64,000 bases of DNA from Erysipelothrix piscisicarius. GTDB taxonomy: Bacteria > Bacillota_I > Bacilli_A > Erysipelotrichales > Erysipelotrichaceae. Numbering within the stretch: the first letter of the stretch is position 1; the number at the start of each line of letters is the position of its first letter. The notes under the pieces are model-generated. The model was given only the letters and a program-made list of their open reading frames with translations, was not told where the DNA came from and did not search any database. The translations under genes and the position numbers were made by a program. Shown here one piece after another: positions 1 to 64,000 of this stretch. The stretch covers positions 186,001-250,000 of the forward strand of contig NZ_CP034234.1 of assembly GCF_003931795.1 (NCBI RefSeq). Direction: 5' to 3'.

Positions 1-2
1 CA

Positions 3-266
3 TGCGGCTCTGGTATCGCAACAAGTACTGTTGCCACATCAAAACTTAAAGCAGGACTCGAAGCAAAAGGGCTTCTTGACCACGTTAAATTTATTCAAAC
101 TTCACTTGCTGAATTGCCATCCATTGCATCGGATCAAGATGTAATCGTAACTACAGCTCAAGGTGGAGAAGGTTATGGAATTCCTGTTTTATCAGGGCTA
201 TCCCTTTTAACGGGAATGGGTGCTCAAGCAACCATTGATAACGTTATTGAAATTCTCGGCTTATAG
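3..266 (+). CDS. PTS galactitol-type EIIB component, 3' part
   Basis: Cytoplasmic IIB domain of a phosphotransferase system. It passes phosphate from IIA to the incoming sugar at IIC. The reading frame is open to the left edge, so the N terminus is missing. The first visible codons give CGSGIATS, the phosphocysteine loop of galactitol/pentitol-type IIB proteins, so only about 10 residues should be lost. The product continues for 87 visible residues to TAG at 264-266. It is followed by IIA and IIC genes on the same strand with very short gaps, so it belongs to one operon. Substrate is inferred from family only (galactitol or a related polyol or pentose). Confidence 0.85.
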   Translation, partial: CGSGIATSTVATSKLKAGLEAKGLLDHVKFIQTSLAELPSIASDQDVIVTTAQGGEGYGIPVLSGLSLLTGMGAQATIDNVIEILGL

Positions 267-277
267 AAAACGTGGTG

Positions 278-730
278 ATGACAGTGTTTAATGAAGATTT
301 AGTATTTTTAGATTTAGACGTATCATCGCAAGATGAATTGTTTGATCTGATGAATCAACATCTTCTCGATCTTGGATACGTTAATGAAGCTTATTTAGGT
401 GCACTAAAGGAACGCGAAGCTACCTATCCAACAGGACTTGCAGCCCCTGTATGCAGCGTTGCAATCCCTCATGTCGATTCAACATACATTCATAAACCAG
501 GGATTGCCTTTGTACGTGTATCTGAAGCAATCGCATATAAAGAAATGGTTACGGATAATGATCTCAATGTAAAACTGTTCTTTTTCTTACTTGTGAAAAA
601 CAAAGAAGAACAAGTGCAAATTTTAAGTAAACTTATGGGGACATTTTCCGATGACGATTTCTTAAATCAATTATTACAAGGAAAAACGAATCAGGAAATC
701 TTAGATATTTTAACTAAAGGAGTAGCATAG
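278..730 (+). CDS. PTS EIIA component, galactitol/fructose (PTS_EIIA_2) type
   Basis: Phosphorylated by HPr on a histidine and hands the phosphate to the IIB just upstream. The protein is about 150 residues, usual for a stand-alone EIIA of the fructose/mannitol/galactitol superfamily. The candidate phospho-histidine sits in the motif AIPHVD near residue 65. The start is uncertain: GTG at 272 and ATG at 278 are both possible, and neither has a strong ribosome-binding site, which is common for translationally coupled genes. Only 11 bases separate the IIB stop from this ATG, and the IIC gene starts 2 bases after this stop. Confidence 0.85.
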   Translation: MTVFNEDLVFLDLDVSSQDELFDLMNQHLLDLGYVNEAYLGALKEREATYPTGLAAPVCSVAIPHVDSTYIHKPGIAFVRVSEAIAYKEMVTDNDLNVKLFFFLLVKNKEEQVQILSKLMGTFSDDDFLNQLLQGKTNQEILDILTKGVA

Positions 731-732
731 TC

Positions 733-2079
733 ATGTCAATTTTAAATTTTATTGTTGACCTTGGTCCTGCTGTAATGATGCCGATCATCTTTACCATCTT
801 TGCGTTAGCGCTCGGGGTTAAGTTTAGTAAAGCATTTAAATCAGGATTAATGGTTGGTATTGGTTTTATTGGATTAAATATCGTTATTGAATTACTTACA
901 AAGAATTTGGAACCTGCTGCAAAACAGATGGTTGCGAATTTTGGTCTAAACTTAACGGTTCTTGATGTTGGTTGGCCTGCAGCAAGTGCTATTGCATTCG
1001 GTTCTGCTGTTGGGGTATTAATTATCCCTGTTGGGATTTTGGTTAACATTCTTATGTTATCAACAAAAACAACAAAAACGGTTAACGTTGATATTTGGAA
1101 CTTCTGGCATTTTGCCTTTACAGGTTCTCTTGTTTTGATGATTACCAATGATTTAATTGTGAGTCTATTAATGGCAGCCTTTAATATGGTGATTATCATG
1201 GTTATTGGAGACCGTACCGCACCACTTGTTGAAAAACAACTTGGGTTCCCCGGTATTTCAATTCCACATGCATTTACCGCATCTTTTGCACCCATCGCTT
1301 ATGTTTTAAATGCAATTATTGATAAAATTCCAGGTATTAATAAAATTAAACTTGATGAAAAAGCATTCCAGAAAAAATTTGGTATGTTTGGTGATCCTGC
1401 AATCCTTGGTACTGTTGTTGGGATTTTATTAGGTCTTGTTGCCGGTTATGATTTCAAAGGGATTACAAACCTTGCAATCGTGATGGCGGCTGTTTTAGTC
1501 TTAACACCAAAAATGTCCGCAATTCTTATGGAAGGTTTAATGCCCATTAGTGAAGCAGTTCAAGCTAAAATCCAAAAGAAATATGGAGAAAACTCAAACC
1601 TTCTTATTGGACTTGATTCAGCAGTCGGTGTTGGTAACCCTGTTACCCTTACCATTTCACTTGTAATGGTTCCCATTACAATTATTCTTGCCTTTATCAT
1701 TCCAGGTAACCAATTCTTGCCGTTCGCAAGTCTTGCTGTTTTACCATTTATGTTTGTTTTAATTGCACCTCTTTGTGGTGGAGACTTCTTCCGTACACTG
1801 ATCGTTGGAATCTTTACCGTATCGATTGGTCTTTTAATTGGTACAAATATTGCTCCAATCTTTACTGAAGCTGCAAAAGCAGCCAACTTTGCAATCCCAG
1901 GCGGTTCTGCATTGATTTCAAGTATTGATTATGGTAGTTCATGGTTACCATTTATGATGGTAAAACTTGTTGAGTATAAATGGATCGGTGTTGCAATTGC
2001 CGGTGCTATCTCAGCGGTTCTTATGGTTTGGAACCGTAAGTTAATTCTTAAAGAACAAGCAATTAAAGATCAAGCTTAG
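733..2079 (+). CDS. PTS EIIC component, galactitol family permease
   Basis: Membrane permease of the same PTS. It is a 448-residue, very hydrophobic protein with many membrane segments, the normal length for GatC-type EIIC. The N terminus (MSILNFIVDLGPAVMMPIIF) and the loop with GLDSAVGVGNPVT resemble galactitol IIC proteins. It begins 2 bases after the IIA stop and ends just before a strong hairpin terminator, so it is the last gene of the IIB-IIA-IIC operon. The exact sugar cannot be read from the sequence. Confidence 0.88.
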   Translation: MSILNFIVDLGPAVMMPIIFTIFALALGVKFSKAFKSGLMVGIGFIGLNIVIELLTKNLEPAAKQMVANFGLNLTVLDVGWPAASAIAFGSAVGVLIIPVGILVNILMLSTKTTKTVNVDIWNFWHFAFTGSLVLMITNDLIVSLLMAAFNMVIIMVIGDRTAPLVEKQLGFPGISIPHAFTASFAPIAYVLNAIIDKIPGINKIKLDEKAFQKKFGMFGDPAILGTVVGILLGLVAGYDFKGITNLAIVMAAVLVLTPKMSAILMEGLMPISEAVQAKIQKKYGENSNLLIGLDSAVGVGNPVTLTISLVMVPITIILAFIIPGNQFLPFASLAVLPFMFVLIAPLCGGDFFRTLIVGIFTVSIGLLIGTNIAPIFTEAAKAANFAIPGGSALISSIDYGSSWLPFMMVKLVEYKWIGVAIAGAISAVLMVWNRKLILKEQAIKDQA

Positions 2080-2100
2080 TCTCTTTTCGATTAAAAAAAT

Positions 2101-2147
2101 AAAAAGGATTGAATTCGGTAATGGTGCCGATTTCAATCCTTTTTTTA
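2101..2147. terminator. Bidirectional rho-independent terminator
   Basis: Stem GGATTGAATTCGG pairs with CCGATTTCAATCC (one mismatch), flanked by A-runs on the left and T-runs on the right. It serves the PTS operon on the plus strand and the convergent DUF695 gene on the minus strand. Confidence 0.85.
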
Positions 2148-2865
2148 TTTGTGAACGTTGCAATACCAACCTTCGTATGATCCGTTATATTGATTCGTGA
2201 GGGATACGATGTGTTGTGAAATACCATTCATAGTGGGTAATGTTGGAACAATTGAAGCAATCATTCGGGTTTGAATCAAACCATCTTCCCGTGGCTCGAT
2301 GGTTTGGGTATGTGCAAATTGTTCAAAGTGTTGACTGAATAGTTGTGCATCTTCTTGTCGTTCAAACACCGTTAACACTTCGACATCCCGTTCTACTTCA
2401 AATCGTTCTCCTTCGCGTTCAAGGTTCAAACAAAGATTTTGATTGTAGATCATCGCTAATTGATATTCGTTGGGGAATAGAACACTTTTGTAGATTTCAA
2501 AATCATCATGTTCACGAACAATGACACCCATGACTTCTTGGGGGAAGCGTTCTTTGAGGATGGATTCAAGACTTATACACGCTTTTGAAACAAAGAAATA
2601 GTCACAAACATCATTTCCAGTTATCGCTCCAATTAACTGAACATCCATAGGGCTTAAGAAATCTGTGACAGCAGTTTCAAATTCATTTAGGGTATCAAAA
2701 AGCTAACTCCGTAGGAAATCCGTTGTCTCGCCCGTTATACGGCTTTCTAACAACATAGAGATGGGGATCATCCGGTTCAATAACAAGGGCATTAAGATCC
2801 ACACGAACACTGTGTGGTTTTTCATCCATTGTGATTGGATAAAATTGAAAATTTGATTCATACAT
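2145..2865 (-). pseudogene. DUF695 / RraB-like protein, frameshifted
   Basis: The reading frame starts at ATG 2865 behind an AAAGGTAGG ribosome-binding site and runs as MYESNFQFYPITMDEKPHSV, typical of DUF695. It stops at TGA after ELAF, then resumes in another frame as DTLNEFETAVTDFL and continues to 2145. Removing one base from the A5 run at 2697-2701 joins both parts into about 239 residues. The second half ends in NGSYEGWYCNV, like the C terminus of RraB-type proteins. DUF695-RraB fusions are known but their role outside the RNase E inhibitor RraB is unclear. The break may be a base-calling error, because the rest is intact. Confidence 0.7.
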
Positions 2866-2939
2866 AACAATAACCTACCTTTATGTTTCTATAATACGAC
2901 AGCTTTTCAATTAATGCCACCGTGTATCGATAAAGCCAT

Positions 2940-2972
2940 AAAAAAAAGCTACGATAATTCGTAGCCTTTTGT
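2940..2972. terminator. Rho-independent terminator
   Basis: Perfect hairpin GCTACGA-ATTA-TCGTAGC (minus reading) followed by eight T residues on the minus strand. It ends the nucleotidyltransferase gene. Confidence 0.85.
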
Positions 2973-2975
2973 AAA

Positions 2976-3878
2976 TTATTTATCCCAAAGTTTTTCCGGG
3001 TATGTACCATCTTCTTGGAACTTCGCAAACTGCGCAAGAACCATTGGTTTATCTTCTTGATAGGTTACACCGAACCAACGATCGGGTGTATCTAAAATCT
3101 TAACTGATAATTTACCATCATGGATTAAAGATCCCACATCATTAGGGAGTAATGCTTCTGATTTCATAGGGTTTTTCGCAACATCTTCTTTTAAGAATGT
3201 TTCAAATTTTGTTTCCATTAGATCAAAGATTGCCGGTGTAAAGCTCCAGAAGTTCATTGAAACTTGTGTTCCATCAGGAATCAGGGTTTCATCAGGTCCA
3301 CCAACAACCCCTTTATCTGTACGCTTAATGCCATCTGTTTCCACAATATCCGTTAAGAAACCTTCTACATTTTTACAGACCCCACGCGTTACTGTTCCAT
3401 TATCAGTAATCGTATTGTCCACAATGTATCCCATCATTGCAGCTTGTTGATCTGTAACTTCTTCATTTAAGAATCGTGCCATTTCCACAAAAGCAGCTTT
3501 TCCGTAGTAGTCATCTGCATTAATAATCATAAAAGGTCCCGATACATGGTTCCGTGCAGCAAGCAGCGCATGTGTTGTTCCCCAAGGTTTTTCACGGCCT
3601 TCAACCCCTTCAAACCACTCAGGAACATCACTTGTGCTTTGGAAAGCATATTCCACATTAATAAATGGACGAATTTTCCCAACAAGTTCTGCTTCAAAAA
3701 TTGCTTCATGCTCTTCACGAATAATTAATACAAGTTTATTAAATCCTGCTTGAATTGCATCATAGATTGAAAAATCAATGATTGCCTCTCCATTTTTTCC
3801 GAATTTGTCAATTTGTTTTAATCCACCGTAACGGCTTCCCATTCCAGCAGCTAATATTACTAAAGTTAAATCCTTCAT
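2976..3878 (-). CDS. Nucleotidyltransferase family protein (NTP_transferase fold)
   Basis: A 300-residue cytoplasmic enzyme likely to move a nucleotide onto a phosphorylated sugar or alcohol. It opens with LVILAAGMGSRYGGLKQID, the glycine-rich nucleotide-binding loop of GlmU/RfbA/LicC-type enzymes. INADDYYG near residue 118 supplies the metal-binding aspartates. It starts at ATG 3878 with AGGAGG upstream and is a single-gene transcript with its own terminator. Length and sequence do not match the usual GalU, GlmU or LicC well enough for me to name the substrate. Confidence 0.75.
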   Translation of the reverse strand: MKDLTLVILAAGMGSRYGGLKQIDKFGKNGEAIIDFSIYDAIQAGFNKLVLIIREEHEAIFEAELVGKIRPFINVEYAFQSTSDVPEWFEGVEGREKPWGTTHALLAARNHVSGPFMIINADDYYGKAAFVEMARFLNEEVTDQQAAMMGYIVDNTITDNGTVTRGVCKNVEGFLTDIVETDGIKRTDKGVVGGPDETLIPDGTQVSMNFWSFTPAIFDLMETKFETFLKEDVAKNPMKSEALLPNDVGSLIHDGKLSVKILDTPDRWFGVTYQEDKPMVLAQFAKFQEDGTYPEKLWDK

Positions 3879-4021
3879 ACTTGCCTCCTATTTTTTAACA
3901 TTGTACCACAGTTATAACGCTTTCATCAGTAAAAGTTACTTCTAAAAATTAGTAAAGCATTACTAAATAACGGGAATTCTTAACTAAAAAATATTTCCTT
4001 GAAGTTTATTTGAAATAGTAT

Positions 4022-4050
4022 TTGATTTTTTGAATTACATTGAGTATTAT
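4022..4050 (+). promoter_or_regulatory. Promoter of the tRNA gene
   Basis: TTGATT at 4022-4027, a 17-base spacer, and TATTAT at 4045-4050. The tRNA begins 12 bases after the -10 box. Confidence 0.6.
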
Positions 4051-4061
4051 AGTAATGCAAT

Positions 4062-4135
4062 GCCGCCATAGTTCAATGGCAAAATAGAGCAATGGTAATG
4101 CTCAGTTCCGAGTTCGATTCTCGGTGGCGGCACCA
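4062..4135 (+). tRNA. tRNA-Thr (anticodon GGU), atypical D arm
   Basis: A 74-base cloverleaf with encoded CCA. The acceptor stem GCCGCCA/TGGCGGC, anticodon stem GAGCA/TGCTC, loop ATGGTAA (anticodon at 4094-4096) and T arm CCGAG/CTCGG with TTCGATT are all well formed. G1-C72, C2-G71, A73 and the GGU anticodon agree with threonine identity. The D stem GTTC/AAAT is weak (G-T, T-A, T-A and a C-A mismatch). The D loop AATGGCA and 4-base extra loop look like those of bacterial tRNA-Gly rather than tRNA-Thr. It has its own promoter and terminator. Confidence 0.88.
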
Positions 4136-4148
4136 TTTTAATTAAAAC

Positions 4149-4190
4149 AAAGCACTTATTGGCGATTCCGTCTCCAGTAAGTGCTTTTTA
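4149..4190. terminator. Terminator after the tRNA
   Basis: AGCACTTATTGG pairs with CCAGTAAGTGCT and is followed by TTTTTATTTATTTT on the plus strand. It may also end the convergent minus-strand gene at 4197. Confidence 0.85.
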
Positions 4191-4196
4191 TTTATT

Positions 4197-4766
4197 TTAT
4201 GAGGATGGACGTTCAAGAATTGAGGCTGAATTAAGCTTTAGATACTCGCCATCCTTAACATATATCGTAACTGGATCCGTAAAATTATTATTTTCAAGTA
4301 TATCATCAACATTGTGATTGGATGTTGTTGTGATTTCATAATAACCACTTAATTCAGTTTGTAGTTTATACGTTCCCGCTTCTAAATGCTCACCAATCTT
4401 ATACATGCCATCGGCCTGTGGGTTAAGTTTCGGTGATGTGGCATAAGGATATAAACGTGCTTTTGATACTTCAATTGTTTCGTTTTCCTTTAACGTGATA
4501 ATTGAGTTTCCTTTAAAATTATCATTACTCTTAATTTGAGTCGCATTTTGATTTCTTATTTCAAAATACCCTTCTTGATCTGTCAGAAGCATATATTCTC
4601 CTGGCTCGAGATCCGTTCCCACAATGTAGTTTCCACTCTCAAGTGGAAATTCTTGAGGGCTTGCACTCGCTTCAAATGTTACTAAGAAATATAGACATGC
4701 GCATGCAACGATTAATACAAAAACACTTAAAAAGATTCTTCTCTTAATTTTTTTAGTTTCTTCCAT
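4197..4766 (-). CDS. Membrane-anchored protein with two tandem repeat domains
   Basis: Start chosen at ATG 4766, because GGGAGG lies 8 bases upstream; a second ATG six bases further upstream is too close to it. The 189-residue product has a short lysine/arginine-rich N terminus, one membrane segment (FLSVFVLIVACACLYFLV), then an outer part with two similar units of about 65 residues. Unit 1 contains GNYIVGTDLEPGEYMLLTD and unit 2 contains GMYKIGEHLEAGTYKLQTE, both followed by a beta-rich stretch ending in a hydrophobic strand. I do not recognise a named function. The form (beta repeats held outside the membrane) suggests a surface or envelope binding role. Confidence 0.65.
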   Translation of the reverse strand: MEETKKIKRRIFLSVFVLIVACACLYFLVTFEASASPQEFPLESGNYIVGTDLEPGEYMLLTDQEGYFEIRNQNATQIKSNDNFKGNSIITLKENETIEVSKARLYPYATSPKLNPQADGMYKIGEHLEAGTYKLQTELSGYYEITTTSNHNVDDILENNNFTDPVTIYVKDGEYLKLNSASILERPSS

Positions 4767-4982
4767 GGACATCGCCTCCCAAACAGTACTAAGCATACTT
4801 CTTTTACACCTTAAATACTGCCCTTTTCTTGTCCATCTTGAGATAAAAACCGTAAAACGGATGTGATTTGTAGCGACTTAAATAAGTTTCTTCCTTAAAT
4901 GTGCTTGCTTTATTGGTTATTTTAGAAATCGATTTGGTTCAAGCGCATATCGCTTACATGAGAATCTAGTTATTTTATAAAA

Positions 4983-5008
4983 AAACCAGGTCTAAAGACC
5001 TGGTTTTG
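4983..5008. terminator. Rho-independent terminator
   Basis: AAACCAGGTC-TAAA-GACCTGGTTT hairpin with a T7 run on the minus strand. It ends the gene at 5014-5463. Confidence 0.85.
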
Positions 5009-5013
5009 ATTCT

Positions 5014-5463
5014 TTAATGGGATCCTCTCAATGTAAAACCATCAAGGTACCATTGTGCATACACTGTATTGCGATCAATAATCTCAAAAATTTGTGTCAT
5101 TAATTGTGTCGCAGATTCTAAATGCTCTACACTCTTTTCCGGTAGAATGTGTTCTTCCGCAATATCAAATTTCACGACCAATGCATCTGTTTCATTCGTG
5201 ATGCTCATACGCGCTTCCACATCTGTATCGCCAATTCTAAATTCAATATCAGCATAGGATGTTCGATAGGCAAGTTTTTCGATTGTGGAATAGATATTTC
5301 CATCCACAGTTTCGGTAATCCAATCGTGATAATCCCCTTCTTTCGGATGTGTTATTTCCATTTTAGTTTTATAACTATCCACAAGATCCATGATATTCTC
5401 AATTTGTCCAATTGTTTTATCTGAGGCTTCAAGTACAATACCAAGTCCTATAATTGTATTCAT
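5014..5463 (-). CDS. Hypothetical protein
   Basis: Start chosen at ATG 5463, which has AAAGGAGG 6 bases upstream; the longer frame to 5496 lacks a site. The 149-residue product is acidic and soluble, with no membrane segment or signal peptide. I do not recognise the family. It is a single-gene unit ending in a strong terminator. Its neighbours (anchored repeat protein, GNAT) do not suggest a role. Confidence 0.6.
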   Translation of the reverse strand: MNTIIGLGIVLEASDKTIGQIENIMDLVDSYKTKMEITHPKEGDYHDWITETVDGNIYSTIEKLAYRTSYADIEFRIGDTDVEARMSITNETDALVVKFDIAEEHILPEKSVEHLESATQLMTQIFEIIDRNTVYAQWYLDGFTLRGSH

Positions 5464-5600
5464 CGTATCCTCCTTTAAAGTAAAACACATATACAATACC
5501 TAATCGTTTATGTAAAGACACACGCGCTTGGGAATTTTCCATAAACATTCACCAAGTTCAAAGGGGACACATGATAAACTGTCTTAAAGGAGGGGTAACT

Positions 5601-6089
5601 ATGAATAAAAAGAATCAACCAGCTTTTATACACTTATCAGAATCCTTACATCTTGTGAAATTTGATGTTTTGTCCGATGAAGCACGATCATGGATGGAAA
5701 ACGAAGATTTGATGTTTGCGCTTCGCGGCGATCGTATGATTTTTTCGGATCAAGAAGTCGAATCGTATTATGCAAATCTTGCTGAGAATGGTGAGCTGTA
5801 CTATATAGAAATTCTTCATGGGGATACCTTCCATCAATGTGGTAGTATCGCCCTTATTCGAAATCAGATTAAGATTATCATCGATCCAAAATATCAAAAC
5901 CAACATTTTGGAACTGCTGCGGTCGAAGGATTGTTATTTCGAGCAACCGTATTAGGTATCCCCGAAATCTTTGCACAGGTTAGAAACCACAATACGTTTT
6001 CTTTACGCTTATTTCAAAACCTTGGATTCAAAATTCTTGATGAAGCCGATCAAGTCATTACATTGTGTTGTGAGACGAAGCCATTTTGA
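5601..6089 (+). CDS. GNAT family N-acetyltransferase
   Basis: Start chosen at ATG 5601, which has AAAGGAGGGG 5 bases upstream. The 162-residue product shows the RimJ/RimL-like GNAT pattern: a beta strand with IKIIIDPKYQNQHFGTAAV (acetyl-CoA loop at about residue 105) and a C-terminal RNHNTFSLRLFQNLGFKIL segment. The substrate is unknown. The stop codon lies inside the terminator hairpin at 6079-6101. Confidence 0.75.
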   Translation: MNKKNQPAFIHLSESLHLVKFDVLSDEARSWMENEDLMFALRGDRMIFSDQEVESYYANLAENGELYYIEILHGDTFHQCGSIALIRNQIKIIIDPKYQNQHFGTAAVEGLLFRATVLGIPEIFAQVRNHNTFSLRLFQNLGFKILDEADQVITLCCETKPF

Positions 6090-6101
6090 TGGCTTTTTTT
6101 A
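6079..6101 (+). terminator. Terminator overlapping the GNAT stop codon
   Basis: AGCCAT-TTTG-ATGGCT followed by seven T residues. The TGA of the upstream gene forms part of the loop. Confidence 0.8.
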
Positions 6102-6108
6102 TTTGCGC

Positions 6109-6137
6109 TTGACTTAATGACATCAGTGTCATAAAAT
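6109..6137 (+). promoter_or_regulatory. Promoter of the CoA operon
   Basis: TTGACT at 6109-6114, a 17-base spacer, and TAAAAT at 6132-6137. The spacer and the start of the -10 box are covered by the first palindrome, so a bound repressor would block RNA polymerase. Confidence 0.75.
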
Positions 6138-6166
6138 AAGCTTAGAAAAATGACACTGGTGTCATT
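6117..6166 (+). promoter_or_regulatory. Two tandem operator palindromes for the TetR regulator
   Basis: Site 1 (6117-6132) is ATGACA-TCAG-TGTCAT, lying between the -35 and -10 boxes. Site 2 (6149-6166) is AATGACAC-TG-GTGTCATT, lying in the 5' leader. Both share the TGACA/TGTCA arms, and their centres are 33 bases apart, close to three helical turns. Position directly ahead of a tetR gene strongly suggests autoregulation of the whole operon. Ligand unknown. Confidence 0.75.
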
Positions 6167-6181
6167 AAGTGAGGTGTTTCG

Positions 6182-6802
6182 ATGACTCGTGTTTCAAATG
6201 AAGCAATGCGAAAGGCAAAATATGAACTGATTCTCGAGAAAGCACGCCTTGTGTTTTGCCGTAAAGGGTATGCTGGCGTTACGATGAAAGATATTATCGA
6301 AGAATGTGAGATTAGTCGTGGAGGAATTTATCTTTATTTTAGCTCTGTCGAAGAAATATTTAAAGATGTTGTCTTATCCCGAGAACGTCGTAAATTCAAA
6401 GGGATTCGTGACTCTGTTCATCAAAATGTTGATTTTTTGGAATTGTTGGACGCTTATTTTCTAACGCAGAAGAAACGTCTTCTCAATATGAGCGAGAGTT
6501 TATTACGAGCCATGTATGAATACAACTTTACGCATCGATCTGAAGCAGATTTTGCATTTCGTGAGGCTCAAGTGGATAGCATTCGTAACACACTTGAGGA
6601 GATGTTGTCTTTAGGGGTTAAACAAAATTATGTTGTAAGTCCCAATATCGACGCGCTCCGCGGCCATATGATGTTTATGATTGAAGGGTTAAGTGTGTAT
6701 TCCCTTTTAGGAGGGCTTACCGAAGCAAATGTTGATGAACAATTTAAACAACTTCGGGCCATGATTTTAGCAAAGGATGTCTCTTATGAAAACGAATTTT
6801 AA
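6182..6802 (+). CDS. TetR/AcrR family regulator heading the CoA operon
   Basis: A 206-residue repressor-type protein. Residues 15-60 form the TetR helix-turn-helix: KARLVFCRKGYAGVTMKDII followed by CEISRGGIYLYFSSVEEIF. The C-terminal part is all-helical, as expected for the ligand and dimer domain. It starts behind GAGGTG, just after two palindromes, and its end overlaps coaB by 17 bases, so it is transcribed with the pantothenate/CoA genes. This suggests it senses a metabolite of that pathway (inference). A regulator of fatty acid metabolism sensing acyl-CoA would be another reading. Confidence 0.85.
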   Translation: MTRVSNEAMRKAKYELILEKARLVFCRKGYAGVTMKDIIEECEISRGGIYLYFSSVEEIFKDVVLSRERRKFKGIRDSVHQNVDFLELLDAYFLTQKKRLLNMSESLLRAMYEYNFTHRSEADFAFREAQVDSIRNTLEEMLSLGVKQNYVVSPNIDALRGHMMFMIEGLSVYSLLGGLTEANVDEQFKQLRAMILAKDVSYENEF

Positions 6803-7544
6803 TGTATGTATTACTTCTGGTGGAACTTCTGAACCCATCGATACGGTTCGTCGCATCACCAATACCTCAACGGGTCGTTTAGGAAGCAAAATTGCGGATG
6901 CATTCATTGAAGCAGGGGCAAATGTTTATTATGTCTATGCACGAGGCAGTGCCCTTCCTACCCTGTCGTGTCGACAATTTGAAGTGGATACGGTAGCCTC
7001 CGTTTCTAGAGTGCTTACACACATCTTTGATACCGTTTCTTTTGATGTAATGATTCATGCTATGGCTATAAGTGATTATGAAGTGGATGCAATTACGTCT
7101 CTTGATCGCATGACATCCAATGTTTTTGAATTCTTGCAACAGAATCCACAACCAACAAAAGAAGATATTAGACAAGTTTTATTGGATTCAAAAGAACCCA
7201 TGAGTGGGAAGATATCTTCTTCCAATAAAAACCTGGTACTGACCTTGAAACAAACACAGAAGGTCATAAACCAACTTAAACTAAAACAACCCGATGTTTT
7301 TTTGGTCGGCTTTAAATTATTATCCAATACAAACTTAGAATCCTTAAAAATCGCAGCCGAATCTCAAATAAACCAGGCTGGAAGCGACCTTGTTGTTGCG
7401 AATCGGTTAGAGGATATTCATCACAGCGAACACATAGCGTACTTTATTGATAAAACCGGCTTGATTCACCAAGCGCATACCAAGGAAGCCATTGCGTCTT
7501 CACTCGTACAATTAGTCTACACACAGAGTCAGGAGTCAATATGA
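6786..7544 (+). CDS. coaB: Phosphopantothenate-cysteine ligase (monofunctional CoaB)
   Basis: Joins 4'-phosphopantothenate to cysteine in CoA synthesis. Start chosen at ATG 6786, with AAAGGA 8 bases upstream; ATG 6777 falls inside that site. Residues 6-40 (VCITSGGTSEPIDTVRRITN) are the DFP-superfamily nucleotide-binding start. The 252-residue length matches the separate CoaB proteins of streptococci and enterococci, which lack the fused decarboxylase. The separate coaC gene follows with a 4-base overlap. Long overlap with tetR suggests coupled translation. Confidence 0.85.
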   Translation: MKTNFNVCITSGGTSEPIDTVRRITNTSTGRLGSKIADAFIEAGANVYYVYARGSALPTLSCRQFEVDTVASVSRVLTHIFDTVSFDVMIHAMAISDYEVDAITSLDRMTSNVFEFLQQNPQPTKEDIRQVLLDSKEPMSGKISSSNKNLVLTLKQTQKVINQLKLKQPDVFLVGFKLLSNTNLESLKIAAESQINQAGSDLVVANRLEDIHHSEHIAYFIDKTGLIHQAHTKEAIASSLVQLVYTQSQESI

Positions 7545-8089
7545 AAACAATTATATTAGGTGTTAGTGGAAGTATTTCCGCGTATAAATCTGCAGATTTA
7601 GCCAACGAGCTGACAAAACGCGGATATACAGTCCACGTTATTATGACCCATTCTGCACAAGCTTTTATTACCCCTTTAACGTTCCAGTCACTCACTAAAA
7701 ATCCTGTTCATTATGATGTATTAAGTGAGGGTGATCCAAATAAAATCATGCATATTGACCTTGTAAAGTCTGCAGATCTTCTTTTAATTGCACCAGCTAC
7801 CGCAAATATTATTGCGAAAATCGCTCATGGCATTGCCGATGATATGTTATCAACAACAACGCTAGCCGTGCATGGTATTCCGAAACTCATTGCACCCGCT
7901 ATGAATACTTATATGTATGAAAACGAAGCAACACAAGATAACTTAGAACTTTTGGAAAAACGAGGTTGGGTTGAAATTGAGCCAAGAAGTTCAGTACTTG
8001 CATGTGGCGATCAAGGAAAGGGAGCACTTGCCGAAATTGATACAATTCTCGATCATGTTGATGCTTTATTTCAAGGAGTTTCCGCATGA
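7541..8089 (+). CDS. coaC: Phosphopantothenoylcysteine decarboxylase (CoaC)
   Basis: Flavoprotein that decarboxylates 4'-phosphopantothenoylcysteine to phosphopantetheine. 182 residues, usual for a stand-alone CoaC. It opens with ILGVSGSISAYKSADLANEL (FMN-binding loop with catalytic His replaced as in other long forms; the MHIDL motif near residue 70 holds the conserved histidine). PAMNTYMYENEATQDNL near residue 125 is the PXMNXXMW-type signature, with Y in place of W. ACGDQGKGALAE gives the substrate cysteine clamp. Overlaps coaB and coaX by 4 bases each. Confidence 0.88.
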   Translation: MKTIILGVSGSISAYKSADLANELTKRGYTVHVIMTHSAQAFITPLTFQSLTKNPVHYDVLSEGDPNKIMHIDLVKSADLLLIAPATANIIAKIAHGIADDMLSTTTLAVHGIPKLIAPAMNTYMYENEATQDNLELLEKRGWVEIEPRSSVLACGDQGKGALAEIDTILDHVDALFQGVSA

Positions 8090-8841
8090 TTTGTGTGATT
8101 AATATTGGGAATACTAATACCGCATTTGGATTTGGTGAACATGAATTATCAGATCAATTTACCATTCCGACTCATGCTTACCAAACCCAAAATGATTTCT
8201 TAAAGTATTTTGAAATGCAAAATAGACATCAAAAGATTAATGTTTGTATTATCGCATCCGTAAGAACTGATAAAACTCAATTAATTAAAAGTTCTATGGA
8301 TTCCTATTTCAAACTGAATGCGAAAGTTTTAGAACACAGCGATGATTTTGGAATGGACTTCTCCCTTTATCCCGATGGAAACCTGGGTATGGACCGTATC
8401 CTCGCATTGTATGGTGCAAAAGAACTTTATGGCAACGACATTGCTGTTTTTGATTTAGGAACAGCCACGACCGTTAATGTGCTCTCAGAGAATCAATTTA
8501 AAGGTGGCGCTATTATGCCAGGGGTACGCCTGGGTTTAAGCGTTCTGGGTGAAAAAACTGGACTTCTTCCGACCATTAATCTTAATGATACACCTCATTA
8601 CCTTGGTCTCAATACAGAACAGAATATATTATCAGGTGCATTATATGGTACTGCCTCCATATTAAAAAACTACCGTGCGCTTATATCTGAAGATTATCCA
8701 AGCACAACCTTTGTCGTAACCGGTGGCAATTCAAAGGCAATCTTACCGTTATGTAATGGATCTTGGCATTTCGAACCCGACTTACTACTACAAGGCCTCC
8801 TCTCATGGTGGATACAAAAAGGAAACAATTATGAAAGCTAA
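8086..8841 (+). CDS. coaX: Type III pantothenate kinase (CoaX) with an altered first motif
   Basis: Phosphorylates pantothenate, the first step of CoA synthesis. 251 residues. Visible motifs are phosphate-1 loop INIGNTNT (residues 5-12), GMDRI near residue 104 (normally GADR, with the catalytic aspartate) and FDLGTATTVN near residue 123. Residue 6 is Asn (AAT) where the family normally has Asp (DIGNT or DVGNT), so metal or ATP contact may be changed. It overlaps coaC by 4 bases and panT by 11. Type III kinases are not feedback-inhibited by CoA, which makes transcriptional control by the upstream TetR protein sensible. Confidence 0.88.
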   Translation: MICVINIGNTNTAFGFGEHELSDQFTIPTHAYQTQNDFLKYFEMQNRHQKINVCIIASVRTDKTQLIKSSMDSYFKLNAKVLEHSDDFGMDFSLYPDGNLGMDRILALYGAKELYGNDIAVFDLGTATTVNVLSENQFKGGAIMPGVRLGLSVLGEKTGLLPTINLNDTPHYLGLNTEQNILSGALYGTASILKNYRALISEDYPSTTFVVTGGNSKAILPLCNGSWHFEPDLLLQGLLSWWIQKGNNYES

Positions 8842-9448
8842 AAAGAAAACGCTCAATTATACCCTCTTTACCCTTTTTGCCGCGATTATCATCCTACTAT
8901 CAATGACACCCCTTGGGTTTATTCATCTCGGCTTTATAAAAGCAACAATTGTACATATCCCTGTCATTATCGGTTCAATTATCCTTGGGCCAACGGCGGG
9001 TGCGGGATTGGGTTTAATCTTTGGGATAAACTCAATGATCAACAACACCCTTAGCCCATCCATTCTATCATTCGCATTTTCACCACTTGTTCCTGTTATT
9101 GGTACAACATCGGGAAGTCCCTTAGCCCTTGTCATTGCACTTTTCCCTCGTATTTTAGTCGGTGTTATTCCTTACTATATTGTGGAAAGTCGTGTCATTA
9201 AAAACGATTCAGTACGTTTAGGTCTTGCTGGATTCCTTGGTTCCATGACCAATACAATATTCGTAATGGGGCTCATCTATCTTCTCTTTAAAGATGCCTA
9301 CGGATCTGCGCGTGGTATTGCAGGTATTGCAGTTACAAAAGCAATCCTTAGTGTTATCATTATCAACGGGATTCCAGAAGCGTTTGTATCCACAATCATT
9401 ACGATTCCTGTAGCGAAGGCACTCTATAAAATACGAAGAAATAAATAA
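8831..9448 (+). CDS. panT: ECF transporter S component, probably pantothenate (PanT)
   Basis: Substrate-binding membrane subunit of an energy-coupling-factor importer. Start chosen at ATG 8831, with AAAAGGAAA upstream inside the end of coaX. The 205-residue product has a basic N terminus (MKAKKKTLNYTLF) and about six membrane segments. MTPLGFIHLGFIKATIVHIP and the loop GPTAGAGLGLIFGINSM are typical of the PanT/ThiT/BioY class. Placement after coaB-coaC-coaX supports pantothenate as substrate. The shared ECF ATPases and T subunit are not in this window. Confidence 0.82.
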   Translation: MKAKKKTLNYTLFTLFAAIIILLSMTPLGFIHLGFIKATIVHIPVIIGSIILGPTAGAGLGLIFGINSMINNTLSPSILSFAFSPLVPVIGTTSGSPLALVIALFPRILVGVIPYYIVESRVIKNDSVRLGLAGFLGSMTNTIFVMGLIYLLFKDAYGSARGIAGIAVTKAILSVIIINGIPEAFVSTIITIPVAKALYKIRRNK

Positions 9449-9476
9449 AAAATCTCGACGAAATCGAGATTTTTTA
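9445..9476. terminator. Bidirectional terminator
   Basis: AATCTCGA-CGAAA-TCGAGATT with an A-run before and a T-run after. It is shared by panT (plus) and the GNAT gene (minus). Confidence 0.85.
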
Positions 9477-9477
9477 T

Positions 9478-10032
9478 TTATTCTACATACAACTTGGTAT
9501 ACTTTTCTAACAATGCCTTGGGTAATGTAAAACCATACATTTCCTTAATTTTGAAGCCAACATCAACCGCATCCACATCTTTCGCAATGGGTAGATAAAG
9601 AAGATTATAGATAACACCATAAGCTTCCCATGTATACTCTGTTACGACCGAATCATTTTGTTCATAAAAATCAATACGCTTCGTTCGAATAATACGATCA
9701 TCCTCTGTTTCCGCTTTATCCGGTCTTTCACTCTCAATGAGTAACCCGTCCCCATCAAGTGTCTCCCGTATTTTCTGTAAGAACAACGTACCGATGCCTT
9801 GTCCTCGTCTTGCTTGGGTAACAGCATAATAATCTAAAAGTGCAACGCGTTCATCTTCAACCATGACTAAAACGGAGTAACGTCCGTCTTTAAACATCCG
9901 TTTAATACTGTGTAACGATCTCAATTCATCATCTGGGAAATCGTTGATCATAAAATTGTTGTAGATGGGAATGAACGCCTCATAATCCAATTCTTTTATT
10001 TCGTAATCCACATTAATACCTTCTACTTTCAT
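9478..10032 (-). CDS. GNAT family N-acetyltransferase
   Basis: A 184-residue acetyltransferase. The acetyl-CoA loop is clear as AVTQARRGQGIGTLFLQKI near residues 73-91, followed by LLIESERPDK. Substrate unknown. The start at ATG 10032 has only a weak site (TAGAGA). A minus-strand terminator-like hairpin lies about 45 bases upstream of the start, so the gene may have an attenuated leader. Confidence 0.75.
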   Translation of the reverse strand: MKVEGINVDYEIKELDYEAFIPIYNNFMINDFPDDELRSLHSIKRMFKDGRYSVLVMVEDERVALLDYYAVTQARRGQGIGTLFLQKIRETLDGDGLLIESERPDKAETEDDRIIRTKRIDFYEQNDSVVTEYTWEAYGVIYNLLYLPIAKDVDAVDVGFKIKEMYGFTLPKALLEKYTKLYVE

Positions 10033-10076
10033 TCTCTATGTATATCATGACATATTGAGCAAAATATGCAAATGCG

Positions 10077-10109
10077 TAAAAAAAAATAACGAATGAATCG
10101 CTATTTTTA
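10077..10109 (-). terminator. Hairpin with T-run ahead of the GNAT gene (orphan terminator)
   Basis: On the minus strand AATAGCGA pairs imperfectly with TTCGTTATT and is followed by a run of ten T residues. The preceding operon already ends at 10263-10291, so this would end a separate short transcript or act as a leader attenuator of the GNAT gene. Confidence 0.5.
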
Positions 10110-10262
10110 TTGTAAATAAAAGATGCCCCACGCACCTTCTATTCCTTCATTTGAAAGGCATGATAGTTTTGCTACCAATAGTTATTACTTCCTAACAATA
10201 CCTTAGTTTATTGAAATTTAGGTTAAATATGGTATAAAAGTTATAATTTTTGATATAAAATG

Positions 10263-10291
10263 CATAAAAAAAAACGAATTTCTTCGTTTTT
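10263..10291 (-). terminator. Terminator of the cdaA-maf operon
   Basis: AAAACGAA-GAAA-TTCGTTTT on the minus strand followed by T9. It lies directly after the maf stop. Confidence 0.85.
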
Positions 10292-10855
10292 TTACCACTC
10301 GTTGTGGATTAACTCTTGATTTACTTGAGATATTGGAAGTCCCATTACCGAGTAGAAATCTCCAATAATTGACTTCACAAATACAGAACCAAACCCTTGT
10401 ATACTGTAACTGCCAGCTTTATCTAAAGGTTCTTTAGTAGCAACATAAGCATCAATTTCTGCTTCTGTTAGTTCAAAGAATTCAACTTCAGTTTTTACTG
10501 AGAACACACGTTTGCATTCTGATGAAACAAGACATACACCTGTAATGACGTCATGTTTTGATCCGGATAATTTCATTAATGTATTTTTTGCGTCTTCTTC
10601 ATTTTTGGGTTTTCCTAGGACTTCTCCATTGAACACAACGACGGTATCCGATCCTAAAACAACACAATCTTGATAGTTTTCAAACACACTTAATGCTTTC
10701 TCTTCAGATATTCTTTCAATTTGCTCCTCAACTGTAAGTGATAAATCAAGGGTCTCATCACTGGTTGGTGAAACAACATTAAAAGCCACCCCAAGTTTCG
10801 TTACTAATTCACGTCTTCTTGGTGATTGACTCGCTAAAACTAATTTCTTATGCAT
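10292..10855 (-). CDS. maf: Maf-like nucleoside triphosphate pyrophosphatase
   Basis: Hydrolyses non-canonical or modified nucleoside triphosphates. 187 residues, standard for Maf. It opens with LVLASQSPRRRELVTKLG, the family signature, and has the catalytic region SDTVVVFNGEVLGKP near residue 68. Start at ATG 10855 with AAGAGGA upstream. It is the last gene of the seven-gene minus-strand run, 29 bases after the NYN gene. Confidence 0.9.
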   Translation of the reverse strand: MHKKLVLASQSPRRRELVTKLGVAFNVVSPTSDETLDLSLTVEEQIERISEEKALSVFENYQDCVVLGSDTVVVFNGEVLGKPKNEEDAKNTLMKLSGSKHDVITGVCLVSSECKRVFSVKTEVEFFELTEAEIDAYVATKEPLDKAGSYSIQGFGSVFVKSIIGDFYSVMGLPISQVNQELIHNEW

Positions 10856-10884
10856 ACAAATCCTCTTTTCACTTATATTATAAA

Positions 10885-11610
10885 CTATTTGTTTCGGATG
10901 TACACATGTTTAACATTACTATTTGGAATCCTTCTTTCGTCGATGTCAAATTGTCCAAGTGCTTTGATGAGCGGGGTTAGTTGGTAATAACCATAATTCC
11001 GAGGATCAAAATCCGGTTGCTTTTTCATAATTAAATTCCCTAAATCCCCCATAAAAACAAAACCATTATCATCTGCGAGATCATTTACTGATGAAGCAAT
11101 CAGTTGATGTAATTTATTTTTCTTATCAACTGAAAGTTTAGTTTTAGAATCAACACGCTCCGTTTCAACCAAGTCAATAATTTCTATATAAATGAATTTA
11201 TCGCATGAAGCAATAAAAGCGCTTGGTGTCTTCTGTTCGCCAATACCGATAACATACTTGCCCGCTTCTCTTAAACGCACCGCTAAACGCGTAAAATCGC
11301 TATCAGAAGAGACAATGCAAAAGGATTCAACATTTCCTTCATACAAAATATCCATCGCGTCAATAATCATCGCGGAATCGGATGAATTTTTACCTGTTGT
11401 ATAGGAGTATTGTTGGATTGGTGTAATTGCATGTTCCAATAAGTGGCTTTTCCAACCTGAAGCCGTTTGTTTCGTCCAGTCTCCGTATATTCTTTTAACG
11501 GTTGGCGTACCATAACGTGCAACTTCTCTTAATACACCGCCAATATTAGCATATGGAACGTTCTCTGCATCAATCAGTACAGCAATACGTGAATCAATTT
11601 TTTGTTTCAT
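10885..11610 (-). CDS. NYN domain protein with C-terminal LOTUS/OST-HTH-like part
   Basis: Predicted RNA-binding or RNA-cleaving protein of 241 residues. The N-terminal NYN (PIN-like) nuclease fold is seen from IAVLIDAENVPYANIG (residues 9-24), then SDSAMIIDAMDIL and CIVSSDSDFTRLAVRLREAG, which carry the usual acidic residues. Residues 160-240, with GDLGNLIMKKQPDFDPRNYG, resemble an OST-HTH/LOTUS RNA-binding domain. It starts next to the histidine kinase stop, so it is co-transcribed with the two-component system. Its target is unknown. Confidence 0.82.
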   Translation of the reverse strand: MKQKIDSRIAVLIDAENVPYANIGGVLREVARYGTPTVKRIYGDWTKQTASGWKSHLLEHAITPIQQYSYTTGKNSSDSAMIIDAMDILYEGNVESFCIVSSDSDFTRLAVRLREAGKYVIGIGEQKTPSAFIASCDKFIYIEIIDLVETERVDSKTKLSVDKKNKLHQLIASSVNDLADDNGFVFMGDLGNLIMKKQPDFDPRNYGYYQLTPLIKALGQFDIDERRIPNSNVKHVYIRNK

Positions 11611-12945
11611 TTAAATTCCTGCCTTTCTAATTTCAAAAACTACGCCTTCATCGACGTTTGAAGCACTAACGACATAACCATAATTTGTCGCTACTTTATT
11701 TACAATAGAGAGCCCCAGTCCAAATTGACCTCCCTCTCCCTTTTCATAAGCATTAAAAATTTGTTCTGTTCGGTTTTCATTAATGGTCGAACCATCATTG
11801 TATACGGATAAATAATCATTCTTTAATGTAATCACAATTTTGGTTTCTGCGTAACGTAATGCATTATCAAGAAGATTTTCTACCACAACACGCCATGGTT
11901 CTTCCGTTCCAAAAAACACATTCTGTTCTTCTGCATTTAAAATTAAGTCAATTTCTGGTCTTATTTGACTTGAAGAAACGATTACAGATTCCATTGTTTC
12001 TCGCAGTTCAACATTACTATCCTGATCAATTTGTTCGTGGGTCATATAATCCATCCGATTCAACATTAATAGATTATAGACTTTTTTCTCTAACCGGTCA
12101 GCATGTTGAATAATAACATCCACTGATTTTTCAAGTGTTTCGTAAGGATACACGCCGTCTTTAATCGCTTCACTGTATGATTTAATTGTTGCTATCGGTG
12201 TTTTAAGATCGTGAGATATATTTTGAATCATCTCTTCTTTTACACGTTCTTGCCGCTTTAACTCTTCATTCATTTCGACGAGAACATCTGCCAATTCTCC
12301 GATTTCATCATGACGCTCAATATTCAATTCCGCATCCTCATTACGTTTGATTTTTTCGATGTACGCACGAATTTGATTTAAAGGATGGATAATATAACTT
12401 ACCCATACAAGTAACAGTAAAAATACAACACCGATGATAATCAAAATCATATTAATTATGTTATTAAGTAATAACGATTTAAACTCATTTTGGTAATTTC
12501 GAGAAATTAGTGTCGCAATGCTAGCTTGTTTATCAGGGATGTTTGTAATTGTATAGAGGCTACTATCCTTAAAACGATAGTTGATGCTCTGTTCCAACTC
12601 AACTGCATCCATTTGAATTTTAACTTGTTTGAGTAAATCGACATTAATCAAACTTAAACCATTTGATTTGATACTGCCATCTTTGTTACGGATAACATGG
12701 ATAATGTTTGGGTCATTAGCTCCATATAAATCGACATCATCTAAGCCCCGTTTATAGTTATAAATAACATTCTGTTGCGTTCGATGAATTAAGTCATACA
12801 TTTGCTTATCCACAAACTTATCGATATTCAGTGATAACGCTCCAAAAAAGAATACTAAAAAGAAAGCAAACGTAAAAACAACAATTGCAATTAATTGCTG
12901 TGTTAACGATAGCTTTCTAATAAACTCACGAATATTTCTCATCAT
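11611..12945 (-). CDS. Sensor histidine kinase
   Basis: Membrane sensor of 444 residues. Membrane segment 1 is at about 15-38, an outer domain at 40-155, membrane segment 2 at about 162-186, and a HAMP linker at 187-240. The dimerisation/phosphorylation site NISHDLKTP (His about 245) is followed by the ATPase domain with ENLLDNALRYAE and FGLGLSIVNK. The start ATG overlaps the response regulator stop, so both are translated together. Its signal is unknown. Placement with cdaA-cdaR-glmM suggests an envelope or osmotic cue (inference). Confidence 0.9.
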   Translation of the reverse strand: MMRNIREFIRKLSLTQQLIAIVVFTFAFFLVFFFGALSLNIDKFVDKQMYDLIHRTQQNVIYNYKRGLDDVDLYGANDPNIIHVIRNKDGSIKSNGLSLINVDLLKQVKIQMDAVELEQSINYRFKDSSLYTITNIPDKQASIATLISRNYQNEFKSLLLNNIINMILIIIGVVFLLLLVWVSYIIHPLNQIRAYIEKIKRNEDAELNIERHDEIGELADVLVEMNEELKRQERVKEEMIQNISHDLKTPIATIKSYSEAIKDGVYPYETLEKSVDVIIQHADRLEKKVYNLLMLNRMDYMTHEQIDQDSNVELRETMESVIVSSSQIRPEIDLILNAEEQNVFFGTEEPWRVVVENLLDNALRYAETKIVITLKNDYLSVYNDGSTINENRTEQIFNAYEKGEGGQFGLGLSIVNKVATNYGYVVSASNVDEGVVFEIRKAGI

Positions 12946-13598
12946 CCAAGACGATATCCAAATCCGTATATTGTTTGTATATTAAGACCAGGCATTTTTT
13001 TTCGAAGACGTCTTAAGGTATCATCAACAACTCGATCTGACCCAAAATAATTGGTTTCCCATACATGAACAAGAATTTGTTCACGTGTAAAGGCGACACC
13101 TCTATTTTTGACGAAAAGCATCAGGAGATCAAACTCTTTTGTTGTAAGTTCAAGTTCATAGCCATCTTTGCTCGCTTTACGTTGTTTCTCATCAATGACA
13201 TAACCATCAACTTCGGTTTGAAGATCTTGATTATAAGAACGTTTAATAATGTTATTAACACGCAATACCAATTCCTTGGGCGAAAAAGGTTTTGTAATGT
13301 AGTCATCACTTCCCTTTTCCAAACCAATGATTCGATCAAACTCTTTATCTCGCGCAGACATAAAGATTACAGGTGTTGCAGGTGAGTGCATTTTTATCCG
13401 TTCAATCAAGTCAAAACCACTCTTATCATCAAGCATAATATCCAAAATCCAAAGATGAACATCATCATCTTTGACATGAGCATTTGCTTCATCATATGTA
13501 TAATAAGAGCGGACTTCATAACCAGCGTTTTCTAAATAACTTTTGACAAGCTCATTTAAATCTTTTTCATCTTCTACAATACTGATCACATATTTCAT
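12942..13598 (-). CDS. OmpR-family response regulator
   Basis: DNA-binding partner of the neighbouring histidine kinase. Start chosen at ATG 13598 with AGGGTG upstream, giving 218 residues. The receiver domain shows VEDE at residues 8-11, the phospho-acceptor Asp at about 53 in LWILDIMLDD, and the conserved Lys in ITKPF. The C-terminal winged-helix domain ends with VVDDTLRRLRKKM and IYGFGYRL. It follows glmM with slight overlap and precedes the kinase with overlap. Confidence 0.92.
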   Translation of the reverse strand: MKYVISIVEDEKDLNELVKSYLENAGYEVRSYYTYDEANAHVKDDDVHLWILDIMLDDKSGFDLIERIKMHSPATPVIFMSARDKEFDRIIGLEKGSDDYITKPFSPKELVLRVNNIIKRSYNQDLQTEVDGYVIDEKQRKASKDGYELELTTKEFDLLMLFVKNRGVAFTREQILVHVWETNYFGSDRVVDDTLRRLRKKMPGLNIQTIYGFGYRLG

Positions 13599-13608
13599 AT
13601 TATCACCC

Positions 13609-14930
13609 TTACTCAATGTTATTGATTACATTAATCATATCATTGACATAGTGTTCACACAAATCATCTGTTTGTGCTTCAACCATGACGCGGACAAGTG
13701 GCTCTGTACCTGAAGGTCTTAGAAGCAAACGACCTTCATCACCAAGTTCATGATGAATTCGTTGCTCTGCTTCTTTAACAGCTTCATGGTTCATAACTGC
13801 TTGTTTATCATTAACACGAACATTTTGAAGAAGTTGTGGGAATCGAATACATTCCGAACCGAGCTCTGCTAATGTTTTCCAGCTTTTGATGCTACTTCCG
13901 CAATAACAAGTGCCGTAAGTACACCATCACCTGTTGTCGCATAGTCTTTTAAAATAATATGTCCCGACTGTTCTCCGCCAAGTTTAAAATCATTCTCATT
14001 CATCGATGCATAAACATGCTTATCACCAACGTCTGTAGTAATTACATTCAAACCCGATTTTTGACATGATTTTAAAAACCCTAAATTTGCCATAACAGTT
14101 GATACAATTGTGTTTTCTTTAAGTTGCTCTCTTGATTTAAAGAAACGACCAAGAATAAATAAGATTTCATCACCATCAACCATTTCACCTTTATGGTTAA
14201 CTGCTAAACAGCGGTCTGCATCACCATCAAAAGCAAATCCCATATCTGCTCCTAACTCTACGACCTTTGCTTGCAATGATTCGGGATGTGTTGATCCACA
14301 TTCCGTGTTGATATTAATCCCATCCGGATTATTATTCATCACAGTCACCTGAGCGCCTAAATCTTTAAACAGTCTTTCCGCAGAAGATACAGCCGATCCA
14401 TTTGCGGTATCAAGAACAATTTTTAATCCATCAAATCGCACATCAATTAAAGATTCGAGATATTGAATGTATGTTTCTAATCCTTCCGGAAATTCCACTA
14501 CACGTCCAATTTCATTGCTTTGGGCAACATCGATGGAAATTTCACCATCGATGTATGCCTCAATTTTTTCTTCTAATTCTGCCGATATTTTCATACCCGT
14601 CGAAGCAAAGCATTTTAAACCGTTATCGTAGTAAGGATTGTGACTCGCAGAAATCATTACACCTCCTGCGAAGCCTTCGTTTTTTACTGCATATGCTAGT
14701 GCCGGTGTAGCACAAACACCTAGTAGATATACATCAGCACCCATTGATGTCGCCCCTGCAGCAATTGCACTTGCGAACATTCCTGACGAAAGTCTTGTGT
14801 CTTGTCCAACTACAATTCTCTGCCCTTTAAACGAGTAACCCAAGTATTGTCCCACTTTAATTGCAATATCTAAACTCAGAGCATCATTCGCTTTACCGCG
14901 AAGTCCGTCTGTTCCAAAATACTTACCCAT
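13609..14930 (-). pseudogene. glmM: Phosphoglucosamine mutase GlmM, one-base frameshift
   Basis: Converts glucosamine-6-phosphate to glucosamine-1-phosphate for cell-wall synthesis. The frame from ATG 14930 carries the phosphoserine loop ISASHNP (Ser about 96) and the metal loop DGDADR. It then stops early at TAG after SKAGKH. Adding one A to the AAAA run (plus-strand TTTT at 13874-13877) restores SKAGKTLAELGSECIRFPQL and joins the C-terminal phosphate-binding part LLRPSGTEPLVRVMVE. The restored length is about 440 residues, normal for GlmM. The enzyme is essential in nearly all bacteria, so a sequencing error is more likely than a real mutation. It is third in the cdaA-cdaR-glmM order. Confidence 0.9.
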
Positions 14931-14943
14931 AAATACTTACCTC

Positions 14944-16335
14944 TTATTTTCTAAAACTAAATACTGCCGTTTCTTTTGTTGATTTAACTGAGTAGAGTGA
15001 CGATGTTGGATCGTTATACTCAACATAAAGTTTCACTTCTTGATTATCACCTGGTTCAATGTCACGCATATCAATATATACTTTAACGTTCTCAGGTTTG
15101 AATTTCTCAATATTTTCTTTGGTTCCAAATACTTCTAGAGATGTTGTTGTCGCAGTCTTTTGATCACCCGAAGTACCTGGTGAGATTTTTAACTGGTTGA
15201 CATTATGAACAAATAGAATTGGAATATCATCAAATTTCTTAGTTTCCCCTTCACCGAGTTTGATATCAAAGTTAACTTTTGAAACCGTACCATGACGGAC
15301 TCCTGAAGGAAGACTAATATTATGAACGAGTTTCGTATCTTTTGTTAAACCGCTCGCTTGAATTGGAACTTTAATTTCTTCAATACTATCAAGTACCGAT
15401 TGCTGTGCGTAAATTGTCATCGCTTCATTATCCATCGATAGCGATGCAATTGCCTTACCTTCCGGAATATCACCTTGGAAGACGGGTTTAATCGGAACTG
15501 TTTTATTCGGTGATGTTACATCTACCTTCGCTTTGACAGTCTTCGGTAGTACGTCAACAGTTGTTAAGCGTTCTCCTTGTTGATTGTATGCAACGATTTC
15601 TGCGTCTGTTGTGAACTGTTCAGTTTGTCCACTTACATCAATCAATGCTTTTACAAAAGCAACTTGAGCCATTGTTTCTTTCGAGGCTTTAATTGTAACA
15701 TCTTGTGTTTCGAGCTCAGGAGTACCTAAGACATATTGGCTTCCGAGTTTTTTTTGGTTTACAAATTCTGTACTTAAGGTCATACGTTTTGCCTCTTTGA
15801 TTCGAATTGTAACATTCGCAGAGGCTGGTGTTATCGTTGTTCGAATTCGTGCAGACGTAATATTTGTTTTGTAATTTACTTGATGTGTACCTTCTGCAAG
15901 TCCACTTAAGTCAAGTTCAACCTTAAGATCGTTTTGTGGGTTTACCATTGATATATCACTATAATCCCCAAACACAATCACATCAACCTTTTCATCAAAG
16001 TCCACAACTTCATACATTTCAGAGTTATATTTTACAACAACTGGGACATCTGGAATTTGACGTGCTTGGTTCACAGGTGATGGTGTTGAAGCAGAAACAT
16101 TGAATGCAAAATAAATAAGCAATGCGACTGCAAACGCAACAAGTTTAGCGTGTCGAGGGTTAAAGAGAATACGGTCAAACCATGCACTTAACCAACGTAA
16201 AACGCGTAAAAATGCATCGCCGACTGATTCCGTTAGATTCGTAATTTTTTCAGATCGTTCTGCGATAATCTGCGCAAGCTCAAGTTTATCCTCAGAATCA
16301 AATTTTTTATTCTTTTTATCTTTCTTCGGACTCAT
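14944..16335 (-). CDS. cdaR: CdaR (YbbR-domain) regulator of diadenylate cyclase
   Basis: Membrane-anchored partner that modulates CdaA. Start chosen at ATG 16335, with GGAGGTGA a few bases upstream; it lies inside the end of cdaA. The 463-residue product has a lysine-rich cytoplasmic N terminus, one membrane segment (LVAFAVALLIYFAFNVSAS, about 65-83) and an outer region with several YbbR beta repeats (recurring VDVTSPNKTVPIKPVFQG-like units). Gene order cdaA-cdaR-glmM is the classic Firmicutes arrangement. It ends 13 bases before glmM. Confidence 0.9.
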   Translation of the reverse strand: MSPKKDKKNKKFDSEDKLELAQIIAERSEKITNLTESVGDAFLRVLRWLSAWFDRILFNPRHAKLVAFAVALLIYFAFNVSASTPSPVNQARQIPDVPVVVKYNSEMYEVVDFDEKVDVIVFGDYSDISMVNPQNDLKVELDLSGLAEGTHQVNYKTNITSARIRTTITPASANVTIRIKEAKRMTLSTEFVNQKKLGSQYVLGTPELETQDVTIKASKETMAQVAFVKALIDVSGQTEQFTTDAEIVAYNQQGERLTTVDVLPKTVKAKVDVTSPNKTVPIKPVFQGDIPEGKAIASLSMDNEAMTIYAQQSVLDSIEEIKVPIQASGLTKDTKLVHNISLPSGVRHGTVSKVNFDIKLGEGETKKFDDIPILFVHNVNQLKISPGTSGDQKTATTTSLEVFGTKENIEKFKPENVKVYIDMRDIEPGDNQEVKLYVEYNDPTSSLYSVKSTKETAVFSFRK

Positions 16336-17476
16336 TTGGCTCACCTCCTTCATCGTTTAGTTTATCGGATGAATTCGTATCATCTACGGTCGTTACGGGA
16401 TCCACATTTTCGGACGTTTTTGATTCATCTTCTTGAGGAGCACTGGTTTCGCTACCTATTACAGCTTTAGCGTCATCTCCAGTTTTATCTTTAGCATCGT
16501 TATCTTTAGGTTTCTTTTTGAAAATACCCATTAATTTTGAAAAGTCTCTCTTTTCAGCATTTGATTCTACAGATTCAGTTGATTTAAGGTTTAAATCTGA
16601 GCTATCAACTTTTTCAATCTTAATAGGATCAACATTTAATTTTGATAAGTTAAACTTACGCTGTTTACGATGAGCACCTAAGCTTTGACTTACTTCTTTT
16701 TCGCTATTTTGGATTAACAAATTGAGATACTCTCGAAGACTTGCTGCATCCATTTCGCGAAGTTTTCCACCCTCAGCAATTGAAATTGTCCCTGTCTCTT
16801 CAGAAACAATAATTGTTACCGAATCGGTAACTTCACTTAATCCAATTGCAGCACGATGGCGTGCACCATAGCGCGTTGGTAAATCTTGAGCGGTTGGTGG
16901 GAAATATGCAGATGCACATGCAATTCGATCCCCTTGAATAATTACAGCACCATCATGTAAAGGCGTCGACGTAACAAAAATTGAACATAAAAGTTCAGAA
17001 GTAACGGATGAATTAATTGGAGTTCCTGTTTTAATATAATCCGCTAATGAATGCCCTTGTTCTAGTGTGATAAGTGCACCTGTTTTGCGTTCCGCTAGCA
17101 CTGTTGCAGCATCCACAAGTTCATCCACAAGTTTTTCCTTTTCATTACCTGATAAAGAATGGAGCGCAGAAAAAACAGATGTTTTCCCGAGTCGTTCCAA
17201 CATTGCTCGAATTTCTGGTACAAAAATAATAACTACGACCAAGAATCCATATTGAATCAATAGATCGAGTAGCGCTTTTAATGTAGTGAGACTTAGTTTA
17301 TGAGCAACAAAACGCATCGCAATGATTAATACGATACCTTTGAAAATTTGAACAGTTCGAGAGTTGTTTCTAACAATTCTCAGAATGTAATAAACCAAAA
17401 CCCAAATAATTGAAAAGTCTACGATAGCCTTTAAACTATTGATAATTGATTGAAATGTTATTAAGGCGAATGGCAT
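16316..17476 (-). CDS. cdaA: Diadenylate cyclase CdaA with a long acidic C-terminal tail
   Basis: Makes cyclic di-AMP from two ATP. Residues 1-90 hold three membrane segments. The DAC domain follows, with catalytic DGA at 175-177 and RHR at 206-208 (ARHRAAIGLSE). Most CdaA proteins end near residue 270. This one continues to 386 with a low-complexity, charged tail (KKKPKDNDAKDKTGDD, later acidic and Ser/Thr-rich), likely disordered and cytoplasmic. Start at ATG 17476 with AAGGAGGT upstream. First gene of the seven-gene operon, with an extended -10 promoter just ahead. Confidence 0.93.
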   Translation of the reverse strand: MPFALITFQSIINSLKAIVDFSIIWVLVYYILRIVRNNSRTVQIFKGIVLIIAMRFVAHKLSLTTLKALLDLLIQYGFLVVVIIFVPEIRAMLERLGKTSVFSALHSLSGNEKEKLVDELVDAATVLAERKTGALITLEQGHSLADYIKTGTPINSSVTSELLCSIFVTSTPLHDGAVIIQGDRIACASAYFPPTAQDLPTRYGARHRAAIGLSEVTDSVTIIVSEETGTISIAEGGKLREMDAASLREYLNLLIQNSEKEVSQSLGAHRKQRKFNLSKLNVDPIKIEKVDSSDLNLKSTESVESNAEKRDFSKLMGIFKKKPKDNDAKDKTGDDAKAVIGSETSAPQEDESKTSENVDPVTTVDDTNSSDKLNDEGGEPNESEER

Positions 17477-17498
17477 AAGAACCTCCTTATTCTCATTA

Positions 17499-17507
17499 AT
17501 TATATCA
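17499..17507 (-). promoter_or_regulatory. Extended -10 promoter of the cdaA operon
   Basis: On the minus strand TGATATAAT (TG-N-TATAAT) lies 23 bases ahead of the cdaA start. No good -35 box is seen, as is usual for extended -10 promoters. Confidence 0.6.
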
Positions 17508-17598
17508 CGCTATCGGTGAATATTCATGACTGTCTATAAGAATATCATATTTTGTGTTTTTATTAAATATATTCATAAGATTGTCACATAACTTCACA

Positions 17599-19284
17599 TC
17601 AGTACTGACTCGTGTAGAGTTCATAATAAAAGCCTCTAAGTTCCATCAGTTCCTCGTGTGTCCCTTGTTCGACAAGCCTTCCCGATTTCATAACAAGAAT
17701 CATATCTGAGTCTGTTACCGTTGAAAGTCTATGTGCTACAAAAAATGTTGTGTGAGATTTCATGATCTGGGTGAAGACATTTTGAATATGTCGTTCCGTT
17801 ACAACATCAACGCTGCTTGTTGCCTCATCGAGTATAATGATTGGAACATCCATTAAAAGAGCACGCGCAATTGTAATAAGTTGCTTTTGACCTAAAGATA
17901 TATTTTGTGACCCCAGTTTTATAGGGGCATCGTATCCACCATCAAGTGACATAATATAATCATGACATCCCGCTTGTTTTGTCGCACGAATAATTTCTTC
18001 CTCCGTCGCTTTTTCATTGCCATAAGAAATATTCTCACGGATTGTACCCTCAAACAGCCACGGATCTTGTAAGACAATTGACATCGTCTGACGAATACTT
18101 GATCGAGACACATCATTTACTTCTAATCCATCAATGAGTATTGAGCCGGAATCTGCATCATAGTATCGCATCAATAAATTTAGCAGTGTCGATTTCCCCG
18201 CACCGGTAGGACCGACAATCGCAACTTTACTTAAAGGATTTATTTGTAAATTAAGATTTTCTATAATGGTATGTTTTCCATCATATGAAAAATTAACATC
18301 ATCAAATGCAACTGTCTTTCCTTCTAATTTTGTTTCTTGAAGACAATCTACTTCGTTTGTTTCGTTAAAAACCTTTTGTTGCCGCTGATAACTTGCTCTC
18401 GCTGCAATAATTTGCGAAATAATTGCGCTGAATTCATTAAACGGTTTTGAGAACATCATCGAATAACTCAAAAAGCTTGTCATCAACCCTACTGTAAGGG
18501 TGTTATTTAATACGCCGAAAGCGCCCGTTAATCCTAATAAAACATAGGATAAGTTGTTCATTAATCGAGTTGTCGGGTTGGTTAATGCAGACATGAATTG
18601 TGCTTTTTCACCAACCTTGTTTAGTTCATTGTTAATATTTGAAAATTCTTGAATGGCTTGGTTCTTGTAATTACTTGTAAGCACAAGATGATAATTGTCG
18701 ACAAATTCAGAGGTTTTACCACTAAGTTTCCCGGAAAGCTCTTGTTGTTTTTGGAAGTAGCCAAACGATTTTCGAGAAATTAATTTCGAGGTAAAATAAA
18801 CGATTGGCACCATCACAAATACCACCAGACTCATTACTAAGTTAATACGAATCATGTAATAAGCTGCAACCAAGACTACGAAGACGCCACCTAAAAACTG
18901 TGTCAACAAAAGATACATTCCATCAATAATCAGTTCACTATCCATAACAAATAAATTTTGAAGATCTCCATGCGCATGTTGATCAATAAATGAAATTGGT
19001 AAGTGCGTAATTTTCTTCATGAGATCACTTAGCAAATTTGATACAAATCGAACTGAAAAACGATTCGCCATACGGTTTGTCCCCCAGCTCAAAATAAAGT
19101 GCATAAAATACGCCACCGCGGTGTAGCTTAACATTTTTGTGGCAAATTGGAGATCGACATTTTGATATCCCACCATGCCATCTATGGCTTTTCCTAGGAA
19201 ATATGGAGTTATAACCAAGGCGAAGCTCGAAATGATGCTCGCTAGGACACATAACAAAAGAAGTTTTTTATTGTTTCTCATCAT
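17599..19284 (-). CDS. Heterodimeric ABC exporter, canonical subunit
   Basis: Membrane-plus-ATPase half transporter. The start is ATG 19284 or 19281, behind GAGGAGGG. Six membrane segments occupy about residues 10-300. The ATPase has Walker A GPTGAGKST, signature ISLGQKQ, Walker B IIILDEATSS and H-loop VAHRLST. The catalytic Glu is present. The upstream gene encodes a partner with a degenerate site, which is the pattern of BmrCD/LmrCD-type drug or lipid exporters. The two genes overlap by about 17 bases. Substrate unknown. Confidence 0.9.
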   Translation of the reverse strand: MMRNNKKLLLLCVLASIISSFALVITPYFLGKAIDGMVGYQNVDLQFATKMLSYTAVAYFMHFILSWGTNRMANRFSVRFVSNLLSDLMKKITHLPISFIDQHAHGDLQNLFVMDSELIIDGMYLLLTQFLGGVFVVLVAAYYMIRINLVMSLVVFVMVPIVYFTSKLISRKSFGYFQKQQELSGKLSGKTSEFVDNYHLVLTSNYKNQAIQEFSNINNELNKVGEKAQFMSALTNPTTRLMNNLSYVLLGLTGAFGVLNNTLTVGLMTSFLSYSMMFSKPFNEFSAIISQIIAARASYQRQQKVFNETNEVDCLQETKLEGKTVAFDDVNFSYDGKHTIIENLNLQINPLSKVAIVGPTGAGKSTLLNLLMRYYDADSGSILIDGLEVNDVSRSSIRQTMSIVLQDPWLFEGTIRENISYGNEKATEEEIIRATKQAGCHDYIMSLDGGYDAPIKLGSQNISLGQKQLITIARALLMDVPIIILDEATSSVDVVTERHIQNVFTQIMKSHTTFFVAHRLSTVTDSDMILVMKSGRLVEQGTHEELMELRGFYYELYTSQY

Positions 19285-20963
19285 TTCCCTCCTCTTGCAA
19301 TGCGTTGATGCGTCTGTATAAATCACAACTCTCTAGAAGCGTTTGATGGTTTCCTTGTGCGATGATGACGCCGTTATCGATCACAATAATATTTTCAGCG
19401 TTCATAACCGAACTCGTCCGCTGACTAATGATGATTTTGGTACTTTCCCCATAATAACGTTCTAAATTTTCACGCAAACGCTTATCTGTGAGGTAGTCCA
19501 ACGCACTGAATGAATCATCAAAAATTAGGAGGCCTGGATTTTTCGCAAGGGCTCTTGCGATACTTAGACGTTGACGTTGGCCACCGGATAAATTCGTTGC
19601 ACCTTCCTGAATTTGAAAATCTAAACCTTTATCAATTAATTCTTTCCCTTCAGCATGATGAAGTGCACTCACGACATCTCGCTTCTGTTCCATTTCTATG
19701 TTCTCCTCCATTGTCAAACTTAGAAATGAAGCACTTTGAGAAACATAACCAATATGTTCTCGTAATGAATCTATAGAATAAACCTTAATATCTTGATTAT
19801 TAATTTGAATGCTTCCCTCACTCACGTCATATAAACGTGGCAAGAGTTTTACTAAACTGCTTTTACCACTCCCGGTGAGACCAATAATACCTAATGTTTC
19901 TTTGGGTCTGATTTTTAGATTGATATCTTTGAGTACATTTCTATTGGTATTCGGATATGCAAACGATACATTTTGAAATTCGATGTCCAAGGGACCAGCA
20001 TATAGACCTTCTTTCCCTGATATATCCATACTGGACTCTAAGTGTAAAATCTCATCAACGCGCTTCTTAGAGGTATACCCTCTAGCAAAAATCATCACGA
20101 GGTTCATAAAAACGATGAGTGTCATAACAAGTTGAGTACAATAGTTAATAACGGCAACCATTTGGCCTTGTGTCATGAATCCTTCATTGATTTGGAGTGC
20201 TCCAGAATAAACTAATACCACAAGAACGAGATTCATCATAAACGAGGTGAGCGGGCTTGATAGGGTAGACACAAAACCAACTTTTAGTTGTTTCTGTTCT
20301 AAAGACTTATTACGACGTGAAAAATTATTAATTTCTCTCTCAGTCTGAGAAAAAGCACGAACAATTCTTACACCACTAAGATATTCTTTAACTTTTTGAC
20401 CGACTTGATCAAGTTTAGACTGTGCATCAAGATGATAGACCATCGAAAAACGCATAAACAAACCCACAACGATAAGAAATAGAGGAAGCGTAAACAATAA
20501 CTGCTTTCCAAGTATTGGGCTAAGATGGTAAAGCGCATAGAGACTTCCTAACATAATCATGGGTGCTCGAACCGCAAGCCGAATGGTCTTAGCAATCATT
20601 TCCTGAATTTGATTCACATCCGTTGTAACACGCGTTGTGAGCATTGAACTGGAAAATAAATCTGTATCACCAAGTGATAATGAATTAATTTTTTCAAACA
20701 ACGAAAGACGAATACGCCCTCCTACCTGCTGTGATATTTGTGATGCCAAATATTGGCAGACAATTGATGATAAATAACCCAAAATTGTAAACAAGCAGCA
20801 TGAAACCACTTATTTTATAAATATAGTTTAAATCATTGCCCACAATTCCGACATCAATTAACTTGACCATCAAAAGTGGCAAGAGCAGTTCAAAAACTGC
20901 CTCAATGAACTTAAAGATGATCGCGATAATTGTTTTAAATTTATAGCCTCTAAAAAAATCCAT
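19268..20963 (-). pseudogene. Heterodimeric ABC exporter, degenerate-site subunit, frameshifted
   Basis: Partner of the downstream ABC gene. The frame begins at ATG 20963 (AGGGGG upstream) with MDFFRGYKFKTIIAIIFKFI. It shifts near residue 58: removing one base from the AAA run at 20789-20791 gives KISGFMLLVTILGYLSSIV and joins the rest without a break, about 565 residues. The ATPase part has Walker A GLTGSGKSS, signature NLSGGQRQ and Walker B LLIFDDSFSALD, where Asp replaces the catalytic Glu. This marks the non-canonical site of heterodimeric exporters. Everything except the single base looks functional. Confidence 0.85.
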
Positions 20964-21023
20964 CATAACCCCCTATATACATTACTAATATTATACCTCA
21001 TATTTTATTTTCCTGAGTATAAA

Positions 21024-21052
21024 GAAAAAGCATCTCTTACGAGATGCTTTTA
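21024..21052 (-). terminator. Terminator of the DUF2207 gene
   Basis: AAAGCATCTC-GTAA-GAGATGCTTT on the minus strand followed by a T-run; overlaps the stop codon. Confidence 0.85.
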
Positions 21053-22993
21053 CCAGCTTCCACCACCGGTACCGCCAAATCCTCCTCCGGAGAATCCGCC
21101 ACCGCCGCCAGAGCCAAATGACCCTCCACCACCTGAAGAGGCAGTTGGTGCAGGTATTGAAACCATAGAAGCCTGTAATGTATTCATCGATCGACTCAAA
21201 GAATGCCACATATAGTATGTAGAGAAATTCGGTTGAGATGAAATATACCAGTCCGGTTGTTGGATTGCAATGGATTCAAATTTCTTAGACCAAACATCCG
21301 TTACACCCAGAACATAAGCATATGGAAGGATATCATAGAAGATTTCAGGAGTTTCTTCAGCCAATGCTTCAAGACGACTTTGCTCCGCAACCTCAATAAA
21401 GCGCTTGAGCCCTAGAATCTGTCCATACCATTCTGAACCGATTTTTGTTCTTCGGCCCATATTCGCAACACTTACAACACTTATTAAGAAAAAAACATAC
21501 GCCAAAATCATTGGAAGTGGATTTTTAAAACACCATCCGGTTGCGATGGTCAATGCGACGGTCGCAATTGCGCTTATGATAAAAAACAATAGGGACATAC
21601 TCTTAGGTTTTCGAGTTCCCGCAACACCATCAAATGACGTAGCGTAATAACCAAAAATTCCGAGCACCATAAACAAACTATATCCCATTATCCCAAAGAT
21701 ATACGCATCATCCTCAATACCCATACGTGCATAACCTACTGATGCTAAAACGATTGCAATACCAATGGGTGCCACAAACATACCGATTGTTTTTAAAACA
21801 GTTGAAGATTTCGAAAAAATACGTTCTTCTTTATTCTGTCTGAATCTCAGTGACAAGGATGCCGTAGCATTACTAATTACGTTCCCAAATTTTGTATTGA
21901 GTTCTTTCGTTGTCACTTCTTCTCGATTTTTAAAGAGTGCATTAAATACACGCAATTCTTCACGATTGCGGACATCCGATAACTCAGCAATTTTTGTTAA
22001 TTTTATATTCTTTCCTTTTTCATCCAATTCCTCAATTGTTAGATAGCCCTTAGATGCCCAGTAAATGATTAACGAGACAATATCATTGGACTTCGAATAA
22101 CCGCGATAAACGTATCCAGTTTCAGCACTCGAAAGTCCGTAAGGCGCACTAAATTCAACCGTATCCACAATTGGATATTCACGACCGTACTTGAAGAAAA
22201 GTATAGCCATGATTAGCGCTAACACGCCCGCTATCCCAACAGTAATTGGGGTCTTATCGAAAATTGGAAAAACGAAATAGTTATGAGGTAAATCCAACCA
22301 CACACTCAACGCCTCTTGATAAAGGGGTTGATTAAAGGATCCTGTGATTGTTGTTCCATCTACTTTGTATTCCACTGGTAGATTATGCGCTGTTGCATAA
22401 AACTTGGGTGTTGCATCAAAAGACTTTGGCATTTGGATTTTAAATGAAGTTTTCATCATTGGAAAATCCCAGTACTGTGTAATTAAATTTTGATATAACA
22501 AATCACCTTGTTCTAATTCTAAGTCTCTTGTGTTAATCACATACGAAAATTCATAGCGTTGAGAACCTTGTAAAAATTTTCCGGGTGTCCCAATTTTTAA
22601 CACTGCACCATCACTATTATGATCTATCTCCACATCACGATTTTTCACACGAATGTCAGAGGTCGGAAATACATAATCTTTAGGACCATTACCAAAATCA
22701 TAATCGTTATAGCGGTCCGCTATTGTAACAAAAATCCCTTGTCTTGGTTCATAAAAATATGCATCCAATACAATATTAACGTTTATACGACCATCTTCTT
22801 TGACATCTAAAGCGATATCAAACGATTCTCCGACAACTGGAAAACCATAATCTTTATAATGATTCTGAATATCAGAAGAAGTAGGACTCGGTAAGCTCGC
22901 GACTTTACTCCTTGTTTCATTTGCTGATAAAGGAGTGATGAATAATGTTAGAGCGAGTACCATTGCAAATATTAACTGTTTTATACGCTTCAT
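21050..22993 (-). CDS. DUF2207 membrane protein with glycine-rich tail
   Basis: A 647-residue envelope protein. It has a signal peptide (residues 1-24, ending in LFITPLSANE), a large outer beta-rich domain (25-245), a membrane segment at about 250-270, a cytoplasmic segment, further membrane helices near 400-490, and a C-terminal stretch made almost only of Gly, Ser and Phe. DUF2207 proteins are commonly encoded next to LemA, as here (lemA lies 41 bases upstream). Function is not firmly known; envelope integrity is a reasonable guess. Confidence 0.85.
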   Translation of the reverse strand: MKRIKQLIFAMVLALTLFITPLSANETRSKVASLPSPTSSDIQNHYKDYGFPVVGESFDIALDVKEDGRINVNIVLDAYFYEPRQGIFVTIADRYNDYDFGNGPKDYVFPTSDIRVKNRDVEIDHNSDGAVLKIGTPGKFLQGSQRYEFSYVINTRDLELEQGDLLYQNLITQYWDFPMMKTSFKIQMPKSFDATPKFYATAHNLPVEYKVDGTTITGSFNQPLYQEALSVWLDLPHNYFVFPIFDKTPITVGIAGVLALIMAILFFKYGREYPIVDTVEFSAPYGLSSAETGYVYRGYSKSNDIVSLIIYWASKGYLTIEELDEKGKNIKLTKIAELSDVRNREELRVFNALFKNREEVTTKELNTKFGNVISNATASLSLRFRQNKEERIFSKSSTVLKTIGMFVAPIGIAIVLASVGYARMGIEDDAYIFGIMGYSLFMVLGIFGYYATSFDGVAGTRKPKSMSLLFFIISAIATVALTIATGWCFKNPLPMILAYVFFLISVVSVANMGRRTKIGSEWYGQILGLKRFIEVAEQSRLEALAEETPEIFYDILPYAYVLGVTDVWSKKFESIAIQQPDWYISSQPNFSTYYMWHSLSRSMNTLQASMVSIPAPTASSGGGGSFGSGGGGGFSGGGFGGTGGGSW

Positions 22994-23034
22994 AAAAGAA
23001 TCCTCCTTATAAAAAAGGGAGTAGCCTCCCTCAA

Positions 23035-23588
23035 TTAGAACTGAACTTTAACGTTTTGACGTTCTGTGTCATTATCAACTTCATAAAGAGGTTTACGTGC
23101 AAATCCGAACATATTCGCAAAAATATTTGTAGGGAATGTTTCACGTTTTATATTATATTGACGTGTAACACCATTATAGTACTTACGGGATTGTTCAATT
23201 TCTGTTTCGATCGTTTTAAGTTGACCTTGCAAATCCATAAAGTTTGTATTTGCTTTAAGATCAGGGTAGCTTTCTGTAAGCGCAAATAGACGTCCCATTG
23301 TTTTACTTAAATCACCTTCAGCAGCTAACTGTTCTTCCATACCTTGAGCATTTACCGCTTTATTTCGTGCTGCAATGACATTTTCAAGTGTATCTTTTCA
23401 TGACCTGCATATCCCTTAACCGTTTCAACGAGGTTTGGAATTAAGTCATAACGTTTTTTCAAATATACATCCATTGTTGAGAAAGCTTCCTCAACCATAT
23501 TTCGAAGTTTAACTAATCCGTTGTAAGCTGAAATCGCAAACAAAGCAATTACAACTACAATCGCTAAGATTATCATCCAAAGTTTCAT
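23035..23588 (-). pseudogene. lemA: LemA family protein, one-base frameshift
   Basis: Start chosen at ATG 23588 behind GGAGGT. The N-terminal membrane segment ([20 protein letters not shown]) is followed by the LemA signature [20 protein letters not shown]. The frame then breaks after KGYAGHEK. One extra A in the AAAA run (plus TTTT at 23395-23398) restores [20 protein letters not shown] and joins ANTNFMDLQGQLKTIETEIE in the second part. The restored length is about 184 residues, normal for LemA. It lies upstream of the DUF2207 gene, a common pairing. A base-calling error is likely. Confidence 0.85.
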
Positions 23589-23700
23589 ATTCAACACCTC
23601 CATGTGTTATCTTGATAGTACAACTTAATCAGAAATAAGTCAATAAATCCTCTAGAGCATTCGTGCATTTCTAAATTTGTAACCAATCATTCCTCCCCTT

Positions 23701-23727
23701 AAAAAAAAGAAGCATAAATGCTTCTTA
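23701..23727 (-). terminator. Terminator of the secG-rnr-smpB operon
   Basis: AAGAAGCAT-TT-ATGCTTCTT on the minus strand followed by T8; overlaps the end of smpB. Confidence 0.85.
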
Positions 23728-24164
23728 TCGTTTCATCGCTTTCTCAATGTCTCGTTTAATACTTCGTTCTTTTTCAACTTGGCGTTTGTCAAAGAGATGC
23801 TTCCCTTTTGCTGTCGCAATTTCAAGTTTAGCACGACCTCGTGATAAATGGAGATCTAACGGAACAATTGTGTACCCTTGAAGTTGTTGAGCTTTAACAA
23901 GTTTTCAATTTCATGTCGATGCAACAATAACTTACGCTCGCGGGTCTCATCATGATTAAATCGATTTCCTTGTTCAAACTGAGCGATATGCATTCCCTTA
24001 ATATAGGCTTCACCGTTAACAATCGAGATAAAGGCATCTTTTAATTGAACCTTACCTTGTCGTACAGATTTAATTTCTGTACCTGTTAGAACAATACCCG
24101 CCTGATAACGATCTTCAATATAATATTCATGAAATGCTTTACGATTTTTTGCGACGACGGTCAT
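23725..24164 (-). pseudogene. smpB: SsrA-binding protein SmpB, one-base frameshift
   Basis: Partner of tmRNA in rescue of stalled ribosomes. Start chosen at ATG 24164 ([20 protein letters not shown]), giving the usual N terminus. [12 protein letters not shown] is intact, then the frame fails and stops at a TAG. Adding one A to the AAAA run (plus TTTT at 23902-23905) restores [20 protein letters not shown] and the basic C terminus ending EKAMKR at 23725. The restored protein is about 146 residues, typical. Start overlaps the end of rnr by 26 bases, the common secG-rnr-smpB order. Probably an error in the sequence. Confidence 0.88.
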
Positions 24165-26328
24165 TAATTCTTCGCCCCTTTCGCTTTTCTTTATATTTTG
24201 TTTCATTCGGACGTTCATTGCGCTTGAAACTGTCCTTGTTTGAGTTTGGTTTACGACGACTTATTTTCTTTTGACCGATGATCTCAAAATTAACAACATG
24301 TTCAAGCTCATCAACCGAAACAAGTTTTACTTTAAGTTTTTGACCAATTGAGTATGTTCTTCCAGTTCGCTCACCAATCATTTTTTGTGAAGGGCCATCA
24401 AAGGTATAAAAATCATCATTTAAATTTCTAACATGGATGAGTCCTTCGACTGTATTGGGGAGCTCCACAAAAATTCCAAAATTACTAATCCAGCTAATGA
24501 AACCAACATACTCTTCGCCAATTTTATTAGACATAAATTGAGCTTTTTTAATCTTCTCAACTTGACGTTCTGCATCTAAAATCGAGCGTTCTTTCTTCGA
24601 CACATGCAAACCAGCTTCAATCGTAAACTGCTCATCTTTTTCTAATTTAGAAAAATCATGTTTAACAGCATATTGTTTGATTCGTTGGTGTAGTAATAAA
24701 TCAGCGTAACGTCGTATTGGAGATGTAAAGTGAGTATAGTCTTCTAGGGCGAGACCAAAATGGCCAAGCGGTTCTTGACTGTACTTCGCTTTGGTCATCG
24801 AGCGCAACATAAGACGTGATACAACAGGATATTCTGGTTTCCCTTCAAAATACTTCAATGCTTTTTGAATTTCTTTAGGGCTTATCTCTTCTAAATTCCC
24901 TTTAAGGCGATAACCGAGAATACGAAGTGTATGACTTAACTCTTGCATCTTTTCACGGTCAGGTGCTTCATGGACACGGTATAATACTGGAATCGATTGA
25001 TAACGGCAGTGTTGTGCCACAACCTCATTCGCAATAACCATAAAGGATTCAATCATCTCTTCTGCTTCACCACGTTCTCTTAAGAAAATATCCAATACAT
25101 TTCCTTCGTGATCAATAACAAACTGACTTTCGGCGCTATCAAAACCAATTTGACCTGCTTGATTACGCTTGTATTGAAGACGTCGTGCACAATCGAGCAT
25201 CATACTTACCATATCTTGAACTTCACCAAGATCGGGTGATGTATTTACCTCTTTATAGCTCATACGACGTTTGGAACAAATAACAGACTCATAAATGTTA
25301 TAGTCAATAATTTCCCCTGCATAACTGATATCCATCTGACATGTCATCGTCAATCGATCGACGTTAGGATGAAGCGAACAAATACCGTTAGAAAGTTCTT
25401 TCGGCAACATTGGGACCACACGATCAACCATATAGACTGAGGAACTACGTTCATAGGCACTTCGATCTAAAGCAGTTTGAGGTTGAACATAATGGCCAAC
25501 ATCCGCAATATGGACATAGAGACGGTATCCACCGTTTAATGCCTCCATATAGATCGCATCATCCAAATCTTTCGCATCTTCACCATCAATCGTAATAACA
25601 TATTGATCACGATGGTCCATACGATGTTTCGTTTCATTTTGATCAATTTCAGTCGGAACATTCTTCACTTCATCTAAAACTTCTTGTTTAAACTCATTAT
25701 CAATGCCATAAACAAAAAGAACACTTAGAACATCCATTCCTGGTTCATCCGCTTGACCTAACACAGAAACAATCGCTACATGAATGCGCTCACCAACTGA
25801 AGTGATACGACCAATACAACGATCATTTTTCTTCAAATCATGATTCAATGGATCATACTCAACTTTAAATGTAATTTTGTTATCATAAGGAATAAAGAAT
25901 AATTTTTTTCCATCTTTTTTCATCGTACCTAAAATTACATCACGGTTTCGTTTTAATGATTTAATCACAACGCCAAATCGTTTTTCATTGCTTTTAATTT
26001 CGAAGAGTACATCATCCATATCGAGCGCTCCATTAAAATCATCTTTCCCGATATAAAATGAATCACTTAGTGTTTCCGCAAACGCAAATGTTTCTCGGAC
26101 AACACGAAAAGAACCAATACCATACTTCACATTATCAATATAGTACAGATTTTCACCATCCATGACAATCTCTTTCCCCAAAGACATTTCTTCAAGTACC
26201 TCATTAATTTCATCAACATTTAATTTTTTGTTTTCAACTACGCTCTCTATAAACGTACTTAACAACACTTGTTCTTTTAATGACTCCAACTGAGTCTTTA
26301 CTGCTTCATAATTTTTATATTTACTCAT
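24139..26328 (-). CDS. rnr: Ribonuclease R
   Basis: 3'-5' exoribonuclease that degrades structured RNA and helps in trans-translation with SmpB/tmRNA. 729 residues. Cold-shock domains lie at about 60-220. The RNB catalytic domain opens with [20 protein letters not shown] near residue 248, with the metal-binding aspartates. The S1 domain [20 protein letters not shown] is near residue 636. The tail is lysine/arginine-rich, typical of RNase R. Preceded by secG with a hairpin between, followed by smpB with overlap. Confidence 0.95.
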
Positions 26329-26335
26329 AAAAATA

Positions 26336-26355
26336 AAAACCGCTTTAAGCGGTTT
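26336..26355 (-). terminator. Hairpin between secG and rnr
   Basis: AAACCGCTT-AAGCGGTTT followed by TTATTTTTATG on the minus strand. It probably lowers readthrough from secG into rnr. Confidence 0.65.
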
Positions 26356-26358
26356 CTC

Positions 26359-26586
26359 CTATACTTGTGTTTTTAGGATAAACAAAACAAGAGCAAAGAA
26401 TATAATTCCTGCACCCATTGTTAGATTAGAGATAACCTTCTCAGCACCACGTTCTTTTGTGTTCGAGAATAAGTCCAATCCTTTTCCGCCTGAGAAAGCG
26501 CCTGTAAATCCTTCTGATTTTCCACTTTGTAATAGAGATAAAACAATTATAACCGCAGATATGATTAGTAATAATACTTTTGCCAT
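26359..26586 (-). CDS. secG: Preprotein translocase subunit SecG
   Basis: Small membrane subunit of the SecYEG channel. Start chosen at ATG 26586 with AAGGTTGGA upstream. The 75-residue product has two membrane segments (VLLLIISAVIIVLSLLQSG and SNLTMGAGIIFFALVLFIL) joined by the glycine-rich SecG loop EGFTGAFSGG. Followed by rnr and smpB, the usual Firmicutes order. Confidence 0.9.
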   Translation of the reverse strand: MAKVLLLIISAVIIVLSLLQSGKSEGFTGAFSGGKGLDLFSNTKERGAEKVISNLTMGAGIIFFALVLFILKTQV

Positions 26587-26754
26587 AATATCCAACCTTT
26601 TCTATCTTTTCTAGATTAATTTTAACAAATATTCATTCAAAATACAATTTATTCTTATATATACCAAAAACACCTTACATATATGTCAATCATTCTAACC
26701 GCTACATAAATAATATTATCCATATTATTAAACTATCCTTATATATATATAATA

Positions 26755-26783
26755 AAAACCAAGAGATCACCCTCTTGGTTTTA
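26755..26783 (-). terminator. Terminator of the HTH gene
   Basis: AAAACCAAGAG-ggtgat-CTCTTGGTTTT followed by TATTATA on the minus strand. Confidence 0.8.
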
Positions 26784-26823
26784 AATAAGTATCACGAATC
26801 GATAACCCCTCACCCATTCACCA

Positions 26824-27030
26824 CTAGATATCATAAACAAACTCCAAGATATCGCGTGGTTGACACTTCAATTCTGTGCAGATGGCGTTCAAGGTTGAAA
26901 ACCGAATCGCTTTGACACGAGAATTTTTTAATTTCGAAAGGTTCACTTCAGAAAGCCCTGTACGTTCCGACAACTCTTTTAGAGTCATTTTACGATCTGC
27001 CATGACCCGATCTAGTCTTACAATTATCAC
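26824..27030 (-). CDS. Small Xre-type HTH regulator (YozG-like)
   Basis: A 68-residue single-domain DNA-binding protein. The helix-turn-helix is KMTLKELSERTGLSEVNLSKLKN, and the C-terminal ICTELKCQPRDILEFV is typical of the HTH_26/YozG group. The start is GTG at 27030 with GGGGTGA upstream. Divergent from nrdD with 300 bases between. Partners of this family are often small membrane proteins, but none is adjacent here. Target unknown. Confidence 0.85.
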   Translation of the reverse strand: MIIVRLDRVMADRKMTLKELSERTGLSEVNLSKLKNSRVKAIRFSTLNAICTELKCQPRDILEFVYDI

Positions 27031-27330
27031 TTCGTCACCCCTATCTTTCTAATTTGATTATATCACACAATGATAATCATCATATATTTTCACGATTTTC
27101 ATTTATACACTGTATAAGGCATTATAACCTAAAAAAAACAAGAAAAAACATGAATGTTTCTTGAATTAATAACGACTATCATTAAATATTATACGCTTTT
27201 ACTTGTTAAGTAGTGTACTAATCGATTGCGACCCCATTTCATCTTGGCAAGATTTCTATCTAAATGTATGATAGATATACAAGATAATCATGGATAAAAG
27301 TCCGTGATCAAAATACTGTAGGAGGTAAAA
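27031..27330. other. Intergenic region upstream of nrdD
   Basis: 300 bases, AT-rich, with no gene. It holds a perfect palindrome TTATAC-ACT-GTATAA (27103-27117) and an imperfect stem-loop ATCATGGA/TCCGTGAT (27287-27308) just ahead of the nrdD ribosome-binding site. A clear NrdR box pair is not seen. Confidence 0.5.
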
Positions 27331-29682
27331 ATGGAAGGATTAGAACACCTAGAGGAAATCACGATACTAAAGCGTGATAATCAAAAAATGAAATTTAATG
27401 GCGAGAAAATTGCAATTGCAATCAAAAAAGGTTTTGATTCACTCGAATCAAATAAATATTCAAACGATGATGCAAACCACGTCTACATGGAGGTTTTAAA
27501 ACAAATCGAAGAAATCGCAGTGCATGAAGACTATATTTCCATTGAACATATTCAAGACTTAATTGAACGTGAACTACTCCGTCAAAATTATACTGATGTT
27601 TACGAATCATTTTCCCAATATCGTAATCGTCGAAATGAATCACGAAAAATTTTCATCTCTAAACAGCATAAATTTTTGAAGGCAATTGAAAAATTAAACC
27701 AAAAAGAGGCCGTCGATGAAGATTCCAAGCGTGAGAATGCTAATGTTGATGGAAACAGTCCAATGGTGATGATGTTGCAGTTTGGCTCAACTGTTTCTAA
27801 AGAATTCGCAAAAGCTTATCAAATGAGTGAGGATTACTATGAAGCCCATGATGCTGGACAAATTCATATTCATGATATGGATTTCTTACCCATGGGAACA
27901 ACAACCTGTAACCAAATTAATCTAGAACAACTCTTTGAGGATGGCTTTTCAACAGGACACGGACACTTACGCAAACCAAAGGATATCATTTCGTATGCCG
28001 CATTGGCCGCAATCGCAATTCAATCAAACCAAAATGACCAACATGGAGGACAAAGTATTCCTGCATTTGATTATTATATGGCTCCTGGTGTGCTTGCGAC
28101 CTTTAAAAAACAATTCAAACAAAAGCTTTATGATTTTTTAGAAATAACAGAACACCTCGACGAAGTTGATTTTTCGAAAGTTATTAAGCATATTGACCAG
28201 CTGCCATCAATCACCGTTGACATCCAAGCGTTTGAACCCCTCATGAAAAAGAATGATGTCTTAATGAACTTGGTGGATAAGGCTTATGATAAGGCTCTAA
28301 GAACTACTGATCGTATTACATTCCAAGCAATGGAAGCATTTATCCACAACTTAAACACCATGCATTCTCGTGCAGGTGCTCAAGTTCCATTTAGTTCAAT
28401 AAACTTTGGAACGGACATAACACCTGAAGGTAGAATGGTTATGGAAAACTACCTTAAAGCACTTGATAAGGGACTCGGTAAAGGGGAAACACCTATTTTC
28501 CCAATCTCCATCTTTAAAATTAAGGAAGGTGTCAACTACTATCCTGAAGATCCAAACTATGATTTGTTTAAACTTGCAATTAAAACATCCGCAAAACGTC
28601 TTTTCCCAAATTTCTCATTTATTGACTCACCATTTAATAAACAATATTACAAAGATGGTCGTTATGAAACTGAAATCACGTATATGGGCTGTCGTACACG
28701 TGTAATGGGAGATGTTACAGATCCAGAACACGAAGAAGTAACCGGTCGTGGTAACCTAAGCTTCACATCTATTAATCTTGTGAGACTTGGAATCAAGCAT
28801 GGAATTCTGAATCATGACGAACCGGACTTTGATGGTTTCTATAAAGAACTTGAACACCTTATGGAACTTGTGAAAGATCAATTGCTTGAGCGTTTCGAAA
28901 TTCAATGCAGTAAATCCGTATCGAATTTTAAATTTTTATTGGGTCAAGGGGTTTGGAAAAATTCAAAAGATCTTAAGCCTAAAGACAACCTACGTAAAGT
29001 ATTAAAACACGGTTCACTTGCATTTGGATTTATCGGTCTTGCAGAATGTCTAAAAGCGTTAACGGGTGCACATCATGGTGAAAGTCCTGAGTCCCAACGT
29101 ATTGGACTTGAAATCGTTGGATTTATGCGTGATTTAGCCGATAAATACACTGAAGAAGAACAACTTAACTTCTCACTCATTGCAACTCCAGCCGAAGGTT
29201 TATCAGGTCGATTTGTTGGTATTGATCGTTCAATTTTCGGATCAATTCCAGAAGTTACTGACCGTACATACTATACCAATTCATTCCATGTTCCTGTTTA
29301 TTATGATATTTCTATCAAAGATAAATTGGCAATTGAAGCACCTTACCACGCACTCACAAATGGTGGTCATATCACTTATGTAGAGCTTGATGGGGACACG
29401 ACCCAAAATCTTGAAGCATTTGAAGAAGTCGTGCGTATGATGCATGACAACGAAATTGGATATGGTGCAATCAACCATCCCGTTGATCGCGATCCAATCT
29501 GCGGTTATACAGGAATCATTAACGAAGAATGTCCAAGTTGTGGACGACTTGAAAACGACGGTGATTATGGATTTGAACGCATCCGTCGGATTACCGGGTA
29601 TCTTGTTGGGACTCTAGATCGCTTTAATGATGCAAAACGTTCTGAAGAACACGACCGAGTTAAACATCGCTATGAAAATTAG
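27331..29682 (+). CDS. nrdD: Anaerobic ribonucleoside-triphosphate reductase
   Basis: Oxygen-sensitive glycyl-radical enzyme that makes deoxyribonucleotides. 783 residues. An ATP-cone domain lies at about 10-105 (ILKRDNQKMKFNGEKIAIAI). The catalytic barrel has NTMHSRAGAQVPFSSINFG. The zinc site is CGYTGIINEECPSCGR near 720, and the glycyl-radical motif RITGYLVG is near 755. Start at ATG 27331 with TAGGAGGT. nrdG overlaps its end by 11 bases, so the activase is made together with it. Confidence 0.95.
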   Translation: MEGLEHLEEITILKRDNQKMKFNGEKIAIAIKKGFDSLESNKYSNDDANHVYMEVLKQIEEIAVHEDYISIEHIQDLIERELLRQNYTDVYESFSQYRNRRNESRKIFISKQHKFLKAIEKLNQKEAVDEDSKRENANVDGNSPMVMMLQFGSTVSKEFAKAYQMSEDYYEAHDAGQIHIHDMDFLPMGTTTCNQINLEQLFEDGFSTGHGHLRKPKDIISYAALAAIAIQSNQNDQHGGQSIPAFDYYMAPGVLATFKKQFKQKLYDFLEITEHLDEVDFSKVIKHIDQLPSITVDIQAFEPLMKKNDVLMNLVDKAYDKALRTTDRITFQAMEAFIHNLNTMHSRAGAQVPFSSINFGTDITPEGRMVMENYLKALDKGLGKGETPIFPISIFKIKEGVNYYPEDPNYDLFKLAIKTSAKRLFPNFSFIDSPFNKQYYKDGRYETEITYMGCRTRVMGDVTDPEHEEVTGRGNLSFTSINLVRLGIKHGILNHDEPDFDGFYKELEHLMELVKDQLLERFEIQCSKSVSNFKFLLGQGVWKNSKDLKPKDNLRKVLKHGSLAFGFIGLAECLKALTGAHHGESPESQRIGLEIVGFMRDLADKYTEEEQLNFSLIATPAEGLSGRFVGIDRSIFGSIPEVTDRTYYTNSFHVPVYYDISIKDKLAIEAPYHALTNGGHITYVELDGDTTQNLEAFEEVVRMMHDNEIGYGAINHPVDRDPICGYTGIINEECPSCGRLENDGDYGFERIRRITGYLVGTLDRFNDAKRSEEHDRVKHRYEN

Positions 29683-30217
29683 ATTGGCTTCATTTATTTC
29701 AGACTCCATTGTGGACGTTGAAGGGATACGCTCTGTAGTTTTTACACAGGGCTGTCCTCACAACTGTCCTGGATGCCATAATCAAAGGTCCATTCCTTTC
29801 GATGGTGGTGAGCTTATTGAAGTTGACGAAGTGATTCAACAAATTCTTCGAGCTGATTTAAAACGAGTGACCTTTTCAGGTGGTGAACCCTTTGTCCAGG
29901 CTGAACAACTTTATTTCATTACGAAAAGACTAAAAGAAGAAGGCTACAACTTATGGTCATACAGCGGTTACACCTTTGAAGCACTCTTACGTCATCGAGA
30001 TCCTTTTGTACAAAAATTTCTTTCACAATTAGACATTCTCATTGACGGACGCTTTTTAATAAAAAAGAAAAACCTCGCTGCGCTGTTCAGAGGTTCTACA
30101 AACCAACGAATTATTGATGTTCAAGCATCACTCCAAAAAGGTGAGGCCATTATCGCCGAAAAATACCGTGATGAATTCTCAGAAAAAACTGAACGGGTTA
30201 ACGATATCTTTATATAA
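29672..30217 (+). CDS. nrdG: Anaerobic ribonucleotide reductase activating protein
   Basis: Radical-SAM activase that places the glycyl radical on NrdD. Start chosen at ATG 29672 inside the nrdD end, giving MKIRLASFISDSIVDVEGIR and 181 residues. The iron-sulfur motif is CPHNCPGC (CX3CX2C) near residue 29; SGGEPFVQ is the SAM-binding GGE motif. The longer upstream frame has no support. Confidence 0.93.
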   Translation: MKIRLASFISDSIVDVEGIRSVVFTQGCPHNCPGCHNQRSIPFDGGELIEVDEVIQQILRADLKRVTFSGGEPFVQAEQLYFITKRLKEEGYNLWSYSGYTFEALLRHRDPFVQKFLSQLDILIDGRFLIKKKNLAALFRGSTNQRIIDVQASLQKGEAIIAEKYRDEFSEKTERVNDIFI

Positions 30218-30218
30218 A

Positions 30219-30252
30219 GAAAGCACCTTAGCGAACTAAGGTGCTTCTTTTA
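30219..30252 (+). terminator. Terminator of nrdDG
   Basis: AAGCACCTTAG-CGAA-CTAAGGTGCTT followed by CTTTTAT. Strong plus-strand hairpin directly after the nrdG stop. Confidence 0.88.
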
Positions 30253-30413
30253 TATTAAGGGGAAAGAATTCTGTATGAATATTATTATTGTTGTTATTCA
30301 TAAGGGGATATGAATATTTTGGAGAAGAGGTTCATACAGGTAAGATTTTTTCTTACACCTAGAGTATACAAAATAATTGTGTTATTGATACTCTAAAACT
30401 ATGTTAGATTATG

Positions 30414-31145
30414 TTATCGCTCAGTGTAACGATCGCGCATCGCTGCAAGTTTATCAGCATCCAATCCATACTCTTCTTCGAAATAGGATTCGTATGATCC
30501 ATATTTTTCAAGGATAGCTGAAAGTGCACTCTTTAAATAGCCCGGCTTAATAATGAGTCCTGGAACTTTATATAGTAATGTTTCCACAGTACGTCCTTCT
30601 TTAAGACGACGCACTTCGTTTTCAAAGATTGCGTCATAAGCTTCCATAGAAAGCATGTAATCATAAATAATTGCATCTTCATGCATACCGAGCGCTAATT
30701 GGATTAATGCAGTTGCGACACCGGTGCGATCTTTTCCAGCAGTACAATTATGTAAGTAAGGAACAGCATTGTCTTCCTGTAACACTTTAAAAACATTTTG
30801 ATATGCAGGATTTGAAAAAGGTAATTTTTCGTAAAACTCAATCATACTTTCGGAAGATAAAACAGTATACGGAACACTTGGATCTTCTTCAAACCCTCCA
30901 AGATGTAATGATGCGGAAATATCATGAACATTCTTTGCAAGTCCTTCTTTACGTTCATCCTTATCCAACTCTGTTGGTTCTCTAAAATCATGTAAATTTT
31001 GAATGTTTAATGTTTTAACGTAAGCACGATCCGCTTCTGTCAAATCACGATATGAACCAGAACGATAGAAAATACCCGTCTTAATTTTTCGGCCATCTTT
31101 TGTCGGGTAACCACCAAAATCTCTAAAATTTATTAATTCACTCAT
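30414..31145 (-). CDS. Tyrosine/dual-specificity-type protein phosphatase
   Basis: A 243-residue cytoplasmic phosphatase of the Y_phosphatase3 group (LipA/PtpB-like). Start chosen at ATG 31145 with GGAGGAAT upstream. The N terminus NFRDFGGYPTKDGRKIK is typical. The catalytic P-loop NCTAGKDRTG (HCX5R form: His-Asn-Cys-Thr-Ala-Gly-Lys-Asp-Arg) is near residue 142. No signal peptide, so it probably acts inside the cell on phosphoproteins or phosphoinositide-like compounds. Single-gene unit. Confidence 0.82.
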   Translation of the reverse strand: MSELINFRDFGGYPTKDGRKIKTGIFYRSGSYRDLTEADRAYVKTLNIQNLHDFREPTELDKDERKEGLAKNVHDISASLHLGGFEEDPSVPYTVLSSESMIEFYEKLPFSNPAYQNVFKVLQEDNAVPYLHNCTAGKDRTGVATALIQLALGMHEDAIIYDYMLSMEAYDAIFENEVRRLKEGRTVETLLYKVPGLIIKPGYLKSALSAILEKYGSYESYFEEEYGLDADKLAAMRDRYTER

Positions 31146-31247
31146 AGTAATTCCTCCATTTAAGCATTGTATCATAAATCACGTTTTAACGTAAAATTAA
31201 CAATTCCTTCATCATATTATAACGATTATACACTATATTATTAAATA

Positions 31248-31340
31248 GAGCACACGCTCATAGAATACAATCGACTCCATGATCGTATTCTATCCCAGCA
31301 TAGACCACTGGGTTTAAGGCACTTCAAAGTGCCTTTTGCT
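31248..31340 (+). ncRNA. Candidate structured small RNA or msrA leader
   Basis: Four successive hairpins in 90 bases: GAGC/GCTC (31248-31259), ATAGAATAC/GTATTCTAT (31260-31293), CCCAG/CTGGG (31294-31312), and AAGGCACT-TCAA-AGTGCCTT (31316-31335) followed by TTGCTTT. The last looks like a terminator, yet no plus-strand gene lies upstream: the phosphatase gene runs the other way. Either a free small RNA or an attenuating leader of msrA, which starts 50 bases later. No convincing promoter was found in the AT-rich sequence before it. Confidence 0.5.
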
Positions 31341-31390
31341 TTAGAAATACACTGGAGTTATGGTATCTTTTAACCATAGGAGGTACTACA

Positions 31391-31924
31391 ATGAGAAATC
31401 CATATACACGAGAATTACGAACAATATTTGTAGCCGGTGGCTGTTTCTGGGGAGTTCAAGAATATTATAAGCGGTTAAAAGGAATTGAGAATACTGCTGT
31501 GGGTTATGCAAACAGTAATCAAGAAGACATTTCATATCGTGATGTTTGTTCAGGTAACACAGGGGCCGTAGAAGCTGTAATGATTCAATACAATCATGCA
31601 GTCATCTCTCTTGATGCAATCGTCGATCACCTTTTTCGAATTATCGATCCTACCAGCCTCAACAAACAAGGTAATGATATCGGGACACAATACCGTACTG
31701 GAATCTATTTTGAACACGAGAGCGATCACGAACATCTTGAATCCCTATTAATTGCATATCAAGAGCGATATTCAAAACCACTTGCAGTTGAAGTGCTTCC
31801 ACTTTTAAACTTCACAAGGTCTGAAGAAGAGCATCAAGATTATCTAGAAATGAATCCTGGTGGATATTGTCACATTGACTTTTCACGTGCTAAGAAAACT
31901 GAGTTAAAAGAACAACAACATTGA
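31391..31924 (+). CDS. msrA: Peptide-methionine (S)-S-oxide reductase MsrA
   Basis: Repairs oxidised methionine in proteins. 177 residues. The catalytic motif GGCFWG is at residues 17-22 (FVAGGCFWGVQEYYK). NDIGTQYRTGIYF and NPGGYCHID are the expected C-terminal motifs. Start at ATG 31391 with AGGAGGT. MsrB is not fused or adjacent. Confidence 0.93.
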   Translation: MRNPYTRELRTIFVAGGCFWGVQEYYKRLKGIENTAVGYANSNQEDISYRDVCSGNTGAVEAVMIQYNHAVISLDAIVDHLFRIIDPTSLNKQGNDIGTQYRTGIYFEHESDHEHLESLLIAYQERYSKPLAVEVLPLLNFTRSEEEHQDYLEMNPGGYCHIDFSRAKKTELKEQQH

Positions 31925-32303
31925 TAACGTGTTTTAGATTGAATTTGTGGAAGTTTATTATTAATTTCACATATTTGTGCTGTTCGTGTTTAACACGATA
32001 CAAATAGAGGCTGATTGTGTCTGAATTCATGTTTTTGTTGATTCTCATAATAAATCCTACTATATAATATTCTTGTGAATTAGATTTTGATTTAATTCAG
32101 TATGATATCATCTTTGGTAGGATGATTGATTCTAATACTCAAATCGTTTAATCTCATCTAAGTTATCGATTAAACACAACTTCCTTTTTCAACAAAAGGT
32201 TTAATTAAGGCAATTGTGCCTGTCCTTAATCAAAAAATTCCCTTCAACTTCAATTCGAATGGAATCATAAATAATAAAAAACCACCAGATTGGTGGTTTT
32301 TTA
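31925..32303. other. Gene-free region between msrA and pgi, with many hairpins
   Basis: No coding frame is credible. A possible plus-strand promoter is TTGATT (32039-32044) with TATATA 17 bases on. After it come several short stems: TGAATTA/TAATTCA, ATCATC/GATGAT, GTTTAATC/GATTAAAC, CCTTTT/AAAAGG and ATTAAGG/CCTTAAT. The region ends in the strong terminator at 32275-32303. AT-rich sequence makes chance stems likely, so an RNA gene is only possible. Confidence 0.3.
32275..32303. terminator. Bidirectional terminator
   Basis: AAAAACCACC-AGAT-TGGTGGTTTTTT. T-runs on both strands; it ends pgi on the minus strand and any plus-strand transcript from msrA. Confidence 0.88.
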
Positions 32304-33935
32304 TTATTTACCTAAAAGCTTAAACATGTTTTTCTTATAAACTTCAACACCGGGTTGATCAAATGGATTCACATCCAACATATACACCGACATTGCAAGT
32401 GCTTTAAAGAAGAAGTACATCGCATAACCTAAGTTCTCTTCATTGGCTTTATCAATATGAATAAGAACATTGGGCACACCACCTGTTACTTCATGTGCCT
32501 CTAAAGTTCCTTCGAATGCTTTCTCATTAATCCAGTGCAAACTCTTACCAGCCAAATAATTCATTTGGTCTAAGTCATCTTTTTCAGTCGGAACGACCAT
32601 ATCAGCAATAGGTTTATCCACAAGAACAACAGTCTCGAATAAAACTTTATTCCCGTCTTGAACAAATTGCCCCATTGAATGAAGGTCGGTTGAGAAGTTT
32701 ACACTTGCAGGTAACAAGCCTTTTCCATCTTTTCCTTCTGATTCTCCAAAAAGTTGTTTCCACCACTCCGCAAGAAACACAAGGTGTGATTCATAACTAA
32801 CAAACATTTCCACTGATTTCCCTTGCTTCTCAAGCATACGACGTACAACAGCGTATACATATGCAGGGTTGGCAGATAAATCAGGATTATTTAACTCAAA
32901 TGTTGCCTTCTTAACACCAGCCATAAACTTATCAATATCTAAGCCAGCTGCTGCCATTGGTAATAATCCCACAGGTGTAATAACTGAGAAACGACCCCCA
33001 ATATCATCTGGGATTACAAACGATTCATATCCCTTGGCATCTGCTTGGGGTTTTAAAAGTCCTCGTTCTTTGTCCGTTGTTGCATAGATACGTTTAGAAG
33101 CATCTGCGCCATATTTCTCTTCCATAAATTGGCGAATCATTCTAAATGCTAATGCTGTTTCGGTTGTAGTACCGGATTTGGAAATTACATTACATGCAAC
33201 TTCTTTATCTTTAATATAGTCTAAAATACGAACTACAGAAGTTGATGAGAATGTATTCCCAACATAAATAATCTCTAAATCATTTTTTGGGAAAGGCCCT
33301 TGAATCATTTCAATCGCCGCACGACTTCCCAAATAAGAACCGCCAATTCCACAGACAAGTAAAACGTCAGCTTGATCTTGAATGCGTTTTGCACATTCTT
33401 TAATACGTGCAAACTCTTCAACATCATAGCGTTCTGCCCAATCAAGCCAACCCAGGTAATCATTACCTTTACCGCTTCGTGAATGAATCATTTCATGAAT
33501 ACGACTCACATCGTCTTGATAACTTAATACATCTTCTTCTAATAAAGCATGTTTTAAATCTACTCTAATCATTGGATTCTCCTTTTCCGATAACCACTGA
33601 GGCATCATATCCGCAAGCGTTTCAAAGCCAATGGAATCACTTGGGACTAAAGGTCTCTTGTGATCTTTTGACTGACGATCTTTACGTGAAGAGTAATTCA
33701 ATGCTTTCAACGAGAGTCGTAATTGATGTGGTCCTTCACTCACATCAATTATTTTCGCAATGATACGTTCACCTTGGCTCACAAATTGGCGAATATCACG
33801 CACAAAATCATCTGAAATTTCAGATATGTGAATTAATCCAGTTGTATTTTCATCGATTGAGACAAAGGCTCCATAAGGCTGAATTCCTGTAATGGTCCCC
33901 TCAACAATCTGTCCGTTCATATACATTCTTTTCAT
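32304..33935 (-). CDS. pgi: S1-domain protein fused to glucose-6-phosphate isomerase (probably two genes)
   Basis: One 543-residue frame. Residues 5-75 are an S1 RNA-binding domain (EGTITGIQPYGAFVSIDENT), like the YugI/CvfD general stress proteins. Residues 122-543 are phosphoglucose isomerase, with GIGGSYLGSRAAIEM, SKSGTTTETALAFR, DDIGGRFSVITPVGL and a C-terminal HIDKANEENLGYA. The second part begins at ATG 33572 with AAAGGAG seven bases upstream, so it keeps its own start. Adding one A to the AAAA run (plus TTTT at 33583-33586) would end the S1 protein at TAG 33565, overlapping pgi. The fusion is thus probably a one-base artefact. Confidence 0.85.
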   Translation of the reverse strand: MKRMYMNGQIVEGTITGIQPYGAFVSIDENTTGLIHISEISDDFVRDIRQFVSQGERIIAKIIDVSEGPHQLRLSLKALNYSSRKDRQSKDHKRPLVPSDSIGFETLADMMPQWLSEKENPMIRVDLKHALLEEDVLSYQDDVSRIHEMIHSRSGKGNDYLGWLDWAERYDVEEFARIKECAKRIQDQADVLLVCGIGGSYLGSRAAIEMIQGPFPKNDLEIIYVGNTFSSTSVVRILDYIKDKEVACNVISKSGTTTETALAFRMIRQFMEEKYGADASKRIYATTDKERGLLKPQADAKGYESFVIPDDIGGRFSVITPVGLLPMAAAGLDIDKFMAGVKKATFELNNPDLSANPAYVYAVVRRMLEKQGKSVEMFVSYESHLVFLAEWWKQLFGESEGKDGKGLLPASVNFSTDLHSMGQFVQDGNKVLFETVVLVDKPIADMVVPTEKDDLDQMNYLAGKSLHWINEKAFEGTLEAHEVTGGVPNVLIHIDKANEENLGYAMYFFFKALAMSVYMLDVNPFDQPGVEVYKKNMFKLLGK

Positions 33936-34013
33936 AAATCTCTACCTCAATAACATTGTTATTATAACACAGTATCTAATGTATGATATAATAACTTCCG
34001 AAGAGGTGACCAC

Positions 34014-34478
34014 ATGAGCGATAATTTTTACCCCATTGTTTCTGCACTTGTTGCAAATATTTTAGCTCAAGTTCTAAAACCATTTTTCCACTATTTAAAA
34101 ACAGGCGAAAAGAACTTAAGTATGATTTTTGAAAGTGGTGGCTTTCCAAGTTCCCATACCGCTCTTGTTATTGGTTTAACACTTGCACTTGGATACCAAT
34201 CTGGCTTTTCTTCGCAATATTTCTTTATTTCACTTGTCTTTTCATTAACAGTGATTTATGATGCTGCGAATGTACGCTATTACGCCGGACAAAACATTAA
34301 AATTACCAAACAATTAATTCAGGATATTGAAGTCTTAACACAAACAACATTAGAGAATCCAATTTATAGACAAAAAATAAAAGAAGTCCTCGGCCATAAA
34401 TGGGTTGAAGTCGTTGGTGGCTTTTTACTAGGCTTTATTACTGCTTCACTACTCTACTTTATGAGGATACCATCATGA
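34014..34478 (+). CDS. Divergent PAP2 family (DUF212) membrane protein
   Basis: A 154-residue membrane protein of the YuiD/DUF212 family. Short PAP2-like motif SGGFPSSHTALV near residue 41 and DAANVRYYAGQ near residue 82, with three or four membrane segments. The family is related to acid phosphatases but its role is not known. Start at ATG 34014 behind GAGGTGA. Overlaps the NifU-like gene as ATGA. Confidence 0.85.
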   Translation: MSDNFYPIVSALVANILAQVLKPFFHYLKTGEKNLSMIFESGGFPSSHTALVIGLTLALGYQSGFSSQYFFISLVFSLTVIYDAANVRYYAGQNIKITKQLIQDIEVLTQTTLENPIYRQKIKEVLGHKWVEVVGGFLLGFITASLLYFMRIPS

Positions 34479-34714
34479 CCCTAGAAGAACGCATTATTGA
34501 ATCTCTCGATAAAATACGTCCCTACATCCAACGTGATGGCGGTGACATGGAGTTTGTCAGTGTTGATGAGCACGGTGTTGTTACCGTTAAACTCCTCGGT
34601 GCTTGTATCGGCTGTGGATTAATCGATTATACTTTAAAAGGCGGTGTTGAAGCCTTACTCATGGATGAAATTCCTGAAGTTACCGGCGTTATTGCCCAAA
34701 ATTATTTTGAATGA
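34475..34714 (+). CDS. NifU-like C-terminal domain protein
   Basis: A 79-residue iron-sulfur cluster carrier (YutI/NfuA type). It matches the family start (LDKIRPYIQRDGGDMEFV) and has the cluster-binding CXXC in GACIGCGL near residue 42. Translation is coupled to the upstream gene through ATGA. Probably helps mature iron-sulfur proteins such as NrdG or MutY (inference). Confidence 0.9.
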   Translation: MTLEERIIESLDKIRPYIQRDGGDMEFVSVDEHGVVTVKLLGACIGCGLIDYTLKGGVEALLMDEIPEVTGVIAQNYFE

Positions 34715-34733
34715 GAACTAACGTTCTCATTTT
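34711..34733 (+). terminator. Terminator of the NifU-like gene
   Basis: ATGAGAAC-TAAC-GTTCTCAT followed by TTTTGC; the stop codon TGA is part of the stem. Confidence 0.75.
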
Positions 34734-34754
34734 TGCATTCGCATCTCCAATAAA

Positions 34755-34783
34755 AAAGACTAGGGAAAATTCCCTAGTCTTCT
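34755..34783 (-). terminator. Terminator of the ABC operon
   Basis: AAGACTAGGGAA-TTCCCTAGTCTT followed by TTTTAT on the minus strand; overlaps the ABC stop codon TAG. Confidence 0.85.
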
Positions 34784-36579
34784 TCTGAAAATTGACTGTT
34801 GTAAAGTGTTGCATAGAATCCATTTTGAGCAAGTAACTCATCATGACTTCCCTTTTCAACAATATCCCCTTTATCCATCACAAGGATTAAATCAGCGTTT
34901 CGAATTGTTGATAGACGGTGCGCAATAATAAAACTTGTGCGTCCTTCCATTAAAACATCCAATGCTTTTTGAATCAGAACCTCTGTACGTGTATCTACGG
35001 AACTGGTAGCCTCATCAAGGATGAGGATTTTTGGATCCGCAAGAATCGCACGTGCAATCGTTAAGAGTTGTTTTTGTCCTTGAGAGATATTGGTCGTTTC
35101 TTCATTAAGAACAGTTTGATAGCCTTCTGGTAGTGTACGCACAAAGTAATCAACCTGAGCCTTCATAGCTGCCTCGTGGACTTCTTCATCCGTTGCATCC
35201 AATTTACCATAGCGAATATTTTCATTTATGGTATCGCTATACAACCAAGTATCTTGAAGAACCATCCCAATTAAATTATGAAGATCCTCACGTTTAAGAT
35301 CACGAATATCATGATCATCAACCTTAATCGATCCGGAAGTTACGTCATAGAATCTCATCAAAAGTTTAACAATCGTTGTCTTTCCAGCGCCCGTTGGACC
35401 TACAATCGCAATCTTTTGACCTGGCTTAACGTCGGCACTGAAATTATTAATAATCGTTACATCTGGATCATATCCAAAATTAACATTTTCAAAGAAAACA
35501 TGACCTTCTACCTTACTTACATCAATAACGGTATCTGCATCTTCAACTTCTTCAGGTTCTTCTAAATAGTTAAAGACACGTTCCGCAGCAGCAAGAGATT
35601 GTTGGAACGTAGAAGATAAGTTACCCAATTGCGCAATCGGGTTCATAAAACTTCTCATATATTGAATGAAAGACTGAATATCCCCTACACTAATAATTCC
35701 GACGGAAGCAAAATAACCACCAAGAATACTTACCACAACATAACCGAAGTTCCCAACAAAGTTCATAATTGGGTGAATCATCCCGGAAAAGAAACTACTC
35801 TTCCAAGCGGCATCGTAAAGATTATTATTGTGATCATCAAATTCTGCAATTGACCGTGCTTCACCATTGTATGCTTTCACAACAACATGGCTTCCATACA
35901 TTTCTTCAATATGACCATTAAGGGATCCTAGATATTTTTGTTGATTTCTAAAGAACACTTGTGATTTCGACATAATGAAGAAGATAAGTCCAAAGGAGAG
36001 TGGTAAGACCAATAATGCCGCTAAGGTCATTTGCCAGTTAATCGAGAACATCATGTAGAGAATCCCTACAATCGTCGTGATAGATGTAATAACTTGAGTA
36101 ATACTGCTTGTTAAGTTCTGATCGATGACATCGATGTCATTGGTAACAAGGGAGAGCACTTCCCCTGTTGTCGTTCCATCAAAATATTTTAACGGTAGTT
36201 TCTCGATTTTTTCATGCATACGTTTACGAAGGTTGTATGTTAAGTCACGTGATACACGTGCCATAATCCACCCTTGAATATAACTAAAGAGTAAACTTGC
36301 AAGATAGATACCAAGTAGCCATAACACGATTCCTTTGATTTTATCAAAATCAACCGAGCCAACTCCCTGTACTTTCGCCATTAATCCCTCAAATAAAACG
36401 GTCGTTGCTTGACCCATTACTTTTGGACCCACAATCGCGAAGATTGTGGATAACAACGCAAAGATAATCACAACAATCATTTTTACACTGTATGGTTTAA
36501 TGAGTGCAATCATTTTTTTAAGAACTGCTTTAGAATTTTCTGGTTTCGAAGGTTTTACTGAAGCTTTATTTTGATTCAT
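34774..36579 (-). CDS. Heterodimeric ABC exporter, canonical subunit
   Basis: 601-residue half transporter with six membrane segments (about residues 30-330) and an ATPase. Walker A is GPTGAGKTT, signature NISQGQKQ, Walker B ILILDEATSSVD and H-loop IAHRLST. The start lies 14 bases inside the end of the upstream ABC gene. Together they form a second heterodimeric multidrug-type exporter in this window (the other is at 17.6-21 kb). The conserved Glu makes this the active-site donor. Substrate unknown. Confidence 0.92.
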   Translation of the reverse strand: MNQNKASVKPSKPENSKAVLKKMIALIKPYSVKMIVVIIFALLSTIFAIVGPKVMGQATTVLFEGLMAKVQGVGSVDFDKIKGIVLWLLGIYLASLLFSYIQGWIMARVSRDLTYNLRKRMHEKIEKLPLKYFDGTTTGEVLSLVTNDIDVIDQNLTSSITQVITSITTIVGILYMMFSINWQMTLAALLVLPLSFGLIFFIMSKSQVFFRNQQKYLGSLNGHIEEMYGSHVVVKAYNGEARSIAEFDDHNNNLYDAAWKSSFFSGMIHPIMNFVGNFGYVVVSILGGYFASVGIISVGDIQSFIQYMRSFMNPIAQLGNLSSTFQQSLAAAERVFNYLEEPEEVEDADTVIDVSKVEGHVFFENVNFGYDPDVTIINNFSADVKPGQKIAIVGPTGAGKTTIVKLLMRFYDVTSGSIKVDDHDIRDLKREDLHNLIGMVLQDTWLYSDTINENIRYGKLDATDEEVHEAAMKAQVDYFVRTLPEGYQTVLNEETTNISQGQKQLLTIARAILADPKILILDEATSSVDTRTEVLIQKALDVLMEGRTSFIIAHRLSTIRNADLILVMDKGDIVEKGSHDELLAQNGFYATLYNSQFSEED

Positions 36580-38731
36580 AGTTTAATTCCTCCTCCGATA
36601 GTTGTGATGATGCGATTTCATAGTAAGTTGAACAGGTTTTCAATAACTCGTTATGAGTTCCCTTACCAACAATTCGTCCCTCATCTAAAACGATTATTTG
36701 GTCTGCATCCATAATTGTGTTGACACGTTGGGCAACAATAAGCAGGGTCGCATGATTTAAGTTTTCATGAATTGATTTACGTAGAAGTTGATCTGTTTTA
36801 AAGTCTAAAGCTGAGAAGCTGTCATCAAAAATAAAGATTGATGCATCTTTTACAAGTGCTCTCGCAATACTTAGACGTTGTTTTTGACCACCTGATACGT
36901 TTGTACCACCTTGGGCAATTTCATAATCAAGTCCATCTTTTTTATCAAGGATGAAATTTGCTTGCGCAATTTCAAGTGCCTTCGTTACTTCTTCATCTGT
37001 TGCATCTTCTTTACCGTAGACAAGATTTGATTTTGCGGTCCCTGTAAGAAGCACACCTTTTTGAGGTACATATCCGATTTCTTCACGTAAATCATGGGTT
37101 GATACATCTTTAACATCGACTCCATTTACCTTAACGGTACCCGAAGTGACATCATAGAATCGTGGTACTAGGTTAATTAAGGTAGATTTACCGGATCCGG
37201 TTGAACCGATAAATGCAGTTGTCTCTCCTGGTTTTGCCACGAAGTTTATATCATGAAGTACATATTCATCCGCATCACCATATTTAAAGTCTACATTCTC
37301 AAATTCAACGAGTCCACGTTCTGAAGCGTTAAATGTTTTTGCTTCAATTGGCTCATGAATTGTATTTTCTGTATTAAGCAATTCATTAATACGATTCAAT
37401 GATACAACAGCACGTGGTACAAAAATAAACATCATTGCGATCATTAAAAATGACATAATAATTTGCATTGAATATTGCATGAACGCCATCATATCCCCAA
37501 TTTGAAGGATTCCTTCAGAGATTTGATGTGAACCAAACCAAATGATGGCAAGCATTGTCGCATTCATAAGGAAGTTCATCAGCGGCATCATCAATGACAT
37601 CACACGGTTGATGAAGCGCGCAAGATCAGCACGTTCCGAGTTTGCTTTATCAAAGCGTTTATTTTCAAAATCTTTGTTTCCAAATGCACGAATAACCATA
37701 ACACCACTTAGATTTTCTCTAAAAACTAAGTTCAATCGATCTACAAATTTTTGCATAACCTTAAACTTAGGTACCGCCACAAAGTAAATAACAACTAAAA
37801 ATGCGAGGAGGGCAGCACATGTTACGACGATAATCCATGTCATCGATGTATCTCGTTGAGAAATCATAATAATTCCACCAATTGCCATAATTGGCGCATA
37901 GAAGAACATCCGAATTCCCATTGTTATCATCTGTTGAACTTGTGTTACATCATTGACAGTTCGAACGACCATCGATGATGATGAAAACTTATCAAACTCT
38001 TCCAAAGAAAAGCTTTGAACTTTCTCAAAAATTTCTGTACGGAGATTTTTAGAAAAACCAGATCCGATTTTAGCAGATACGAATGCTACCGCAATGGTTG
38101 CATTCATACCGATAATCGTAATTCCGATCATTCCGCCACCTTTTTTTAAGATATATTGATTTTGCATTGTTGGAATGTCTTTTCCGAGTTCTTCATAGAA
38201 CATTTTCGCGAAAACGACACCCGTTTGTTCTTTCAAACTGTCTTCCATCCCGGCAGCCTTTTCATATGCTAATGCTTTGGTTGCAGGATCCATGTATTGA
38301 AACATTGGTGTTAAAGCATACATTTGTTTGATGTCAAAATCATCTGTGATTTGACCACTCAATGCAGGCATTTCTGAGCCTGAACCTTCGCCAAGATTCA
38401 TTAAGGTCCAAACACTCTCACCTACAAGAATATCTGTTGCTTCGCGATCAATATTTTGTTTAATAACATATCGATCACCACTCATCTCATATGATGATGA
38501 GAATGCTTTACCTTGTTCTTGTGGCAATATCGCTACAATTAAGTCATGACCATCTTTGCTTATTTCATCGGGACTTGCATGTTCAACACCATTTTGTTGA
38601 ATACCAACATTAACGATATGAGACATGTAATTTGGTAACTTCAAATCCGCGAAAGCTTGGACAAACAAGAACGCAATTGAAATGAGTATTGCACCTAAGA
38701 ATGGTTTTAAATTTTTTAGGACTCGTTTCAT
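36566..38731 (-). CDS. Heterodimeric ABC exporter, degenerate-site subunit with inserted outer domain
   Basis: 721 residues, longer than the usual 580. An extra part of about 130 residues sits between membrane segments 1 and 2 (roughly residues 40-190, from VNIGIQQNGVEHASPDEISK-like sequence to ILKKGGGMIG), probably outside the cell. ATPase motifs are GSTGSGKST, NVSGGQKQR and IFIFDDSFSALD, where Asp replaces the catalytic Glu. Start at ATG 38731 behind AGAGGTT. Transcribed with the canonical partner downstream. Confidence 0.9.
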   Translation of the reverse strand: MKRVLKNLKPFLGAILISIAFLFVQAFADLKLPNYMSHIVNVGIQQNGVEHASPDEISKDGHDLIVAILPQEQGKAFSSSYEMSGDRYVIKQNIDREATDILVGESVWTLMNLGEGSGSEMPALSGQITDDFDIKQMYALTPMFQYMDPATKALAYEKAAGMEDSLKEQTGVVFAKMFYEELGKDIPTMQNQYILKKGGGMIGITIIGMNATIAVAFVSAKIGSGFSKNLRTEIFEKVQSFSLEEFDKFSSSSMVVRTVNDVTQVQQMITMGIRMFFYAPIMAIGGIIMISQRDTSMTWIIVVTCAALLAFLVVIYFVAVPKFKVMQKFVDRLNLVFRENLSGVMVIRAFGNKDFENKRFDKANSERADLARFINRVMSLMMPLMNFLMNATMLAIIWFGSHQISEGILQIGDMMAFMQYSMQIIMSFLMIAMMFIFVPRAVVSLNRINELLNTENTIHEPIEAKTFNASERGLVEFENVDFKYGDADEYVLHDINFVAKPGETTAFIGSTGSGKSTLINLVPRFYDVTSGTVKVNGVDVKDVSTHDLREEIGYVPQKGVLLTGTAKSNLVYGKEDATDEEVTKALEIAQANFILDKKDGLDYEIAQGGTNVSGGQKQRLSIARALVKDASIFIFDDSFSALDFKTDQLLRKSIHENLNHATLLIVAQRVNTIMDADQIIVLDEGRIVGKGTHNELLKTCSTYYEIASSQLSEEELNYESK

Positions 38732-38961
38732 ATACTAACCTCTTTCTTATCTATGCATATCTTAGCACATCAAAGTTTAGGTTATTTTATTAAACCCTCA
38801 CATTAAAGATGTTTCAAAAATATTACATATTGTAGTTCACTATCGATATAATGAACAATGTTCATTTATTAGTATATTCCTATTTTTTTTATTGTGCAAT
38901 ACATTTACTTAAAAAAATGTATAAATATTTATACAAATCCGACTTTCATAAATTGATAAAA

Positions 38962-38988
38962 AAAATAGACGGCTTTACCGTCTATTTT
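38962..38988 (-). terminator. Terminator of spa
   Basis: AAAATAGACGG-TAAAG-CCGTCTATTTT followed by TTTTATC on the minus strand; overlaps the stop codon. Confidence 0.85.
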
Positions 38989-40769
38989 AAACTTCCATCA
39001 CTTTTAAATGTATACTTTTTCCCATTAATGGTCTTTGAACCTGTAACCATCATTCCTGAGTTATCAAGGTAGTACCACTTATTTGAGACTTTCTTCCAGC
39101 CTGTTGCCATAGCACCGGATTTCTCAAGGTAGTACCATTTGTTTGAGACTTTCTTCCAACCTGTTGCCATTGCGCCGGATTTCTCAAGGTAGTACCACTT
39201 GTTTGAGACTTTCTTCCAACCTGTTACCATTGCACCGGATTTCTCAAGGTAGTACCATTTGTTTGAAACTTTCTTCCAACCCGTTACCATTGCACCAGAT
39301 TCATCAAGATAGTACCATTTATTCGAGACTTTCTTCCAACCTTTCGCAACCGCTCCGGATTTCTCAACATAGTACCACTTATCGTTTTTCTTATTCCAGC
39401 CTTCTTTTAGCGTTTGATTTTTTTCTGGTTTTGCTTCATCCACCGGTTTTTTCTGATCTATTGGTTTCTTCTGATCACCCGGTTTTTCTACTTTAATAGG
39501 TCTTTCAGGTTCAACCTTGCCATCTCCCTCCCCTTTTTGGAAAGATTTAGCGATTGAATCAAGTTCTAACTGAATGCCTTTAATTTCCACCATCGTTCGA
39601 GCATTTTGAATCATATTTAAAAAGACGTCTCGATTCACAAGTTTTACTTCTTTATTCTTTACTTTTTCTCCTTGTACGAATTGAGAATCAAAGATATTAG
39701 ATTCTAAGTAATCGCGAAGTTTTTCTTTTTCTGCCTCAACTACGGTTTGATACGTTCTATAAAATCTCTGAAACACATCTAGTTTTCGAATATCACCTGC
39801 CCTTTGAATATACAACTCAAGAAGTTCGTGGAATTTTTTATATTTTTCTTTCGAATCTTGAGTTGTTTTTAGAGATTCAACTAATTCATTAGCTTGTTCA
39901 AAATCTGGATAAACATCGCGTAGCATTTGAATTTGTCGATTTTTTCTCAATGTAGAGAGTTCTAAGTGTAATGGATGTAGTTCTTTTTCCATAAGATTTT
40001 CAAGGCGTTTGTAATCAATAAACTCGCTCACACCTTGTGCTAGCACGCGGCTCACTTCCACAATTTTATCTTGAATGTTTGAAGCTTGGTATTCTAAGAA
40101 TGACTCGTGGGTCTCTGGAAGGAGACTCACTTCAAAATAAAGGTCATGAATCGTTCTCAATCGACTTCTTAACGGGACGATGAGCGCTTCAAGTGGTGCT
40201 CTTCCTTCAACCTTATTCTCGTACTTAACAAGTGTACGGTGTGATGTTTTATGGTTCACGAGCAAATCAATATAAGCTTCATCCAATTCCGGAAATGTTA
40301 ATTTCCCATAATCTTCAAGATACTTTGCCTCTTGCGTAAACCTATGGTAGCTCAACCCTGTAGCAATACGCTGAATTTCTTGTTTGAGTGCTAAATGGGT
40401 TCCGTACAATCCATTTTCTTCAGATTCAATCTCTTCAATCAATGAATTAATGTCATTGTTGATTGACTCAACACCACGATGATATTGTGCCTCATTGATT
40501 AAAAAGGGCTTTATTTTTTGAATCACTAATTTTTTAGTTTGTTCTTTATATGATTCGATCATTTCTTGAAACATATCATCATGAATTCCAGGTATGATTG
40601 GAAATCCATCAATTCCAGGTATGCTTGGCAATGTTCCGATTTGAGTTCCTGCTATAGGCTCAACTAAAAAATTGGGCGCATCTGCAAACGCTGTTTGTAA
40701 TGGCATTGCTGTTAAAAGTAAGCATGACATAAGGCTTACTTTCGGAAATAGGTGTTTTTTCTTTTTCAT
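38982..40769 (-). CDS. spa: Spa-family surface protective antigen with GW (choline-binding-type) repeats
   Basis: 595-residue secreted surface protein. Signal peptide is residues 1-29 (KKHLFPKVSLMSCLLLTAMP, cut after AFA). Residues 30-410 form a mostly helical body rich in Glu/Lys. A Pro/Lys linker with repeated VEKP/DQKKP units lies at about 420-455. Seven units of 20 residues (457-595) follow, six with GWKKVSNKWYYL, the last shorter. These hold Spa proteins on the cell surface by a non-covalent mechanism. The signal peptide, linker and repeats match SpaA as I recall it, but the N-terminal body differs widely, so SpaB- or SpaC-type is likelier. Spa antigens are protective and virulence-linked in Erysipelothrix. 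Start at ATG 40769 behind GAGGGGG. Confidence 0.88.
   Translation of the reverse strand: MKKKKHLFPKVSLMSCLLLTAMPLQTAFADAPNFLVEPIAGTQIGTLPSIPGIDGFPIIPGIHDDMFQEMIESYKEQTKKLVIQKIKPFLINEAQYHRGVESINNDINSLIEEIESEENGLYGTHLALKQEIQRIATGLSYHRFTQEAKYLEDYGKLTFPELDEAYIDLLVNHKTSHRTLVKYENKVEGRAPLEALIVPLRSRLRTIHDLYFEVSLLPETHESFLEYQASNIQDKIVEVSRVLAQGVSEFIDYKRLENLMEKELHPLHLELSTLRKNRQIQMLRDVYPDFEQANELVESLKTTQDSKEKYKKFHELLELYIQRAGDIRKLDVFQRFYRTYQTVVEAEKEKLRDYLESNIFDSQFVQGEKVKNKEVKLVNRDVFLNMIQNARTMVEIKGIQLELDSIAKSFQKGEGDGKVEPERPIKVEKPGDQKKPIDQKKPVDEAKPEKNQTLKEGWNKKNDKWYYVEKSGAVAKGWKKVSNKWYYLDESGAMVTGWKKVSNKWYYLEKSGAMVTGWKKVSNKWYYLEKSGAMATGWKKVSNKWYYLEKSGAMATGWKKVSNKWYYLDNSGMMVTGSKTINGKKYTFKSDGSLK
38985..39401 (-). 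repeat. Seven 60-base tandem repeats coding the GW units of Spa
   Basis: The units are about 60 bases each and the middle four are almost identical. The number of repeats can change by slippage or recombination, as known for spa genes. One unit fewer than the eight I recall for SpaA. Confidence 0.85.
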
Positions 40770-40888
40770 AATTTATCCCCCTCTTGTATTTCCACTTCTA
40801 GAATAATATATGATGGCATAATTTGTAAATACATTCTGAAATATACTCTTTTCAGTAGTAAATTTAGTACTATAAACAATACTTTTTG

Positions 40889-40917
40889 AAAGAAAAACCA
40901 CCTTTTCGGATGGTTTT
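40889..40917. repeat. Left copy of duplicated terminator (IS30 target duplication)
   Basis: Hairpin ACCACC-TTTTC-GGATGGT with flanking A and T runs. Nearly identical to 43372-43399 at the other end of the IS30 element (one extra A, one T-for-C change). Reads as the target site duplication. Confidence 0.7.
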
Positions 40918-40933
40918 CCTAAATTCAAATCTC

Positions 40934-40964
40934 AACCGCACCACCCAAGGTGCGGTTGTTTTTG
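40934..40964 (+). terminator. Terminator at the left end of the IS30 element
   Basis: CAACCGCACC-ACCCAA-GGTGCGGTTG followed by TTTTTG. The inverted repeat end forms one arm. It would stop outside transcription from entering the transposase gene. Confidence 0.7.
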
Positions 40965-41017
40965 TATAATAAAAGGAGCCCACCCGACTATGAACTGAAC
41001 CCCAAATTTTGGACAAG

Positions 41018-41890
41018 CTAATTATCTTTTAAATTTAAGGATTGATTCCTGTATTGAACAGGGGTCAGTCCTTTTAGTTTGCTCTTAATTCTCTTGTTAT
41101 TATAATAGTCGATATATTCATCAATTGCATCAACTAATTCTTCTACCTTTTTATACTTATGTTCTTGGTCATAATACATTTCTGATTTTAGTAGCCCAAA
41201 AAAGCCCTCCATGAGTCCGTTATCAATACTATTTCCCTTTCTTGACATACTTCTAATCATCGAATGTGCTTCTAATTCTTTCACATAAAATTGATGTTGG
41301 TATTGCCATCCTCTATCCGAATGAATAATTGTTCCTTGCGTATCGTTACAAGAAAATGCCTTGTGAAGCACGTCTCTAGTTTGATCCAAATTAGGACTTG
41401 TAGATATGTTGTAAGATACAATGTATCTACCATATGCATCAAGTATTGGTGAAAGATAGATTTTCTTCCCTTGCACATTAAACTCAGTGATATCCGTAAA
41501 CCATTTTTGATTGGGTTTATCAGCTTCAAAATCTCTTTGAACTCGATTCTCAACAATGGTTCCCACTGTCCCTTTATATGAAGAATACTTACGTTTCTTT
41601 CTTATGATTGAATGTAATCCCATTTTATTCATAAGTCTCAAGACTTTCTTGTGATTTACACGAATTCCTCGATTATTTAGTTCTAAAGTAATTCTACGAT
41701 AACCATATCGTCCTTTGTGATCATAATAGATTTCTATAATCTCTTGCATGAGTTCGTCGTTTTTGGTATCAAAATCAATTTTTGAAACGTAGAAGTAGTA
41801 AGTAGATCGAGCGAGTCCGGATATTTTAAAAGAATCTCTAAGGATATTTTGTCGTAGTAAGGAAACTACTCTGGTTTTCTTCTTTCGCGC
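41018..41890 (-). CDS. IS3-family transposase OrfB (DDE integrase), via -1 frameshift
   Basis: Catalytic half of the IS3 transposase. The orfB frame runs without a stop from near the end of orfA (RKKKTRVVSLLRQNILRDSF) to 41018. DDE residues are seen in WFTDITEF, HSDRGWQYQ and GLMEGFFGLLKSE. It is probably made as an OrfAB fusion by -1 slippage at the A-AAA site near 41878, where orfA reads AGA AAA CCA. The ATG at 41749 would give a shortened protein only. Confidence 0.85.
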   Translation of the reverse strand, partial: ARKKKTRVVSLLRQNILRDSFKISGLARSTYYFYVSKIDFDTKNDELMQEIIEIYYDHKGRYGYRRITLELNNRGIRVNHKKVLRLMNKMGLHSIIRKKRKYSSYKGTVGTIVENRVQRDFEADKPNQKWFTDITEFNVQGKKIYLSPILDAYGRYIVSYNISTSPNLDQTRDVLHKAFSCNDTQGTIIHSDRGWQYQHQFYVKELEAHSMIRSMSRKGNSIDNGLMEGFFGLLKSEMYYDQEHKYKKVEELVDAIDEYIDYYNNKRIKSKLKGLTPVQYRNQSLNLKDN

Positions 41891-42366
41891 TCCACCCTTT
41901 GTTTCACTACGGCATTCAATTTTTTTAAATATTCATTCTCCGCTTCCAAATACTTGTTTTTTTTCTTCAATGCCTTTAGTTCATCATTAACTGTTAACAG
42001 TTTAGTTGGTTTTGTCATAGATGGTTTACCTCGTTTCCGTTCTATGACATTATAGCCGTTTTCTTTATAATTTTTAATCCAATTGTAAATCAATCCATCA
42101 GAACTTAATCCAAGTTCGATGGCGATAGCTATTGTACTTTCTCCATCCATTAATATCCGATTTATTACTTCTGACTTAAATTCATGAGAATAAAAGTGAT
42201 TTTTGTTTCGTCTTAGAACATTGGGTCCATGTTGATCGATAAGTCTTACCAAATATTTAATACTTGATTTATTAATACCATACTCATTTACTAATGAACA
42301 TACTGATTGTCCTAACTTTCGTTTTTCATATATTTCAATTTTTTGTTTTCGTGTTAGCTTAGCCAT
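41866..42366 (-). CDS. IS3-family transposase OrfA
   Basis: 166-residue DNA-binding half. Start chosen at ATG 42366 behind GAGGAGGTG. Two helix-turn-helix parts are visible (KIEIYEKRKLGQSVCSLVNE and ESTIAIAIELGLSSDGLIYN). A C-terminal coiled coil (DELKALKKKNKYLEAENEYL) is typical of IS150-group OrfA. It ends at TAG 41866, just after the slip site. Confidence 0.87.
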   Translation of the reverse strand: MAKLTRKQKIEIYEKRKLGQSVCSLVNEYGINKSSIKYLVRLIDQHGPNVLRRNKNHFYSHEFKSEVINRILMDGESTIAIAIELGLSSDGLIYNWIKNYKENGYNVIERKRGKPSMTKPTKLLTVNDELKALKKKNKYLEAENEYLKKLNAVVKQRVERERRKPE

Positions 42367-42430
42367 AAAAAACCGCACCTCCTCATCTTTGTCCAAGATT
42401 CGGGTGCGGTTCACTAAAAGGAGCTCCCAT

Positions 42431-43369
42431 ATGAAGTATAAACAATTAGATAAAAAAATGAAAGACCAAATTGATATTCTATTAAGCATCGGCTACTCTA
42501 TGCGCAAGGCAGCACGTAAACTCAATATATCTCATTCTACGATTTCTAGATATAAAAATAATGTCTATAAGAAACGAACGATTGATATTCGAGAAAAATA
42601 TTCCCACTTAATCGAATATCTGCATTCTCACTATGATCCTAAAGTTCATTGGGTAGAAGTATGCTTGAGTAACTATAAACGATATCATCCATATAAACCG
42701 TGTGTTTCATCGCAGCAAGTCTATAACTGGATTAATCAAGGTAAACTTGATATAAAACCAAATAGAATGTGCTATAAACGTCGAAAACGTAAAAAGAGAA
42801 TTAGTGGAATGATGAATCACTTGAGATGGAACTTGGAAGAGAAAACGGTACTTCCAATTAGCCTTAGACCTAAATACATTGAGGAACGTAACGAGATTGG
42901 CCATCTCGAAATCGACTCTATAATCGGTAAGAAACATGAATCTGCAGCGATTATATCCATTGTAGACCGCTGCTCAAGAATGACCTGGCTTATTAAAGCA
43001 GAATATCGATATGACTATTACACATCAAACTTAATTCGAAAATTTATTGAAGAGAATAATATAACCACGAAATCGATAACAGTAGATAATGGACTTGAAT
43101 TTAAAACATTAGGAATTACAGCCAAGCGGTTGGGTGTGAAACTATATAAGTGTGATCCATACTGTTCTTTTCAACGTGGAACCAATGAACGAGCGAATGC
43201 AATCGTTAGAAGGTTTATACCAAAAGGAAAATCAATGTATGATATAGCGCAACAATATCTTGATGATATTTGCTTCAAAATTAACTCAATGCCGCGAAAA
43301 ATATTTGACTTCAAAACGGCCTATGAGATAGACTTTAATAAAAGTGAAAGTGGTGCGGTTGAGATTTGA
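42431..43369 (+). CDS. IS30-family transposase
   Basis: 312-residue DDE transposase. Start chosen at ATG 42431, behind AAAAGGAGCTCCC; the frame track further upstream lies within the nested IS3. The N-terminal HTH is GYSMRKAARKLNISHSTISR. Catalytic residues are in GHLEIDSIIG (D), ITVDNGLEF (D) and GTNERANAIVRRF (E). The stop coincides with the right inverted repeat. Its natural leader is cut by the nested IS3, so expression now depends on sequence inside that element. Confidence 0.9.
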   Translation: MKYKQLDKKMKDQIDILLSIGYSMRKAARKLNISHSTISRYKNNVYKKRTIDIREKYSHLIEYLHSHYDPKVHWVEVCLSNYKRYHPYKPCVSSQQVYNWINQGKLDIKPNRMCYKRRKRKKRISGMMNHLRWNLEEKTVLPISLRPKYIEERNEIGHLEIDSIIGKKHESAAIISIVDRCSRMTWLIKAEYRYDYYTSNLIRKFIEENNITTKSITVDNGLEFKTLGITAKRLGVKLYKCDPYCSFQRGTNERANAIVRRFIPKGKSMYDIAQQYLDDICFKINSMPRKIFDFKTAYEIDFNKSESGAVEI

Positions 43370-43371
43370 TA

Positions 43372-43400
43372 AAAGAAAACCACCCTTTCGGATGGTTTTT
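43372..43400 (-). terminator. Terminator of nadE; right copy of duplicated target
   Basis: AACCATCC-GAAAG-GGTGGTT with T-run on the minus strand, three bases from the nadE end. Matches the left copy at 40889-40917, so the IS30 element entered at this terminator. Confidence 0.8.
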
Positions 43401-43402
43401 AA

Positions 43403-45157
43403 TTAGAGATTATAGATTATATTCATTAATTTCAATTCAGTCTCTGTAAGATGTAACGCGTATTGACTCTCACGATACGGTGTCCCAAATGCACAATCTG
43501 ATACCATTACAATCGGCGGCATTTGTACACGTTTATAGACTGCCGTATTCATCGTCTTAAGAACCCATTTTAAATCATCGATAAACATTTTACCATTTTC
43601 TAAACCGTATGATGTTAAATACTTCCCGAGTTCCGACTTATAAATCGATTGATCGAGATATGATTTAAGTATGGCTTCCAACTGTCCATGCATGAGGGCA
43701 TTGACCAACGCATCATGGTATCCCCATTTCATGGGATCAAATTGATCTTGCGCAAGTTCCGCACTCGGTGCAAACTCCCAATCGACACGATCTTCCATTT
43801 CGGTAGGAATCAGATTTTGAGGAACAATTTCTGTACCTGCAATACGATTTAAAGTACGACCAATCATACCGACTTCCATTTTTGTGAGATCGCCTAAAAT
43901 GGCGAGTGCACCGATTGCATCTCCATAAAGGGTTGCATATCCAAGTGCCACTTCAATCTTATTACCATTATTCATCACAACACCATTTTCAAGACTTGAG
44001 ATGGTCATGAGCGTATGGCCTCTAAGTCGTGCTTGAACATTTTCAAATGCGAGTCCTTGTACGTCTTTGTAGCCACCAAACGCCATACTCTCAACCGTTG
44101 CATCGGTCATTGCAGCAATTGGGATTTCCAAGAACTTAAATCCTAAAACGTTACTGAGATGATATGCATTATTTTTGGTTATGTCGCGATTGAACTGGCT
44201 AGGCATTGTTACCCCCACCACACGATCTTTCCCTAATGCCTTAACAAGTAACGCAATGGACACACTACTATCCAATCCTCCCGAAACACCAACAATCCAC
44301 TTTGGTCCATAGGGTAGTGCTTCTTCATCAAAGTAACGAATTGCTGAAATCAATGCATGATACATCTTATCGTCATCGTCGGGTGTATTTGATGCTTGAG
44401 AATTTAAATCGAATAGATCAAGTGTCTGTTTAAAATTAGCATCCAAATATGTCACCGATTCAGGAGATACAATCATACTTCCACCATCAAACAGTACAAC
44501 ATTCTTGCCGTTATTTTGCATCCCTGTCGCATTCACATAAATAAAAGGTATGTCCAAATTCTGTCTTTTAATTTCTGCTAAGCGCATGGATTCCTTATTT
44601 TTGTGCCATGGTGAACATGAGATGTTAATCATGAGATCGGGACTGTGTTGCATCATTAACGCGGTAGGTTTTAAATCACTTGCATCATCCCACAAATCTT
44701 CACAGATTTGGATACAAATACGATCACCCTTAAAAATGAACGGTCCAAAGTTGTGATTTCCAGGATCAAAATATCTTTTATCGTCAAAAACACCATAGTT
44801 AGGTAGAAGGTGCTTTGTATATACACCTTCGGATTCATGGTTTGCACGTTTAACCCATTCGCCTTGATATGCGAAAAAAGCCGCATTATAGAGTTTATCT
44901 TCTTTTTGGTAAAGATTTCCCCAAACAATCCCTATCTCTTGTGATAAGCAGCGTATACGGTCGTTATAGACCATCATCTCATCGATACTTGCTTGATTAT
45001 TCATGCGATCGCCAATGAGATAACCGCCTACCGCTAATTCTGGGAACACAACCAGATCTGCTTTACCAATCGATTCTTCTACAATTGCTTGAATTGCTTC
45101 AAAATTTTCCTGTGGTTGATTTGCTTTTACTCTTAATTGTGCAATAGCAATTTTCAT
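43403..45157 (-). CDS. nadE: Glutamine-dependent NAD+ synthetase
   Basis: 584-residue two-domain enzyme that amidates deamido-NAD with glutamine. N-terminal nitrilase/amidase domain (1-260) has catalytic Glu in VVFPELAVGGY, Lys in NHESEGVYTKHLLP and Cys in MINISCSPWH. The C-terminal synthetase domain has the PP-loop GVSGGLDSSVSI near 290 and ends in VPQNLIPTEMEDRVDW-type sequence. It overlaps the upstream SpoU methylase gene by 4 bases (ATGA). Confidence 0.92.
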   Translation of the reverse strand: MKIAIAQLRVKANQPQENFEAIQAIVEESIGKADLVVFPELAVGGYLIGDRMNNQASIDEMMVYNDRIRCLSQEIGIVWGNLYQKEDKLYNAAFFAYQGEWVKRANHESEGVYTKHLLPNYGVFDDKRYFDPGNHNFGPFIFKGDRICIQICEDLWDDASDLKPTALMMQHSPDLMINISCSPWHKNKESMRLAEIKRQNLDIPFIYVNATGMQNNGKNVVLFDGGSMIVSPESVTYLDANFKQTLDLFDLNSQASNTPDDDDKMYHALISAIRYFDEEALPYGPKWIVGVSGGLDSSVSIALLVKALGKDRVVGVTMPSQFNRDITKNNAYHLSNVLGFKFLEIPIAAMTDATVESMAFGGYKDVQGLAFENVQARLRGHTLMTISSLENGVVMNNGNKIEVALGYATLYGDAIGALAILGDLTKMEVGMIGRTLNRIAGTEIVPQNLIPTEMEDRVDWEFAPSAELAQDQFDPMKWGYHDALVNALMHGQLEAILKSYLDQSIYKSELGKYLTSYGLENGKMFIDDLKWVLKTMNTAVYKRVQMPPIVMVSDCAFGTPYRESQYALHLTETELKLMNIIYNL

Positions 45158-45867
45158 TTTCTCGCCTCCAATTGTCGATAGCGTTCATAAGCAAACACAC
45201 TGCATGCACCAACACTGCTTAATGAAACGCGCGCATCGTAATCAATACGTACATGAACATCACTAATTTCTAACACACTCTTCGAAAGACCTCTTAAAGC
45301 ACCACCTAAACAGATGCATACACGATCTGGTAAATTATAGTTTAAAAGTGACTCGCTCTCATCTCCGCGATATGCTGCTGCCATTACTACATTCTTAGCT
45401 TGGATCGATTTCAAGTCAGAACTTAAATCATCACTTTGAAGCCACCATAACGATTCACTTGCGCCCGCACTGGCACGAATTAGCTTTGCTTCATGTTCAT
45501 AAAAATCATAATTTGGAGTAATAATACCGTCAAATCCAAGGGATGCGACGGTTCTACAAATTTCTCCAAGGTTAAATGGATCAGTAACGCCTTCAATACA
45601 CATTAATGAAAGGGTCTGTTTCGGTAGATGACTTAGGGAATCACTGCTTCGCTTCCCACATGAGACAAGATAGCCACCATGCGTTTTATTCGACGCAAGC
45701 AAATCCATATCATCACGAGATAATCGTTTAATTATAATCCCCTCAGCGATACGCTCAACATATCGTGATTCCTTGTCATTGTGTTTATCCAAGATTGCTA
45801 CATATTCAATCTCACGTTTTCGCTCTTTAAGTATTGCCTTAACACTAATTTTTCCTGATACAATCAT
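45154..45867 (-). CDS. SpoU/TrmH-family RNA 2'-O-methyltransferase
   Basis: Start chosen at ATG 45867 with AAGGAG upstream, 237 residues. An N-terminal substrate-binding part is followed by the knotted SPOUT domain, with motif 1 DPFNLGEICRTVASLGFDGI, motif 2 CLGGALRGLS and motif 3 ARVSLSSVGACSVFAYE. Motif 3 differs from the usual SLNVSVAAGI. Probably methylates rRNA or tRNA; the target base is unknown. Confidence 0.85.
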   Translation of the reverse strand: MIVSGKISVKAILKERKREIEYVAILDKHNDKESRYVERIAEGIIIKRLSRDDMDLLASNKTHGGYLVSCGKRSSDSLSHLPKQTLSLMCIEGVTDPFNLGEICRTVASLGFDGIITPNYDFYEHEAKLIRASAGASESLWWLQSDDLSSDLKSIQAKNVVMAAAYRGDESESLLNYNLPDRVCICLGGALRGLSKSVLEISDVHVRIDYDARVSLSSVGACSVFAYERYRQLEARK

Positions 45868-45966
45868 AATTTCTCCTTGACGCGTCATAACCACTTGACT
45901 ACGACTTCTACCTTAATTATACAACAATCCCAATTAGATATACGAATACTTATCCCTGTTGGATAA

Positions 45967-46002
45967 AAAAAACAACAAAGATTGCTTTCTTTATTGTTTC
46001 TT
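45967..46002 (-). terminator. Terminator of the two-gene membrane protein unit
   Basis: AAACAATAAAG pairs with CTTTGTTGTTT (one G-U) followed by T8 on the minus strand. Confidence 0.65.
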
Positions 46003-46010
46003 GACGTATA

Positions 46011-46349
46011 TTAAACTTGAAAAAAAGCCCATCCACAGTAAATGAGGAGTATATCTAAAAAGGTTCCAGTTATACCAATTGCGTTGAGCAATGTCGTAAA
46101 TTCTGGAATTGATAAAACATTCAAGCGATATCCAAAAACACAAATAATCACAAAGGATAGTACTACTTTTCCCACCCATCGATTATTCTTCTTTTGAAGC
46201 GGTGCTAAGAAATAACCAATCACAAGCATCAACACCATCCAAATTGTCGTTGCAATGCCCTCTAATGAGGATGGTAAAACAGAAATAAGAAATTTATAAA
46301 CAATAGCACTGGCAAGAATCACCAATAAGGCAGACCATGTTCGTTTCAT
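46011..46349 (-). CDS. Hypothetical membrane protein
   Basis: 112 residues with four likely membrane segments (for example WSALLVILASAIVYKFLISV and VVLSFVIICVFGYRLNVL). Start ATG overlaps the stop of the upstream gene by 4 bases, so the two are coupled and may form a complex. I do not recognise the family. Confidence 0.65.
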   Translation of the reverse strand: MKRTWSALLVILASAIVYKFLISVLPSSLEGIATTIWMVLMLVIGYFLAPLQKKNNRWVGKVVLSFVIICVFGYRLNVLSIPEFTTLLNAIGITGTFLDILLIYCGWAFFQV

Positions 46350-46894
46350 TCCACAACCCCCTCACATTTAAGTCTCAAATACATCCCAATCAGTAAACCA
46401 AATGACGGAACCGCTGCGGAAATAATCCATAAAATGGACGACCAATGAATGCGCATTAACTTCTCAGAGAATGTCCCCATTAATGGATTTACAAAACTAT
46501 AAATCATCCATATGACACGACTTGATTCAAAAAACGATAGAATATAGAGCACGATAAAGGTTATAAAGAGGATCATAAATAAAACGATTAATGCAAAGTC
46601 AACACTCTTTAAAATTCGACTCTTATTTTTAATTGCAATGACAATTAGGTATCCAGGAATTGCATATGCCAGAAGTCCATAGATCGATACAATAATAATT
46701 TGAAAAATCATCGGAAGATTTGCCAAAAGTTTTGAGAGTGGATGAAGCGAATTATAGGCAAAAAGATGTATTGTGCCTAAAAGAACATGAATCATTAGAA
46801 TAATTCCTAAAAACTTATAGTCCCCTTGCTTAAAAAATAATTTAAGTCGCGTAAAACCACTTGGCTTAGCATCCGTTGTTTGTGTTTGTTCCAT
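46346..46894 (-). CDS. Hypothetical membrane protein
   Basis: 182 residues with four or five membrane segments (for example FLGIILMIHVLLGTIHLF and FALIVLFMILFITFIVLYIL). A short hydrophilic N terminus precedes them. Start at ATG 46894; it lies 9 bases after queA and overlaps the next membrane gene. No family recognised. Confidence 0.65.
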   Translation of the reverse strand: MEQTQTTDAKPSGFTRLKLFFKQGDYKFLGIILMIHVLLGTIHLFAYNSLHPLSKLLANLPMIFQIIIVSIYGLLAYAIPGYLIVIAIKNKSRILKSVDFALIVLFMILFITFIVLYILSFFESSRVIWMIYSFVNPLMGTFSEKLMRIHWSSILWIISAAVPSFGLLIGMYLRLKCEGVVE

Positions 46895-46903
46895 AAATAT
46901 CTC

Positions 46904-47935
46904 CTACTTCGTATTACGTGCTTTTAAAAACATACTATCTCCAAATGAGAAGAATCGGTATTTTGAATCAACTGCATGTTTATAGGCATGATCGATTGCT
47001 TCTTTACCCATAAATGCACTTACTAACATAATTAATGTTGATTTTGGTAAGTGAAAATTAGTAATGATTGCATCCACTGCTTTCCATTCATAATCAGGAT
47101 AAATAAAGATTTCACTATTACCTTGGCATTCTTTGAACGTGCCGTACTTTGACATCACAGTTTCCAATGTTCGAACTGAATTTGTACCCACTGCAATTAT
47201 GCGGCGGCCATCTTGTTTCGCATCATTTAAAATCTCTGCTGTTTCTTGAGACATCGTATAGGCTTCACTATGCATTTTATGTTCAAGAACATTATCGACT
47301 TTAACCGGTCTAAACGTACCCAGTCCAACATGAAGTGTTACAGGGGCAATTGTAATTCCCTTAGCTTCAATTGCTTCAAGCAACTCCGGTGTAAAATGAA
47401 GCCCCGCAGTGGGTGCTGCCGCACTCCCTTGAACGCGAGAATATACCGTTTGATAACGCTCTTTATCTTCCAATCGTTCGTGAATATATGGTGGTAGTGG
47501 CATTTGTCCAAGTTCATCTAAGATTTCTAAGAATATTCCGTCAAAGACCAGATCAAAATTTCTTAAACCTTCTTCTCCAACATGTGTACAAACTGCTTTT
47601 AATTTTCCATTACCAAAACTTAATTCGGTACCCAACTTAACAACCTTTGCATTTCCGACAAGACACTCCGCCGTCTTTCCCTCAAATTTTAAAATTAAAA
47701 GTTCAACATGAGCACCTGTTTCAGGCTTTTCACCAAACAGACGTGCTGCAATAACGCGTGTATCGTTGAGTACTAAAACATCCCCTTCATTTAAATAATC
47801 AATAATATTATAGAAATGTTTATCTTCCAAGTTCATACCATCAACAACAAGCAGTCGCGATTCACTTCGCTTTTCAGCAGGAGTTTGCGCAATCAGTTCC
47901 TCTGGCAAATCAAAATCAAAATCATTTACATTCAT
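46904..47935 (-). CDS. queA: tRNA preQ1-34 S-adenosylmethionine ribosyltransferase-isomerase
   Basis: Transfers and rearranges the ribosyl group of SAM onto preQ1 in tRNA, forming epoxyqueuosine. 343 residues, normal length. Signature parts are [20 protein letters not shown] at the start, [12 protein letters not shown] near 166 and [17 protein letters not shown] near 290. Start at ATG 47935 with AAGGAGT. tgt lies just upstream in the same direction. Confidence 0.95.
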
Positions 47936-48029
47936 AGTTTACTCCTTGGTTTGTATCGTATTACATCTTCACTATTTTACCATAAAGACCGTGCTCTGAC
48001 ACGATTTTGTGCAATTCACAAAATTGCAT

Positions 48030-48062
48030 AAAAAAACTTGATTCGAATGAACCAAGTTTTTT
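48030..48062 (-). terminator. Terminator of tgt
   Basis: AAAACTTG/CAAGTTTT hairpin with a T-run on the minus strand, between tgt and queA. The loop is long (12 bases). Confidence 0.65.
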
Positions 48063-48068
48063 GTTTGA

Positions 48069-51049
<2,981 letters not shown>

Positions 51050-51165
51050 ATACATCGTCTCTTTTCCTATAACTGTATCATTATACATGAATTGAACATG
51101 AAATGACAGAAAATGCACTCTTCATGCTCACTTTTTGCGTATAAGTTCACTTAAACGCTTACATA

Positions 51166-51198
51166 AAAACACCATGTTAACGATAAACATGGTGTTCA
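51166..51198 (-). terminator. Terminator of ldh
   Basis: AACACCATG/CATGGTGTT hairpin with an 10-base loop; ahead of it lies TTCATTATT on the plus strand. Confidence 0.7.
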
Positions 51199-51201
51199 TT
51201 A

Positions 51202-52143
51202 TTATAAATTAGGTTGTGAAACAATCTCTCTTAACATCTCTGCAGATTCTTGGAGTGCTTCAACCTCATTGGAACTGTACGGAACTTCAATAACATGCTT
51301 AACACCCGTTCGTCCCACAACTGTTGGGACAGAAATATAAACATCTTCAATACCATATGCCCCGTTTTGAAGGCTTGAAACGGTTAAAATCGAATTCTCA
51401 TCACGTAAAATCGCATTCACAATACGCGTTATCGCAAGTGCTACGGCATAGTTTGTATAACCTTTACGATCAATAATTTCATAAGCAGCAGTCTTCACAT
51501 CGTGTGTAACTTTTTGACGTGTTTCTTCCGTAAACTCAATCCCCACATTCTCACAGTATTGATCAATGGTTAGCCCCGCTACAGTCGTTAAGGACCACGT
51601 AGCAATTTCACTATCACCGTGTTCTCCAATAATATTTGCGTGAATATTTCGTGCATCCACTTCAAATTTATTCGCTAACATCGATTGGAAACGTGCTGTA
51701 TCTAAAACCGTTCCCGAACCAATTACGCGCTCTGCTGGAAAACCAGAAAGTTTATAAGTAATATGTGTCAAAATATCGACCGGGTTTGAAACCACAAGTA
51801 AAATTGCGTCTGGATTATACTTCACGATATTTGGAACTAATTCTTCATAAATTTTAATGTTACGATTCACAAGATCAATCCGTGTTTCTCCTGGTTTTTG
51901 TGCCAGTCCAGCTGTAATAATTACAATATCGGAGCCCTGAGTCTCTGGATAATCCCCAGCAATTATTTTAACTGGAGAAACAAACACACGACCTTGGTCT
52001 AAGTCCATTGCCTCACCTTGAGCTTTTTCTTTGTTAATATCAACGATTACGATTTCAGATGCAATATTGCTGTTCATTAACGCAAAAGCTGTTGTCGAAC
52101 CTACAAAACCTGCACCAATAATAGAAACTTTATTTGTTTTCAT
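51202..52143 (-). CDS. ldh: L-lactate dehydrogenase
   Basis: Reduces pyruvate to L-lactate with NADH in fermentation. 313 residues from ATG 52143 (the adjacent ATG 52146 is also possible), behind AAGGAG. Rossmann loop [14 protein letters not shown], substrate loop [11 protein letters not shown], catalytic IGEHGDSE and the C-terminal [14 protein letters not shown] match LDH rather than malate dehydrogenase. Divergent from mvaA with 96 bases between. Confidence 0.93.
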
Positions 52144-52239
52144 CATATCACTCCTTTTTTTATATAATACCACACCTCTCAATTCTACTTGGCATATATA
52201 ATCAAATTCGGTATGATATTTATAAAAGGAGTGCTCATT

Positions 52240-53472
52240 ATGTACAATAAATTTTATAAAAGGACGATAACAGAACGCCGTAATGTTTTAGAAAATCAAA
52301 ACCGTTATGACGATGATCTCGATATTCCACTCAGTTCGGAAATTTATGATCATATGATTGAAAATGCAATCACAACTTATGAAATTCCAATGGGTTGTGC
52401 TCCAAATTTTTTGATAAATAATCAAGACTATGTGATTCCTATGGTGACCGAAGAACCCTCTGTAATTGCAGCTGCAAGTAATGCCGCCAAAATTATGCAA
52501 TGTAATGGTGGCATTCATGCTCGTATTTATAAACGCAATATGATCGGACAAATTGCATTCGCAAATCCTCAAAGACAAACAGAAATGATACAATATTTGG
52601 AAGATAATCGTGATCGATTATTTACAATTGCTCGTGATGCTTATCCTTCAATTGTGCAGCGAGGCGGTGGTTTGCGTCACATTCATACCGCGTATCTAAA
52701 TAAACCGAATAAGACACCTTTTTTGATTGTTTATTGTACCATTGACACGCAAGAAGCAATGGGCGCAAACATGATGAACACAATCTTAGAGGCAATCGGT
52801 AATCATCTTGAGTCTGTTTTTGATGAACATCCGTTGATGTCCATCCTTTCAAACCTTGCAACGGAATGTCTGGCCGAGGCCCGTGTCGTTATTGATCCAA
52901 AAACGCTTCGTTATCCAGACGATATTGCACTTCGCATTCAACAAGCAAGTCATCTTGCTGAAGTTGATCCTTACCGGGCTACAACACACAACAAAGGCAT
53001 TATGAATGGTATTGATGCCGTTGTAGTCGCAACCGGAAATGATTGGCGAGCCATTGAAGCAGCGGTTCATAGTTATGCATCAATGAGTGGAAGTTATCAA
53101 CCCCTTGCAACATGGAATATAAATTCGGACAATATGATTGAAGGCATTATTAAACTTCCGCTTCCAATTGGTACCGTTGGAGGTTCTATTGCAATTCATC
53201 CCAAAGCTCAATTAAGCCGAAAAATTTTAGGATATAAAAATGCAGAAGAACTGATGATGATTCTTGCCTCTGTCGGTTTAGCACAAAACTTTGCTGCGCT
53301 TTATGCCCTTACAACCGTAGGAATTCAAAGTGGACATATGAAACTTCAAGCGAAATCACTCGCTTTAGCTGTTGGTTGTCCATCCGAAGATGTTGAACGT
53401 CTTGTATCGAAATTACTTCAAGAACCGAAATTAAATCAGGACGTTGCGAAAAAATTACTGCAAGAACTTTAA
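52240..53472 (+). CDS. mvaA: Hydroxymethylglutaryl-CoA reductase, class II
   Basis: Makes mevalonate for isoprenoid synthesis. Start chosen at ATG 52240 with AAAAGGAGTG upstream, giving 410 residues. Catalytic Glu is in [11 protein letters not shown], the DAMGANM-type motif reads [10 protein letters not shown], and the C-terminal [13 protein letters not shown] region is typical of class II enzymes of Gram-positive cocci. Presence shows the organism uses the mevalonate route. It ends in a clear terminator. Confidence 0.92.
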
Positions 53473-53474
53473 GA

Positions 53475-53502
53475 AAAGAAGCTCAATTGTGAGCTTCTTT
53501 TT
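53475..53502. terminator. Bidirectional terminator
   Basis: AAGAAGCTCA-ATTG-TGAGCTTCTT with a T5 run. Between mvaA (plus) and the flavin reductase gene (minus). Confidence 0.85.
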
Positions 53503-54112
53503 AAATAAGACGTTTTAAGGTAAAAACTGGCTTCATTGCTGCGAATTGATTTCCCGCTAGACGAGCAATCGGACCAAGTTTATTTACATCAAGATACCCT
53601 TGCTTCCGATCAAAAATTGAATCATCAAAATCTAAATGGATTACTTTAAGTAAAAACAGAGCTGTACATACACCCCTTGCATCTTTTATTTCTTGATGAC
53701 TAAATAATTCTGTTTCAAGTTTAATTTTTGTATCTTTAAGACTTGGAGTCTCAATCATCACACTTGATTGTGTTTCGAGATTAAGCTTTGTTACTTCACT
53801 TTCACCATAAGATAGAATCATCGAACTCTCATTCATTGCTTCCGCATTCTCGTAATTTGCGATATGAACCACGCACTCGCGTGTTTGTAAGAGATTCTTA
53901 CTGGTATCTTTAAGCTCTCCGTTATTCCGATTAATTGCAACGGAAACAATTGGAACTTCGGTTGAAACAAGACTAAAAAAACTGAATGGTGCAAGGTTGA
54001 TTGAAGCATCGGTGTTTCGGGTTGTAATCCATGCAATAGGACGTGGAACGACACTGCCTGTTAAAAATTTATAACGCTCTTTCGCACTTAAATCTTGTGT
54101 TTTAAATTTCAT
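53501..54112 (-). CDS. Flavin reductase-like (FMN-binding split barrel) protein
   Basis: 203-residue flavoprotein of the flavin reductase-like family. Signature GSVVPRPIAWITTRNTD near residue 20 and NLAPFSFFSLVS. Last gene of a four-gene operon; its start overlaps the esterase end by 11 bases. In this context it probably reduces quinones or flavins (inference). Confidence 0.85.
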   Translation of the reverse strand: MKFKTQDLSAKERYKFLTGSVVPRPIAWITTRNTDASINLAPFSFFSLVSTEVPIVSVAINRNNGELKDTSKNLLQTRECVVHIANYENAEAMNESSMILSYGESEVTKLNLETQSSVMIETPSLKDTKIKLETELFSHQEIKDARGVCTALFLLKVIHLDFDDSIFDRKQGYLDVNKLGPIARLAGNQFAAMKPVFTLKRLI

Positions 54113-54695
54113 AAAAATCTCGGGTTTGTTTAATTTCTTCTGGAATTAATTGATGGCCATGGTGCGTGTGAAAGTGTGTTGTGAAAATGTTAGATGCGTT
54201 CAGTTTTTCAATCATCAATTCAATATCTTGAACATCAGTATACGGATCCCCTTCACCACTGGTTATCAATACTCGGGTTGGTAAATTTTGTGGAAATGGA
54301 ATCGCGGGTTGTACATGCATTGGATGAAATAACAGTGCATTTTTAAAGAGCATAAAATTCATTTTTAGTAAGTTTAACGTAATATTCGCACCATTTGAAT
54401 ATCCTACAACGGAAACGCACTCTAATGATCGATCATAATTTTTAAGTAATTTTAGAATCTCATTTCTTAAATTCGTTGTTTCCTGTTCCAAACTTTCGAG
54501 ATCGAATGTTTTCATATCGATACGTCTGAAATATCGATTCATTCCATCTTCCACAATATTCCCTCGAATGCCGATATATGTAGCTTCTGGATCGATATAA
54601 CGTGCAATCTGAAACATATCCTCTTCCGTTCCACCCGTTCCATGTAAACCTATAATCGTCCGCTCTGAAGTTCCTGGTATCATCTTATGAATCAT
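54102..54695 (-). CDS. Carboxylesterase/phospholipase-like hydrolase (MhqD type)
   Basis: 197-residue alpha/beta hydrolase. Oxyanion region IGLHGTGGTEEDMF, nucleophile GYSNGAN near residue 97, Asp in GEGDPYTD and His in HHGHQLI complete the triad. Resembles MhqD of Bacillus subtilis, a gene induced by hydroquinones and aldehydes. Overlaps the MarR gene end by 11 bases and the flavin reductase gene start by 11. Confidence 0.85.
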   Translation of the reverse strand: MIHKMIPGTSERTIIGLHGTGGTEEDMFQIARYIDPEATYIGIRGNIVEDGMNRYFRRIDMKTFDLESLEQETTNLRNEILKLLKNYDRSLECVSVVGYSNGANITLNLLKMNFMLFKNALLFHPMHVQPAIPFPQNLPTRVLITSGEGDPYTDVQDIELMIEKLNASNIFTTHFHTHHGHQLIPEEIKQTRDFYEI

Positions 54696-55110
54696 ACAAT
54701 CCCTCTTTCCCTATTTTTTTAAGAAGTGTTTGTAATGTCGCCTCTTCCTCGGGCGAAAGTCTGTCGAAACATTTTCGCATTTCCTGTTCATGCGTTCGAT
54801 AGATAATTTCGATTTCTGAAAGGCCCTTATTGCTTAACATAACATAGTTTATTCTTCGATCACGTTCGTCTTTCAAGCGCATAACGAGACCTTTCTTTTA
54901 TAATTGATCCACAACATATGTCATACTACTGCCTGGCACAAGTACGGTATCACAAAGAGCCTGAGTCGTGAGCTTTCCTTTATGATAGAGTGCTTCTAGA
55001 GCTTGAAACTCGTTCACATTAATATCAAAATCCTTAATACTCTCCTTAACGTGATCTAAGATAGTCTGATGTGTTCGGAAAAGTATGGTAAGTGTTTTAA
55101 GCGATGACAT
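54685..55110 (-). pseudogene. MarR-family regulator (MhqR-like), in-frame TAA
   Basis: Winged-helix repressor of 141 codons with one premature stop. N-terminal part has VNEFQALEALYHKGKLTTQA and LVPGSSMTYVVDQL. TAA at 54898-54900 follows, then the same frame continues KKGLVMRLKDERDRRINYVM and ends at 54685. In MarR proteins this place normally reads DRLEKKGLV, so GAA to TAA fits one change. It begins on the last base of the dioxygenase stop (TAATG). If real, the operon would be constantly on. Confidence 0.82.
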
Positions 55111-56096
55111 TAAAACACCTCTTTCTTGAATTCACGCGTACTGCGTACAGTATCAAAATTTTTAATTTGTGATTCAATATAGTCACGTTTTGGACGAAGA
55201 CGTGGTGGTAATGTTAACATCTCTCCCAGAACTTCATACGATTCTTCGTCATCAATAAACCCTGGACCATCTGTTGCGAGCTCGAAAAGGATATTTGGAA
55301 GAATGCGGATATATAGCGAACCAAAATAGAATCGTTCAACATAACCCGAACTTGGAATCCCCATTTCCGATAACTCACGATACCATTTCATCAAATCTTC
55401 TTTCTCATCAACTCTAAACGCAACATGATGCACCCCACCATAACCTTGAACGGCATTTCCTTGCGTTAAATTCTCGCGGACGATAATTGATCCACCATTG
55501 CCGCCATCGCCCATCTCATAAAGCGTTAAGGTATCCTCGGTCTTCATCTTTCGCATCCCAAATACTGTTGAAAGAACTTGATGCGTTAATTCAAGATTAG
55601 AAACATCCATAAACATCGGTCCGAGCCTTGTAATTGCATAAGCATCAGGAACTGGTCCTTTATACCATGGCTCTCCGGAAGGAATTCCTATATTTGTTTC
55701 ATCTGAAACTAAAGCATAGCGTTGACCATCAAAATCTTCGAACGTGATTGCTTTTTTACCAAAGAACATTTGGTCTGATTCAAATGGAATTTCATAGTTG
55801 GTAAAGCGTTTCTCCCAGTAAGAAAGCGCATCATCCGACGCAACTCTAAAACTCGTTCTTGATAACTCATTCGTTCCCCGTTGGGATTTAGAAATATTTG
55901 GAAAATCAAAAAAAGTCATATTTGTCCCGGGATTGCCTCGGTCGTCTGCAAAATATAAATGATAGGTATGAATGTCATCTTGATTAATATTTTTCTTAAC
56001 AAGTCGCATTCCTAATATATATGTATAAAATTTATAAATCTCTTCAGCACTGCTTGTAATTGCAGTAACATGGTGTAATCCTTTTAACTGTTTCAT
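55110..56096 (-). CDS. Ring-cleaving dioxygenase / glyoxalase family protein (MhqO/MhqE-like)
   Basis: 328-residue protein with two vicinal-oxygen-chelate halves. GLHHVTAITSSAEEIYKFYT at the start and GGVHHVAFRVDEKEDLMKWY near 215 each give a metal His, and LFELATDGPGF carries the C-terminal Glu. Such proteins break down or bind catechols and hydroquinones. First gene of the dioxygenase-MarR-esterase-flavin reductase operon, with an operator over its promoter. Confidence 0.88.
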   Translation of the reverse strand: MKQLKGLHHVTAITSSAEEIYKFYTYILGMRLVKKNINQDDIHTYHLYFADDRGNPGTNMTFFDFPNISKSQRGTNELSRTSFRVASDDALSYWEKRFTNYEIPFESDQMFFGKKAITFEDFDGQRYALVSDETNIGIPSGEPWYKGPVPDAYAITRLGPMFMDVSNLELTHQVLSTVFGMRKMKTEDTLTLYEMGDGGNGGSIIVRENLTQGNAVQGYGGVHHVAFRVDEKEDLMKWYRELSEMGIPSSGYVERFYFGSLYIRILPNILFELATDGPGFIDDEESYEVLGEMLTLPPRLRPKRDYIESQIKNFDTVRSTREFKKEVF

Positions 56097-56119
56097 AACT
56101 ACCTACTGGTTGTAGTACC

Positions 56120-56148
56120 ATATTATTTCGAATTAGAAATAATATCAA
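56120..56148 (-). promoter_or_regulatory. Promoter and operator of the quinone-stress operon
   Basis: On the minus strand TTGATA (56143-56148), 17-base spacer, TAATAT (56120-56125). Almost the same bases form a palindrome with perfect 10-base arms, ATATTATTTC and GAAATAATAT, around a 6-base centre (56120-56145). The core TTCGAATTAGAA resembles the MhqR operator. A bound MarR protein would cover both promoter boxes. Confidence 0.75.
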
Positions 56149-56172
56149 TGATAATGCCCAGGTAATAATAAA

Positions 56173-56194
56173 AAATGAACCCCTAAGGGTTCAT
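56173..56194 (-). terminator. Terminator of the DUF308/papain-like gene
   Basis: ATGAACCC-TTAG-GGGTTCAT followed by T6 on the minus strand. Confidence 0.85.
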
Positions 56195-57453
56195 TAAACT
56201 TCTTTTTTACGATATATTTCTCTCTTCACAACGATTGATCCTGGCTTATTGAGTAGATTATCAAGATAATCATAATAAGCACCCGGTGTAATAACACCAC
56301 TCATTTGAAAAAGTTTCATCCCCGTCGATTGAATAACATAATCCGCAATTAAGACACAGTTTGTGGTAAAAACATTATAGGTCTTAAATTCACCTTCTTT
56401 AAACTTATAATAATCAACAGAAGCTCCCGCATCAATCAAATTCGTAAGATGATGTTCTTTTTTAGTATCCAAATTATAGGGCCACTTAAAATAGTATGCA
56501 GACTTAAACAACTCATCCAAACGCTTTTCAACGAATTCACGTTGTTCCGTTGACAACTCACAAATAAATCGAAAAACAGTTGTATCGTCATCCACCGCAT
56601 ACTGAACATAATCAACTTCGCTACCCACAATCATAACACCATCGCCATATGCCATAGACTTAGCACGATTAAATGGATCATGTGCACCATAAGAATAAAT
56701 AACACCGTTATATCCAATATCTAAATGACCCATACGATTATAACCATGATCTTTCGCATAGATATAGATCGAGATATAGTTTCCTTCTGTCTTCACAACC
56801 TTATCGATAACGGCATCGGGATTGCTTTGAACTAATTTACGGGTCTCTTTTTCAAGAAAATATGGATTCATTGCGGCTAGAAAAACCGGTGCCGATAAAC
56901 GAACACTTGTTTGATGGCGCCATAAAACGCGAGCCGAAGATAGAATCGATACGATACCAAAAAAGATTACATATGCACCAATTTGAATATTCATTAAAAA
57001 TCGATTTGAGACGCCTCGTGTCAATAACACAATCCCCATAACCAAAGACACAATCGACGCAAAGAGCTTGAAGAGTTTATTTTTTTGCTTTTCATGAATT
57101 GCGACATAAAACTCAAGACCATGAACCACCGCATTAAACAGAGCCCAAATACCAAAAAACAATGCCATAATTTCGATATAAAGGGCTTCTTTATATCTAA
57201 TTAAACCAAGAAAAACACCCGAACCGAGCGCAATAAGTGCATCTGATATACTGCGATTCTTTACAGATCGATATAAGAATAGTACAAATGTTGCAGCTAA
57301 CATGGCCACAAACATCCAATAGATTAATGACCATAAAATTTTATCTCTAAATATAAATAAAACACCAACTATGACTGTAAAAACACCTAATAGAAGTTGG
57401 AAGATCAACGTTATCTTATCTTTTTTAGAAAGCGATTTAGTATAAGTTTCCAT
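56194..57453 (-). CDS. Membrane protein with C-terminal permuted papain-like (YiiX/NlpC-P60-like) domain
   Basis: 419 residues from ATG 57453 (AGAGGAC upstream). Residues 10-190 hold about six membrane segments arranged like HdeD/DUF308 (VTVIVGVLFIFRDK-type repeats). Residues 200-410 form a soluble domain with MGHLDIGYNGVIYSYGAHDP (His) and, later, VFTTNCVLIADYV (Cys). The His-before-Cys order fits permuted papain-like amidases such as YiiX. The role is unknown; cutting of a lipid, peptide or wall amide bond is possible. Confidence 0.65.
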   Translation of the reverse strand: METYTKSLSKKDKITLIFQLLLGVFTVIVGVLFIFRDKILWSLIYWMFVAMLAATFVLFLYRSVKNRSISDALIALGSGVFLGLIRYKEALYIEIMALFFGIWALFNAVVHGLEFYVAIHEKQKNKLFKLFASIVSLVMGIVLLTRGVSNRFLMNIQIGAYVIFFGIVSILSSARVLWRHQTSVRLSAPVFLAAMNPYFLEKETRKLVQSNPDAVIDKVVKTEGNYISIYIYAKDHGYNRMGHLDIGYNGVIYSYGAHDPFNRAKSMAYGDGVMIVGSEVDYVQYAVDDDTTVFRFICELSTEQREFVEKRLDELFKSAYYFKWPYNLDTKKEHHLTNLIDAGASVDYYKFKEGEFKTYNVFTTNCVLIADYVIQSTGMKLFQMSGVITPGAYYDYLDNLLNKPGSIVVKREIYRKKEV

Positions 57454-57500
57454 AATTGTCCTCTTCACATTTTTTCCCACGTTTATTATACCATTTATTC

Positions 57501-57529
57501 TTGATTTCCGCCCTGATTCCGTATATCAT
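57501..57529 (+). promoter_or_regulatory. Promoter of candidate small RNA
   Basis: TTGATT (57501-57506), 17-base spacer, TATCAT (57524-57529). The predicted first base at about 57535 coincides with the first hairpin. Confidence 0.6.
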
Positions 57530-57534
57530 ATAAG

Positions 57535-57686
57535 TAACAACTTGGAAAATAACGTAAGTTGTTACCGCAATTCATTGTCTCTCTTGAAATTTACTTCATG
57601 ATTTCCTTCTTAACCACTTATGAAGTAAATGATGATGAAACGCACTATCTCTCTAAGAAAAGAGCACCGAGCTCTTTTCTTTTTAT
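57535..57686 (+). ncRNA. Candidate small RNA of about 150 bases
   Basis: Lies between divergent genes and ends in a strong plus-strand terminator, AGAAAAGAGC-ACCGA-GCTCTTTTCT plus T-run (57656-57685). No plus-strand gene lies before it. Starts with hairpin GTAACAACTT/AAGTTGTTAC (57534-57565), then a stem ATTTACTTCAT/ATGAAGTAAAT (57589-57630). The linkers are single-stranded and each holds the motif TCTCTCT (57577-57584 and 57648-57654), a possible pairing site. No open frame with a ribosome-binding site. It could instead be a long leader of mutY with attenuator. Confidence 0.6.
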
Positions 57687-57707
57687 GTTATCGTGTATAC
57701 TATCATT

Positions 57708-58691
57708 ATGAACTTTACAGAACGACTCATGGGCTGGTATCACGAACATAAACGTGAATTACCATTTAGATCTCAAAAAGATCCTTATAAAATATGGGTA
57801 AGCGAAATCATGGCCCAACAAACACAAATCGCTACCATGATCCCCTACTACGATCGCTGGATTCAACGATATCCGAATGTGGAAAGCCTCGCTAAGGCTG
57901 AGATTGATGAAGTCTTAAAAATGTGGGAAGGCCTTGGTTATTATCGACGTGCACGAAATCTCCATGCAGGAGCGCAATTCGTTATGGAACATTACCAAGG
58001 TAAACTTCCAGCTGATAAGAAAGAACTCATGAAAATTCCCGGAATCGGTGATTATACCTCTAGTGCCATCGCCTCAATTGCTTTCAGTCTTCCTGAAATT
58101 GCAATCGATGGAAACGTAAAGCGTGTAATGGCACGATATCTTAACTATACCGAAAATGTCAATACACGGGCGTGTCATAAGTATTTTGAAGCCTTTCTGA
58201 AGGAAGAGTTACTCCTAAACGGAGCTGACCCCAGCGATTTCACGCAAGCCCTTATGGAACTTGGAGCACTTGTTTGTACCCCAAGTAATACGACATGCGA
58301 AGGCTGTCCATTTAAAGAAATGTGTGCTTGTTATCGTGGAGAATGTGTGGGTACAATACCCTTCATCCCAAAAGCGAAACCCGTTCCAATTTATGAAAAA
58401 TCTGTTATTATTTTTACCAAGGATGATAAAATTTTAATTTCTGATGATCATGAAGATGGGCTTATGGAAGGACTGTTACGATTACCTCAAATTGATGGGG
58501 TAATGGATTTGAATCCTGTGCTCACTTTGAAGCATAAGTTTTCCCATTTACAGTGGAATATTTCTGTTTTTATCGTTGAGAATATCCAAGACGTAAATCA
58601 AAATTGGTACTTTGTTCCACTAGAAGAATTAAAGAATCTAGCAATTATTACAGCTCATAAAAAAATACTCAAAAAACTAAACTTATTATAA
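57708..58691 (+). CDS. mutY: A/G-specific adenine glycosylase
   Basis: Removes adenine paired with 8-oxoguanine. 327 residues from ATG 57708; GTG 57693 is an upstream alternative. Catalytic Glu is in EIMAQQTQIATM, the helix-hairpin-helix is KIPGIGDYTSSAIAS, and catalytic Asp is in IAIDGNVKRVMARY. The iron-sulfur cluster is CTPSNTTCEGCPFKEMC. The C-terminal NUDIX-like domain is short. No ribosome-binding site is seen and TATACT lies only 9 bases ahead of the ATG, so the mRNA may be nearly leaderless. Confidence 0.92.
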   Translation: MNFTERLMGWYHEHKRELPFRSQKDPYKIWVSEIMAQQTQIATMIPYYDRWIQRYPNVESLAKAEIDEVLKMWEGLGYYRRARNLHAGAQFVMEHYQGKLPADKKELMKIPGIGDYTSSAIASIAFSLPEIAIDGNVKRVMARYLNYTENVNTRACHKYFEAFLKEELLLNGADPSDFTQALMELGALVCTPSNTTCEGCPFKEMCACYRGECVGTIPFIPKAKPVPIYEKSVIIFTKDDKILISDDHEDGLMEGLLRLPQIDGVMDLNPVLTLKHKFSHLQWNISVFIVENIQDVNQNWYFVPLEELKNLAIITAHKKILKKLNLL

Positions 58692-58710
58692 AGAAAAGAA
58701 CACTCATCGA
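58691..58710. repeat. Left half of a terminator split by an IS element
   Basis: Pairs perfectly with 60071-60091. Rejoined, the two halves form a 38-base palindrome with AAGAACACTCA-TCGA-TGAGTGTTCTT at its core, a bidirectional terminator between mutY and the purine permease gene. TCGA is the repeated target. Confidence 0.75.
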
Positions 58711-58748
58711 TGTGGAGTTGTCAAACAAAAGTAGACATTAATAAAAGA

Positions 58749-59558
58749 CTAGAAACCCTTATCCATTTTATATTGGATAGGGGTTTTGTAATTTAAACAG
58801 TAAGCAGGTCTTTCAAAATTGAAATAATGTACATATTCTTCGATAAAATTTTCAAAGTTATCTACGGACCAGTATTGATAATCACACGCCATTTCTGCTT
58901 TAATCCATCCATTTAATGATTCGATAATTGGATTATCTGTAGGTGTTCCAGCTCGCGACATAGATCTAATTATGTTATAATTTTCATGCGCTTTAGCGAA
59001 AGCTTTAGAGTGGTAGACAGCTCCTTGATCTGTGTGAAGAATCGTGGGAGCTGTTTTTTTTATTATCCTTAAGTAGCGCAAGGAGATCCTCGAGACACTT
59101 GTAGTAAGGCTTAGGATCACCAGTTGTACGCGATAATGCAGAACTGATAATTTCATTGTTAAAGGTATCAACCATTAAAGTCCATTCATATTAATCCCTT
59201 TGTTTCGAATATGTGTCATATCTGAAACAATAATTTCTAAAGGTTTGGTTGCCTCCATTGATTCTTTATAATATTAGGATAAATTCGACTTTGTGTTCCA
59301 GGTTTTATAGGAATAGTGTTTAACTTTTGATTTAATATTTAAAAACTTGCAACACTTGTGGATTAAATTATCGGAAAATTCAATCCCTAAATCACTTTGC
59401 TTTCTCATGACTGCAGCGATATCATGATAACCATAACTTGGAAAACGGCGATGCCAGTCTTTAATCACAAAGCTAAGAATCGCTCTTTTTTGTTCATAAA
59501 TATTGAGATCATTCTTATGCTTTAACCACTTGTAATAACCAGATCGGTTCAAATTCAT
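58749..59558 (-). pseudogene. IS3-family transposase OrfB, degenerate
   Basis: Reads in pieces. MNLNRSGYYKWLKHKNDLNI to an in-frame TAA after TKSNLS, then YYKESMEATKPLEIIVSDMTHI with the first catalytic Asp, a frame change before WTLMVDTFNNEIISSALS, and another in an A8 run before APTILHTDQGAVYHSKAF (second Asp). NPIIESLNGWIKAE gives the Glu. At least one stop and two frame changes. The element is unlikely to move by itself. Confidence 0.8.
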
Positions 59559-59605
59559 AAATCTAAGAATGAACGTAATCGGATGTTTAAAAGATAAGTC
59601 ATGTG

Positions 59606-59980
59606 CTATTTGGAATTCTTGTCTTTTAAAGTAACGAACTCCTTGTTTACACCAACTCCTTTCACCTGGTACTCTTTTTTTAATCGTGCAATCTCAATAT
59701 CTCGTTTTAGAATTTCGAGTTGAAGTCGTTCGATCTCAGTTAATGATTTACTCGTATGAAGCGCAGAAAAATGATTTCCTGTCTTTTTCTTGTTTTTTAA
59801 ACCCTCTTTACCATCACGCATGAATCGATCAATCCAACCATTAATCGTTCCTTTAGGTATTCCTGTTTCTTGTGATAGTTTCGCAGCACTTATATGTTCA
59901 TCAATATGACGTGTAACGACTTTAATACGATCCTCATAAGTCCATTTATTATTTAATCCACCTTTGGGTCTTCCCATCAT
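59606..59980 (-). CDS. IS3-family transposase OrfA
   Basis: About 124 residues from ATG 59980 (CGGAGG upstream). N terminus GRPKGGLNNKWTYEDRIKVV, HTH in AAKLSQETGIPKGTINGWID, and a C-terminal coiled coil with LQLEILKRDIEIARLKKEYQ. Typical DNA-binding half; its orfB partner is broken. Confidence 0.8.
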   Translation of the reverse strand: MMGRPKGGLNNKWTYEDRIKVVTRHIDEHISAAKLSQETGIPKGTINGWIDRFMRDGKEGLKNKKKTGNHFSALHTSKSLTEIERLQLEILKRDIEIARLKKEYQVKGVGVNKEFVTLKDKNSK

Positions 59981-60070
59981 TAATACCTCCGTTTTATCTC
60001 TGATTTTATTATTACACAAAAAAGTAGACAAGTCTTTTTTACTTGTCTACTTTTAGTTTACTACTCCACA

Positions 60071-60092
60071 TCGATGAGTGTTCTTTTCTTTA
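60071..60092. repeat. Right half of the split terminator
   Basis: TCGATGAGTGTTCTTTTCTT, complementary to the left half. By itself it cannot fold, so the permease and mutY have lost their shared terminator unless the IS provides another. Confidence 0.75.
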
Positions 60093-60108
60093 TAAGGATT
60101 GATACTTT

Positions 60109-61470
60109 TTAACTCATTGCTGTAATTACAAAGTTTAAAATAAATAGAATTGCACTACCATAGACGATTGGATGAACCTTTGATGCACGTTTCATTGAAA
60201 CTTCTACTACAATGTAAGCAATAAAACCACATGCAATACCATTTGAAATACTATAGGTTAATACAGTCATGATTACTGTAAAGAAAGCTGGTACAGCCTT
60301 TTCAAAGTTAGCCCATTCAATATCTGCGAATGAAGCACTCATCAAGATACCAACAACGATTAATGCCGGAGCAGTAGCTGCTGGCGGAATTAAACTAACA
60401 ACTGGCGCTAGAATAATACTTGCTAAGAAACACGCTGCTGTAACGACAGAGGTTAATCCAGTGCGTCCACCCGCTCCAATTCCGGCAGAACTTTCAACAA
60501 ATGTTGTAACATTTGAAGTTCCAAGAACTGCACCTGCTGTTGTCGCAATCATATCTGCAAATAATCCACGTTCCAATTTTGACTTCATACCACTTCCTGA
60601 TTCTAATGAATCTTGGTCTTCTTGAGAAAAAATTCCTGAACGACGACCTGTACCAATAAAAGTACCAATGGTATCAAATGTATCGGTTAATGAGAATGCA
60701 AAGATGATTGGAATAATTTTTGTTAAATTGTAATTTGTGAAGAGGCTAATAAGACCTTCTTGACCTAATGCTTTTCCAAAAATTTCCCCAAATTCTTTAA
60801 AAATAACTGAGAATCCAACGGTTCATTGAGCCGCTCCTCCAAGCTGAACAACACCCATTGGAATACCGATAACGGTAGTTGCAAGAATACCGATTAAAAT
60901 AGCACCCTTAACTTTTTTAAGCATTAACACAATAGTAATAATAAGGCCAATTACTGCCAACACGATACTTGGATCCTTGAATGTTGTGATTGATGGGACT
61001 GCTCCAAATTCAATAAATTTGATATTTAATAATCCAATATAAGCGATAAACAATCCAATTCCGGCACTGATTGCAAGTTGTAAAGTTTCAGGAATCGCTT
61101 TAATGAGATGCTTACGGATATTTGTAACGGTCATAAACATATTTAATAAACCGCAAATAAATACCATTGCGAGTGCTTCGTATGGTGTAAATCCCCCTAC
61201 TAAAACAACTGTATACGTAAAGAATGCATTCAATCCCATACCCGGAGCTTGTGCATAAGGGATATTCGCGAATAACCCCATGATGAGTGTTCCAATTACA
61301 GATGCAAGAATTATTGCAATATAAACCCCATTATAAGGCAACCCTGACTCAGATAATATTTGTGGATTCACAAAAAGAATATATGCCATTGCAAAGAATG
61401 TTGTTATTCCTGCCAGCACCTCCGTACCCACTGTTGTATTATTTTCCTTGAGCTTAAAGAATTTTTCCAT
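60109..61470 (-). pseudogene. NCS2/AzgA-family purine permease, in-frame TGA
   Basis: Hypoxanthine/guanine importer (PbuG/PbuO-like), 453 codons. Start at ATG 61470 with GGAGATAAA-type site. The N-terminal FFKLKENNTTVGTEVLAGIT and APGMGLNAFFTYTVVL, and C-terminal VSRGLFADMI-like and GAGGRTGLTSVVTA parts, fit the family. Codon 216 (60823-60825) is TGA, and the same frame then continues as TVGFSVIFKEFGEIF to 60109. One change from TGG (Trp) would explain it. The guanine riboswitch upstream is intact, so the unit was recently working. Confidence 0.87.
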
Positions 61471-61518
61471 TTTATCTCCTCTCCTTAGCTTTCTTTTGAT
61501 TAAAAAACCAAATAAAAA

Positions 61519-61540
61519 AAGATCGGGAGAAAACGATCTT
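61519..61540 (-). terminator. Riboswitch terminator
   Basis: AAGATCG-TTTTCTCC-CGATCTT followed by T6 on the minus strand, between the purine aptamer and the permease gene. It is the likely expression platform. Confidence 0.8.
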
Positions 61541-61544
61541 GCGA

Positions 61545-61636
61545 GTTTTCACCACGATAGTCGATGTGTTTACGGTACATCGGTAGATACTACCCAACCA
61601 TATTATGGGTATTATATTTGGTTATTAATACATTGA
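61545..61636 (-). promoter_or_regulatory. Guanine (purine) riboswitch
   Basis: On the minus strand the aptamer shows P2 TACCC-ATAATATGGT-TGGGTA, the joining sequence GTATCTACCGA, P3 CGATGT-ACCGTAAAC-ACATCG, and GACTATCG at J3/1. The C in GACTAT (not GATTAT) marks guanine/hypoxanthine specificity. It lies ahead of a purine permease, as expected: ligand binding would favour the terminator and turn the importer off. The P1 stem is only partly clear. Confidence 0.85.
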
Positions 61637-61638
61637 TA

Positions 61639-61667
61639 GTATAGGTTAGTTCAAGTCCCAATGTCAA
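61639..61667 (-). promoter_or_regulatory. Promoter of the purine permease
   Basis: On the minus strand TTGACA (61662-61667), 17-base spacer, TATACT (61639-61644), just ahead of the riboswitch. Confidence 0.75.
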
Positions 61668-61752
61668 CCACCATTTTTAAAAGGCTCCTATAATGGATGA
61701 TTGATTCAATAAAAAACAACGAATGAACTATCCGTTGTGCGTTTGGTTTCCA

Positions 61753-62010
61753 TTAATCCTGCGCGTTATCTTGAACGTTATCCTCTTTGCGTGCTTTTAG
61801 AATTGCAGTTGCAGAGCGTTCTGCCAACTTATCCATATTGGGAACATAGTTACCATTCCTCGTTTTTCCTTGATCATCTGCCCCACGATATAATCCATAG
61901 AGCGCAACAAATATTCCAAACCACAAAAGCACCTCGTTGTTTTGTAAACCGATTCCTAATAGGAGAATCGCAATTCCTGAAAGTTGTAATCGTATTCCAT
62001 TGTCCGTCAT
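61753..62010 (-). CDS. Small hypothetical membrane protein
   Basis: Start chosen at ATG 62010 with AGAGGATG upstream; 85 residues. Two membrane segments (LQLSGIAILLLGIGL and LLWFGIFVALYGLYRG) are followed by a charged tail. No family recognised. Single-gene unit. Confidence 0.6.
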   Translation of the reverse strand: MTDNGIRLQLSGIAILLLGIGLQNNEVLLWFGIFVALYGLYRGADDQGKTRNGNYVPNMDKLAERSATAILKARKEDNVQDNAQD

Positions 62011-62104
62011 AGCATCCTCTTTTCTAGTACAATTATACAATTTATTTACATTAATACAAATGTATTCTGCACACGTGTTACAATGATATCTATGAGGTGA
62101 GTAC

Positions 62105-62897
62105 ATGTACGAAATTATACAACTAAATGAGTCTAGCCTAGAAGAATTGGTAGAGGTAATCAATAATTCTTTTTCAGACTATGTTTTAAAAATAAAATTA
62201 ACCGAGCTACAGCTCAAAAATAAACTGGAAAGCGTCCAAGCGAATCTAACCTATTCGTTTGGACGCTTTATACGAAGGTAAGTTAGTCGGCTTTATTATA
62301 AATGCAACAGATGATAGTTTAGCCTATAATGTTATGTCTGGCGTTGTTCCAAGTCACCGCCGTAAAGGTGTCTCTACCCAAATGTTTGATGCAACAATTT
62401 CTTTTTTCAGTCTTTATGGTATTGACACATACCAACTTGAGGTTCTTCAGTCCAATGAAGAAGCAATTAAACTCTATACAAGAATGGGTTTTGAAAAAAC
62501 TGTGTCCTACGCATGTTTTAGAGGAAATGTAGCGAATCAAGGAATTTCTGACAATGTGCGCGTTAATCTTGGCTCGAAATCAGATGAACTGAGTTATCTT
62601 TGGCACTTTGATCCATCGTTTTCAAATATGCACTATAACGTAAACGAACATAAGACCTATCGTATTGAAAAACAATCAATCGAGGCATTTATAACAGTCT
62701 CTACTACTGGCGGTGTACGCCATTTTGGCTATAACGATAAATCTCAATTCGTCGAACTCTTAACGCATGTCAGCTCAATTCATGATACTCTTATTATAAA
62801 TAATATTGACTGTAATTCACATGAAGTAATTGAGTGCTTAATTGAACTTGGTTTTGATTTATATATGCGGCAATTCCAAATGGAACTTCATGTTTAA
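62105..62897 (+). pseudogene. GNAT-family acetyltransferase, frameshifted
   Basis: Begins at ATG 62105 behind GAGGTGA with YEIIQLNESSLEELVEVINN and breaks at TAA. The second frame carries ALYEGKLVGFIINATDDSLA, the acetyl-CoA loop VVPSHRRKGVSTQMFDATIS and LQSNEEAIKLYTRMGFEKTV, typical of GNAT, then a C-terminal part of about 100 residues. Dropping one T from the TTT at 62258-62260 joins them into about 263 residues. The extra C-terminal half may be a second degenerate GNAT domain. Confidence 0.8.
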
Positions 62898-63397
62898 AAG
62901 ATTATGCTTGGATTTGTAACTTAGAGTAGCGTGCGAAGGCGTGCACGACATATTTGGTTATTTATCCATAGTTTTGAATGAGATATTTTCATCAGTAGTT
63001 TCTCAGTGGACCATACTAATGGAAATGTCTCTTTTTTTATGGTTTTGTATGGTTATACTAGCCTGTGCCATTCCCATTCTCATTTCTTGCCACCAACGAT
63101 CCTTTAAAGTTTTATTCTTAAGTTTAGTGTCATTAATTGATTACTTACTGATGCAGACACTATCATATTTGAATAAAAGCTTGAATGTGAGATGTTTTGA
63201 ATTGTAGGTGTCCAGTGAATTGGGAACATTACATGACTGTTTGTATAATCTCAATAGGGTCATTGCAAGTTCATCATAGCGTGTAATCACTTATCACAGG
63301 TATATTTTGCACAGCAATTGCTTTGTGCTCATAGAAGCGCTACAAACATCTCACTCATGGATGCTAAGTCCATTAATATGTAAATCTGATGGATCAT
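62898..63397. other. Gene-poor spacer between the GNAT gene and the rRNA genes
   Basis: 500 bases. One GTG-started frame (62941-63207, 88 hydrophobic residues) lacks a ribosome-binding site and is probably chance. I see no tRNA, repeat or clear promoter here. Confidence 0.5.
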
Positions 63398-63403
63398 AAA
63401 AAA

Positions 63404-63427
63404 AAGACACTCTAAATAGAGTGTCAA
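63404..63427 (-). terminator. Terminator of the rRNA operon
   Basis: GACACTCTA-TT-TAGAGTGTC followed by T8 on the minus strand, directly after 5S rRNA. Confidence 0.88.
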
Positions 63428-63429
63428 AT

Positions 63430-63542
63430 TACCTGGCGATGAACTATCTTCACTAGCGCTTGGCTAGATATTGTCGCCGCTAAAGTGCTTAACTTCTGTG
63501 TTCGAGATGGGAACAGGTGTGACCACTTCGCTAAAACCACCA
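63430..63542 (-). rRNA. rrf: 5S ribosomal RNA
   Basis: The minus strand shows GGTGGTTTTAGCGAAGTGGT at the 5' end, the conserved loop with CATCTCGAACACAGAAGTTA, and the closing ATCGCCAGGT. Length about 113 bases, normal. It follows 23S after about 75 bases. Confidence 0.95.
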
Positions 63543-63617
63543 GATCTTAGTGCTTTAGAGAGATGAACTCTCAAAACTGAATAACAGAAATTTGATCTTT
63601 TTCGAATCGTTGTATCT

Positions 63618-64000
<383 letters not shown>

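Follow-up and report, generated by a model that had tools for sequence, protein, structure and literature searches.

RsaE/RoxS and the other staphylococcal Rsa sRNAs, described in Bacillus and Staphylococcus, contain C-rich single-stranded regions that can pair with Shine-Dalgarno sequences (PMC4409812). The CiaR-dependent csRNAs of streptococci possess unpaired stretches complementary to the Shine-Dalgarno sequence and the start codon, including anti-GUG versions (PMC3091779). Erysipelothrix is far from the Bacillus and Staphylococcus models, and its lineage may lack Hfq. In the part of the literature that was covered, we found no paper on a small regulatory RNA of this genus, and the text of the E. 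rhusiopathiae transcriptome paper contains none of the terms sRNA, small RNA or non-coding (PMC4968806). In a 64,000-nt stretch of the Erysipelothrix piscisicarius genome (the window), we analyzed the intergenic region between two divergent genes, in which positions 57536-57686 of the plus strand probably encode, as a stand-alone gene, a small regulatory RNA that acts in trans and has a predicted length of about 150 nt. The sRNA family to which it belongs is new and spans the genus; its functional kind is known, and the type of mechanism is not new. Like RsaE/RoxS and the other Rsa sRNAs, the RNA is a short stand-alone sRNA of a low-GC Gram-positive bacterium with a single-stranded region complementary to the Shine-Dalgarno sequence. 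It differs from RsaE/RoxS by another sequence and locus, the absence of an Rfam match and the presentation of the loop UUUCCUUCUUAACCAC on a covarying stem. As in the csRNAs, a linker (CACUAUCUCUCU) combines CAC (anti-GUG) with an anti-Shine-Dalgarno tract, but the csRNAs form a multicopy CiaRH regulon whereas the Erysipelothrix RNA is single-copy. The CiaR site is a tandem TTTAAG repeat; reading of the sequence from 57480 to 57535 revealed no such repeat at the promoter. We compare the RNA with RsaE/RoxS and the csRNAs by mode of action and not by descent.

A search of Rfam 15 gave no match at the gathering threshold for the RNA or its relatives, neither to RsaE/RoxS nor to 6S RNA nor to any other family. 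Matches to STnc290 and to snoRNA and miRNA families obtained under loose settings were below threshold and at chance level. Listeria rli45, which is annotated as antisense to rli46 (PMC4374534), matched weakly on the opposite strand over the promoter and the 5′ hairpin. Its 28.4 bits are far under the gathering score of 60 and were taken as chance similarity.

Within the intergenic region, the RNA gene has its own promoter and its own intrinsic terminator; the features are listed in Table 1. The promoter TTGATT-17-TATCAT, which had been claimed in the initial annotation, is present at 57501-57529 with 9/12 promoter matches. Taken alone, such a match is unremarkable, with 14 sites of this kind found versus 10.5 in shuffled sequences. 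The locus is more than a chance match because it is conserved: all 12 genomes carrying the RNA keep the promoter with its 17-nt spacer and 6-nt discriminator, in the form TTGnnn-17-TAT[CT]AT followed by exactly 6 nt to A[AG]CAACTT. For the divergent species, BLAST similarity begins at query base 30, corresponding to 57524, the first base of the -10 box. By its sequence the promoter is of the housekeeping type, and the predicted terminator ends the RNA ahead of mutY's own promoter. The predicted first base had been described as the one that opens a 10-bp hairpin. The hairpin exists, but its two lowest base pairs are not conserved, and the predicted transcription start more likely lies at about 57535-57537.

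Table 1. Features of the sRNA locus and its neighbours (positions in the window)
Feature	Position	Strand	Remark
-35 element TTGATT	57501-57506	+	TTG at the same place in 12/12 genomes
-10 element TATCAT	57524-57529	+	spacer exactly 17 nt in 12/12 genomes
5′ hairpin GTAACAACTT...AAGTTGTTAC	57534-57565	+	98.9% of cells paired
5′ hairpin, conserved core AACAACTT/AAGTTGTT	57536-57563	+	
Central hairpin	57571-57639	+	16/21 pairs changed on both sides
Central hairpin, outer stem	57571-57579/57631-57639	+	
Central hairpin, 5′ bulge	57580-57588	+	holds most of the first TCTCTCT
Central hairpin, inner stem	57589-57601/57618-57630	+	
Apical loop UUUCCUUCUUAACCAC	57602-57617	+	unpaired; complementary to Shine-Dalgarno AAGAAGGAAA; proposed target-pairing site
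Single-stranded linker ACGCACUAUCUCUCU	57640-57654	+	ahead of terminator
Intrinsic terminator (11-bp stem, ACCGA loop, U tract)	57655-57686	+	stem 57655-57681
mutY -10 box TATACT	57696-57701	+	6 nt ahead of ATG (57708)
mutY, adenine glycosylase (HhH-GPD + NUDIX_4)	57708-58691	+	downstream neighbour
Divergent membrane-protein gene	56194-57450	-	upstream neighbour; DUF308 match weak, just below Pfam cut-off

The transcript 57536-57686 folds with a predicted energy of -40.1 kcal/mol compared to -20.1 ± 3.7 kcal/mol for shuffled sequences (z = -5.38), and none of 200 shuffles was as stable. In a structure-based alignment of 12 sequences (11 distinct), 25 of the 40 base pairs showed two-sided compensatory changes, 90.5% of the cells were paired and the covariation score was 0.388, figures which are somewhat favoured by the fitting of the alignment to the structure. 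Not one of 500 shuffles reached any of these three values. When the pairing partner was slid by one to three columns as a control, only 4-10 pairs had two-sided changes, versus 25 in the real alignment. The 5′ hairpin is near-invariant in sequence and thus provides little information from covariation. In the central stem and the terminator, the sequence differs between species while pairing is kept, also when each sequence is folded alone. The second 11-bp stem of the initial annotation was recovered as an exact repeat (ATTTACTTCAT/ATGAAGTAAAT) at 57589-57630, and the claimed plus-strand terminator was found as a stem that varies by species and is kept through compensatory changes (9/11 pairs two-sided). 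The stems are thus conserved in relatives, a point that had been named as a test of the proposal. The proposed regulatory RNA, about 150 bases long and with a promoter of its own, is supported by the conserved promoter, the covariation and the genus-wide conservation as a single copy. That the locus encodes a small protein, or has a dual function, is highly improbable. Frames of 19-50 codons starting with TTG or ATG do occur in some genomes, but no ORF with a start codon inside the RNA is common to the Erysipelothrix species compared, several genomes lack any ORF of at least 12 codons, and the helices covary base by base.

Twelve of the 13 available Erysipelothrix genomes have the RNA, each as a single copy; a DNA search found it in 11 besides that of E. 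piscisicarius. The records include ones named E. tonsillarum, E. urinaevulpis and E. inopinata. In the remaining member of the genus (G001, 88% complete), it was missing at this locus. A covariance model of the Erysipelothrix RNA (R1) detected one copy in the whole E. piscisicarius genome, with the next best match at E = 0.095. When R1 was applied to 146 sampled genomes of the family and 296 of the class, it found nothing above chance outside the genus; weak matches in G013, G128 and G333 were those expected by chance for this number of genomes. No phage records carrying the RNA were found.

In all genomes with the RNA except one (11/12), mutY follows closely downstream in the same orientation, and the initial annotation had considered a long mutY leader as an alternative. 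Such a cis-acting, riboswitch-like leader or attenuator, in which the terminator would control read-through into mutY, would also suit the occurrence of an RNA with an anti-Shine-Dalgarno loop before mutY in another genus (g8, see below). We nevertheless regard it as improbable. In 12 Erysipelothrix genomes, positions -12 to -7 relative to the mutY ATG are occupied by a TATA(A/C/G)T box, which in G011 is shifted away by one base, to 7 nt from the ATG. All 13 genomes thus have this -10 box, also G003 and G001, the latter being the genome in which the RNA is missing at this locus. G003 has retained the RNA, but a distance of about 2 kb containing additional ORFs separates it from mutY. Based on the -10 box in 13/13 genomes and the separation in G003, we predict that mutY is transcribed independently of the RNA into a leaderless mRNA. 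Both observations speak against co-transcription of mutY from the RNA promoter, as expected for a leader or riboswitch. Furthermore, no alternative antiterminator pairing was seen, the terminator being a separate covarying hairpin in every fold. These data favour the stand-alone sRNA gene.

The most informative element of this gene, missing from the initial annotation, is the invariant apical loop at 57602-57617. The 16 nt of UUUCCUUCUUAACCAC are identical in 10 genomes (type A), whereas G008 and G011 have another apical domain with GCUCCUUUC on one side and ACCUCU on the other (UCCUUUC-type loop). The type-A loop is complementary to Shine-Dalgarno sequences of the AAGAAGGAAA type together with a specific extension, GUGGUU. 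CUCCUUUCU is also present in the 3′ end of the 16S rRNA of the same genome (GGATCACCTCCTTTCT). The linker CACUAUCUCUC (57643-57653) is identical in 12/12 genomes. In the predicted folds of every genome checked, loop and linker are mostly unpaired. Two single-stranded linkers with TCTCTCT had been proposed as partners of GAGAG-rich sites. The second copy (57648-57654) does belong to a conserved linker, but the first (57578-57584) overlaps both the outer stem and an asymmetric bulge in the central hairpin; it is confined to E. inopinata and the nearest relatives and is missing from most species. Pairing with GAGAG-rich sites is possible for the second copy only, and target pairing is more readily attributed to the apical loop. 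Conservation of the loop beyond the need of anti-Shine-Dalgarno pairing, and of the linker even where the loop differs, would also be expected if both bound a protein, in a structural RNA, for instance one that sequesters an RNA-binding protein or acts like 6S RNA. This is unlikely, though less so than a mutY leader, since both loop types hold Shine-Dalgarno-complementary sequences (UUUCCUUCUU and CUCCUUUC), which fit mRNA pairing better. An identity as 6S RNA was rejected because 6S RNA is encoded elsewhere in the genome, and the lack of an Rfam match at curated thresholds likewise speaks against a protein-binding RNA of this kind.

For the trans-acting sRNA, we propose that three hairpins shape the RNA, whose synthesis would start at the housekeeping-type promoter and end at the intrinsic terminator. 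The covarying central stem would present the fixed 16-nt single-stranded loop, and the fixed linker would stand ahead of the terminator. The RNA would then act in trans by pairing with Shine-Dalgarno regions of mRNAs, probably without Hfq. As the unchanging loop matches ribosome-binding sites, the RNA probably switches off the translation of other messages, and blocked ribosome binding is the likely way of repression. A tblastn search with Hfq of B. subtilis or E. coli gave no convincing match (best E = 0.45; distant Sm-like proteins are still possible), and Hfq-independent pairing was therefore assumed. Pairing of this type occurs in many low-GC Gram-positive bacteria.

To find candidate targets, we scanned 1831 translation starts of the E. 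piscisicarius genome (G000) predicted by simple gene calls. The best partner of the loop was the mRNA of a MATE-family transporter (ΔG -21.5; Pfam MatE, E = 8.7e-60) with the site AUGGUUAAGAAGGAAGG, which ends near the start codon. The short leader UGGUUAAGAAGG(A/G) could form up to 15 contiguous base pairs with the loop, G-U pairs included. Dinucleotide-shuffled loops scored as well somewhere in 14 of 400 cases, and in 27 of 400 when the anti-Shine-Dalgarno half was kept, so that the match alone has a p of about 0.04-0.07. In the MATE orthologue of E. tonsillarum, UGGUUAAGAAGG is kept, and in that of E. urinaevulpis, which is 77-78% identical over the first 80 residues, AUGGUUAAGAAGGGAG is kept while the flanking bases have changed. 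The 12-mer TGGTTAAGAAGG occurs seven times outside the RNA gene over the 13 genomes. All five genomes with a close MATE orthologue, the divergent E. urinaevulpis among them, have it at the ribosome-binding site of this gene. The other two occurrences, neither of which precedes a gene start, were discarded: that in G012 is part of a coding frame, and that in G003 is not followed by a start codon with an open frame. The support for this target is moderate, because 21% of 334 orthologue pairs of G000 and G010 have a conserved 12-nt block near the start. The MATE mRNA is the lead candidate target, an assignment that we make tentatively. No close MATE orthologue was found in five type-A genomes that keep the loop, indicating that other targets must exist; a joint scan with 700 kb of G010 yielded nothing beyond shuffles. 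With its single copy, its covarying stem, its invariant pairing loop and the MATE mRNA as predicted target, the sRNA offers a post-transcriptional regulator that is immediately testable.

Two other candidate targets were rejected. A linker site in front of sbcD (AGAGGGAUAGUGUG, ΔG -22.1) was restricted to G000 in a pattern search of the 13 genomes, and the match to this site in G010 precedes a different gene. For pgi, which from its protein sequence we take to encode glucose-6-phosphate isomerase, a loop site shared with G010 was equalled by 68 of 200 shuffles and lies inside the end of the upstream reading frame. The genome also contains at least eight copies of an ORF with a helix-turn-helix motif (MAKLTRKQKIEIYEKRKLGQ...), probably orfA of an insertion sequence (e.g., G000:C1:227866, 262464, 275240, 343504, 525556, 615826, 1248378 and 1303398). 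Since these copies have the same start region, they inflate the target scan with the linker.

In genus g8 of the same family, a similarly built RNA candidate precedes mutY on the same strand (loci L105-L111). It comprises a promoter-like TTGnnn-17-TATAAT, a CAAC-type 5′ hairpin, a central stem with the CU-rich anti-Shine-Dalgarno loop CUUCCCUCCUUG and, past the central region, the string CGCACUAU, as well as a terminator. Place, strand, 5′ CAAC-type hairpin, anti-Shine-Dalgarno loop, CGCACUAU and terminator are shared with the Erysipelothrix RNA. A covariance model of the g8 RNAs (R2) gave strong matches in 6/7 g8 genomes and a weaker one in the remaining genome, G129 (E = 1e-5), and it did not recognise the Erysipelothrix RNAs. 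R1 reached at best 15 bits on g8 (E = 0.13). With both models performing in this way, homology is suggested but not proven; shared position and architecture suggest a common origin of the two RNAs. In G020 and G021, which are closer outgroups by mutY identity, nothing comparable was found before mutY. The g8 RNA differs from the Erysipelothrix RNA by a possible pseudoknot in L105-L110, in which GGTGAAC of the central domain would pair with GTTCACC ahead of the terminator; in the corresponding alignment columns (103-109/151-157), 95% of the cells are paired and there are no two-sided changes.

More speculatively, the locus before mutY might harbor one fast-evolving sRNA family spanning at least two genera. 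A fixed scaffold of promoter geometry, 5′ hairpin, 3′ linker and terminator would be combined with a stem-borne loop that is exchanged as a module, each loop mimicking the 16S rRNA 3′ end more or less closely. The exchanged loops would be UUUCCUUCUUAACCAC in most Erysipelothrix genomes, GCUCCUUUC with ACCUCU in two species and CUUCCCUCCUUG in genus g8. If true, the locus would provide a natural series in which changes in the target set of an sRNA could be followed, and loop exchange within one genus and at one locus would make the evolution of sRNA targeting accessible.

Some further features of the window were recorded. Directly downstream of mutY, ORFs resembling the two frames of an IS3-type transposase lie in pieces on the minus strand (58749-60031). 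A reading frame recognised by eye as a probable MarR-type regulator (54685-55110, minus strand) is interrupted by one in-frame stop codon. Finally, a purine riboswitch detected above the Rfam threshold (61537-61639) is located ahead of a permease gene (60109-61470, minus strand), whose frame contains one in-frame stop codon and is thereby divided into two ORFs (215 and 159 amino acids).
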